A stretch of DNA of 47,959 nucleotides from Candidatus Zixiibacteriota bacterium (GCA_021163775.1 JAGGTI010000066.1:1-47959); one strand, 5' to 3'; shown: positions 1 through 47,959, numbered from the stretch's first letter. Program-made: numbers and translations. Notes: generated by a model from the sequence alone, not told the origin.

Positions 1-16
1 TTGTGAACTTTAGGAT

Positions 17-94
17 ACACCTTTTGTCTTTTACACACTTCTAAAGATATTACCTACACCTTTTGTCTTTTACACACTTCTAAAGATATTACCT
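17..94. repeat. Exact tandem duplication of a 39-bp unit (acaccttttgtcttttacacacttctaaagatattacct)
   Basis: Direct reading: units at 17-55 and 56-94 are identical. The sequence is related, in reverse complement, to 47844-47879. Confidence 0.93.
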
Positions 95-213
95 CGCACG
101 GGTATGCGCATGGAGCTAAATCGGCTTATTACTTGACAATCAAACCCAGTTTCATTATCATTATAGAATAAGGGACAATTTCAATCCAAACTTTTCGCAA
201 ATGGAGAGTATTT

Positions 214-2634
214 ATGTGCCGATTTGTGATCCGAATTACTTTCTTAACCGTACTATCTGTCAACGCTTTCGCATCCGGCAATATCTTTGAAACCAGAATT
301 AATTATGATGTCGGAGACGGTCCTCAATCTGTTTTCTCAATTGATCTTGACGGTGATGGAGACAATGACCTGGTCACGGCGAACTTCAACTCTGACAATG
401 TCTCGATTCTGTTGAATAACGGCGATGGGACCCATCAGACGGCAGTTGACTATGGTGCCGGAGACGGTCCGTATTCTGTTTTCTTGATTGATCTTGACGG
501 GGATGGTGACAATGATCTGGTGACTGCGAACTTCGACTCTGACAATGTCTCGATTCTGCTCAATAACGGCGACGGAACTTTTCAGACAGCGGTCAGTTAT
601 GGTGCGGGAGATGGACCACGGTCTGTTTTTTCGATTGATTTTGATGGTGATGGTGACAATGACCTGGCAACGGCAAACCTTGACTCTGACGACATCTCAG
701 TCCTGTTGAATAATGGTGATGGGACATTTCAGACAGCGATCAGCTATTATGCCGCATATGGCCCGCAGTCTGTGTTCTCGATTGATCTTGACGGTGATGG
801 TGACAATGACCTGGCGGCCACAGCCACTCATTCTTACGCCAATGTTATAATCCTGATGAATAATGGCGACGGGACCTTTCAGTCGGCAGTCAGCTATGGT
901 GCGGGAGATGCTCCGCAGTCTATTGTCTCGATTGATCTTGATGGTGATGGTGACAATGACCTGGCGACAGCGGACTTTGGAAGTCATAAAGTCATGATTC
1001 TGCTTAATAACGGTGATGGGACCTTTCAGACATCGGGAGCCTATCTCGTGGGACATGGTCCGGTCTCTGTGTTCGCGATTGATATTGATGGCGATGGTGA
1101 CAATGACCTGGCGACGGCAAACAGCTACTCTGACGATATCTCACTTCTGCTGAATAACGGCGACGGGACCTTTCCCTTCTCAGTTGACTATGGTACCGGA
1201 AATAACCCGCAGTCTGTATTCGCGATCGATCTTGACGGTGATGGCGACAATGACCTAGCAACAGCAAACAGCTACTATGACGATGTTTCAATCCTGTTTA
1301 ATAACGGCGACGGAACCATTCAGGCAGTAGTCAGCTACCCCGTGGGAGATCGTCCGATGTCTGTTTTCTCGATTGATTTTGACGGGGATGGTAGCAATGA
1401 TCTGGTGACAGCGAACTACTTTTCTGACGATGTCTCAATTCTGTTGAATCGTGGCGACAGGACTTTCCTGAGGGCGGCTAACTATAGTGCGGGAGATGGC
1501 CCGGCCTCTGTTTTCTCGATTGATTTTGACGGCGATGGTGACAATGATTTGGCGACAGCAAATTACTATTCTGATGATGTCTCAATTCTGTTGAATGACG
1601 GCGACGGGTTCTTTCGGCCGCCTGTTAATTATAGTGTTGGAGATGGACCGCTCTCTGTTTTCTCTATTGATTTGGATGGGGATGGTGACAATGATATGGC
1701 GGTAGCAAACGCTTTCATTGGTGATGTCTCAATACTGTTCAATAACGGCGACGGGACTTTTGAACCCGCGACCGGCCTTGCTACCGGTGACGCCCCGTAC
1801 TCTGTTTTCTCGATTGATTTTGACGGTGATGGTGACAATGACTTGGCGACAGCGAATGTCGGCTCCAACGATGTTTCAATTCTGTTAAATAACGGCAACG
1901 GGACCTTTCAGGTGCCAGTTAGCTATGCTACCGGGAACCAACCTCAATCGATTTTTGCGATTGATCTTGACGGGGATGGAGACAATGACTTGGCGGTGGC
2001 GAATTCGTGTAATATGAATATGGGCTTTGCGTGTGGTGATGTCTCGATTCTGCTCAATAACGGCAACGGGACCTTTCAGACGGCGGTCAACTATGATGCC
2101 GGAAGCCATCCTTATTTCATTGTTTCGTCCGATTTTGATGGTGATGGTGACAATGACCTGGCGACTACGAGCATATTGTCTAACGATGTCTCTATTTTGT
2201 TGAATAACGATAACGGAACCTTTCAGACAGCGATCAACTATTACGTGGGAGACCTTCCGCACTCTATTTTCTCGATTGATATTGACGATGATGGAGACAA
2301 TGACCTGGCGACAGCTTGTTTAGGCTCTGACAAGGCAACAATACTCTTCAATATGGCAAATTCATATTATGCTGATTGTTGTCTTGGCCGGGTGGGCGAT
2401 GCTAATTTTCTCGGTGGCGATGAGCCGACAATTGGTGATGTGAGCGCCCTGATCGATGCCAAGTTTATCACCGGTAGGTGTGCAGGAATCCTTCTCTGCC
2501 TGGCGGAGGCGGATATCAACCAATCCGGTGGTATCGATCCGATCTGTGAGGATATTACGATCGGTGATGTAGCTATATTGATTGATTATCTGTTTATCAC
2601 CGGTGCATCGTTGGGACTACCCGATTGCCTTTAG
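214..2634 (+). CDS. Secreted FG-GAP/VCBS-repeat protein (14 Ca-binding-type repeats) with C-terminal dockerin-like module
   Basis: 806-aa ORF with N-terminal signal peptide; 14 copies of SVFSID.DGDGDNDLATAN...DVSILLNNGDGTF; C-terminal CCLGRVGDAN...TIGDV..LID...FITG x2. Confidence 0.9.
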   Translation: MCRFVIRITFLTVLSVNAFASGNIFETRINYDVGDGPQSVFSIDLDGDGDNDLVTANFNSDNVSILLNNGDGTHQTAVDYGAGDGPYSVFLIDLDGDGDNDLVTANFDSDNVSILLNNGDGTFQTAVSYGAGDGPRSVFSIDFDGDGDNDLATANLDSDDISVLLNNGDGTFQTAISYYAAYGPQSVFSIDLDGDGDNDLAATATHSYANVIILMNNGDGTFQSAVSYGAGDAPQSIVSIDLDGDGDNDLATADFGSHKVMILLNNGDGTFQTSGAYLVGHGPVSVFAIDIDGDGDNDLATANSYSDDISLLLNNGDGTFPFSVDYGTGNNPQSVFAIDLDGDGDNDLATANSYYDDVSILFNNGDGTIQAVVSYPVGDRPMSVFSIDFDGDGSNDLVTANYFSDDVSILLNRGDRTFLRAANYSAGDGPASVFSIDFDGDGDNDLATANYYSDDVSILLNDGDGFFRPPVNYSVGDGPLSVFSIDLDGDGDNDMAVANAFIGDVSILFNNGDGTFEPATGLATGDAPYSVFSIDFDGDGDNDLATANVGSNDVSILLNNGNGTFQVPVSYATGNQPQSIFAIDLDGDGDNDLAVANSCNMNMGFACGDVSILLNNGNGTFQTAVNYDAGSHPYFIVSSDFDGDGDNDLATTSILSNDVSILLNNDNGTFQTAINYYVGDLPHSIFSIDIDDDGDNDLATACLGSDKATILFNMANSYYADCCLGRVGDANFLGGDEPTIGDVSALIDAKFITGRCAGILLCLAEADINQSGGIDPICEDITIGDVAILIDYLFITGASLGLPDCL
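2377..2631 (+). other. Dockerin-like C-terminal module, copy A
   Basis: CCLGRVGDANFLGGDEPTIGDVSALIDAKFITGRCAGILLCLAEADINQSGGIDPICEDITIGDVAILIDYLFITGASLGLPDC: two F-hand-like repeats. Confidence 0.8.
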
Positions 2635-2865
2635 CGGGTAGATAACGGGTGGTTCAGGCATGCCCTCACCATTTCCGATGAAACTGTCCGAGTTGGTCGC
2701 TAATGCCATACGGCACAGCCGCTTGGCGGCACGTACTTATCTGAGAATACTACTTTACATGGTGATTTTGTGCGAGATCGGTTTGACAAACTGACAGATT
2801 CGGCTATATTAAATAATATGATGTTTCTATAGTCTTGCCATGATCGACAGACCCTCTTGCCGGAG

Positions 2866-5313
2866 ATGCACATGTTCACCAAACTTCCCTTCTTTACGAT
2901 TGCTATTCTGATTTCAATTATCGGGACCGGTTCATTATTAGCCGACCCACCAACTTCGTTTGACCTCCGCGATGTGGCTGGCCAGAATTACGTGACTTCG
3001 GTAAAAAGTCAGTCCGGAGGTACCTGCTGGACCCATGGTGTCATGGCGGCCATAGAGGGAAACCTGCTGATGACCAGCGCATGGGCGACCGCTGGCGAGA
3101 GCGGCGAGCCGAATCTGGCTGAGTATCATCTCGATTGGTGGAACGGATTCAATCAGCATAACAACGACGATCTTGATCCGCCCACCGGCGATGGTCTCGT
3201 GGTGCACGAGGGTGGTGACTATCTGGTGACCACCGCTTATCTGTCCCGTGGTGAGGGAGCCGTGCGTGATATTGATGGCCAGTCATTTTCCACACCGCCG
3301 CTGAGATTTGACACAAGCTATCACTATTTCTATCCGCGTCACGTAGAATGGTTGGTCGCGGAACCCGATCTCAGCAACGCAAACGCCATCAAGGAGAAGA
3401 TAATGTCCGGGGGGGTAGTTGGCACCTGTATGTGCTATGACGCGTCTTTTATGACCAATTACATTCATTATCAGCCTGAGTCCAGTTCGCTTGATCCTAA
3501 CCACTCCGTAGCAATTATCGGATGGGACGATGCCAAAGTGACACAGGCGCCTCAGCCCGGCGCATGGCTGGTCAAGAACAGTTGGGGCACCGGGTGGGGA
3601 TTCAACGGATATTTCTGGATATCCTATTACGACAAGCACGCTACTCAACATCCAGAGATGGGGGCTGTGTCGTTTACCGATGTTGAGCCGATGGCTTATG
3701 ATCATGTCTACTACCACGACTATCATGGTTGGCGCGACACCAAAATCGATTGCCAGGAGGCTTTCAATGCTTTTGAAGCGGTTGGTTCGGGAGTAGCCGG
3801 GGAGTTGTTACGAGCAGTGAGTTTTTTCACCGTCGCGGACAATGTAGCCTATACCGTTACGGTGTTTGATCGTTTCGAGGGCGGAGTGTTGCTTGATGTG
3901 CTCAGTTCAGTTTCGGGCACGTTCAATATCCGGGGGTTTCATACTGTGGACCTGCCGGGACCGCTGGAGCTTGTTGCCGGTGACATGTTCTACATTCACG
4001 TTGCCATTTCCGAAGGTGGACACGCATTCGATCGTACCTCCGAGGTTCCCGTGCTCCTCGGGAGTAAATATCTCACGATGGTTGGATCAACATCGGAGCC
4101 GGGTCAGAGCTACTATCTTGACGGTAGCACCTGGTATGACCTCTATGACCAGGATGCGACAGCAAATTTCTGTATCAAAGGCTTATCTACTTCGGAGTCA
4201 TTCCTGAGAATAGGGTTGCCGGACGGTACCCCTGAGTATCTTGACGTGAACGTTGACAATACATTCGTAGTCGAGATTGATGATGATGTCGAGCAATATG
4301 TGCCGGGTTCGGGTCTGCTTCACTATCGGTATGATGGAAATCAATATCTGACCACTCCTCTCGTTGATCTTGGTGGTGGCAGCTATCAAGCGACTCTGCC
4401 AGCGACTGGTTGTGCCTCAACACCGGAATTCTATGTCAGTGCTCAGGGTGACGGCGGTGCCGATGTGACGAATCCGCTCGATGCCCCCAAGAGTACTTAT
4501 ACGGCTTTGGTCGGAGAAGTGAGTATCCTGTTGCAGTGGGATTTTGAGACGGATCCCGGTTGGACTGCCGAGAATCTCGGGGCGACCAACGGTGACTGGG
4601 AACGTGGTATCCCGGTCAATGATCCTGATTGGGCCTACGATCCGGTTTCTGATGCCGACGGTAGCGGATATTGTTTCCTGACTGATAACGGTTACGGCAA
4701 CACGGATGTTGACGGCGGTTCTGTGATGCTGACTTCATCGGTCTTTGATATGTCAGGTGGGGGTGGTGTCGGTTATGACTACTATCTATATTTGACTAAT
4801 ACAATCGGTGCTGTTGATCGACTGTTGGTGGAAATGAGTGACGGTGGTTCAGGCGGTTGGGCAGAAGTTGCCCGGCATGATACTGACGGCGATTTGTATT
4901 GGCGGCACCACGAAATCTGCGAGGATGATATTATCGCGACCGGTCTGGCGTTGACATCAACCATGCAGTTGCGTTTCACGGTCAACGATGCCGACGAACA
5001 GAGTGTCGTTGAGGCCGGTATTGACGCTTTCGTATACAGCAGATTTGAGTGCAATTGTTGCCTCGGTCGGGTGGGCGACGCCAACAGCGAGGGCGGCGAC
5101 GAACCAACGATTGGTGATGTAAGTGTCCTGATCGATGCTAAGTTTATCACGGGTACTTGTGCGGGAATCCTTGATTGTCTCACTGAATCTGATATCAACC
5201 AGTCCGGCGGTATCGATCCTACCTGTGAGGATATAACGATTGGTGACATTTCGATATTGATTGACTACCTGTTTATCACCGGCGTGTCGCTGGGATTGCC
5301 CGACTGCCCGTAG
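2866..5313 (+). CDS. Secreted papain-like (C1 family) cysteine peptidase with C-terminal dockerin-like module
   Basis: Signal peptide; catalytic signatures VKSQSGGTCWTHG (Cys), DPNHSVAIIGWDD (His), AWLVKNSWGTGWGFNGYFWISY (Asn); dockerin-like end. The ORF track starts at TTG 2857; ATG 2866 or 2872 is more likely. Confidence 0.88.
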   Translation: MHMFTKLPFFTIAILISIIGTGSLLADPPTSFDLRDVAGQNYVTSVKSQSGGTCWTHGVMAAIEGNLLMTSAWATAGESGEPNLAEYHLDWWNGFNQHNNDDLDPPTGDGLVVHEGGDYLVTTAYLSRGEGAVRDIDGQSFSTPPLRFDTSYHYFYPRHVEWLVAEPDLSNANAIKEKIMSGGVVGTCMCYDASFMTNYIHYQPESSSLDPNHSVAIIGWDDAKVTQAPQPGAWLVKNSWGTGWGFNGYFWISYYDKHATQHPEMGAVSFTDVEPMAYDHVYYHDYHGWRDTKIDCQEAFNAFEAVGSGVAGELLRAVSFFTVADNVAYTVTVFDRFEGGVLLDVLSSVSGTFNIRGFHTVDLPGPLELVAGDMFYIHVAISEGGHAFDRTSEVPVLLGSKYLTMVGSTSEPGQSYYLDGSTWYDLYDQDATANFCIKGLSTSESFLRIGLPDGTPEYLDVNVDNTFVVEIDDDVEQYVPGSGLLHYRYDGNQYLTTPLVDLGGGSYQATLPATGCASTPEFYVSAQGDGGADVTNPLDAPKSTYTALVGEVSILLQWDFETDPGWTAENLGATNGDWERGIPVNDPDWAYDPVSDADGSGYCFLTDNGYGNTDVDGGSVMLTSSVFDMSGGGGVGYDYYLYLTNTIGAVDRLLVEMSDGGSGGWAEVARHDTDGDLYWRHHEICEDDIIATGLALTSTMQLRFTVNDADEQSVVEAGIDAFVYSRFECNCCLGRVGDANSEGGDEPTIGDVSVLIDAKFITGTCAGILDCLTESDINQSGGIDPTCEDITIGDISILIDYLFITGVSLGLPDCP
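5056..5310 (+). other. Dockerin-like C-terminal module, copy B
   Basis: CCLGRVGDANSEGGDEPTIGDVSVLIDAKFITGTCAGILDCLTESDINQSGGIDPTCEDITIGDISILIDYLFITGVSLGLPDC. Confidence 0.8.
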
Positions 5314-5317
5314 CGGA

Positions 5318-5520
5318 AAAATGTCGGGCGGTTCAGCAAAGTAGGTCGGAACCATGTCTGTCCTGAGCCTGCCGAAGGACGGTTCCGATTCTCTGTCAGG
5401 TTGCAAGCAACCTGACCTACTGGCCTTAGCGGTTTTGCCGTCAATGGCGGAACCACCAAGGGGTTCCACCCTGCAACAGGCATACGTCACGCTCCGAGTA
5501 AGCGTGACCTACTTTGATAC
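5318..5520. repeat. Intergenic mosaic repeat (gtaggtcgg-type), copy 1
   Basis: Contains agtaggtcggaacc, cctgagcctgccgaagga and cttagcggttttgccgtcaatggcggaacc...aaggggttcc, all seen again in other intergenic regions of the window. Confidence 0.65.
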
Positions 5521-5800
5521 CCACCAACAAAGACACATATTGTCGTGTTTATAATCTTGTGAATATTGACTGTTTATTGTCCATTTTTGGTACAGTTTGT
5601 GGCCAAACGACTTCTTAATATGGTCTTAATGGCACTGCGTACATTGACATAATCAGGATCGTCCATATATTGAGTCACAGAATTATCCGTGATATTATCG
5701 TTTTTGGACGCAGACACTTACCTATTTCCCCGCGATCCAGACTTGACGATGATTCACCTCTTTTTTGGAGTAGCTAAAAATTGAATCATATTATAAACAC

Positions 5801-8347
5801 GTGAGGCATACGTCTATGATTTCGTATACCAAGTGTATCCGCCTCGGAATGTTGGTAGGACTGCTGGTCGTGATGACAGTTTCGGTGTCCAATGCCAAGA
5901 TTCTTAAACGGTTCGATTCATCTCCCGATTACCAGGATCTGTTCCTGCTCGGTTTTGGTGAATTGACCATGCAGACGTTCAACATCAGTGGAGGAGATTC
6001 GGCTGATGTTGCGTTTGAGCAGGGTAACCCCAACCTCAAAGCAGATTTTGGTGCAAATTACCGGATGTCGCTGTTTGCTAATGGTAACGCCACTCGGAAT
6101 TTCCGACTTAATGGTGCGCTGATTATCGATTCAAGAATCGGTGAAGAATACCGCACTATGGATCCGTCGGTCTTCCGGCTGAAAATGTCGGTCGAAACGA
6201 CCGAACCAATTTGGGATGGCTGGCGATTCACCGGTCATGGTGTTTTTGACCCCCAGCGTCAGTGGGAGATGGCTAATCTCGACAAGCGTCTTCTGTATCA
6301 GCCACAAGAATCAGCCAAGCTGGAACTTCTCATGCGGTTAGAATCCGATGAATATGGGCTGATCGAAGGTGGTTCTTTACGACCGAGTTTTGAAGGTGCT
6401 CAATTTACACTGCACAAGCGCTCGGTGTTTGGTGCATACGCCAACCTGCACAAGGGACGGTTCGGGGGAGAGGCGGTCGCCGGTAAACTTGAAGGCAAGT
6501 CTTTCCGCGAAGGTGACGTGGTTGGTATCCGAGCTGACGGTACTTCAGGGCCATACGATCTTGAACATACGCCGATAACCCGCGGTAGTGAAGATATCAA
6601 GATTCAGGTGCGTGACCGGTACGATACGACTACTGTCATATCGTCTAAAGCGCTTATCCGCGACATTGACTACAATATAGATTATCTCCGTGGTCGAGTG
6701 TTGCTCCATCAGCCGGTTGCTTCAGAAACCGCCGCGGGCGATCCGATTTACATTGTTCTCACCTATGACTATCTACGCGAATACAACGATGAGATATTTG
6801 GTGGTCGCGCTCGTGTGACGCCGATTGACGAAGTCACAATATCCGGTTCGCTTTTGCACCGCAATATCGACAGCCGTGCCAGTGGTGATGGTATTGATGA
6901 ACCTGAAGATGTTTTAGCGGCAGACGCGACTCTCAAACTTGATGACCACACCACCGGTTATATAGAAGTTGCCGGTAGCGAAAATCCGAATGCAACCGAC
7001 AAGAACAATGCGTTGCGGTTGGGTGCCAAGTCGGAAGTCATTGATGGCTTGACCTTGAACGCTGACTTCCAGAAGATCGACGATCAGTTCCGGTCGTTTA
7101 CCAACTCCGATCTTGATCCAGTTAAGAATCAGCAACGGTTAAATCTCGGTGGCAGTTTCGATCTGACTAACGACCAGACGCTTAACGCATCATACGCTAA
7201 CCTTCAGGGTTTAGAGGCGAACGGTCGGTATAATTATTATAGCGGCTTGCGGGACGAGAAAATCTACCGCGCTGGGTACCGCAATAACTTTGTCGACCCG
7301 CTCGGATTTGGTGTGAGAGTGGAACGGCGCAAGGTGCAGGATCGCAATAATACTGCTCACGAGGACAACACTCAAGATCGGGCGATGCTGGATGTCGATG
7401 GCCAGCTCGAAGACTTCTTCATTTTTGGAAAATTCGGTTATGCCGCCAATTACGAACATATTCGGTTCCGTAATGAAGTTCTCCTCGGACGCAACGATGC
7501 CAACACGAACCAATTGGTGCTGACTTTGACAAGTCAGCCGAGCGACAACGCGAGTCTAAAAGTTGCTCATCGGGTGGCGGTCAGGAAAGACCTCGACTCG
7601 GCTCTGTATGATGATCGCCAGGACGCGACCTTCCTGACAGTTCAGTGGCGACCGGGCGAAAACTTTAATACGCTTACAAACTACGAATACAAACGGTACA
7701 CGGTACCCGGCAGTGGCGTGAAGCTCTGGCAGGGTGATCCGATTCGATCAGCTTGGGCTGGTAATTTTGCGCTGGAGTATCTACCGATCGAGAAGATCAA
7801 GGCATTGGGTAAGATCGGCCGGCGCAGGGCCAAAGACTGGGTCAACGACTCAACCCGGACCAATGACTTCATTCTCGGACAGGTTTCTTACTTCTATACC
7901 CATCACCTTTCTTTCCACGCCGAGAGCGAGGTAACCAAGAGCGCCAAACATGCCGGTTCGGTGAGGATCGAGCGTGACCGGATCTGGGATTTGGGCCTTC
8001 GCGTCAATTGGAACCGGGATCGGTTCCACGAATTTACGGCTGGATTGATCCGGCGTGATATCCAGGATGGTTTGACCGGGACGGAATCAGCTTCGTACAT
8101 TGTACTACTGAGCGGATCGCTGTCTCTTACCGAGAGATTCTTCGCCCGTGGTTCGGTCAAGGGTATTCTCCTGAACGATCCCATTGACGATGAAAAGACA
8201 TTTGCGAAGCTTGAAGTTGGTTATGACAGCCACGACTGGTATCGCATATCTATTGGTTATGAACGAATCCAGAGCGATAACGATCAGAACTCCGACTGGG
8301 ATTACACCGGTCAGGGTATTTTCGTTCGCTTTACGGGAAAGATGTAG
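5801..8347 (+). CDS. Putative outer-membrane beta-barrel protein (exported, C-terminal barrel-like)
   Basis: 848-aa ORF with signal peptide (GLLVVMTVSVSNA); long run of alternating polar/aromatic strands in the C-terminal half; ends 12 bp before the PKD/OmpA gene. Confidence 0.65.
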   Translation: MRHTSMISYTKCIRLGMLVGLLVVMTVSVSNAKILKRFDSSPDYQDLFLLGFGELTMQTFNISGGDSADVAFEQGNPNLKADFGANYRMSLFANGNATRNFRLNGALIIDSRIGEEYRTMDPSVFRLKMSVETTEPIWDGWRFTGHGVFDPQRQWEMANLDKRLLYQPQESAKLELLMRLESDEYGLIEGGSLRPSFEGAQFTLHKRSVFGAYANLHKGRFGGEAVAGKLEGKSFREGDVVGIRADGTSGPYDLEHTPITRGSEDIKIQVRDRYDTTTVISSKALIRDIDYNIDYLRGRVLLHQPVASETAAGDPIYIVLTYDYLREYNDEIFGGRARVTPIDEVTISGSLLHRNIDSRASGDGIDEPEDVLAADATLKLDDHTTGYIEVAGSENPNATDKNNALRLGAKSEVIDGLTLNADFQKIDDQFRSFTNSDLDPVKNQQRLNLGGSFDLTNDQTLNASYANLQGLEANGRYNYYSGLRDEKIYRAGYRNNFVDPLGFGVRVERRKVQDRNNTAHEDNTQDRAMLDVDGQLEDFFIFGKFGYAANYEHIRFRNEVLLGRNDANTNQLVLTLTSQPSDNASLKVAHRVAVRKDLDSALYDDRQDATFLTVQWRPGENFNTLTNYEYKRYTVPGSGVKLWQGDPIRSAWAGNFALEYLPIEKIKALGKIGRRRAKDWVNDSTRTNDFILGQVSYFYTHHLSFHAESEVTKSAKHAGSVRIERDRIWDLGLRVNWNRDRFHEFTAGLIRRDIQDGLTGTESASYIVLLSGSLSLTERFFARGSVKGILLNDPIDDEKTFAKLEVGYDSHDWYRISIGYERIQSDNDQNSDWDYTGQGIFVRFTGKM

Positions 8348-8359
8348 GAGCGTGCCAAG

Positions 8360-11300
8360 ATGATGACAACATATCATAATAGCTTTGGCCGGCGCGTTGC
8401 TTTTACGCTCCTGGCTGTAATTTGTGTTTTTGGTTTGTGGACCTCTCCGACCCTGGCTGATCCTAATGAGGTTGCCTGTCACTGCGAAGTTGATTTTACC
8501 GGCGAACCGCTTGATATCTGCGTCGGGGAAACTGTTTATTTCACCGGTACAGCGATCGGCGTTGGGTTAGAGTGTGATATAAGCTCATGGGCCTGGGACT
8601 TTGGTGACGGTACCACCGGCTCCGGTCAGCAGACTCAGCATATATATAATACTGCTGGTGTTTACACTGTAACTTTGACTGCAATTGATGCCACTGGTAT
8701 TATTGTAACCACCAAGACCGACTACGTGACCGTCCATCCCAATCCGACCGCCGACTTCAGTGCTATGCCAACTTCAGGTGAAGCGCCTTTGACGGTTGAT
8801 TTCACCGATAATTCAACCAGTGTCGATCCGATTCTTAGCTGGGAGTGGAATTTCGGTGACGGTAGTAGTACCTCGAGCGATCAGAATCCGACTCATGTCT
8901 ACCGGACAGCTGGATACTATACGGTCACTCTGTACGTAACCACCGAGTGGTGCGACAACAGCGTTGACAAAGTTGAGTACATTTACGTAACCGGCCAATG
9001 CAAAGTTGATTTTGACGGTGATCGGGATGTTTGCGTTGGCAACGCGGCTTCTTTCGCCGGCTTCTTGCGTGGAGAGGAATGTGACGTAAATTACTGGACC
9101 TGGGATTTTGGTGATGGTTCGACCGATATTGGCCAAAATGTCCAGCATGTATACAACACTGCCGGAGTTTACACGATCTCAATGACGGCCAACGTAGACG
9201 GTGTGGACACCACAGTCACTAAGATCGATTTTGTTACGGTCCATCCCAATCCGACCGCCGACTTCAGCGCTACGCCAACTTCAGGTGAAGCGCCTTTGAC
9301 GGTTGATTTCACCAATAATTCAACCAATGTCGATCCGATTCTTAGCTGGGAGTGGAATTTCGGTGACGGTAGTAGTACCTCGAGTGATCAGAATCCGACT
9401 CATGTCTACCGGACAGCTGGATACTATACGGTCACTTTGTACGTAACCACCGAGTGGTGTGACAACAGCGTTGACAAAGTTGAGTACATTTACGTAACCG
9501 GCCCTTGCGAAGTAGACTTTAGCGGTGATCGTGAACTTTGCGAAGGTGAGACGGCTGACTTTGAGGCTGACTGGTGGGGTGAGTGCAACATTGCCGCTTT
9601 GGACTGGGATTTCGGTGATCCAGCCAGTGGAGCGAATAACACAGCTTCCGGTCAGTATGTTGACCATCAGTACAACACGGCCGGTGTCTACACGGTTACG
9701 CTGACCGCCAACGTCAATGGTGTTGATACTGTTATCACCAAGACTGACTATGTGACGGTCAACGTCGGTCCGACGGCGGCGTTCGACGCCAACCCGATGT
9801 CTGGTGACGCTCCGCTTACGGTGCATTTCACCGATCAGTCAACTACGACGGCCGGCGGAATTGTATATCGCTGGCAATTCGGCGATGGTACTTACTCAGG
9901 CGATCCCAGTCCGAGTCACACCTACACCGCCGCCGGTGACTACCAGGTAATCCTGGAAGTTGAGGATTACTGTGGCATTGACAGCGAAATCAAGACGATC
10001 CATGTGGAAGACGACTGCAGGGTCGGCTTCTATGGCAAACCGCTGGAGATTTGTGCTGGTGATACGTCTTACTTCACGGCAACATTCTATGACCATGAAT
10101 GTCCAGTGGACAGCTGGACCTGGGACTTTGGCGATCCGGCCAGCGGCTCGAGGAATACCGCTTCAGGTACCTACGTTTTGCACCGATACGATGTAGCCGG
10201 CCTCTACACGGTCACTTTGACCGTGGCCTTTCCAACCCATGATACTGTGATCACCAAGACAGATTTTATCACGGTATATGCTAATCCGACCGCTGATTTC
10301 AATGCCACGCCGATGTTAGGAGTGGCGCCGTTGTCAGTTAACTTCACAGACGCCTCCACACCTGCGAATGGCAGTATTGTCAGCTGGAGCTGGAATTTCG
10401 GTGACGGCAGATCGTCATCTAATCAAAACCCGACTCACACCTATACCGCCGCCGGTGATTACACGGTCATTCTTGATGTTGAGGACGAATACTGTACGGA
10501 CCGCGAAGTCAAAGAAGTCTATATCCATGTGGAAGATTCCTGCAGATTCGATCTTCTTGGCGAACCGCGTGAGATCTGTGAAGGTGAGACAGTCTATTTA
10601 ACCGGCATCGTGATTGGCGAGTGCCAGGTTTCTGACTGGAACTGGGACTTTGGTGACGGCATCACCGGCACCGGTCAGCAGACTCAGCATACATATAATA
10701 CTGCCGGTGTCTACACAGTCACTTTGACTGCCACCGACACCTACGGTGATCATACCGTTGTCCGGAATGATTATGTCACGGTCAACGCCGGTCCGACGGC
10801 TGATTTCAGCGCTACGCCGCTTAGTGGTTTGGCTCCGCTGACAGTTAGTTTCACCGATTTGTCAACCAGTACGATGGGTATCGGTCTCTACACCTGGCAT
10901 TTTGGTGACGGCGATGTTTCCGGAAGCCAGAACCCTACTCATATTTACACTGCCGCCGGTGATTACACCGTCATTTTGGAAGTCCAGGATGAGTGCGGTA
11001 TCGACAGCGAAATCAAAGAAGTCTATATCCATGTGGAAGAACGTTGCGAGGTTGATTTCTTCGGTGAGCCGCTGGAGATATGTGAAGGTGAGACGGTTAA
11101 TTTCACCGGCAGTTCGACTGGTGATTGCGAGATCGGTTCTTGGACCTGGGACTTCGGTGATCCGGCGAGTGGAGCCAACAACATCGGCACCGGGCAATAT
11201 CCTCAGCATACATATAATACCGCTGGTGTCTTTACGGTCATTTTGACCGCGACCGATATCACCGGTGACAAAGTCGTCACCAAGACGAATTATGTCACGG

Positions 11301-14293
11301 TCAACGCCGGTCCGACCGCCGACTTCCACGCCACGCCGCTGTCGGGCATGGCACCGTTGACGGTCGACTTCAATGATCTCTCGACCAGTCAGTTAGGTAT
11401 TACCAGTTGGACGTGGGATTTTGGCGATGGTACTGCATTATCTTCGGTTCAGAATCCAACGCATACTTATGCCGATACCGGTACGTTTACTGCTACTCTC
11501 ATTGTAGAAAATCCGTGCGGTGAAGATACTACCACCACGGTTATCACCGTTGGTCCGGCGATTTCAATCACCAAACTGGTCGACAAAGTTGTCGCGGTAG
11601 CGGGTGAAGAACTGCTGTACACGATGACAGTTCACAACGCCGGTGACCTGCCGATTACTTCGGTGATGGTCATTGATACAATTCCAGATTCGACCGCTTA
11701 CGTTAACCTCTCCGTATCATCTGGTGGTGTCTACCTTCCAAACTCCGATGTGGTCATGTGGAGCATCCCGCTGGTAGGTGCCAATTCGTCGGTAGACGTC
11801 TCGTTCCGTATTGTGCTTGACGGACCGTTTGTCCAGTACCCGACTCACGTCTACAACCAGGCGCTTGCGGTAATCGATGATGGTGGCATAGCTACTTCGA
11901 TCCGAACGTTCTACAGCAACATCGTCGAGACCGTGGTCAACCCTGATGGCCCCACCGGTGAGTTGGAGATCACCAAGGACGTGAGCGCATCCCTTGTCTC
12001 ACCCGGTGATATGCTCACTTATACCATAACGGTTCGGAACCCCGGACCAATCTCTCCCGCGGAGAACGTTGTTGTGTATGACGCCATTCCGGATTCGACA
12101 ACCTATGTAGGCGGTTCGGTTACGGGTGGCGGCACCTATCGAGCGGTTGATGATAGTTTGCACTGGAATCTGGGCACCCTCAATGCTTTCGCTTCGAGAA
12201 CAGTAACGTTCCAGGTGACGGTTGACTCATATGTCGCTGATGGTTCAAGGATTCCTAACACGGCGAAAGTCCTGTATGACATGAACGGCCTGCCCCAGGG
12301 TGTCGAGAGCCGCGAAGTGGTTACGCTCGTGAGCCTGGTGCCTCTGGTAGTTACCAAGACCACCAATCGGCCAAGCGGCATGGTTGGTGATCTGGTCCGG
12401 TTTACTATCGCGATCGAGAACTTTTCGAATGCTGTGATGGAGGATGTACTCCTGACAGACACGATGCCGGCCGGGATATTCTATGTCGATGGAACCTCGG
12501 TTGTAGATGGGGTTGCATCCGCTGACCCATCGGGCAACAATCCGTTTGAGTGGTCGCTGGGTGATCTTCAGTCTGGCGGTACATTTACGGTGCAGTATGT
12601 AGGTCTGATTGGCGCCTCGGCTCATCCCGCTATAAACGAGAATATTGCCCGCGCTCTGGCCTACCAGGGTGTGGCGGAAGTACACTCCAACCGGGCGGTG
12701 GCCAACGTTTATGTGCTTGGTCATACTCTTACTGGTTCGATTCGGGGCCGTGTCATTGTTGATTGCGACGGTGACGGCATCGCCGATATTGATTCGGTAC
12801 CTTCCGGTATGGACATATTCCTTGACGACGGCTCGCAATCCAGAGTCAACAACAAGGGGATGTTCTACTTTAGCACGGTGCGACCGGGTGAGCGTGTTGT
12901 AGCTCTTGACGAACGCGACCTGGACGGCTACTACATTCCTGAGGACGCCCAGGCATCGGTCTTTGTGCATGTTCATGAAACCGGCGAGTCGTATGTTATC
13001 TTCCGCATCTGTCCCGAGTACCCGCAACTTGATATTTCCAAGAAGGCCGCTATCGTGCCGACTGTGATGGTTACCAAAGTCGCGACTTTCAATGCCGAGC
13101 AACCCGTTGATAGCTTTGGGGTGTTGATCGATTATCAGATTGATATCGCTTCGAACGGTCTGATTGATCCAACTCAGGTTCGGGTGGTCGATTCCCTCCC
13201 TGATAATATGCACTTGATTCTGGCTGAGACTGAAACTCTGGCGCCGCGTCAGGATGGCAACCAACTCATCTATGAAGTCACCGCGGCACAGGAACGGCTG
13301 AAGAAATCAGTCTATTACTCGCTTCGGGATATTGCTCCCGGCGTGCGAAAGTTCTTGAACAATCAGGTATGCCTTGAGGGTGACTTGGCCCGCAGGGGTG
13401 ATGAAGTACGGACAGTTTCCTCCGATCCAGCGGTGGTCGCTGTGGGGCCGATGCTGATGGCACCGCCACGAGATATCCAGATCACGCTTACACCAGCTCT
13501 GTTCAAGACCAGCTACGCGATTCTTCGCCCGGAAGCTATTCCAGAGCTGTACGCTGTGGCTGATTCAATCGCCAGGTATCCTGATGCTGACATTTTAGTC
13601 GAGGGTCATACCGATCTGAGGCCGATCCACACCGCGGAGTTCCCCTCAAACTGGGAGCTTGGTGAGGCACGAGCTAAGGTGGTGGTTGACTGGCTGATGG
13701 AAAATCGAGGGGTTGATGGTGACCGACTGAAGTATGAGAGCTTTGCCGCCACGCGTCCGGTAGTTGTTGATGTGGCGCGTACCTCGCCAGCTCTACAGCC
13801 GAACCGTCGAACTGAAGTGATTATCAAGACCGATGCTAAGGGGTTCTTCGCTCCGGCCGCTATACCGGCTGATCGATGGGAGAGTACTACTTCGTTGGCG
13901 CTTGAGCCGGTAAACTATGACACTCTATTTGAGCCAGCTCCGATGCCAATGGTGGTCGGATTGGACGACTCATGGGAGATCGTTCTCACGGTTGAAAATC
14001 AGAGTGCTATTGCGGCCGAAAACACGGCTCTGACCGATATTATGCCGGACGGTGTCGCGTATGTTGATGGTTCTGCTACTATCGACGGGGTGATGACTGT
14101 GGCTACGGTTGAAGGTCAAACCCTCAGCTTTAATTTAGTTGGGGTTGATCCCGGTCAGGTGATCGAACTGCGTTATCGAGTGACGGCCCTTCCACATACC
14201 ATCCCGAGTGGTGGTGGTGCGGCCTCAATTGAAGTCATGACCTCGAATAATCAGCCGGTCATTTTGAAGTCGAACGAAATTCGCTTCCAGTAG
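8360..14293 (+). CDS. Giant cell-surface protein: 12 PKD repeats, about 5 DUF11 domains, internal OmpA-like peptidoglycan-binding domain
   Basis: Repeated W.WDFGDG...Y...G.Y.VTL PKD signatures; .ITK.......G....YTITV.N.G......V.V.D..P DUF11 signatures; OmpA core ILVEGHTDLRPIHTAEFPSNWELGEARAKVV...QPNRRTEVII. Confidence 0.88.
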   Translation: MMTTYHNSFGRRVAFTLLAVICVFGLWTSPTLADPNEVACHCEVDFTGEPLDICVGETVYFTGTAIGVGLECDISSWAWDFGDGTTGSGQQTQHIYNTAGVYTVTLTAIDATGIIVTTKTDYVTVHPNPTADFSAMPTSGEAPLTVDFTDNSTSVDPILSWEWNFGDGSSTSSDQNPTHVYRTAGYYTVTLYVTTEWCDNSVDKVEYIYVTGQCKVDFDGDRDVCVGNAASFAGFLRGEECDVNYWTWDFGDGSTDIGQNVQHVYNTAGVYTISMTANVDGVDTTVTKIDFVTVHPNPTADFSATPTSGEAPLTVDFTNNSTNVDPILSWEWNFGDGSSTSSDQNPTHVYRTAGYYTVTLYVTTEWCDNSVDKVEYIYVTGPCEVDFSGDRELCEGETADFEADWWGECNIAALDWDFGDPASGANNTASGQYVDHQYNTAGVYTVTLTANVNGVDTVITKTDYVTVNVGPTAAFDANPMSGDAPLTVHFTDQSTTTAGGIVYRWQFGDGTYSGDPSPSHTYTAAGDYQVILEVEDYCGIDSEIKTIHVEDDCRVGFYGKPLEICAGDTSYFTATFYDHECPVDSWTWDFGDPASGSRNTASGTYVLHRYDVAGLYTVTLTVAFPTHDTVITKTDFITVYANPTADFNATPMLGVAPLSVNFTDASTPANGSIVSWSWNFGDGRSSSNQNPTHTYTAAGDYTVILDVEDEYCTDREVKEVYIHVEDSCRFDLLGEPREICEGETVYLTGIVIGECQVSDWNWDFGDGITGTGQQTQHTYNTAGVYTVTLTATDTYGDHTVVRNDYVTVNAGPTADFSATPLSGLAPLTVSFTDLSTSTMGIGLYTWHFGDGDVSGSQNPTHIYTAAGDYTVILEVQDECGIDSEIKEVYIHVEERCEVDFFGEPLEICEGETVNFTGSSTGDCEIGSWTWDFGDPASGANNIGTGQYPQHTYNTAGVFTVILTATDITGDKVVTKTNYVTVNAGPTADFHATPLSGMAPLTVDFNDLSTSQLGITSWTWDFGDGTALSSVQNPTHTYADTGTFTATLIVENPCGEDTTTTVITVGPAISITKLVDKVVAVAGEELLYTMTVHNAGDLPITSVMVIDTIPDSTAYVNLSVSSGGVYLPNSDVVMWSIPLVGANSSVDVSFRIVLDGPFVQYPTHVYNQALAVIDDGGIATSIRTFYSNIVETVVNPDGPTGELEITKDVSASLVSPGDMLTYTITVRNPGPISPAENVVVYDAIPDSTTYVGGSVTGGGTYRAVDDSLHWNLGTLNAFASRTVTFQVTVDSYVADGSRIPNTAKVLYDMNGLPQGVESREVVTLVSLVPLVVTKTTNRPSGMVGDLVRFTIAIENFSNAVMEDVLLTDTMPAGIFYVDGTSVVDGVASADPSGNNPFEWSLGDLQSGGTFTVQYVGLIGASAHPAINENIARALAYQGVAEVHSNRAVANVYVLGHTLTGSIRGRVIVDCDGDGIADIDSVPSGMDIFLDDGSQSRVNNKGMFYFSTVRPGERVVALDERDLDGYYIPEDAQASVFVHVHETGESYVIFRICPEYPQLDISKKAAIVPTVMVTKVATFNAEQPVDSFGVLIDYQIDIASNGLIDPTQVRVVDSLPDNMHLILAETETLAPRQDGNQLIYEVTAAQERLKKSVYYSLRDIAPGVRKFLNNQVCLEGDLARRGDEVRTVSSDPAVVAVGPMLMAPPRDIQITLTPALFKTSYAILRPEAIPELYAVADSIARYPDADILVEGHTDLRPIHTAEFPSNWELGEARAKVVVDWLMENRGVDGDRLKYESFAATRPVVVDVARTSPALQPNRRTEVIIKTDAKGFFAPAAIPADRWESTTSLALEPVNYDTLFEPAPMPMVVGLDDSWEIVLTVENQSAIAAENTALTDIMPDGVAYVDGSATIDGVMTVATVEGQTLSFNLVGVDPGQVIELRYRVTALPHTIPSGGGAASIEVMTSNNQPVILKSNEIRFQ
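8732..9503 (+). repeat. Two near-identical 265-bp PKD-encoding repeats (8732-8996 and 9239-9503)
   Basis: Direct comparison: about 7 mismatches in 265 bp. Confidence 0.88.
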
Positions 14294-14315
14294 GCTTGTT
14301 ATTCTAAGTATAATC

Positions 14316-14354
14316 AAACTCCTCTCACGGTAGTTCGTGAGGGGAGTTTTCTTT
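14316..14354 (+). terminator. Rho-independent terminator after the PKD/OmpA gene
   Basis: aaactcctctcacggtagttcgtgaggggagttttctttt: strong stem followed by a T-rich tract, just after the stop at 14293. Confidence 0.85.
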
Positions 14355-14946
14355 TGGAATATGTGGGTTAATCTACTGGGGATTATTGACGCACGATGTA
14401 CTCATGGATCGATTTATTCCCTGCCATTTGGTCACGGTGAAGATATTCAGGGTTGTATCTGCTTGATTTTCACAATGTTATGTGGAAGAAGCGCTCTCTG
14501 CTGACTTCCTCTCGGGACCATTGACAAAGGGGCAATAGCCAAAAAACCTTGACAGATAAGGGGTTTCTACGTATTCTATGAATTGAGGGATACCGCCGGT
14601 TATGTGCCCCCTTTGTTTCTACTGCTAAATAAATGCGGTGTCCACGGACCCACAGTATGAGGCTTGGCCCCAGCTTAGAATTCAGGCCCGGTCTGTGATG
14701 AACCTGCTTTGTTGTACACGCTGAGTGCTCACAGCTTAGGTAATGTGGCATTTATGGCAACAGTGATATATTGTTATTCCCATATTCGACTGGTCGCCCG
14801 ATCAGAAAGGAGATATTTGCACAGATAAGAGTACCCGTATGTCTGTTTTACAGTGCTTGTGTCCGTTGGGCAGTCAAGCGCAACCGATTGTGTTGGTAGA
14901 TCAAGGTAAATTAAAAGTAATCATATCCGTTCGAAAGGAAATAAGA

Positions 14947-17900
14947 ATGACGAAAAAACTGCTATTGATGGCATCGTTGGTCATCTTGGTATCGTTGATG
15001 GTGGCACTTCCGTGCCATGCTATGCGTGGCACCAAGGCTGACATAAATGATGCCGCACGGAGTTACCAGATTGATCGTTTCAATCTGACGGGTGAATATG
15101 AATTTGTCGGCAAGGTAGGCCCTGTGCCTCAGTCGACCCGAATTCCAAGAACTAATCCATTGCGTCGGACCGTCGGTACCGCGACATCACCGGATGCCGG
15201 TATTGGTGTTGGGGTGAGTATCGATCTCACTTTCGATGACATGCAGTACGGTTTCCCAATTGGCCGCTATATCAGCCACTATTGGAACGGCGAAATAGGT
15301 ACTTCGGCTCAGGCTGGCGTGCACTTCGTTTATGAGAGTGTCATCGACACTGTCGACGGCGATCCTCATGCCTCTCCGATATTAACGGGCTATAATGTCT
15401 ATGATGCCGCCGTAACTTCCAACAACTGGCCACGCGGTCAGGATGGCGGCTGTGACTTGCAGAGTACAGATGAATTTGGTTATGGTAAATGGGCTAATAT
15501 GGCGGTTCTCGGCAATACCAATGTTGTGATTGCCGCGACTTCCAGGTTCTTCTCTTCTCTGGGTGACGACTTCATCGGTGACAATATGTTTTACTTCCAG
15601 GGTGCGCCGTTCAACTGCGTCTATGACCCTCGGTCGGGGATTAATACTACGTTCATCGATACCACCGTCTACCGTGTCCATTTTGGCACACCTGATGATG
15701 GCCACTATTCGGAGCAACCGGAGATCACTACTCAATTTGATGGTGCCAATACAATAACTCATGCGATTCTGGCAGAATCAGAGCCTGTCTACGGACCGGC
15801 AAGCAACGATTATGTAACTGGCAACGCCTATTTGATTTTCACCTACTATCGTAAGGTGGGTGATGCCTCTGGCGACGGCAGTTGGAGTTCAGGTGTCGTG
15901 CTGGATAGTATCATGCAGGTTTACAGCACTAACGGTGTTACCTTGGCGGCTTCACCGGTATCCGGTAAGGTCTGCATATCTTACTCCAATCCGGGATACT
16001 ATGGCAACCTGCTCAATAATGAGTATGACACCGATGTGTTCTACAAGGAGTCCACAGACTACGGACTGACCTGGAATCCCAAAGTTAACGTAACAACTTA
16101 CCAGAACGCTATTGGTGGCGACCCCAATCACTTCAAGGCTTGGGTTGAATCACCGGCTCTGTACGATTCCAACGACGATCTGCATATCATCTGGACCGGT
16201 ACCGGTACCTCGGCCGATCCGTACTTTGATGGATTCAACTGGAACGATTTTGACACCGATATCTTTCACTGGTCTCGTAACACCGGTAATATTATCCGGA
16301 TGGCCCGTGGTACGTACCTCAATGATGATTACCTGACTGGTTCGATCAACACCCTGCACTGTGGTTTTGGTGGCCAGTATTCTGGTTACATTGCTTTTAT
16401 CTGGATCTCTGAATGTGACGGTAAGCTCTATATCGTTTGGAACCAGATGCAGGAATGGGTCAACCACGGTGATTACACCATTCAGCCCGAACTGATGGAA
16501 GATTGCGCCGTTAGAGTTGAACGTATTGCCGCGGCTAACTGGGAGGTCATGATGTCGGTCGCCCAGATGAGTACCCCGGATCTTTGGGATCCCGCCCGAA
16601 GTATTTCCGCAACTCATACCCCGCGCTGTGGTCTTGCGGAGTGGGATGACTCCGAAGGCCCATGTGGTAACGAGTACAAACCGGCCGTTGAGGCTTATGC
16701 CCTCGACGAGACCGGTCTTAGCCTGACCTGGCCGGTAGATGCCGTTGTTGACCTTACGCCCGAAGGCGAACCGCCTTACGATGGTGGATGGTATCTCAAT
16801 CTGGAGTATATGGATGACCAGATTCCAGGTGGATTTGTGCAGGATACGCGTGGTGGCAACGAATATGGTTTGTTCAATTCCGAGAAGTGGGTTCGTTTGG
16901 CTTGTGTTGAGCCGGTTGAGGCCTCTCTTATCGACGCACGGCCGTCCAGCATTATCTGGCCGGAATGGGTCGAGCTTGGTCAGGCAAATGCTATTCAAGC
17001 TACTGTTACCAACGAAGGTAACGTGACGCTTAATGTAACCGAAATCGGATTTGTGGAAACCTCCGGTAGCGGCTGGTTGAGTGTGAGTGAAAGCCCAACT
17101 CCCACTGTTCCATTCCAGGTAACCGCCGGGGTAAATAATACGGCTAATTTTAATATTAACATCAATGCTTCAGGTCTAAGTACAAATACCTGGCTTGATG
17201 GTGAGATTTGGTTACTCTCGGATGCTTTCAATAAAGATTCCCTCAGTATTCCGATTCATGTTCTGGCCGCGGTCGAAGTTGAGCCGGTGCTTTGGGATAC
17301 AGTCATGACCCATGCAAACATGTTTGATGTATATTTTCCTCCTGAAGGTGAATGTGTTGCGCTGGCCGTCGGTAATAGCGGTGACCTCGGTTGGGGTGCT
17401 GGAAGTAGTGGTCTGGTTAACCTTGACTATGTTGAAGCGGAAACAGAGTGTGGTGAGCGGGATCGTGACGGCTACTACCTGATGGGCTCAACGGCCTTTA
17501 CAATTCTGGCTGATGCCAGTGACGGTACTAACGCCATGCTGACCCAGTCAACCAACGATGCCAACCAGGGTGACGCGACCGGTTGGGATCCGATCGGTAC
17601 CAAGGGTAGTATTACTGGCGGTCTGGGTACTGGTGGTAATGGTAATGATTATGACTCTGTTTACACCGGTGTTTTTGTCAACCGTGACACCACGATTGCC
17701 ATGGAGCGTACTGTTTATGGCCCGCGTTCTGCTGACCCGACTAACGATATTATCAATTTTGTTATTGTGAACACGAAAGTGTACTCTGGTGACGGTGCCG
17801 CTCATAATCATGTTACTATCGGTAACGTGTGTGACTGGGATGTGCCGGCTGACGAGGTTCCGGAAAATATGAGTGGTAAGAATAGCAGTTTTGTCTATAT

Positions 17901-18621
17901 GCAGGGTACGGACACGGTAGGTTCTGTAAACTGCCAGCCTAATGTTAACCGGTACGCTACGGAAGCTTTCGGTGGCGGTTACACTTCTGCTGAATGGCAA
18001 GCCAACGACTGTGTAAACGGTAGTGACTATTTTGGTTTCAAAGCTTACAACCAGCTTCTGATGGAAGATACCACCAATACTCGCGGTGGGGTTCCACTCA
18101 ATCCTAGTCAGCCTATGGTTGATCTTTGGTGGGACTCGGTTTTAGTGTCTGGTTTGAATGCTAAGGAACCTGCTGGGGAAGAAAGTGATCAGGCGATTTG
18201 GTTCACTTATGTTCATGACTACGACCTTGGTGCTACTGATACACTGAACTACTGGACAGTCCTTACAACGGTCCGTAATGGCACCCTGTCTGATCTTGAG
18301 GCTCAGGTGTCTTACGCCAAAGTTTGGTATACCGAGACGATTCGCGGCTGTAGCGCCGGTTGCTGTGTTGGTCGTGTTGGTGATGCCAACGGTTCTGGTG
18401 TTGATGAGCCGACGATCGGTGACGTTAGTGTCATGATCGATGCCAAGTTCATTACCGGCAGTTGTGCTGGAATCTTAGAGTGTCTTGATGAAAGCGATAT
18501 CAACCAGTCGGGTCCGCCCAACGCGGCGACCTGTGCTGATGTCACGATCGGTGACATTTCGATTTTGATTGATTACCTGTTCATCACTGGTCCAAGCCTT
18601 GGTTTGAACGCCTGTTTCTAG
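14947..18621 (+). CDS. Large secreted protein (BNR/Asp-box-like N-terminal part, uncharacterised C-terminal domain) with dockerin-like module
   Basis: Start at ATG 14947 (MTKKLLLMASLVILVSLMVALPCHA) has an upstream gaaagga. The 14839 ATG of the ORF track would place the signal peptide internally. DIFYKESTDYGLTWNPKVNVT resembles an Asp-box; dockerin-like end. Confidence 0.8.
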   Translation: MTKKLLLMASLVILVSLMVALPCHAMRGTKADINDAARSYQIDRFNLTGEYEFVGKVGPVPQSTRIPRTNPLRRTVGTATSPDAGIGVGVSIDLTFDDMQYGFPIGRYISHYWNGEIGTSAQAGVHFVYESVIDTVDGDPHASPILTGYNVYDAAVTSNNWPRGQDGGCDLQSTDEFGYGKWANMAVLGNTNVVIAATSRFFSSLGDDFIGDNMFYFQGAPFNCVYDPRSGINTTFIDTTVYRVHFGTPDDGHYSEQPEITTQFDGANTITHAILAESEPVYGPASNDYVTGNAYLIFTYYRKVGDASGDGSWSSGVVLDSIMQVYSTNGVTLAASPVSGKVCISYSNPGYYGNLLNNEYDTDVFYKESTDYGLTWNPKVNVTTYQNAIGGDPNHFKAWVESPALYDSNDDLHIIWTGTGTSADPYFDGFNWNDFDTDIFHWSRNTGNIIRMARGTYLNDDYLTGSINTLHCGFGGQYSGYIAFIWISECDGKLYIVWNQMQEWVNHGDYTIQPELMEDCAVRVERIAAANWEVMMSVAQMSTPDLWDPARSISATHTPRCGLAEWDDSEGPCGNEYKPAVEAYALDETGLSLTWPVDAVVDLTPEGEPPYDGGWYLNLEYMDDQIPGGFVQDTRGGNEYGLFNSEKWVRLACVEPVEASLIDARPSSIIWPEWVELGQANAIQATVTNEGNVTLNVTEIGFVETSGSGWLSVSESPTPTVPFQVTAGVNNTANFNININASGLSTNTWLDGEIWLLSDAFNKDSLSIPIHVLAAVEVEPVLWDTVMTHANMFDVYFPPEGECVALAVGNSGDLGWGAGSSGLVNLDYVEAETECGERDRDGYYLMGSTAFTILADASDGTNAMLTQSTNDANQGDATGWDPIGTKGSITGGLGTGGNGNDYDSVYTGVFVNRDTTIAMERTVYGPRSADPTNDIINFVIVNTKVYSGDGAAHNHVTIGNVCDWDVPADEVPENMSGKNSSFVYMQGTDTVGSVNCQPNVNRYATEAFGGGYTSAEWQANDCVNGSDYFGFKAYNQLLMEDTTNTRGGVPLNPSQPMVDLWWDSVLVSGLNAKEPAGEESDQAIWFTYVHDYDLGATDTLNYWTVLTTVRNGTLSDLEAQVSYAKVWYTETIRGCSAGCCVGRVGDANGSGVDEPTIGDVSVMIDAKFITGSCAGILECLDESDINQSGPPNAATCADVTIGDISILIDYLFITGPSLGLNACF
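18361..18618 (+). other. Dockerin-like C-terminal module, copy C
   Basis: CCVGRVGDANGSGVDEPTIGDVSVMIDAKFITGSCAGILECLDESDINQSGPPNAATCADVTIGDISILIDYLFITGPSLGLNAC. Confidence 0.8.
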
Positions 18622-18668
18622 ACAGCTTCTTAGGTTTTTTCGGTTAATTTATTAGCCGACAGTATTTG

Positions 18669-18702
18669 GCGGCCACTCCGATTTGGGGTGGCCGCTTTGT
18701 TG
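18669..18702 (+). terminator. Rho-independent terminator
   Basis: gcggccactccgatttggggtggccgctttgttgtt: near-perfect 11-bp stem followed by a T-rich stretch. Confidence 0.85.
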
Positions 18703-18709
18703 TTGCGTG

Positions 18710-18945
18710 TGCGGTCGTGTGCGGCAGATGTCCCGTTTGCCCCAGATCCTCGTGGCGCACAAAACCACGCACAAAACGCTACAATCAAGTCAGGCTGAGC
18801 TTGTCGAAGCCTCTCCTGTTTTATGCTGTTTCACAACACAAGCCCACTCGTTGGGTGGGGTACCAAGTGGTATCGGGCGATTCTGCCCGACTCCCAACAG
18901 CCCGAACCGTCAGGCAGGGTCGTCTGACGACACAGAACAATCTGT
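18710..18945. repeat. Intergenic mosaic repeat, copy 2
   Basis: Contains gcggcagatgtcccgtttgccccagatcctcgtgg (compare 43229-43290) and caggctgagcttgtcgaagcc (compare 5367-5385). Confidence 0.5.
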
Positions 18946-19008
18946 CTAAACATAGTGTGCAATCGCATTTGGAATACCTGGTCTTGTTTCTTACATTGTG
19001 TGCTAATT

Positions 19009-19905
19009 ATGGTTGGACTAGAAACATATTTAGGTGAGGCGCTGGCACTGTCCTCCGCCGTTATCTGGGCTTTTGCGGTTATTCTGTTCAAGAAGAGTGG
19101 CGAGGTGGTGCATCCGATAGGCCTCAACTTCTTCAAAGGTGCGTTGGCAATTATTCTAATAATTCCGACCACTTGGTTGTTTGGAGAGACTCTGCTTCGT
19201 GATGTGCCCGCCAGTGAATATTGGCTACTGCTGGCCAGTGGCGCGTTAGGTATCGGTGTCGCGGACACATTATTTTTCAAGAGTCTTAATGTCCTTGGCG
19301 CCGGACGATCAGCCATTATTGACTGTATGTATAGTCCGAGCATTATTAGTCTGTCCATTATATTTCTTGGGGAATCCCTGACCGTCTTGCAGATTATCGG
19401 CACTACGCTCATCGTGTCGGCGGTTCTGTCAATTATTGTTGAGAAGCACGAAACCATCACTGATCGCCGGCATTTGCTTTTCGGGGTTACATGGGGAGTG
19501 TTGGCGATGATTACTATGGCGGTGGGTATCGTTATGATCAAACCGTTATTGAACAATTCACCACTTTTGTGGGCTACGGAAGTGCGGCTTGTTGGCGGTC
19601 TGATCATATTGATGATAGTGTGGATGGTTCATCCGGCTCGGAGGGCTATCGCCGCTTCGATTATAGCACCCCAACGCTGGGTGTACACGGTGTCCGGTTC
19701 ATTTCTAGGCGCATATTTGTCAATGATTGTTTGGTTGGGTGGTATGAAATACACCCAGGCCTCCACAGCGGCGGCTTTAAGTCAAACCAGCAACATATTT
19801 ATTTTTATATTTGCCGCTTTGTTCTTGAAAGAAAAGATAACCTCAATACGTATGGTGGCGATCGGTTTGGGGGTCATTGGTGCGGTTTTTGTTATCTTTG
19901 GATAG
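19009..19905 (+). CDS. EamA/DMT-family transporter
   Basis: Multi-TM hydrophobic protein with EamA repeats (ALALSSAVIWAFAVILFKKSG...; ...LGVIGAVFVIFG). Start at ATG 19009 (MVGLETYLGEALALSS). Confidence 0.85.
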   Translation: MVGLETYLGEALALSSAVIWAFAVILFKKSGEVVHPIGLNFFKGALAIILIIPTTWLFGETLLRDVPASEYWLLLASGALGIGVADTLFFKSLNVLGAGRSAIIDCMYSPSIISLSIIFLGESLTVLQIIGTTLIVSAVLSIIVEKHETITDRRHLLFGVTWGVLAMITMAVGIVMIKPLLNNSPLLWATEVRLVGGLIILMIVWMVHPARRAIAASIIAPQRWVYTVSGSFLGAYLSMIVWLGGMKYTQASTAAALSQTSNIFIFIFAALFLKEKITSIRMVAIGLGVIGAVFVIFG

Positions 19906-19999
19906 TTATGTTCCGAACTGTCAAACGATCGCAGTTGACTCGCCGAGCATATCTTCGTTTTTTACCGCCCTATGTTAATCTCACATTTTAGGAATCTGC

Positions 20000-20197
20000 A
20001 TGTCAACAGCCGCGACGAATTCGACCGTGTCACAGGGTAACCTTCTGGGACAAATTACCTCGATGAGCCGTCCGTTTTGGATGGTCAATATTATGGAGAT
20101 GCTGGAGCGTCTCGCTTACTATGGCGTTCGGGTGGTTGTGCCGATTTACATTGCCCGACAGTTTTGCCGGTATCAGACAGGCCGTGTCCACTTTTGA
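20000..20197 (+). pseudogene. Truncated N-terminus of an MFS/POT-like transporter
   Basis: 65-aa ORF ...MSRPFWMVNIMEMLERLAYYGVRVVVPIYIA looks like the first TM segment of an MFS transporter, then ends. No continuation is visible before 20344. Confidence 0.5.
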
Positions 20198-20343
20198 TTG
20201 ACTGAAATCAAATTGTCGCTTATACTGTTCTAAAGGGACAGGGTAAGTTCGTACGTCTTACTAACAAGCTATGTCCAGCCTGTGCTCACTATTTGTGATG
20301 AGCCTTGTCCCGGTCATCGACAATTGAGAAGAAAGGTCTTGGC

Positions 20344-23300
20344 ATGAGGAAACTCGTTGGCTTTGGATTGCTCGCCGTCTGTTGCGCTCTGGCTGTTATT
20401 GTGCTCTTGTCTCCCGGTGAGAAAAACCCGTGGGATCTTGATCCGGAGGAACAAGCCTACTACGAACACAAACGCTTCAACAAACTGCCCAAGCTGAAAC
20501 GACAGCCCTCAAACTACTTTTACGAACAGCGGGCCTATCCCTATGATCATATTCCAAACGAGCAGTATCGCGAAGCGGTGGCTGAAGCCAAGTTAAGTAA
20601 GCGGCGTCAGGTGGTATCGCTTGGTGTCGAGGCGGCAGTGTGGGAGTCGGCCGGACCGACGAATATTCCAGGGCGAATTACTTGTATCGATGTGCATCCC
20701 ACCGACCCGAACACTTTCTATGTCGGTTCTGCGTCGGGCGGTGTCTATAAGACTACTGATCTGGGAGCTACATGGACGATTGTCTTTGGAGAAGACGGCA
20801 CCTATTCAATGGGTGCACTGGCGGTTGATCCGAACGACGGCAATACGATCTGGGTTGGACCGGGCGAAGCGTCAGCTTCGATTGACTCATATGAGGCAGA
20901 CGGAATCTACAAGAGTACTGATGCCGGTCTGACCTGGAACAATATGCTTTTGTTGCCAACGGCACGTACTGGTAAGATTGTCGTTGATCCGACCAATTCA
21001 CTGCGAGTATTTGTCGCCATTCAGGGGCCGAGGTTTGCTCCCGACGGACCTGATCGGGGTTTGTATAGAACCGAGGACGGTGGGGTAAGCTGGACTCAGG
21101 TTCTCTATGTGGATGATGGAACCGGGTGTGTTGATGTAGCCATTCACCCGTCTACCGGAGTTGTGTTGGCCTCGACATGGTGGTTTACATCCGGGGCCAC
21201 CAGTAGGCTTTATAGATCCGCCAGCCACGGTGATGTTGGCAGTTGGAGCGAGATAACCAACGGCACGAGCGGCCTGCCCGCATCGAGCGATCTCGGTCGC
21301 ATCGGAGTCACCATTGATCCTTCGTCGAGCAGAGCCTACGCGCTCATCATCGATAACGACCAGAGACTGTATGGACTGTATCGTAGTGATGATCTGGGAG
21401 TCTCCTGGACTCAGACCAACGACGGGGATCTGGTTGATACCTTTGGTGGGTTTGGCTGGTATTTCGGTCAGGTACGCGTTGCCCCCGGCGATCCAAACAC
21501 TGTTTATTCTCTGGGCGTTACACTTTGGAAAACTACCGATGGCGGCAGTAACTGGTTCAACATAACGAACCAGACGCATGTCGATCATCATGCACTATAT
21601 ATCTCGCCCGGCGACAATGATGTTCTGTACGGTGGCTGTGACGGTGGTGTCAACTACTCCAGCAATGGTGGAGATTACTGGACGGTCTATCGTAACATGG
21701 ATAACACCCAGTTCTATGCCATCACTATGGATCACAACAACCCCGAGCGGCTCTATGGTGGAACCCAGGATAACGGGACCTTGCGAACTGTGACCGGCGC
21801 TACTGGTGACTGGACCCGTATCTATGGCGGCGATGGCTTTTACACTCTGGTCGATTACACCAACTCGGATATCATCTATGCCGAATCTCAGTTCGGCAAT
21901 CTTGTGAAATCGGTCGACTGTGGGAACAGTTTTACCTGGGCGCAGAATGGGATCGACCCAGGTGATGATGAGCCGCACGGTTGGAATACTCCAATTGAGA
22001 TGGATCAGAGTGATCCCACAGTACTCTACTATGGCACCGACCGGGTCTACAAGACCACCGATGGTGCCGAGAACTGGACCGCCATCAGTGGCAGTCTCAG
22101 TGGCAACTACCTGACGACTATTGCATCGGCTAAGAGTGATGGCCAGGTTGTATATGCCGCATCGCGGGTTGGGGCAGTATGGGTTACCACCGATGGTGGT
22201 TCCAACTGGATCGATGTTGGGGGGGCTCTCCCTGACAGGTGGGTCACTCGTCTTACGGTCGAACCTACCGATGCTTCGATCTGCTATGTGACGATATCCG
22301 GCTACCTGACTGATGGCGACAGGTTACCACATATCTGGCGCACCGACAACTACGGCGCTTCCTGGGCAGATATATCGAGCGATCTGCCGGACGCGCCTCT
22401 TAACGATGTGATTATCGATCCGCACGACAATCAAACACTTTATGTCGGTAGCGATGTTGGAGTCTATGTGACCGAAGATCTCGGTGGTTCCTGGTTGCCG
22501 CTGGGTACTGGTATGCCGATCACAGCGGTTGCCGATCTGGTCATGAACAGCCGCACGCGCAAACTGGTCGCTGGCACGCATGGCCGGTCAATGTTCTCAA
22601 CGATGGTGCCGTGTCCTGATGGCCCTGACAGCGACAGCGATGGCATCAACGACGCCTGCGATAACTGTCCCAATCTGGCAAACGCAGATCAACTCGATAT
22701 TGACAATGACGGTGTGGGCGATGTCTGCGATGACTGCGTTGACCCCGATGGCGACGGTTTCGGCAATCCGGGATATGTCTCGGCTACCTGTCCCGAAGAT
22801 AACTGTCCCGATATTTACAATCCCGATCAGGCGGATGCTGATTTAGATGGAATCGGTGACGCATGTGAACTGATTGCGGTAGCCGCGGAGTACGATACCG
22901 TAACCAGCTCCTGCCTGCAGTTGAATGTCAGTCATATGGGCAACTTTGGTAATAATTCCAGCACAGCGAGTCTGGACTACTGGAATCAGGGTGACTGTGA
23001 GTCAATCTATCTTTACGATGGCAGTCCGATTATTACACGTTATACCGGCAGTGAGTACATAGCCGACTATTTCATGCACGGCAATGATCGCTTCCGGCGA
23101 CCAATTGACGGTTTGCCTAAGTCGCCGACCACTACTACTGCGGACTACGAAATGTTTGGAAGCGGAACGTTTGCCACAAACGACGGCGCGCTGGCGCTTG
23201 AGATGACCTGGTACGCGCCAACACATCCCGATACCTGCGGGTTCGTTATTCAGTGTCTGAAAGTGTTCTCGTGGGATGGACAGACTCACGCTAACGTGGC

Positions 23301-24054
23301 GATTGGCAATGCTATCGACTGGGATATCCCTGCGAGTAGCGGAGCTGACAATGTTGGTGATTCCAGTAGCGATGCCAAACTGATATGTCTCAGCGGCACC
23401 GGAATTGGATGTGTCGATAACACTTCACGCTTCGGTGGTCAGAGTTTTCTCGGTATCACTCGTGCCAATGAGGACTGCGTAGATACTGCGGTTGGACCAG
23501 TGGGCGCCTATACGGGATTGAACGCTAATGATGTCTGGCCAACAGGCGGTTTTGTGGCTCAGGAGACATATGACAGAATGCAGCAGTCGGGCTATAGTCC
23601 GAATACGAATGTTGCCGACCAGTATTCGCTTATGTCATTTGTCGCCGGAGAGACTATCGGTCCTGATGACACTCTCAATATCTACTCGGCGCTCAGCACT
23701 GTTCGAACCGGAACTATTACCGATCTCGAGGCCAACATTCTGAAGGCGCGACAATGGTGTGTCGATCATTTAGCTCCAAGCTGTTCCGACCCTACCTGTT
23801 GTCAGGGCAGAGTTGGTGACGCGAACGGTGTTGGCGGTGATGAACCGACTATCGGTGATATCAGTGTCATGATCGACGCCAAGTTCATCACTGGTGCCTG
23901 TGACGGTATCATCGGTTGCCTGAAGGAAGCTGACATCAACCAGTCCGGTGGTGCTGATCCGACCTGTAACGATATAACTATCGGAGACATATCGATGCTG
24001 ATAGATTATTTGTTCATTACTGGTTCGAGTCTTGGCTTGGCTGATTGTCTCTGA
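20344..24054 (+). CDS. Secreted sortilin/BNR-type beta-propeller protein with TSP3 repeats, uncharacterised domain and dockerin-like module
   Basis: Start ATG 20344 (MRKLVGFGLLAVCCALAVIVLLS). Many YKTTDGG.NW / Asp-box-like motifs; TSP3 motifs DSDSDGINDACDNCPNLANADQLDIDNDGVGDVCDDC; dockerin-like end. Confidence 0.88.
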   Translation: MRKLVGFGLLAVCCALAVIVLLSPGEKNPWDLDPEEQAYYEHKRFNKLPKLKRQPSNYFYEQRAYPYDHIPNEQYREAVAEAKLSKRRQVVSLGVEAAVWESAGPTNIPGRITCIDVHPTDPNTFYVGSASGGVYKTTDLGATWTIVFGEDGTYSMGALAVDPNDGNTIWVGPGEASASIDSYEADGIYKSTDAGLTWNNMLLLPTARTGKIVVDPTNSLRVFVAIQGPRFAPDGPDRGLYRTEDGGVSWTQVLYVDDGTGCVDVAIHPSTGVVLASTWWFTSGATSRLYRSASHGDVGSWSEITNGTSGLPASSDLGRIGVTIDPSSSRAYALIIDNDQRLYGLYRSDDLGVSWTQTNDGDLVDTFGGFGWYFGQVRVAPGDPNTVYSLGVTLWKTTDGGSNWFNITNQTHVDHHALYISPGDNDVLYGGCDGGVNYSSNGGDYWTVYRNMDNTQFYAITMDHNNPERLYGGTQDNGTLRTVTGATGDWTRIYGGDGFYTLVDYTNSDIIYAESQFGNLVKSVDCGNSFTWAQNGIDPGDDEPHGWNTPIEMDQSDPTVLYYGTDRVYKTTDGAENWTAISGSLSGNYLTTIASAKSDGQVVYAASRVGAVWVTTDGGSNWIDVGGALPDRWVTRLTVEPTDASICYVTISGYLTDGDRLPHIWRTDNYGASWADISSDLPDAPLNDVIIDPHDNQTLYVGSDVGVYVTEDLGGSWLPLGTGMPITAVADLVMNSRTRKLVAGTHGRSMFSTMVPCPDGPDSDSDGINDACDNCPNLANADQLDIDNDGVGDVCDDCVDPDGDGFGNPGYVSATCPEDNCPDIYNPDQADADLDGIGDACELIAVAAEYDTVTSSCLQLNVSHMGNFGNNSSTASLDYWNQGDCESIYLYDGSPIITRYTGSEYIADYFMHGNDRFRRPIDGLPKSPTTTTADYEMFGSGTFATNDGALALEMTWYAPTHPDTCGFVIQCLKVFSWDGQTHANVAIGNAIDWDIPASSGADNVGDSSSDAKLICLSGTGIGCVDNTSRFGGQSFLGITRANEDCVDTAVGPVGAYTGLNANDVWPTGGFVAQETYDRMQQSGYSPNTNVADQYSLMSFVAGETIGPDDTLNIYSALSTVRTGTITDLEANILKARQWCVDHLAPSCSDPTCCQGRVGDANGVGGDEPTIGDISVMIDAKFITGACDGIIGCLKEADINQSGGADPTCNDITIGDISMLIDYLFITGSSLGLADCL
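23797..24051 (+). other. Dockerin-like C-terminal module, copy D
   Basis: CCQGRVGDANGVGGDEPTIGDISVMIDAKFITGACDGIIGCLKEADINQSGGADPTCNDITIGDISMLIDYLFITGSSLGLADC. Confidence 0.8.
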
Positions 24055-24073
24055 TTTGCTGAAACAGGATCAA

Positions 24074-24115
24074 TGAGCGGTCGTGCCGACAGGAGTCGGC
24101 CGGCCGCTTTTTCAT
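24074..24115 (+). terminator. Rho-independent terminator
   Basis: agcggtcgtgccgacaggagtcggccggccgctttttc: GC-rich stem and T tract after the stop at 24054. Confidence 0.75.
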
Positions 24116-24164
24116 TGGCGAACGACCATTGGGTACCATGAAGCCAACTCTATGGCCTCCTGAG

Positions 24165-24189
24165 TGATAGCCTCAGCAAGAGGCTATCA
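24165..24189. other. Perfect 10-bp inverted repeat (hairpin) upstream of the MshEN/DUF4388 gene
   Basis: tgatagcctc-agcaa-gaggctatca, read directly. Confidence 0.7.
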
Positions 24190-24306
24190 TAACCATTATT
24201 TTCCGAAAAGATTCATACTACTGCTTGATTTGCGGCTCAATTTACCGAAAATTATGAATAGTTGGCAGATGTTGCCGCCTGGCGGTTCTGCCTTGGAGTG
24301 ATACCC

Positions 24307-25644
24307 ATGCGCCTCGACGTATATTTGGTTAAAAACAATCTGGCCAGCCAGGAGCAGGTCCAGGAAGCGATAGATTACCAGCGGACACATGGTGGCCGTT
24401 TGGAAATTCATCTGTTCCGTTTCGGTTATGTTAGTGAATCTGACTTGGTTACTGCCCTGGCCGAGCAGTTTCGCTGTCCTGGTATCGCTCTATCGGGATT
24501 GGACATTTCTGAGGCCGCGCTCGGGCTTTTGTCATCGGAAGTGGTTCTGGACTATCAGGTGATTCCATTCCATTTTGATCAGTCAGCCGGGATAGTCAAA
24601 ATTGTCTGCGAGAATCCACGTCAGGGGTTTTTGCGAGAAAACCTGGTTCGTTTGTTGCCCAATATAACTGTCGAGTTGTATATAGCGCTTGGTACTACGT
24701 TACGCCTCGCGATCCTGAAACACTACCGACAATCATTACCGGATCAATGTGAAACGGAGAACGACTCAGCCGACGAAATGATTCCTCAGTCATCATTGAA
24801 TCTCGAATTGGGTACTGAGCAGACAAGCCCCCCAGACGCATCGGAACCGATAACCAACAAAGAATGCCGGTTATTGCTATTAGATGTAGCTGAAGGTGAT
24901 GTCCCCACTTTGGGCCAGATCCTGCAATACCAGGGATATTTGGTTACGGTAGTGCATACCACTGAAGATTTCGTCGAATCAACCTTGAGGTATAAACCTC
25001 ATATTCGGGTTATTCAGGTGCCCGGTGACAGGTCGACTGTGAGTGCAATTCTGAGGCAATTGACCGATGGTAACCATTCGATTGCAGACCATGCCACGTT
25101 CTTGATAATCGACAATCCCGAGAAGCGGGAGATCGGCGATTTGCTCCGGGCCGGGTTTGAGGATATCATAGATTCCAAGAATGTATTAGATCTGTTGATG
25201 ATAAAGCTCAGGCGAACTCGGGATCGTATCAGTCGTGAACGTCGTCGTCGCCATGATATTCTCCAGCAATTGGGAACCCACGGTTCGCTCAATGATATGA
25301 ATGTTATCGATCTCTTGCAGGCGATGGGCCCGACTGGGAAAACATCTCGGCTCAGTGTTACCGGTCAGGGTCAGCAACTTACAATTTATCTCAACAAGGG
25401 TCAGATCACCTATGCCGAATGCGACGAGGTAGTCGGCGCCGAGGCTGTCTACTGTGCGCTCGGCTGGAGGAAGGGAGTCTGGAGCCTGGAGCCTGTTACG
25501 TCCGAAGATATTCCCGAACCAAATACCAGCGATTCCAACGACGCTATTCTGCTGGAAGGTTGTCGCCGTCTCGATGAAGAAGTCCACGATACGTCAACGT
25601 TGTTGGTCGATGACCTGCTGTCGACATTGGATCAGTTCAGCTAA
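24307..25644 (+). CDS. MshEN (GspE N-terminal)-like domain + degenerate receiver-like domain + DUF4388 protein
   Basis: MRLDVYLVKNNLASQEQVQEAIDYQR...LVTALAEQF resembles the GspE/MshE N-terminal domain; ECRLLLLDVAEGDVPTLGQILQYQGYLVTVVHTTEDFVESTLRYKPHIRVIQVPG is REC-like; DUF4388-like end NVIDLLQAMGPTGKTSRLSVTGQGQQLTIYLNKGQITYAECDEVVGAEAVYCALGWRKGVWSL. Confidence 0.75.
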   Translation: MRLDVYLVKNNLASQEQVQEAIDYQRTHGGRLEIHLFRFGYVSESDLVTALAEQFRCPGIALSGLDISEAALGLLSSEVVLDYQVIPFHFDQSAGIVKIVCENPRQGFLRENLVRLLPNITVELYIALGTTLRLAILKHYRQSLPDQCETENDSADEMIPQSSLNLELGTEQTSPPDASEPITNKECRLLLLDVAEGDVPTLGQILQYQGYLVTVVHTTEDFVESTLRYKPHIRVIQVPGDRSTVSAILRQLTDGNHSIADHATFLIIDNPEKREIGDLLRAGFEDIIDSKNVLDLLMIKLRRTRDRISRERRRRHDILQQLGTHGSLNDMNVIDLLQAMGPTGKTSRLSVTGQGQQLTIYLNKGQITYAECDEVVGAEAVYCALGWRKGVWSLEPVTSEDIPEPNTSDSNDAILLEGCRRLDEEVHDTSTLLVDDLLSTLDQFS

Positions 25645-26323
25645 CGGTGAGTTTGAAGCCGATCCCATGAATACTTGAAATTTCGATGTGGTCATCATCT
25701 TTGAGATGTTTTCTCAATTTTGAAATGAAGACGTCCATACTCCGGGCGTTGAAGTAACTCTCATCACCCCATATTTCGCGAAGGGCAAGGTTTCTTTCCA
25801 GAGTTTGGTTCTGGTGCAGGCATAGAAGTCGGAGCAGTTCAGTTTCTTTGTGAGTGAGCCGTTGTTCCCGGTCATTGATCTTGAGTACGCGTGTCAGCGA
25901 ATCAAACGAATAGGCACCAACCTCAAACTGAGTGCGGGTGTCTTCTGCCGGATTTCCGCTACTTCTTCGCAGTACTGCCCCGATACGCAACAATAGTTCT
26001 TCAACCGAGAATGGTTTGGTGATATAGTCATCACACCCGATCTGAAAACCCTCGATCTTGTCGGCCTTGAGTGATTTGGCGGTCAGGAAGATCAGCGGTA
26101 TGTCGGTGTCCCGGCATCGGACTTCGCGTGCAAAGGCAAAGCCATCCATTATAGGCATCATGACGTCGACCAAACAGAGAGCGAAAGTGTTTTTGCCAAA
26201 CTCGACCAGGCCCGCTTCGCCATTGACACAGAGGGTGACTTCATAGCCGTTCATCTGCAAATGCTCCTGTACGACCAGGCCCAGGTTGGGGTCATCCTCC
26301 AATAACAAAATGGCCTTACTCAT
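25637..26323 (-). CDS. OmpR-family DNA-binding response regulator
   Basis: ILLLEDDPNLGLVVQEHLQMNGYEVT...LCLVDVMMPIMDGFAFAREVR...FLTAKS...GCDDYITKPFSVEELLLRI, plus C-terminal winged helix. Confidence 0.95.
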   Translation of the reverse strand: MSKAILLLEDDPNLGLVVQEHLQMNGYEVTLCVNGEAGLVEFGKNTFALCLVDVMMPIMDGFAFAREVRCRDTDIPLIFLTAKSLKADKIEGFQIGCDDYITKPFSVEELLLRIGAVLRRSSGNPAEDTRTQFEVGAYSFDSLTRVLKINDREQRLTHKETELLRLLCLHQNQTLERNLALREIWGDESYFNARSMDVFISKLRKHLKDDDHIEISSIHGIGFKLTVS

Positions 26324-28020
26324 GAGTCACCCTCCGACTCGTTGATATCGTGATTTGACATTAGCGGAAACAATACGACCATTCGCGTACCTCGGCCGAG
26401 TTTGCTGTCAACTGTGATATTGCCCCCATGGGCCTTAATCATGAGATAGACGTAGCTGAGGCCCAGCCCAAAACCTTTGACATCGTGGATGTTGCCGTGA
26501 GTCACTCGAAAGTATTTGTCGAAAACTTGTCGTGCGTTCTCCGGTGAAAGCCCCAGGCCGCGATCCTCGACAACAATTTTTAAACCGTTGGGGGTATCGT
26601 CCGTGCTCACTGTTATTTCCGGTGTATCCAGGGAGTACTTGTTGGCGTTATCCAGCAGATTGTAGATGATGCCGGTCAGGTGGATTTCATCGGCCGGTAT
26701 GATCGGCCGGCGACTGTTAAGTTGACACTCTATCCGGCCACCACGTTTTTGAACCTGAAGGTCGATACTGTCGACCGCGTTACTGATAACATCATGGACA
26801 TTGATTGCCGTTAGTTTCAGTTTGCCCCGGGTTTCTTCGAGCGCGGCCATCTGAAGAATCTTATCGACTTGGTGACGCATCCTCCGGTTTTCATCCTGAA
26901 TCATGTGTGAAAACTTAGCCACCCGGTCGGTGTCGGAGATAACATCCTCTCTGAGAATAGCCTCGCACGCCAGTGCCACCGTCGAAATTGGGGTTTTGAA
27001 TTCGTGGGTCATATTGTTCACAAAGTCGACCATTTGGTGTGATGTTCGTCTCTGAGCCACAAGCGTTCGGACAGTATAAGTGAAGCCGAATACAACCACC
27101 AACATAAACAGGGTTGTCGCGGCCAGCATCGGTCCTATCTGTTTAAACAGATAAACCCCTCGTTCAGGAAAATAGATTGCCAGACTGGCCGGAACGGCAA
27201 GGAAATCATTGGGGAAGAGTGCGGCTTGAAATTCAGACTCGCGCAGTTTGTCCTCGAAACTCCGCGGTTGTTGTAAGTGCAGTGAACTATCAGATTCGAG
27301 CACGACTCCGTAGACTGGTTCCAGCTCAATTCCGTATTTGTCCAGAGCGTCACGGATAAGCGAATCAAGGCGGGTACTGTCAACTCGTTCCTCAATTGGT
27401 AGATTTTGGTCGGTAACCAGTCTATCCATAACTCGTGATATGATATTTATACGAGTACTGTCAATCATCTCTCTAAAGTCGGAGCTGTCATCGCCTTCAA
27501 CCTGACTGCGCAAGACTGTGCCGGTGCTGTCCATTGTGTAGCGAACCAGCAGGAAAGTCGAATCGGAATCACCAGTCTCGGTGTCGAACGACACAGTGTC
27601 GATTCGTTCAACATAGGTTTCGTGCGATTTAGTAAGTAGCATCGGTGTATCGCAAAACACCCCGATCATTTGAGGGCGGGATTGTGCGAAGTATTGAATA
27701 TCGGCTTGCATCATTCTTTGTGGAAAACCGTGATCGGTCAGGGATACGCTGTCCAGATAGGATATTTCTGTCGGCGAGCCATGGGCGGCTATCACAATCT
27801 CGGTGGCATCGCCCACAACCCGAAGGGTGGCACTTACCGTCTCGGCTGTTTCGAGATGTTGTGCGACTGAACTCAGGGCGGCCTGCACGTTACGTCGAAG
27901 TGATGCTTCCTTCGATGCAAAGGCGTCAGCTAACAATGACACCTGCAGGGCCACCAACCCCGTCAGAGAGATCACCATTACAGCAACGACCAGTCGAACT
28001 GTTTTCTGTGTCATAGCCAT
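26320..28020 (-). CDS. Membrane sensor histidine kinase with periplasmic sensor region, HisKA and HATPase_c
   Basis: FVNNMTHEFKTPISTVALACEAIL (H-box), IIYNLLDNANKYS (N-box), VEDRGLGLSPE, GFGLGLSYVYLMIKAHGG (G-boxes); 4-nt overlap with the response regulator. The ORF track extends to 28071, but starts at 28020/28014 avoid overlapping the TTAAC array. Confidence 0.92.
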   Translation of the reverse strand: MAMTQKTVRLVVAVMVISLTGLVALQVSLLADAFASKEASLRRNVQAALSSVAQHLETAETVSATLRVVGDATEIVIAAHGSPTEISYLDSVSLTDHGFPQRMMQADIQYFAQSRPQMIGVFCDTPMLLTKSHETYVERIDTVSFDTETGDSDSTFLLVRYTMDSTGTVLRSQVEGDDSSDFREMIDSTRINIISRVMDRLVTDQNLPIEERVDSTRLDSLIRDALDKYGIELEPVYGVVLESDSSLHLQQPRSFEDKLRESEFQAALFPNDFLAVPASLAIYFPERGVYLFKQIGPMLAATTLFMLVVVFGFTYTVRTLVAQRRTSHQMVDFVNNMTHEFKTPISTVALACEAILREDVISDTDRVAKFSHMIQDENRRMRHQVDKILQMAALEETRGKLKLTAINVHDVISNAVDSIDLQVQKRGGRIECQLNSRRPIIPADEIHLTGIIYNLLDNANKYSLDTPEITVSTDDTPNGLKIVVEDRGLGLSPENARQVFDKYFRVTHGNIHDVKGFGLGLSYVYLMIKAHGGNITVDSKLGRGTRMVVLFPLMSNHDINESEGDS

Positions 28021-28064
28021 ACCAATGATAGTATACGGCAAACGCAGGTCAGTAAACACCTCAA

Positions 28065-28099
28065 TTAACATTTGTTAACAAACCATAACGAACCTTAAC
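28065..28099. promoter_or_regulatory. Four-copy (T/A)TAAC direct-repeat array at 10-bp period; candidate binding site for an OmpR/PhoB-type regulator
   Basis: ttaacatttg ttaacaaacc ataacgaacc ttaac, starting at 28065, 28075, 28085 and 28095, between the divergent kinase and PDZ genes. Confidence 0.6.
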
Positions 28100-28160
28100 T
28101 GCGGCGGCGAGAACCGGTTGGTTATCATACCGTACAGAGAATCAACTATAGGAGATTACG

Positions 28161-28982
28161 ATGATAACAAGCAGACAAACAATAACACACTTTCGTATTG
28201 GGATAACAGTCTTTCTGTTCGGGGTGATTCTTACCTCGGTGCCGTTAGTAGCTGATGAAACAGCGCAACTGAATGGCGTCGATATGGATCGATTCGAAAT
28301 CCCGGAACTAGGAGCCGTGATAGTTTCCAGTCACGACGGTCTCAGGGTAATTGAAATCACACCGGCAGGCGGACGCTTAGAGAAATACCGAGTAGTTGAT
28401 CTTCAGCCCGGTGATGTCATTATGGCGGCTAATGGTCAACGGCTTGAATCGGTATCGACTTTGCGCGAATTGTTCAATTCGCTGGAAGTTGGTGATGAAG
28501 TAAAATTTGCTGTGCGGCGATCAAATTCTCCCAGAGTAGTCGGGTTCGAGATTGGCACTGAGGGAGACCGGCTCGCGGCCAAAGAGTTGGCCGCTACCTA
28601 TGTTGAGATTAAAAACGATTTAGAATCCAGTGAACCCGGCAGGGACGGGCCTGTTATGATGAAATTTATGGGTGGTGAGGGTGTTGTTCCCTGCATAGAA
28701 CTGGCGGCGATGCTTGACGATAGTGATGGACAAATAAGCGTAATGGAGATCATCGAACTGCCACCCCAGTTGGCACCGCCGATTAAGTTGCGCGTCGGGG
28801 ATATCCTGACTGCCCTTCAGGGTCAGTCAATCACCAAAGTGGCCGAGTTTGTCGATCAATTTGACCAGATACCTGCCGGCAGTAAAGTTACTCTTAGCCT
28901 GATTCGTGACAACTCCGAAACTGAACTTACATTCGAGAAGCCGAAACAATCCGGCAACCGTGTGAAGATCATAAAAAGATAG
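28161..28982 (+). CDS. Exported protein with two PDZ domains and no protease domain
   Basis: Signal peptide; VVDLQPGDVIMAANGQRLESVSTLRELFNSLEVGDEVKFAVRR and LRVGDILTALQGQSITKVAEFVDQFDQIPAGSKVTLSLIRD. Confidence 0.85.
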   Translation: MITSRQTITHFRIGITVFLFGVILTSVPLVADETAQLNGVDMDRFEIPELGAVIVSSHDGLRVIEITPAGGRLEKYRVVDLQPGDVIMAANGQRLESVSTLRELFNSLEVGDEVKFAVRRSNSPRVVGFEIGTEGDRLAAKELAATYVEIKNDLESSEPGRDGPVMMKFMGGEGVVPCIELAAMLDDSDGQISVMEIIELPPQLAPPIKLRVGDILTALQGQSITKVAEFVDQFDQIPAGSKVTLSLIRDNSETELTFEKPKQSGNRVKIIKR

Positions 28983-28997
28983 ACAGGATGTACTAAC

Positions 28998-30500
28998 GTG
29001 TCCCAGATTAAATGCTACATTGTTGCCTGTGTATTACTTGGATTGCTCATACCCATACAGTCAATGGCGCAGGGTTCGGGTTTTTTCAATCAGCGCGATG
29101 ATCAATATCGCTTGTTAGGTCTCAAGCGTGCTAAGGAGAATTACGAAATAGCACGCCAGGAACTTGAACGACAACAGGAATTGTTTGAGTCCGAGATGAT
29201 TTCTTTCGCAGAGCTGAATCAGGCCCGGCAGGTTTACTCGGAAGCCGAAGTTAACTACCAGCAGTCGCTATTGGCTGTCCTGTTTGAGGAACAGTATATT
29301 TCGGTGACAAAAGCTATCAAGTACCAGGCCAAGGATGGATGCAAACATGTACGCATCACACTGGCCAATACCTCCGGTGGGACTGAGGAGTTTCGACAAT
29401 TGGTTGGCAGTGACGATCAACTGTTTCGTTCGCTACAGCCCGATGTCACCCATAATATCTATATCAGCCTGCTCAATAGTGACGATGCTATCATCAGTCA
29501 ACCATATGAGGCCAAGATCGATCAGCTACGTTACGGTGAACCACAAGAGATAGATTTCACGTTACTTCAAGACCTCGATGCTGTGACGGTTTTTCTGGTC
29601 TATGCCAACGGCAACCAGCGCACGATGAAGATATTCCTGCAAAAAGATGTCACCGCCAATCGGGTGTTGGTACAATCAGAACAGTTTTCTCAGGAAGTTG
29701 ATTTGGGAGAATCGGCCAATTTTGATCTCACCCTGGAACTGTTCAGTGGTACTGATAATACATTTTCTCTCGAAGTTGTTAATTTGCCACCGACGATGAC
29801 CAGAGTGTTTAAGAACTTCTCGGGCTCGGCTCGACTTAGCCAGCTAAAGTTCACTGAAAGCAGTCGCACGAAACGAGCTTCGCTTGAAGTGTCTCTGCCC
29901 GATCGGCAGACTGATGATGTTGTTATGGACGCCGCTATGCCGTTCTACGTTCTGATCGTTCCGCGTGAGAAACTACGTGAACTTCCACAACTGACCTCCC
30001 GCACGTGGACTGAAGCGGAACTGGAAGATCTTGATGTTGGCTATGTGCGACTGGAGTTGATACCGCGCGGTATCGGTAAGATTCTGGTTCGTTCTCAGCA
30101 ATTGTATTATTCGATTCAAGCAGGTGAGTCGGTGGCTATGTTTATGGATATTGTCAACGAAGGCAGTCGCCGTCTCGATAACACCGAAGTGCGCGCTGAT
30201 ATACCATTGGGCTGGACCCGGGAAATCACACCCGGCTCAATTCCGGCTATCGCTATAGGCGAGGAGACCAGGGTTGATCTTGCCTTCACGCCACCCGAGG
30301 ACATATCTCCGGGCAAGTACGAAGTACGCCTGCGCACCAGTGCGACATCTAATAGTCAGCCGGTCAACGGTTTGGACAAGACGGTTACGATTGAAGTACG
30401 TCCCGAAACAAACGTAGTCGGTACGATTGTTATTGTTCTGGCCTTGATTGGGTTGGTTGGTGGCATTGTTGTTTTCGGCGTTAGACTATCAAGAAAATAA
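28998..30500 (+). CDS. Exported membrane-anchored protein: coiled-coil hairpin region, NEW3-like domain, C-terminal TM segment
   Basis: Signal peptide (IACVLLGLLIPIQSMAQ); RAKENYEIARQELERQQELFESEMISFAELNQARQVYSEAEVNYQQS coiled coil; AGESVAMFMDIVNEGSRRLDNTEVRADIPLGWTREITPGSIPAIAIGEETRVDLAFTPPEDISPGKYEVRL is NEW3-like; terminal TM VVGTIVIVLALIGLVGGIVVFGV. Confidence 0.75.
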   Translation: MSQIKCYIVACVLLGLLIPIQSMAQGSGFFNQRDDQYRLLGLKRAKENYEIARQELERQQELFESEMISFAELNQARQVYSEAEVNYQQSLLAVLFEEQYISVTKAIKYQAKDGCKHVRITLANTSGGTEEFRQLVGSDDQLFRSLQPDVTHNIYISLLNSDDAIISQPYEAKIDQLRYGEPQEIDFTLLQDLDAVTVFLVYANGNQRTMKIFLQKDVTANRVLVQSEQFSQEVDLGESANFDLTLELFSGTDNTFSLEVVNLPPTMTRVFKNFSGSARLSQLKFTESSRTKRASLEVSLPDRQTDDVVMDAAMPFYVLIVPREKLRELPQLTSRTWTEAELEDLDVGYVRLELIPRGIGKILVRSQQLYYSIQAGESVAMFMDIVNEGSRRLDNTEVRADIPLGWTREITPGSIPAIAIGEETRVDLAFTPPEDISPGKYEVRLRTSATSNSQPVNGLDKTVTIEVRPETNVVGTIVIVLALIGLVGGIVVFGVRLSRK

Positions 30501-30530
30501 GAACGTATTGAAACATATGTGAGGTATTAA

Positions 30531-31307
30531 GTGAATACTCCTCTGAACACCAAACAGCCCCCTCTGGAAGCTATTGGCCTGACCAAACGCTACGAAGATG
30601 GTGTTCTTGCGCTTGATAATGTATCGTTCGCTATTGAGGCTGGTCAGCTTTTTGCTATTTTGGGTGGCAACGGTGCCGGCAAGACCACTACCATCAACCT
30701 ATTTTTGAATTTATTGGAGCCGACTCAGGGGGAAGCGAGAGTCTGCGGAATTCCATCCCATAAGCAACCGTTACTCGCCAAAGAGAAAGTTGCTTTTGTG
30801 TCGGAAAACGTAACACTGTACCCAAATTTTACAGCACTTCAGAATCTGGACTTTTTCGCTCGATTGGGGAATAAAACCGATTACACTGCCGATGATTACC
30901 ACCGGGTGTTGGATCGTGTTGGTCTTGAGCGTGAGTTTCATCGCGGGAAGCTCAGGGATTTCTCCAAAGGTATGCGCCAGAAGTGTGGTATTGCCATTGC
31001 CATTCTCAAAGATGCGCCAGCGATTCTATTGGATGAACCGACCGCCGGTCTTGACCCGAAAGCCGGTCGTGATTTTATGAAGTTGCTCGAGGAACTCCGT
31101 TCTGAAGGTAAGGCGATCCTGATGTCAACCCATGATATCTTCCGAGCCAGGGAAGTCGCCGATGTGGTCGCTATTATGGATAAGGGCAGGATGATTATGC
31201 AGACCAAAGCGGCCGACCTGGCAGGTCGTGATCTTGAGGCTATATACATGCAATACATGGCAGGACACAACGGCGATGCGTCACCGTCGGAGACAAGTTA
31301 TGTTTAA
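30531..31307 (+). CDS. ABC transporter ATP-binding protein
   Basis: Walker A GGNGAGKTTT, signature-like FSKGMRQKCGIA, Walker B AILLDEPTAGLDP, H-loop STHD. Confidence 0.96.
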   Translation: MNTPLNTKQPPLEAIGLTKRYEDGVLALDNVSFAIEAGQLFAILGGNGAGKTTTINLFLNLLEPTQGEARVCGIPSHKQPLLAKEKVAFVSENVTLYPNFTALQNLDFFARLGNKTDYTADDYHRVLDRVGLEREFHRGKLRDFSKGMRQKCGIAIAILKDAPAILLDEPTAGLDPKAGRDFMKLLEELRSEGKAILMSTHDIFRAREVADVVAIMDKGRMIMQTKAADLAGRDLEAIYMQYMAGHNGDASPSETSYV

Positions 31308-32718
31308 GACTATCGTTGGTAAAGAAATCCGTGACCTGATCGGTTCCACCAAGTTTGCTATTACATTTGGTGCCTGTGCTGTGTTGATCATTGTTGCGTT
31401 CTATGCGGGAGCGGCTCGGTATAATCTCCATAGGTCGCAGTATGAGGCTTCGGTCAGCCAAAATCTGCGACAATTAGAAAGCAACACCGATTGGAACGCA
31501 GTTGGCGAAGCCAAAGTTTTTCTGCCGCCGCAGGCGTTGGCGTCGCTGGTGTCGGGAGTCTCGAACGATATCGGTCGCACCGCCGTGGTGCGGGGGAGAG
31601 GCGAACCGGTGACTCAGGATAGTCGTTATAACGAAGATCCAATCTACGCAGTTTTTCGCTTTCTTGATCTGGAGTTCATTTTCAAAGTGATTCTTTCGTT
31701 GTTTGCAATCCTGTTGGGGTACGATGCGATCAGTGGCGAGAAGGAACGTGGTACCCTGAGATTGTCATTCGCCAACGCAGTACCACGGGCGACTTACATA
31801 TTGGGGAAGATGGTCGGATCGGTGATTGTTCTTGGGGTGACGCTGGCGATTGCCACCGCGGTCGGTGTCCTTCTGTTGCCATTGATGGGTGTGCCGCTGA
31901 CAGGATCTGATTGGGCCAGGCTTGGCTTGATCCTTATCACCGGCTATCTCTACTTTGGTGTTTTCCTGACTATGTCGGTTTGTGTGTCGGCGATGACACA
32001 CCGATCCTCGAATTCTTTTCTCGTTCTTTTGGTCGTTTGGATTATCAGTGTCTTGATTATTCCAAAAGTTTCGGTGCTGATGGCGGCGCGGACAGTCGAT
32101 GTGCCGTCCGTGGATGAGATTGCTTCACAGAAAGCAACTTATGGTTTGCAGTTGCGCGAAGAATACCTTGATGGTTTGGCCAATATGTCAATCAGTATGA
32201 GCGAACAGGATACCGATCCGATCCAGAAACTCAATGCCTATATGGATTCACTCCATGGGGTTCGTGACTCTAAAATGATGGAGTTGTCCGGTCGCCTGAA
32301 CGAGGACCGTCGCAACCGCCAACAGACTCAGAGCAGTTTAGCTTTAGCTCTGGCACGTCTGTCGCCCACCGCTTCGCTCTCTTTAGCGATCTCCAATCTG
32401 GCGGGAACTTCGGTTAGTCTCAAAGACCAGTTTTATCGGGAGTCGCTTGCCTACAGCAGTGTGTTCGGTGATTTCAAAAAAGAAAAAACAGGGTTCAACT
32501 CAGGTGCCGCGGTGCGGATTATTACGCATGATTCCGATGCCGAGCCGGAGGAACCGGAGCGGATCGACCCAAGAGAGATGCCTGCTTTTGAATATACACC
32601 GTCTGAACTTGCGGCGGCAGTTGACGCTTCCGCGGTTGACATAGGTTTGCTCGCGGTTTTCAACCTGGTTTTTTTCGCGGGAGCCTTTGTCGCTTTTGCA
32701 CGGTACGATGTAAGATAA
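31300..32718 (+). CDS. ABC-2-type permease (first of a tandem paralogous pair)
   Basis: MFKTIVGKEIRDLIGSTKFAITFG; GYDAISGEKERGTLRLSFANAVPRATYILGKMVGS; multiple TMs. Its ATG overlaps the ATPase stop by 8 nt. Confidence 0.9.
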   Translation: MFKTIVGKEIRDLIGSTKFAITFGACAVLIIVAFYAGAARYNLHRSQYEASVSQNLRQLESNTDWNAVGEAKVFLPPQALASLVSGVSNDIGRTAVVRGRGEPVTQDSRYNEDPIYAVFRFLDLEFIFKVILSLFAILLGYDAISGEKERGTLRLSFANAVPRATYILGKMVGSVIVLGVTLAIATAVGVLLLPLMGVPLTGSDWARLGLILITGYLYFGVFLTMSVCVSAMTHRSSNSFLVLLVVWIISVLIIPKVSVLMAARTVDVPSVDEIASQKATYGLQLREEYLDGLANMSISMSEQDTDPIQKLNAYMDSLHGVRDSKMMELSGRLNEDRRNRQQTQSSLALALARLSPTASLSLAISNLAGTSVSLKDQFYRESLAYSSVFGDFKKEKTGFNSGAAVRIITHDSDAEPEEPERIDPREMPAFEYTPSELAAAVDASAVDIGLLAVFNLVFFAGAFVAFARYDVR

Positions 32719-32740
32719 TGCTTAGTCTTGGAGAATAGTT

Positions 32741-34165
32741 ATGTTAGGCATCCTGATTACAAAGGAACTGAGAGCGATCATCCAAAGTCCGAAGTTTGTT
32801 GGTTCGTTTGCGATCTGTTCCATCCTTATCCTGCTTTCTGTGTATACAGGCGTGCGGGAATACAAGGCCGCCGTCTCACAATATGAGACAGCCACTTCGC
32901 TGGTCAGTCAGGAACTGTGCGAAGCTACCAGTTGGGCTATGATGGATACGAAAAGCTATCGTGAACCGGATCCTATGCAGATATTTGTTTCCGGTCTCAG
33001 CAACGATCTCGGACGATGGTCATCTATCTCAAGCGATAAAGGTGTCAAACTGCGGCACAGTGTCTATTCTGATGATCCCATATTTGCTGTCTTTCGTTTT
33101 GTCGATTTTGCTTTCATTGTCATGTTTGTCTTGTCGCTGATAGCTATCCAGTTCACTTACGATGCGGTCAACGGTGAGCGTGAAAGCGGTACCCTTAAAC
33201 TGGTTTTTGCCAATGCCGTTCCGCGTGCCAGGTATCTTATAGCTAAATGTATTGGTTCGTGGCTCGGTTTGGCGATTCCGTTGGGGATTCCGATTCTGTT
33301 GAGCCTGCTTTTGGTTATCGTCATGGGTGTGCCGCTGACCTCAGACCACTGGATCAAGATTGTGATGTTGATTGCGCTTTCGCTTTTGCTGTTTACATTC
33401 TTCATTATTCTCGGTGTGTTTGTGTCCACGGTCACACGACGGTCCTCGGTGTCGTTTCTGACGGCGCTTTTGATCTGGGTGTTGTTTGTTATGATTATCC
33501 CACGCGCCGGTGTGATGGCGGCTGGAGGTCTGGTCGACGCTCCACGAGTTGCCGAGATAGAGTCCCGGCGCGATGCCTTTGCCGCTGAGAAGTGGGCCAC
33601 CATGTTCGAGGAGATGTCCTCGTTGGATTGGGATTCCGGCAAGGTGACCGCCGATCAGCAATGGGATTCGATTGAAACAGCCGTGCGACAGGAAGTTGAT
33701 CAATATGAAGCTCGATTGTTGGAAGATCTCCGCCAGAAGAAAATCAATCAGCAACAAGTTGCATGGGGTTTATCACGGTTGTCACCGGCTTCTGCTTATC
33801 AACTCGCCGCTATGACTCTGGCGGAAACCGATACCGAAGCCAAGCGGCGCAACGAAGATGCGATGGCAACTTACCGCAATCAGTTTAACGAATACGCCAA
33901 TGCCAAACAGGCTGAAGCTGGTGATACCCCGGGCATCATGATATCCGTGATGATGGACTCCGATGGCACCTCAAGTCTAAAGGTTGACGCCGATCGTGAC
34001 AACGCCGGACTGGATGTCTCCGATGTTCCCCGATTTAGTCCGCCACATATTGGACTGGCGGAAGCTATCGCACCGATGATTCTTGATTTTGGACTGATAG
34101 GGTTCTACATCCTACTGGCCTTTTCAGGAGCCTTTGTCGCTTTCGTGAGGTATGATGTAAGATAG
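32741..34165 (+). CDS. ABC-2-type permease (second paralog)
   Basis: MLGILITKELRAIIQSPKFVGSFA; TYDAVNGERESGTLKLVFANAVPRARYLIAKCIGS; collinear with the preceding permease, including the terminal GAFVAF(V/A)RYDVR. Confidence 0.9.
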   Translation: MLGILITKELRAIIQSPKFVGSFAICSILILLSVYTGVREYKAAVSQYETATSLVSQELCEATSWAMMDTKSYREPDPMQIFVSGLSNDLGRWSSISSDKGVKLRHSVYSDDPIFAVFRFVDFAFIVMFVLSLIAIQFTYDAVNGERESGTLKLVFANAVPRARYLIAKCIGSWLGLAIPLGIPILLSLLLVIVMGVPLTSDHWIKIVMLIALSLLLFTFFIILGVFVSTVTRRSSVSFLTALLIWVLFVMIIPRAGVMAAGGLVDAPRVAEIESRRDAFAAEKWATMFEEMSSLDWDSGKVTADQQWDSIETAVRQEVDQYEARLLEDLRQKKINQQQVAWGLSRLSPASAYQLAAMTLAETDTEAKRRNEDAMATYRNQFNEYANAKQAEAGDTPGIMISVMMDSDGTSSLKVDADRDNAGLDVSDVPRFSPPHIGLAEAIAPMILDFGLIGFYILLAFSGAFVAFVRYDVR

Positions 34166-34495
34166 TTATCTCCAACCACAGACACCGATTCGAAGTTGAG
34201 GCTGATCTGTGTGCAGATTGGTAAACGCTCAGGGTCGGTGTCGCGCCCTGTTCGTATGGCAATGAAGGGGTTGCTCAAGCTCTTTGTATATCGTATATTA
34301 TCTCTTGAATTGGCCAGGGAAACAGAAGAAATAATAAAAGAAAAAACCTTCAGTCCGTTCATCCAATCCGGTTGCCCGACCGTGTTCGGTTAGTCACTTT
34401 TGGGGTAGCCGTTGTACCGCTCACCGGGTTTTCATGGCAGGCGACACGCCCCGAATTTATTGGCGGATAATTCGCCGGACAGTTGAGGTAAGCCG

Positions 34496-35953
34496 ATGTA
34501 CCGTAATCTATTGTTTGCGACCGCTCTCTCTCTATTCATATTCGCTTCCTTGCCCGGCGTATCGGGTGCCGCGGTGGAACGAGAAATATCTGTCGTTCGG
34601 GCCGATAATCGTATGAATTTGCCGACAGCGACCGCCATTGAAACTGAGTGTGTGCTATACCGTCATTTTATCGAGGACTCAATACTGGGTTACAGTTCTA
34701 CGTACGAATCAGGGCAGAGAACCGTAACCTATTTTGATCCGGTAGCCTGTGAGCCATCGCCTTACCCATTTGAGATTACCGGATTTTCTTTCACGATGCT
34801 CGACCCCAACGATTCCTTTGACCCGCGCCTATTCAAGTGGCCTGTTCAAATCGATGTAGTGGTATTCGATCTGTATTCGGGCACCGACAGCTGTCTCGGA
34901 CCCGGGGTGGAACTCTATCGCCAGTCGGTGGAATGCGATTCGGCTACCTTCTGCCGACCGGCAGTCGGGCGAGTTGATTTTCTAACAGTGCTGTGTGTTG
35001 AGCGACCCTTCTACATCGGAATCGAATACACCGATCCGGTGCCTGGCCTGTTGCCCTCGATTATGTTCGATATCAGCTCCACTCCGGAGCTGTGTTACCT
35101 GTTTCAATATTATGGAGGTCAGTGGTACGGCTGGTACTATTTTTGGCCCGAACCCCGGCCCGGTTTTCCGTTCTTTTGGGTTCACGGCGAGACCGTGTCA
35201 TTGACCTGTCTACCGGACGCAGATTCTGACGGGGTCCCGGACGCTATGGATAATTGTCCGACAATAACCAACCCTTCTCAGGAGGATACCAACCAAAACG
35301 GTGTAGGTGATGCCTGCGATGATGATGATGATGGCGATGGTATTCTTGATGGTACGGATAATTGCCAATTTGTTGTCAATCCCGGTCAGGCAGACGCTGA
35401 CTTGGATGGCTACGGCGATGTTTGTGACGATGATGATGATAATGACAGTGTTGTTGATGTTGACGATAATTGTCCGTTCACCGATAATCTGAACCAACTC
35501 GACAGTGATGCCGATGGATTAGGTGATGCCTGTGACAACTGTCCCGATCATGCGAATTTGGAGCAATACGATAATGACGGTGATGGGTTGGGTGATGTCT
35601 GCGACGATGATGACGACGATGATACTATTCTCGACCCGTCAGATAATTGCCCGCTGGTCTGGAATCCGGGACAGGAAGATGCCGATTCCGATGGAGTCGG
35701 TGATGCTTGCTCGTGCGTGGGAACGACCGGCAATGTCAATTGCGATCCGCTGGACGAAGTGACCATTGGCGATGTTGCTACGCTGATTGACCACTTGTTC
35801 ATTTCGGGATCGGATTTGTGCTCGATTGAGGAAGCAGATGCCAATCAGTCGGGCGGTGCTATTCCGACCTATGATGACATTACTATAAGTGACATTTCGT
35901 TACTGATTGATCACTTATTCATATCCGGCGTACCGTTGCCGGATTGTCTGTGA
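34496..35953 (+). CDS. Secreted TSP3-repeat protein with divergent dockerin-like C-terminus
   Basis: Signal peptide; DSDGVPDAMDNCPTITNPSQEDTNQNGVGDACDDDDDGDGILDGTDNC TSP3 run; end EVTIGDVATLIDHLFISG...DITISDISLLIDHLFISGVPLPDC. Confidence 0.87.
   Translation: MYRNLLFATALSLFIFASLPGVSGAAVEREISVVRADNRMNLPTATAIETECVLYRHFIEDSILGYSSTYESGQRTVTYFDPVACEPSPYPFEITGFSFTMLDPNDSFDPRLFKWPVQIDVVVFDLYSGTDSCLGPGVELYRQSVECDSATFCRPAVGRVDFLTVLCVERPFYIGIEYTDPVPGLLPSIMFDISSTPELCYLFQYYGGQWYGWYYFWPEPRPGFPFFWVHGETVSLTCLPDADSDGVPDAMDNCPTITNPSQEDTNQNGVGDACDDDDDGDGILDGTDNCQFVVNPGQADADLDGYGDVCDDDDDNDSVVDVDDNCPFTDNLNQLDSDADGLGDACDNCPDHANLEQYDNDGDGLGDVCDDDDDDDTILDPSDNCPLVWNPGQEDADSDGVGDACSCVGTTGNVNCDPLDEVTIGDVATLIDHLFISGSDLCSIEEADANQSGGAIPTYDDITISDISLLIDHLFISGVPLPDCL
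35714..35950 (+). other. Dockerin-like C-terminal module, copy E (divergent, fewer cysteines)
   Basis: CVGTTGNVNCDPLDEVTIGDVATLIDHLFISGSDLCSIEEADANQSGGAIPTYDDITISDISLLIDHLFISGVPLPDC. Confidence 0.75.
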
Positions 35954-35980
35954 ATCAGCTGGTTGGTGCGGGTGAATGAA

Positions 35981-36484
35981 TCAGGACTTGACGTTGCGTA
36001 CTACCCGACTCTGATAGCCTTTCTTGCTGTTCAACTCGAGATAGTTGTAGATGGCAATATCGTAGTCTATAAAGCTCACAACATTTGGCACTTCGCGCGA
36101 CACAACAGCCGCTTTTCTCAGACTTGATATTTCGGATCGGATGTCGGTATCAGCCAGGAATTCCGGTTCTCCGGTCTCCATGTACACTATCGCGACAATA
36201 TACCGGTCCAGATAACGGCTATTGGCATACTGTTCCAGGGCACGGATGTGCTTGACTGCTTTCTCCGTTGTTCGAACCAAGTGCATTTTGTAGTCCAGAG
36301 AGACTTTAAACGTTACCAGATACTGGTCAGAACCGAGCGATTTAACCTGCTCGTCACGGGTATGTCGAAACAGTTCGCGCGCCGCGGCCACAGCCTGTTT
36401 TGGTCCGGACGCCTCCAGGAACGTTCGACCGCGGTTCTTGACGAACTCTACGATACCTTCTGAAAAATTAATCTTATAAATCAT
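35981..36484 (-). CDS. Hypothetical protein, 167 aa
   Basis: Intact ORF between flanking genes, without a recognised family. Confidence 0.6.
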   Translation of the reverse strand: MIYKINFSEGIVEFVKNRGRTFLEASGPKQAVAAARELFRHTRDEQVKSLGSDQYLVTFKVSLDYKMHLVRTTEKAVKHIRALEQYANSRYLDRYIVAIVYMETGEPEFLADTDIRSEISSLRKAAVVSREVPNVVSFIDYDIAIYNYLELNSKKGYQSRVVRNVKS

Positions 36485-36517
36485 AGCCGATTATTTAATT
36501 ATCGGCCAATTCGGAGT

Positions 36518-37135
36518 CTACTTGATAGATAAAGAATCTGTCACCGGAAGGTAAGTCCAGTGCCAGGATTCCCAGGTTAGGGGTGCCTTGGGGTCTTGGG
36601 GCAGAGTCTCGTAGAAACCAAATTCAGCGGCATGTGCCACAAGCCAGAGGTAGGTTTCAGTGAAGGCAAACCGGGCTTCCGAGGGGCAGAGATCAATCGC
36701 CCGGCCGGTATGGTGCTCGGAATAGCCGGGAGGAGCCACCGAGTTGAGGACTTTATCGAAACTATCCCCGGCGGCCATCCGATTCCGAATAATACGCCGC
36801 TGAAATGACAATGACCGCCAGCCTGAGTCAGCCAGCAACACTACCGAATCCTCCAGCGCAGTCGCCGCCATATTTACGAATGCTTCACGGGTAACGGGAA
36901 GCACGTAGATTCGATAATCTTCGTAAGTCAATTCCTGCGGAAGTTGCACCAGCTGTTCCGGTTTGGCTATTGCTGTGGAGTCAAGCACCCGACCGCACCA
37001 GAGTTCGGTTACGGAGTATTCAACCGAATCGATAATAACTGTTTCGTCACAGGCATAAGCTTGGTCCCAGAACAACCCCACTGACAACAGGATTAACACC
37101 GCTAACATAAATGAGAATTTGAGTTGTGTCTTCAT
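36518..37135 (-). CDS. VanY-like D-alanyl-D-alanine carboxypeptidase (exported)
   Basis: SEHHTGRAIDL plus WLVAHAAEFGFYE...WESWHWTYLP motifs of the VanY/peptidase M15B family. Start MKTQLKFSFMLAVLILLS gives a signal peptide. Confidence 0.85.
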   Translation of the reverse strand: MKTQLKFSFMLAVLILLSVGLFWDQAYACDETVIIDSVEYSVTELWCGRVLDSTAIAKPEQLVQLPQELTYEDYRIYVLPVTREAFVNMAATALEDSVVLLADSGWRSLSFQRRIIRNRMAAGDSFDKVLNSVAPPGYSEHHTGRAIDLCPSEARFAFTETYLWLVAHAAEFGFYETLPQDPKAPLTWESWHWTYLPVTDSLSIK

Positions 37136-37214
37136 CCATTCAAGAATACTTATGTAAGTTGAGAAAGCAAACAATGTTATTAGTGTGGTGTCGGGCGAAC
37201 CTGTCTCCGAATTC

Positions 37215-37385
37215 GCCATTAGCAAGTGCCCGGTAGCAGGGCAGAACCCTTTAGCGGTTCTGCCGTCAATGTCGGAACCGCAAGGGGTTCCGACCTACTC
37301 TTTCAGAGGAAAATGGCTAATTCAGTTCTTGTAGGTCGAGTTCACGAGTCCCGACGTGGGCGGGACGAGCAACCCGACATCCGAA
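37215..37385. repeat. Intergenic mosaic repeat, copy 3
   Basis: tttagcggttctgccgtcaatgtcggaacc..aaggggttccgacctact and gtaggtcgagttcacgagtcccgacg..gggacgagcaacccgac; matches 5318-5520 and 43040-43345. Confidence 0.7.
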
Positions 37386-37779
37386 CTATCGTTTTGTTGA
37401 TGTTCGTACACATCTGGAACCGATTTTCTCCCGAAATTCCATTCCCAGAAGAATCATCAGCGTATGTAGTCTGGTTGCCAAGTGCGGATTTGCAGGTAGT
37501 ACTTGGAAATTGATATCCTTTCGGATCGCGAAAGGTTTGGTACTCCGTAGTCAATATACTCTCTTGTCACGTTTTGTCCAGAGATAAGTCGATTTCGTGC
37601 CTGTCTGAATCTCATTTGCAACAGTTTGCCACAGTCTCGATTATATCTTGTAACTCGTTGTGTGGCAGTTAAGTGCGAAGCGTCGCCAGGCTTGTTTTTT
37701 GTTGCTTTTGGTACTCTTCCGGCGTATCTTTTTAATCTGTTAGAATGACCAGAAACGACTGTTACCGAAGGACCGATAG

Positions 37780-40206
37780 ATGAATCTTGAGCGCCAACGC
37801 ATTGAAACAATCTTCCTTGAAGAGGAGATGAAATCCTCTTATCTCGACTACTCGATGTCGGTTATTACTAACCGCGCTTTGCCCGATATTCGCGATGGAC
37901 TCAAGCCGTCCAACCGGCGTATCCTGGTCGCTATGAACGATCTTGGTTTGGCCCCCGGTAAAGCGTTTAGAAAATGTGCCAAGATCGCCGGTGATACTTC
38001 AGGTAACTACCATCCACACGGTGAGCAGGTTGTGTATCCGACTCTGGTTCGGATGGCGCAGGATTTCAACATGCGCTACCCGCTTGTCGATGGACAAGGA
38101 AACTTCGGTTCGATTGATGGCGACGGTGCCGCCGCTATGCGTTACACTGAAGCTCGCCTGACCCCGATAGCGATGGAACTCCTGGCCGATCTCGACAAAG
38201 AGACGGTCGATTTCATGGATAACTACGACGCCACCATGCAGGAACCAGTGGTGTTGCCAGGTCGGTTCCCGAACATGATCTGCAATGGGGCGACCGGTAT
38301 CGCAGTGGGGATGGCGACCAATATTCCGCCACAGAACCTGAGCGAAATTGCCGAGGCAATAGCCCGAGTTATCGATGATCCAAAATGTACTAACGAAGAT
38401 TTGCTGGAAATCGTTCCCGGTCCTGATTTTCCAACCGGTGGCATCATCAACGGCCACGAAGGAATCCGTCAGGCTTATACCACTGGTAAAGGTCATATCC
38501 CTGTTCGTGCCCGCGCCATCGTAGAGCATATGCGCAATGGCAAGGAAGCTATTGTTGTTACCGAACTGCCTTTCCAGGTCAATAAATCAAATCTCCTGGA
38601 GAAAATTGCTGACCTGGTCCATGATAAGAAGATTGAGGGTATCTCTGATTTGCGCGACGAGTCCGACCGTGATGGTATGCGGATTGTTATCGAACTCAAG
38701 CGCGATGTTCAAGCTGATGTGATTCTCAATCAACTGTATCAACACACTACTATGCAGACGACGTTTTCGGTGACGATGCTCGGTCTTGATAAAGGTGTGC
38801 CGAAGTTGATGACTCTCAAGGAACTTCTGGTCGCTTTTGTCGAACACCGCCACGAAGTGGTAGTTCGACGCACTAAGTACTTGAAGAGGAAGGCTGAAGA
38901 GCGGGCGCATATTCTTGAAGGTTACAAAATCGCCCTTGATCATATTGATGAAGTCATCAAGCTGATCAGGAGTTCCAAAGATACTCCTACAGCGCGAACC
39001 GGCTTGATAAAGAAATTCAAGCTGTCTGAGATTCAGGCTAACGCCATTCTCGATATGCGGCTGGCCCGTCTCACCGGTCTGGAACGCCAGAAGATCGAAG
39101 AAGAGTACCTGGAACTGATCAAAAAGATCGCTCAGTATAGGGGCATTCTCGATTCCAAGGCGCGTCGGATGCGAATCATTAAAGACGAAACTGCCGAGTT
39201 GGAACGGAAATTTGGCGATGAGCGTCGGACTGAGATTCAGGATGCGGCCGAAGAGTTGTCGGTGGAAGATCTGATCGCTGAAGAAGATGTCGTTATGACG
39301 ATTTCACACCTCGGCTATGTCAAACGGTTGTCAGTCACCGCCTACCGCAAACAGCAACGAGGTGGGCGTGGGGTCAAAGGTATTGCCACCAAAGAAGAAG
39401 ACTTCGCCGAACATATTTTTGTAGCCTCCACCCATGATTACATCCTCTTTTTCTCCGATCAGGGTCGTTGTTACTGGGTAAAAGTGCATGAGATTCCTAT
39501 CGGTGGCAAACTGGCCAAAGGAAAACCTATTGTCAACCTGTGTCAAATGGATAAGAAAGAACGGGTGGCCGGATTTGTCAGGGCGCGATCGTTCGCCGAA
39601 GAGAAATACGTGGTAATGGCAACCCGTCAGGGCGTGATTAAGAAAACTTTGCTTGAGGCTTTCTCTCATCCACGCAAGGCGGGTGTCGCGGCGATGACGA
39701 TAAACGGCCACGATGATGAACTAATCGAAGCCGCTATCACTGATGGTACTTATGAAATCGTCCTGGCCACCCGCAAGGGTATGGCTATTCGATTCCCCGA
39801 GGATAAAGTCCGGTCAATGGGCCGCACCGCCTATGGTGTGAAAGGGATCAATATTGCTAAAGACGACTACGTTATCGGTATGGTCGCGGTTGGCCGTGAC
39901 AGCTCCCTTCTGGTTGTCACCGAAAACGGTTACGGTAAGCGGACTTCCATTGAAGACTACCGGATGACCAACCGGGGCGGTAAAGGGATTATCAACATCA
40001 AGACCACGGAGCGCAACGGCAATGTGGTGGCTATCAAAGAAGTCCTCGACTCTGATGAGTTAATTCTTATCACCAAGCAGGGTATCGCCAACCGTCAGGC
40101 GGTCGAGCAGATCAAGGTTATCGGTCGCAACACCCAGGGGGTGAGGCTGATAAATCTTGGTGAAGGTGATTTGGTGACTGATGTTGCCCGCGTGGTGCAG
40201 GAATAG
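37780..40206 (+). CDS. gyrA: DNA gyrase subunit A
   Basis: [59 protein letters not shown]; GyrA-box [11 protein letters not shown]; six C-terminal blade-like repeats. Confidence 0.97.
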
Positions 40207-40227
40207 ACTGTGGTAACAGGCAGTACG

Positions 40228-40701
40228 TCAGTTGTCGAACTTAAGTGCAACGTTGAAAGTCAGTTCCTTTTCATTGGTTGAGTAGTCCAACCAAAGGACA
40301 ACGTCTTTATTGGACAATTGGGAAGCTATGATTCCCATAGCATCTGCAAACAGATCTCGCTGGGAAAATCCGATACCGCGCTGGTCTTGCCAAGCCTCAT
40401 ACATGAAGCCGGCCGTGAACGATATAACCGGCCCCATCACTTTGATCCCAGGGAGTGGCAGGCACTTGCTGAACTCGTTGAGTAGGGCAGAGCCGTAGTA
40501 GTGCTGGGCTTTGTCCGGGACGGCGAACGAGTAACCATGCTCGTTGGACTGATAGTACCAGGGATCATAGCTCGGTAGGTCGAAAGCAACTGAGCTTGAG
40601 GGCGACAGCATCAGAATCAACAGGACAAGGATTATCATCAGGCCGGTCGCTTTGGCAGGCCGAGTGACGATTGCGGATAATGTAATAAAAAATGGTTCCA
40701 T
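40228..40701 (-). CDS. Hypothetical exported protein, YfiM/DUF2279-like
   Basis: Signal/TM at N-terminus; AVPDKAQHYYGSALLNEF...YEAWQDQ...FSQRDLFADAMGIIAS resembles the DKxxH...S..D...N..G pattern. Confidence 0.55.
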   Translation of the reverse strand: MEPFFITLSAIVTRPAKATGLMIILVLLILMLSPSSSVAFDLPSYDPWYYQSNEHGYSFAVPDKAQHYYGSALLNEFSKCLPLPGIKVMGPVISFTAGFMYEAWQDQRGIGFSQRDLFADAMGIIASQLSNKDVVLWLDYSTNEKELTFNVALKFDN

Positions 40702-40907
40702 AGCCCGGTACTGTTCAAATACTATGCCCAGCGGTAATCAGCGGGAAGGTTTCGTAATCTATTGTCAGACAACAAGTATGAGATGTGCATCACTGTGCAC
40801 CCTCCGAACCTGACGGAACAATTTGTGAAACATCACAACCGATCTGCGATTTTAGGCAAGTCCCGACTGTTACTGGGTTTGTGGGCATTTCATAGCATGT
40901 AGTTACT

Positions 40908-41061
40908 GCAGGTTCTGCCAATCCGCTCTTGGTTTATGCGGTCGCAGACAGAACACCACGGCTTTAGCCGTGGATGAATGAGCATACCTCGTCTTTGCGT
41001 TAGCAGAGGTGAGGTCGATTCAAATGAATCGTAACAGCTAGGACCCCGGGTTTACCCGGGG
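40908..41061. mobile_element. Compact multi-hairpin element, possibly an IS200/IS605-like end or omega-RNA-like remnant
   Basis: Two 18-nt hairpins with identical TTTA loops (ccacggc-ttta-gccgtgg at 40956-40973; ccccggg-ttta-cccgggg at 41044-41061) and intervening hairpins at 40986-41010 and 41016-41031. Confidence 0.45.
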
Positions 41062-41191
41062 GTATCTATGTTTGCTTACGTTTCCCAATACACAGTTGCC
41101 CCGATTTTGAGGTCTGTCTATATTGCAATCCTAATGTAGGCTGATTGGAGATTATTCTGTGGTGACCTCAAGGGTCGCCGTTTGTTTACTT

Positions 41192-42142
41192 ATGCCGTAC
41201 GCAGGTGAGTTCTCCGCTTTGGCGACCGCTGTATGTTGGTCGTTTACCGCTATCTTTTTTTCTGAAGCCGGACGCCGGATCGGATCGTTTCGAGTTAACT
41301 CTATTCGGCTTCTGTTTGCGGTAGCGATCTACACTATCGTGCTGTTGCTCACCACTGGTCGCATATTCCCCGAAGACCTGAATCGTGACCAGGCACTCAT
41401 TCTGGCCTTGTCCGGTTTGATCGGTTTGGTTATTGGTGATGGTTGTGGTTTCAAAGCGCTGGTGATGATCGGTCCTCGCCTGACAACGCTTCTCTGGGGT
41501 ACTGCGCCGATTATGGCTGTAGCCATCGCCTGGTTGTTCTTAGGCGAACAGCTTAACTTGGTGCATATGTCCGGTGTTGCTGTCACAATTGTCGGCGTGA
41601 GTTGGGTAGTCTCCGAACGACGCTTCAAAAATCAGAATAATTTTAATCTGTCTGCAGACCATCCTGATTCCGGCACACTGACAAAAGGTGTCCTGCTTGG
41701 TCTGATGGCCGCTTTTGGTCAGGCCGCCGGGTTGGTGCTCTCAAAGTACGCTATGCTAAACGCCGGAGGTACGCTTGATGCACTACCCGCTTCGTTTTTG
41801 CGGATGTTGTCATCGGCGATTATGATCTGGCTGTTCGCCGCCCTGCGCGGCAAGCTGATTGATACTTTGCGCGGTTTGCGCCATACTCCCGCTATGTTCT
41901 ATGCCCTGGGTGGGGCAGTGTTCGGTCCATTCTTAGGTGTCTGGACATCGCTCATCGCTGTTGCTTCCATTCCGGCCGGGATCGCCGCTACGCTCAACGC
42001 CACAACGCCGATCTGGATCATTCCCAATGTGATTATGTTTTACAAAGAAAGGGTATCGCTCCGCGCTGTTTTCGGTGCTATCATCGCCGTGGTAGGGGTA
42101 GCGATTCTGTTTTTGGCAAATGAAATATCTGGACTATTCTAA
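41192..42142 (+). CDS. EamA/DMT-family transporter (second copy)
   Basis: MPYAGEFSALATAVCWSFTAIFFSEAGRRIGSF..., multi-TM with EamA repeats. GTG at 41159 is an alternative start. Confidence 0.85.
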   Translation: MPYAGEFSALATAVCWSFTAIFFSEAGRRIGSFRVNSIRLLFAVAIYTIVLLLTTGRIFPEDLNRDQALILALSGLIGLVIGDGCGFKALVMIGPRLTTLLWGTAPIMAVAIAWLFLGEQLNLVHMSGVAVTIVGVSWVVSERRFKNQNNFNLSADHPDSGTLTKGVLLGLMAAFGQAAGLVLSKYAMLNAGGTLDALPASFLRMLSSAIMIWLFAALRGKLIDTLRGLRHTPAMFYALGGAVFGPFLGVWTSLIAVASIPAGIAATLNATTPIWIIPNVIMFYKERVSLRAVFGAIIAVVGVAILFLANEISGLF

Positions 42143-43043
42143 ACTGGCCGCCTTCCGAGCGCAATACTATCCCGATGAGAATGCAACGGACTATGTTGAT
42201 GTTCGATACTTTTTTGGTCCCGATGCGCTGAACCCGGCGACGATCTCAATCAGATACAATCATGATCCGTTTGTCTTGTCCGACCCGGTCATTGATAGTT
42301 TCGCCAGAGAAGTTAGCGATCAGATGCGATCGGAAGGCCGCCTGCATGACGGCCCCCCGGTTATGAAATTGGTCACCTACGATTTTGACAGCCAGTCGCC
42401 TCACCTGGGCGTGCAACCGACCGACTACGCCCTTCAGGCGGGAACCTGTTTTGCTCTCGATTTTCCTCATCGGTTCTTTCATAATTATGGTGGGACCCTT
42501 CGTGACTATTACCGACAGGACTGTACAACTCCGACAGTCGACAACAACCCGTTGGCAATTTGTCTTGGAGTGTGTGGCTGTCTAATCGTGGAAGATAATG
42601 GACAGAAGTATTTGTTGGCGGTGAAACGTTCGGGTCATCTCGCTTCGCTGGAGAACACGATTGGGCCATCCGTGGCGGGAGTGGTCGACTATTCGTCCGT
42701 CCATACTAATCTCGCCGAACTGAACGAGTCTGCCCTCGGTTTGGAAATCGAAGAAGAACTGTTCCTCAAGCGCGAAGAGTTTGCAATTGTTCCGCTTGCC
42801 TGGGCGATCGAGCTATTCCGAGGTGAACGCCCGCAACTATTCAGCTTGATCCGGACGAATTTGAATCGCCGGTCAATTCAGATTAGATTAGAATCAATCC
42901 CGCAGAATAGGCGTGAATTCGAGAGCTTTGAGTTTGTTCCGTTGGATGATTCTTATGTTTTAGATTTTTCACATCTGAAAGCGTTCAATTACGAAGCCCG
43001 CATGAATGTGATGTTGATGCGTAAGTACCTGACAGTTTCGTAG
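42120..43043 (+). CDS. Hypothetical protein with degenerate NUDIX-like motif
   Basis: GPSVAGVVDYSSVHTNLAELNESALGLEIEEELFL resembles a NUDIX box; overlaps the EamA gene by 23 bp. Confidence 0.55.
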   Translation: MKYLDYSKLAAFRAQYYPDENATDYVDVRYFFGPDALNPATISIRYNHDPFVLSDPVIDSFAREVSDQMRSEGRLHDGPPVMKLVTYDFDSQSPHLGVQPTDYALQAGTCFALDFPHRFFHNYGGTLRDYYRQDCTTPTVDNNPLAICLGVCGCLIVEDNGQKYLLAVKRSGHLASLENTIGPSVAGVVDYSSVHTNLAELNESALGLEIEEELFLKREEFAIVPLAWAIELFRGERPQLFSLIRTNLNRRSIQIRLESIPQNRREFESFEFVPLDDSYVLDFSHLKAFNYEARMNVMLMRKYLTVS

Positions 43044-43345
43044 GTCGGATTCACGAGTCGTGAGCGGAGCAATCGACGAGCAACCCGACTCTTTTTTGTT
43101 CTAAAGGAGAATTGTCGGGTCTCTCGCTCAAATGGTTGTTGCTCGAACCCGACCTACAAATCTTTGTCATTCCCGAGGTATGTAGGTCGGCGTTCCGAAG
43201 TCCCGACTCTGACGGGACGGAGAAACCCGACATATTGTGGGCGGCAGATGCCCTCGTTTGCTCCCCACGGGACCCGCTCTGCAAGATCTTCGTGGAGGGT
43301 GACAGAGAGACCCCGCAGAACAGACCCATATCGCTCGCAGAATAG
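43040..43345. repeat. Intergenic mosaic repeat, copy 4 (compound)
   Basis: gtaggtcggattcacgagtcgtgagcggagcaatcgacgagcaacccgac; aacccgacctac; tgtaggtcggcgttccgaagtcccgactctgacgggacggagaaacccgac. Confidence 0.7.
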
Positions 43346-43354
43346 GTCTCTGCT

Positions 43355-44281
43355 CTAGAATATCCGTGCGGTTAGTATCGGTTCGGTGCTCATCTTCTTA
43401 CCCCGCCAGTGACTACCAAGGAACAAGTTTACCCAACCAGGATCGCTCGTCTCATAGAAATACGGATACTCTTTCATGTCTTTATGGAACTCGCCCCGCT
43501 CGGTGCGGAAATTCACATAACTTCGTGCACCATACGAACGACCATGTTTGGGGCCAACCAATGTCGTCATATACTGGCCAAGCGTGCGATCAAACGTGAT
43601 TATCATAGAAAGCGTGTCACCGATATCACCAAAGCCATCAAGCATAAATGTGGGGGGGAGATCACAGCAATTTAGTTGTGTCGCGATTTGCTCAAACCTG
43701 AATACCAGGTCAAGCCGACCAGTGTTGGATTGGGTGCGTCCGATATCAATATTGCGACCCAGGTTGTCGCTACAATGAACGGCGAATATCCCCAGAATAC
43801 CTTCACCCCAGACCCTGTCGCCGGGGAGAGTATCGACCACGAACCGTAAAGCCAGCGCGGTTCGGTGAGCATTGAGTTTAAGTCGGATCGAATTTCCTAC
43901 CGGCCAGCCTTCGGAACGACGCGGCAGGGTAACATAGAGTTGGTCGCCCAAACCCAGGTTAGAGAACATAATAATCTTGGTGACATCCTTCAGAGCATTT
44001 TCGAGCCGATCCACCTGCTTGTAAGCCCAGCTAAAGATTTCCTGGCGCTTCAGGAGCAAATTGGCCGCTTTCTCAGAGCTTGGGGTCACGATAAATTGCT
44101 CGTGCGAACCAGCGGGCACATTTATGTCAGTTATAGCCACACTGTCAGCAGTGGCGATTGGTTCCTTCGTTACAGTTGCGGGAGTGTCATCTTCATTGTT
44201 TGAGCAACCCGGCCCGGTCAGTATAAGGGTCAGCGCTGTTAGCAGGATCATTCCCGTGGGTATCATACTTCGTTTGAGCAT
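43355..44281 (-). CDS. Hypothetical lipoprotein
   Basis: MLKRSMIPTGMILLTALTLILTGPGCSN: lipobox-like signal peptide. Confidence 0.65.
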   Translation of the reverse strand: MLKRSMIPTGMILLTALTLILTGPGCSNNEDDTPATVTKEPIATADSVAITDINVPAGSHEQFIVTPSSEKAANLLLKRQEIFSWAYKQVDRLENALKDVTKIIMFSNLGLGDQLYVTLPRRSEGWPVGNSIRLKLNAHRTALALRFVVDTLPGDRVWGEGILGIFAVHCSDNLGRNIDIGRTQSNTGRLDLVFRFEQIATQLNCCDLPPTFMLDGFGDIGDTLSMIITFDRTLGQYMTTLVGPKHGRSYGARSYVNFRTERGEFHKDMKEYPYFYETSDPGWVNLFLGSHWRGKKMSTEPILTARIF

Positions 44282-44523
44282 CGTATCTCCAGACACAAAA
44301 TAATCTCATTTTTATTCGCCGTTGACCGCTGAGCTTTATACCACCATGGCCGTGCCGGTAAAACGACCGGTTCTTAAGTCATCTAACGCTTAGTTAGCTT
44401 TGTCAAATAGTAGTTGGACGATAGCTTGCGACAACTACCGGAACCAAAGATAGTTGGGGCAATAAGTCTGGTTGACTGATGATAAAAGAGCGCATAACTT
44501 TAGTTTACAAAAAGGTGTATCGT

Positions 44524-44685
44524 ATGAACAGATTTCTAATGGCCGGAAGTGTCAGTATGGGATCGTGGGGTGGCTGGTGGTTAGGTTCCCAGGTGAATAT
44601 CTGGCTGGCGCTGGTATTGGGTGCGGTTGGTGGCGGGTTGGGATTATATCTTTATCGTCGTTATTTAAGCGAGATGCTGGAATGA
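44524..44685 (+). CDS. Small membrane protein, 53 aa
   Basis: MNRFLMAGSVSMGSWGGWWLGSQVNIWLALVLGAVGGGLGLYLYRRYLSEMLE; ATGA overlap with the downstream pcm-like gene. Confidence 0.6.
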   Translation: MNRFLMAGSVSMGSWGGWWLGSQVNIWLALVLGAVGGGLGLYLYRRYLSEMLE

Positions 44686-45422
44686 TTAAAGGGGTAAAAA
44701 TAAACCGGCTGATGAGCGGTTTGTTGCTGTTGCCGATGCTATTCATACTATTTGCCGCTGGTTGTTCAGCCGCTTCTGACGACACCACCTACACCAGCGC
44801 GCGACATCTGATGGTCGAGCGCCAAATCGAAGCGCGTGGAATTGAAGACGTGCGTTTGCTTGACGCTATGCGCCGGGTTGAAAGGCATCTGTTTGTGCCG
44901 ATGCCGTACACGCCCTATGCCTACACCGATGGTCCCCTGCCGATCGGCGAGGATCAGACAATTTCACAACCGTACATCGTGGCCGTCATGACCGAACTGC
45001 TTGAACTGGACGAGGGCGACAGGGTGCTTGAGATTGGCACCGGTTCCGGTTATCAAGCGGCAATATTGGGTGAACTGGCTCTAGAGGTTTACACTATTGA
45101 GATTGTCAAATCATTGGGTCTGAGGTCAGCCGCGCTACTTGATTCACTCGGATACGAGAATATCACGGTTCGAATTGGCGACGGCTACGTTGGATGGCTG
45201 GAGCAGGCACCGTTTGACGCCATAATTCTCACTGCCGCTCCGTCGCAGATTCCCCAGCTGTTACTGGATCAACTGGCCGAAGGCGGTCGATTGGTGGCAC
45301 CGGTCGGCGAGGGTTATCAGATGTTGCAACTGGTTGAAAAACAAGACGGTAAGCTGAAATACCAGGATGTTATCCCGGTTCGTTTTGTTCCTATGACCGG
45401 TGAAGCGCAAAAGCAGGATTAG
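44682..45422 (+). CDS. pcm: Protein-L-isoaspartate O-methyltransferase with lipoprotein-type signal peptide
   Basis: MVERQIEARGIEDVRLLDAMRRVERHLFVP...ISQPYIVAVMTELLELDEGDRVLEIGTGSGYQAAILGELA..VYTIEI...FDAIILTAAPSQIPQLLLDQLAEGGRLVAPVG; N-terminal LLLLPMLFILFAAGCSA lipobox. Confidence 0.92.
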   Translation: MIKGVKINRLMSGLLLLPMLFILFAAGCSAASDDTTYTSARHLMVERQIEARGIEDVRLLDAMRRVERHLFVPMPYTPYAYTDGPLPIGEDQTISQPYIVAVMTELLELDEGDRVLEIGTGSGYQAAILGELALEVYTIEIVKSLGLRSAALLDSLGYENITVRIGDGYVGWLEQAPFDAIILTAAPSQIPQLLLDQLAEGGRLVAPVGEGYQMLQLVEKQDGKLKYQDVIPVRFVPMTGEAQKQD

Positions 45423-45454
45423 GCATCCCCAGAGCCGTTAGCTAACCCAGTCGG

Positions 45455-46102
45455 TTACTCAATCTCACTACATCTTAGAATTTCTTTTTGATTGGCTTGA
45501 AACCAGGCATTCCATTCACCTAGTAATTCTCGACTCTGGGCAAGGCTGTCGTTGGCTTCACGCTTCACCGGATCCTTTTTGGGGTCAACACCCTTTTTCG
45601 AAGGGGCTATAAATTGCATCAGACCGTAAGTGCCTATGCGGATACCCGGAAGAAACTCTTTGGCCACCCGCGATGGCAATTCTTTATGAATCTTTCTCAG
45701 GACTTCAACGCTGACCATGCTCATTTCCGAACCAGAGGCTTCAAGTAAGGCTCTGATTGTTTCCCAGTCATCATTAATCAGATCGCCCTGAATTTTGGTG
45801 GATATAGCCTGGCTGTATAGGTCTATTGCTTCATGGAATCCTTCGACCTCAACTATCTGTTCATCCGACCAATCCGGTTTAGGATTAAGCAGATCAGGTC
45901 CGAATTTCATTGCCAGAGCCAGTACCAAAACTACCACTGCCGCTGTTGGTAATGCTATGCCCTGTGTGAGAGAGTTGCCAGTTGTCTGTGAATCACTGGA
46001 TTCCTTACTGTTTACCTTGTGTGATTTTGCCCCCATTAGTCGTACGACTGTCACTACTACCAGTACGGCTGCCGCTATCCACAGTGTTATATCCCAGATC
46101 AT
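45455..46102 (-). CDS. Hypothetical protein with N-terminal TM segment(s)
   Basis: MIWDITLWIAAAVLVVVTVVRLMG...LPTAAVVVLVLALAMKFG. Confidence 0.6.
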   Translation of the reverse strand: MIWDITLWIAAAVLVVVTVVRLMGAKSHKVNSKESSDSQTTGNSLTQGIALPTAAVVVLVLALAMKFGPDLLNPKPDWSDEQIVEVEGFHEAIDLYSQAISTKIQGDLINDDWETIRALLEASGSEMSMVSVEVLRKIHKELPSRVAKEFLPGIRIGTYGLMQFIAPSKKGVDPKKDPVKREANDSLAQSRELLGEWNAWFQANQKEILRCSEIE

Positions 46103-46204
46103 TCCTTACTCCTTGACTGTCTCAGTGTCAGATTATATTAGGTTTGAACCTTATCAATAAGTATCGGCCACCTTGGATTTCTCGGTAGTGACATTTTTCA
46201 ATGA

Positions 46205-46699
46205 TCACTGCAATCCTATGGCGCAAGCGATTTTCCATGTTCCGATTTCTTGGCTCCAGACCGCCGTATAAGCACCTTGCAAAACCTGTTTGGTGTCATC
46301 AGCAGAACGCCTGAAAACAAACCGTCCGGTTTCATAGGCGATGCTGTCAATCAAACTGATGCTGTGACGATTGATTTCAATTTTGCCGCTACCCATAGTC
46401 ATAAACAGCAGGGTCGCCGAGGCTCTCAGAGTCATTCTCCCTCGCACTACCCTGCCATCGGGGGAAATTACCGCTCCATCTTCTGTAAATATCGATGTCA
46501 GCAAGGTACCATCTTCATCGGCGAGGGCCCTACTGATGACCATTTGAATACTATCGCTGGCGGCAGTAACGTCTTCCAGATCACCGGCCTGTGATAGTCC
46601 GCCAGTTATGATCCCAATTACAAGAGTCAGAAAAAAGTTCAACGATAGAATTTTATGGCTCTCAGGAGATCTCGATTTTGACTTGTTAATTTGTTTCAC
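46205..46699 (-). CDS. Exported SnoaL/DUF4440-like protein
   Basis: Signal-like FFLTLVIGIITGGLSQAG; DSIQMVISRALADEDGTLLTSIFTEDGAVISPDGRVVRGRMTLRA. GTG start overlaps the upstream TGA (GTGA). Confidence 0.65.
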   Translation of the reverse strand: MKQINKSKSRSPESHKILSLNFFLTLVIGIITGGLSQAGDLEDVTAASDSIQMVISRALADEDGTLLTSIFTEDGAVISPDGRVVRGRMTLRASATLLFMTMGSGKIEINRHSISLIDSIAYETGRFVFRRSADDTKQVLQGAYTAVWSQEIGTWKIACAIGLQ

Positions 46700-47196
46700 A
46701 GTCTCAGTTGCCCTACAAAGATACGTTCCATAGTCCAGGTACTATCAGCCAGCCGCCAATAGATAGTGTAGGCGCCGCTCCAAGCCGTATCCACCTTATC
46801 TTCAATCTGTCGGATCAGCTCAAGGTTTCCCACATCACGCACCACGTCATCGTGCTTGACCACCTGTTCAATTATTATGCGTTTATAGATCATTTTACAA
46901 TTAGCAAACTTCTCAAAAAGAAGCGGGGTGTATTTTGCAACCTTCTCTTGTCCGATGATAAATTTTCCTTCTGGCATCGCTATTTGTATGTCTTTAGGAA
47001 AGATAGACACCAACGAGGTCGAGTCCTGTCCGGCAAGAGATCGGGCAAAAATAGCTAAAGTGGTGTCGCTGATTGTGGTCACGTCTGAGACGTTGTTGGT
47101 CTTAGTTGGCTCATCAGCCAGAGTTAAGCCAGCGGTGATCGCCAGACTCATTGCCATCAGTAGAAGAACACCTTTGGTTCTCAAAGTTTTATTCAT
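46696..47196 (-). CDS. Exported SnoaL/DUF4440-like protein (paralog)
   Basis: MNKTLRTKGVLLLMAMSLAITAGLTLA signal peptide; TTLAIFARSLAGQDSTSLVSIFPKDIQIAMPEGKFIIGQEKVAK matches the neighbouring ORF pattern. Confidence 0.65.
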   Translation of the reverse strand: MNKTLRTKGVLLLMAMSLAITAGLTLADEPTKTNNVSDVTTISDTTLAIFARSLAGQDSTSLVSIFPKDIQIAMPEGKFIIGQEKVAKYTPLLFEKFANCKMIYKRIIIEQVVKHDDVVRDVGNLELIRQIEDKVDTAWSGAYTIYWRLADSTWTMERIFVGQLRL

Positions 47197-47311
47197 TTTC
47201 CGTCTCCATAACAAAATCACGCCGTCTCTTTAATACCGGCTCAACATCGGCAGGTCACCGGTATCCTCTCAGATTGATACAATTTAGCTACTTTTAAGTT
47301 CGGCGCAAGTG

Positions 47312-47665
47312 TCAGATGTTGGACTTTCCAGAACCAGGAGTGGATTGAATATCAATCGGTGGCTTGATTCCCGACAGGGCCTTCCTGAGCCGATGGTAGC
47401 GAAGAGACCCCACTGCGAAGGTGGCGACGCCAACTGGGAGAAAAGTCCAGCCGACAATCTCGATTGGCAGTGAATCGAAGAATTGGATAAAACTTACCCC
47501 AGCTACAAAAAGTGTCAACGCCGTTCTGATATAGGCCAGAAAGGTGTTCTGATTGGACAGTTTGGTCCGGTCGGTGGCCAGATAATCCCTGAGTTTCATG
47601 GCGAACCGATCGTCCTGGCCATAGATGTTCTCGTCAAACGTGTGTATACGAAACAATTGATTCAT
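47312..47665 (-). CDS. DUF202-family membrane protein
   Basis: RDYLATDRTKLSNQNTFLAYIRTALTLFVAGVSFIQFF: DUF202 signature and TM helices. Confidence 0.85.
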   Translation of the reverse strand: MNQLFRIHTFDENIYGQDDRFAMKLRDYLATDRTKLSNQNTFLAYIRTALTLFVAGVSFIQFFDSLPIEIVGWTFLPVGVATFAVGSLRYHRLRKALSGIKPPIDIQSTPGSGKSNI

Positions 47666-47843
47666 CCGTCATACCTCTTTCGATTGCTTTTGCTGGGTGC
47701 GTGAAATAATCGAGCTTAACCTTCGTTAGCCCAATCAGGTAACCAGCCGGGGTCGATATCAAAAATCGTCAGACTCAAAAGATACATCAAAGTGGTAGTC
47801 AACACCAGCCCAATTAGTCCCGTAGGGCAGATGCGCGGTTTTG

Positions 47844-47879
47844 GGTAATGTCAAGAGAAGTGTGTAAAAAGGTGTATCC
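47844..47879. repeat. Inverted-repeat partner of the 5' edge repeat; IS256-type-end-like sequence
   Basis: ggtaatgtcaagagaagtgtgtaaaaaggtgtatcc; its reverse complement aligns with 13-54 (ggatacacctttt..tacacacttct......attacc). Confidence 0.6.
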
Positions 47880-47959
47880 ATCTTGATTAGGCTACTTTCT
47901 TGTTTAACTGTTTGATGATCTTGATCTTTCCATTTGGTCTCTGCCACTTGCTGTTGAAA

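Follow-up and report, generated by a model that had tools for sequence, protein, structure and literature searches.

A conserved module of a two-component system, PDZ and NEW3-hairpin proteins and an ABC-2 transporter, with a predicted regulator-specific operator

Judging from sequence, the divergent two-component system (TCS) and the adjoining PDZ-NEW3-ATPase-permease1-permease2 operon are one conserved module of seven genes, normally present in single copy, which recurs across many mostly uncultured bacterial phyla. The module lies in the window analyzed here, a 47,959-nucleotide stretch of DNA from Candidatus Zixiibacteriota, and carries a predicted operator between its divergent halves. 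We tentatively read it as a dedicated, envelope-signal-controlled ABC-2 exporter with a TolC-docking inverted adaptor, a reading to which we give slightly less than an even chance. The earlier note had spoken of an 'envelope stress-sensing and export module', which conservation, the operator and the regulator swaps described below support, while export itself is what we infer. It had also held that the combination was not described, and we found no characterised matching system in the open-access literature searched, Pfam or NCBIfam, and nothing relevant on NEW3 plus an ABC transporter among open-access papers. The seven genes and their domains, located with Pfam, and the putative control elements between them are as follows.

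25637-26323, minus strand: OmpR-type response regulator, RprY-like (Pfam Response_reg 8.9e-23 and Trans_reg_C 1.7e-16)
26320-28020, minus strand: histidine kinase with a TM helix, a periplasmic sensor of ~265 residues, a second TM helix and HisKA-HATPase (Pfam HisKA/HATPase_c)
28030-28035, minus strand: TATACT, a putative -10 box for the promoter of the kinase-regulator pair, immediately before the kinase ATG (from sequence)
28065-28099, plus strand: candidate operator, four 10-bp direct repeats TTAACATTTG TTAACAAACC ATAACGAACC TTAAC
28123-28128, plus strand: TATCAT, a putative -10 box for the PDZ-exporter operon, lying 22 bp past the fourth repeat (TTAACT)
28161-28982, plus strand: exported protein carrying a pair of PDZ domains (PDZ_2 in Pfam, 8.7e-16, over two stretches)
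28998-30500, plus strand: C-terminally anchored hairpin/NEW3 protein (Pfam NPCBM_assoc/NEW3, E 1.2e-14)
30531-31307, plus strand: ABC ATPase, Walker A GGNGAGKTT, Walker B LLDEP (ABC_tran 1.6e-27)
31297-32718, plus strand: ABC-2 permease 1 (ABC2_membrane_2, 3.5e-29; weak DUF3526)
32741-34165, plus strand: ABC-2 permease 2 (ABC2_membrane_2 and DUF3526, 3e-28)

This inventory agrees with the gene content proposed earlier, including the kinase/OmpR pair in the opposite direction, the ABC ATPase with two paralogous ABC-2 permeases (37% identical) and the ATPase/permease overlap, which amounts to 11 bp with permease 1 starting at ATG 31297. The plus-strand PDZ-PDZ protein indeed has no protease domain in Pfam: its 273 residues contain PDZ domains only, no membrane anchor was seen in it, and assignment to the HtrA/Deg proteases was rejected, as it lacks a trypsin-like protease domain ahead of the PDZ domains. 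One-PDZ versions exist elsewhere (for example, at loci L156 and L162). Two starts needed correction, that of permease 1 (ATG 31297) and that of the kinase. The orthologue alignment and the sequence place the kinase start at ~28014-28020, not at 28071 as in the listed ORF, whose extra N-terminus is a read-through of the operator repeats; orthologous kinase ORFs show the same artefact, with N-termini such as MLRNVK or MLRNVN that are only translated repeats. The kinase start codon thereby falls ~10 bp from the putative -10 box (28014-28035), with a similar distance in most orthologues, which suggests that the kinase transcript is leaderless or nearly so.

A close homologue of the NEW3 protein is present in 23 of 61 relatives and, with split genes counted, in 40 of the 133 genomes of the phylum; it also occurs in 22 of 297 sampled genomes of the Balneola phylum, always as one copy. 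Across the named genomes of several phyla that were scanned, homologues are 48-72% identical, and the carriers comprise Zixibacteria, KSB1, Calditrichota, Ignavibacteria/Melioribacter, Balneola/Rhodothermia, Krumholzibacteriota and Acidobacteriota, with a deltaproteobacterium and gammaproteobacterial MAGs added by the same scan. The same arrangement, RR-HK facing away from PDZ-NEW3-ATP-P1-P2, returns nearly unchanged from locus to locus, and this degree of conservation greatly exceeds chance. Among 64 loci made non-redundant at 75% NEW3-protein identity, a filter that is the only kinship correction in these counts, the NEW3-ATPase-permease1-permease2 core was found in all 64, PDZ in 50 and the TCS in 46; beyond these, no real neighbour family was seen at more than 5 of the 64 (one antisense-ORF family reaches 7). 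The PDZ gene stands directly upstream of NEW3 in 50 of the 58 non-redundant loci with at least 1 kb of upstream sequence. A regulator is adjacent in 43 of the 49 loci that extend far enough upstream: 35 RprXY-type, five other TCS, two BlaI/BlaR1 and one ECF sigma with a putative anti-sigma, and two further ECF loci lie on shorter contigs (regulator domains were assigned by Pfam; the putative anti-sigma, which has no Pfam match, was named by position). PDZ and regulator tend to occur or be missing together (both in 40 loci, neither in 4, the regulator alone in 3 and PDZ alone in 2), and both permeases stay together wherever contig extent permits. The conserved order, the lack of any other common neighbour family, the single copy and the retention of both permeases support a dedicated system, whereas some Rhodothermales and proteobacterial loci, in which the core stands without PDZ or regulator, weaken this reading. 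Across phyla, then, the PDZ, NEW3 and TCS genes are kept with the transporter, in line with their grouping in the earlier note.

The array between the kinase and the PDZ gene, four 10-bp repeats with the element TTAACA (28065-28099), had been missed in that note. Tandem half-sites of 10 bp are in keeping with an OmpR-type regulator. In 36/36 RprXY-type loci the array matches 17-20 of the 20 half-site letters, while loci with swapped regulators score at the same position 12 and 12 (BlaI/BlaR1), 14-15 (ECF) and 13-15 (other TCS), which is background, shuffled sequences reaching 11-15 of 20. It was also found on three contigs that end before the kinase and at L103, where the kinase is truncated and was filed by script as 'other TCS'. 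In all 12 genomes scanned whole, the four-repeat pattern (shorter two-repeat sites are outside its scope) has exactly one 0-mismatch site, always the operator, and the remaining matches, 2-3 letters off, are shifted registers of the array or chance. The -10-like box 22 bp after the fourth repeat has T at its first position in 35/36 loci and A at its second in 33/36, and a kinase-side TATA-like box lies about 30-34 bp from the array in most orthologous loci; scanning the region for promoters and terminators gave no signal over background. Loss of the operator where the regulator is swapped and the fixed spacing to the -10-like box further support a dedicated system, and the location of the array next to the -35 fits activation. 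Regulator-specific tandem direct repeats beside a promoter, as belong to an operon directly controlled by an OmpR-type regulator, are thus present as a predicted site. Since the operator is unique in each genome and regulator-specific, we find it strongly suggested that the TCS is dedicated to the PDZ-exporter operon and activates it. That the TCS and PDZ genes are merely accidental neighbours of the transporter would fit their absence from a minority of loci, but the conserved order across phyla and a regulator-specific, genome-unique operator contradict this explanation, which we rejected as exceedingly improbable. The predicted operator is in effect a sensor-to-machine switch readable directly in the DNA, so that signal and cargo could be tested with one reporter. 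Balneola-type loci, which have a different TCS, carry their own conserved sequence GATTTAACATCCTTAACAAA at the operator position (L143, L145-L147, L151, L153, L155 and L159, near 9100).

The best NCBIfam model for the regulator is by a wide margin RprY, with 302.6 bits against 175 for the next best; this is under the curated cut-off of 370, and we therefore call it RprY-like rather than RprY. RprXY, known from Bacteroides and Porphyromonas, is a stress-response regulator, and the B. fragilis pair confers low-level tetracycline resistance in E. coli (PMC3646045). Besides the sub-cut-off score, the present system differs in adjoining a putative ABC exporter, a position not reported for RprXY in the literature examined. 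No HAMP domain was found in the histidine kinase, and a PDB search with the AlphaFold model of its sensor (pTM 0.64) gave no confident match (best E 0.26), so that the fold offers no clue to the signal. The systems that take the place of this TCS, BlaI/BlaR1, an ECF sigma with a likely anti-sigma and a different TCS, are again membrane-signalling systems, and these swaps before one machine offer a clean natural experiment on regulator replacement.

The NEW3 protein is laid out as a signal peptide, an alpha-hairpin (38-64/70-97), beta domains including NEW3 (374-448) and the terminal TM helix noticed earlier (473-499). Its AlphaFold model (47 sequences, pLDDT 84, pTM 0.49), in which the domain arrangement is uncertain, starts the hairpin directly after the signal peptide and puts the predicted tip at residues 65-69; a fold search returned generic Ig-like and integrin matches only, with low TM-scores. 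In a NEW3-protein profile the hairpin region matches HlyD-family adaptors, identified as such by Pfam, and weakly matches solved adaptors including MexJ. By these matches the hairpin, called adaptor-like in the earlier note, is related to those of HlyD/RND adaptors. Its tip motif R58-L62-S69 is conserved (R in 80, L in 76 and S/T in 74 of 83 sequences), unlike residues 64-66 and 70-71, which vary, and is the same as the R-x3-L-x6-S/T TolC-docking motif. Mutation of that motif impairs TolC binding in MacA, AcrA and HlyD (PMC3391258), and some TolC-binding adaptors do without it (PMC4446572). Although the protein has the alpha-hairpin with an RLS-type tip motif, we rejected membership of the adaptor family: its anchor is C-terminal, and no lipoyl/barrel-sandwich and beta-barrel domains flank the hairpin. 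Pfam gave no match to HlyD_D23, HlyD_3 or Biotin_lipoyl in it, in which the true adaptors matched by the profile differ. At most, it may work like an adaptor. TolC-family ORFs were found on five other contigs of the genome and none in the cluster. The identity of the tip motif with the TolC-binding motif, the hairpin matches and the TolC-family ORFs elsewhere support export, whereas the lack of a TolC gene in the cluster and of a lipoyl/barrel-sandwich domain in the NEW3 protein weakens it.

In the exporter that we tentatively propose, the membrane kinase would sense a periplasmic signal and phosphorylate the RprY-like regulator, which would bind the four repeats between the divergent promoters as tandem dimers and activate the PDZ-NEW3-ATPase-permease1-permease2 operon, and probably its own. 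An ATPase dimer would power a permease1-permease2 heterodimer, next to which the NEW3 protein would be anchored by its C-terminal helix, with the beta domains and then the N-terminal hairpin extending outwards to the outer membrane. There the hairpin's R-L-S/T tip would dock a TolC-family channel encoded elsewhere, making the NEW3 protein an adaptor of inverted topology. The soluble PDZ protein would most likely recognise C-termini, either those of the cargo or those of an envelope protein that has been damaged, and deliver or report it; the cargo would probably be an envelope-damaging amphiphile or peptide. The data argue moderately for tripartite export through an inverted adaptor, and hint weakly at the PDZ protein as a cargo or damage receptor and at an envelope-active cargo. 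MacAB-TolC and HlyBD-TolC share the alpha-hairpin with the R-x3-L-x6-S/T tip motif (PMC3391258), but have another ABC permease class and an adaptor anchored at the opposite end, and TolC docking here is predicted.

The transporter has an ABC ATPase with intact Walker motifs and ABC2_membrane-type permeases, as expected of an ABC-2 transporter, and its relatives bring up the main rival. For permease 2, NosY is the one solved relative that scores above chance (E 1.7e-8), which also weakens the export reading, and the solved relatives of the ATPase are the ABCA family, nearest in the PDB, and NosF. A NosDFY-, FtsEX- or GldAFG-like machine, whose ABC-2 core would spend ATP on moving or loading the periplasmic NEW3/hairpin protein without TolC export, would do envelope repair, metal or enzyme assembly, or peptidoglycan work, with the hairpin as an oligomerisation or protein-contact device. 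The NosY complex is generally regarded as passing on mechanical or chaperone work rather than exporting, and nosDFY has the order periplasmic protein-ATPase-permease, which is shared here; a weak GldF similarity, the missing lipoyl domain and the lack of a nearby TolC gene point the same way. Such a machine leaves unexplained the tip motif and the likeness of the hairpin to HlyD/RND adaptors, and would have two different permeases in place of a NosY homodimer, and we consider it rather unlikely. NosD is a beta-helix protein, whereas the NEW3 protein consists of Ig-like/NEW3 domains and a hairpin, and no nos genes are among the recurring neighbours; NosDFY membership was therefore rejected. Membership of the GldAFG gliding-motility transporter was likewise rejected: the similarity is weak, with scores far under the curated cut-offs (GldA 132 of 402.6 bits, GldF 26 of 288.5 bits), and a GldG-type auxiliary domain is missing.

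The E. coli YbhG-YbhFSR cluster consists of a HlyD-type adaptor, an ABC ATPase and two ABC-2 permeases, and its parts list is the same as that found here. An ordinary drug or toxicant efflux pump of this or the MacAB kind, with the NEW3 protein replacing the adaptor and the TCS detecting the drug, would also be in keeping with the tetracycline resistance conferred by RprXY and with tetracycline export by YbhFSR (PMC7190983). We regard it as improbable: the core, which is single-copy and deeply conserved (about 50-70% identity between phyla), and its dedicated regulator suggest a specific native cargo, drug pumps are not known to include a PDZ protein, and the permeases belong to a different family (ABC2_membrane_2/DUF3526). 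The present cluster further differs from YbhG-YbhFSR in its C-terminally anchored adaptor candidate with NEW3/beta domains and no lipoyl domain, and in its PDZ protein and dedicated TCS with an operator. The ABCA-like ATPase could instead belong to a machine that carries lipids or glycolipids to the outer membrane, in which the NEW3 protein would form the bridge and the PDZ protein would be accessory. DevBCA-TolC, a cyanobacterial pump for glycolipids with an adaptor that requires TolC tips (PMC4446572), offers an analogy. Similarity between ATPases says little about substrate and there are no conserved lipid-biosynthesis neighbours, and we give this explanation little chance.

Returning to the exporter with an inverted adaptor, it is conceivable, if doubtful, that it forms a separate class of trans-envelope ABC-2 exporter, defined by a TolC bridge made of a C-terminally anchored, inverted NEW3 protein with the adaptor hairpin outside its classical fold, a PDZ protein as receptor for cargo or stress, and membrane-signal regulators that can be exchanged. 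TolC-docking hairpins would then be transferable, able to occur outside the classical adaptor fold. The module itself is an envelope system that is undescribed and widely distributed, mostly in uncultured phyla but also in the isolate Balneola sp. EhC07, which has the swapped TCS.

Several minor observations concern individual loci and flanking genes. At L043:8358-10481 (a MAG), NEW3 and ATPase share one open frame, the ATPase then being frameshifted; this read-through would fit a cytoplasmic C-terminus of the NEW3 protein. L027:125-1618 encodes a NEW3-protein paralogue, 27% identical and followed by its own ABC ATPase, which points to a wider NEW3-ABC family. L166 (3142-11881, a deltaproteobacterial MAG) lacks PDZ, and its single ATPase is followed by two permease pairs (P1-P2-P1-P2). 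In the single-contig genome G028:C1 the NEW3 gene is interrupted after roughly codon 100 (L047/L048, at 2.02 Mb and 2.75 Mb), the halves and their flanking genes lying 0.73 Mb apart through inversion or misassembly, and the gene is intact in the sister genome G073. In the window, an MshEN and DUF4388 protein (24262-25644) abuts the response regulator and is kept with the module in the sister genome only. The secreted proteins at 20305-24054 and 34496-35953 have similar C-terminal dockerin-like repeats (IGDIS.LIDYLFITG); the latter gave no dockerin match in the Pfam scan and has six thrombospondin type 3 stretches.
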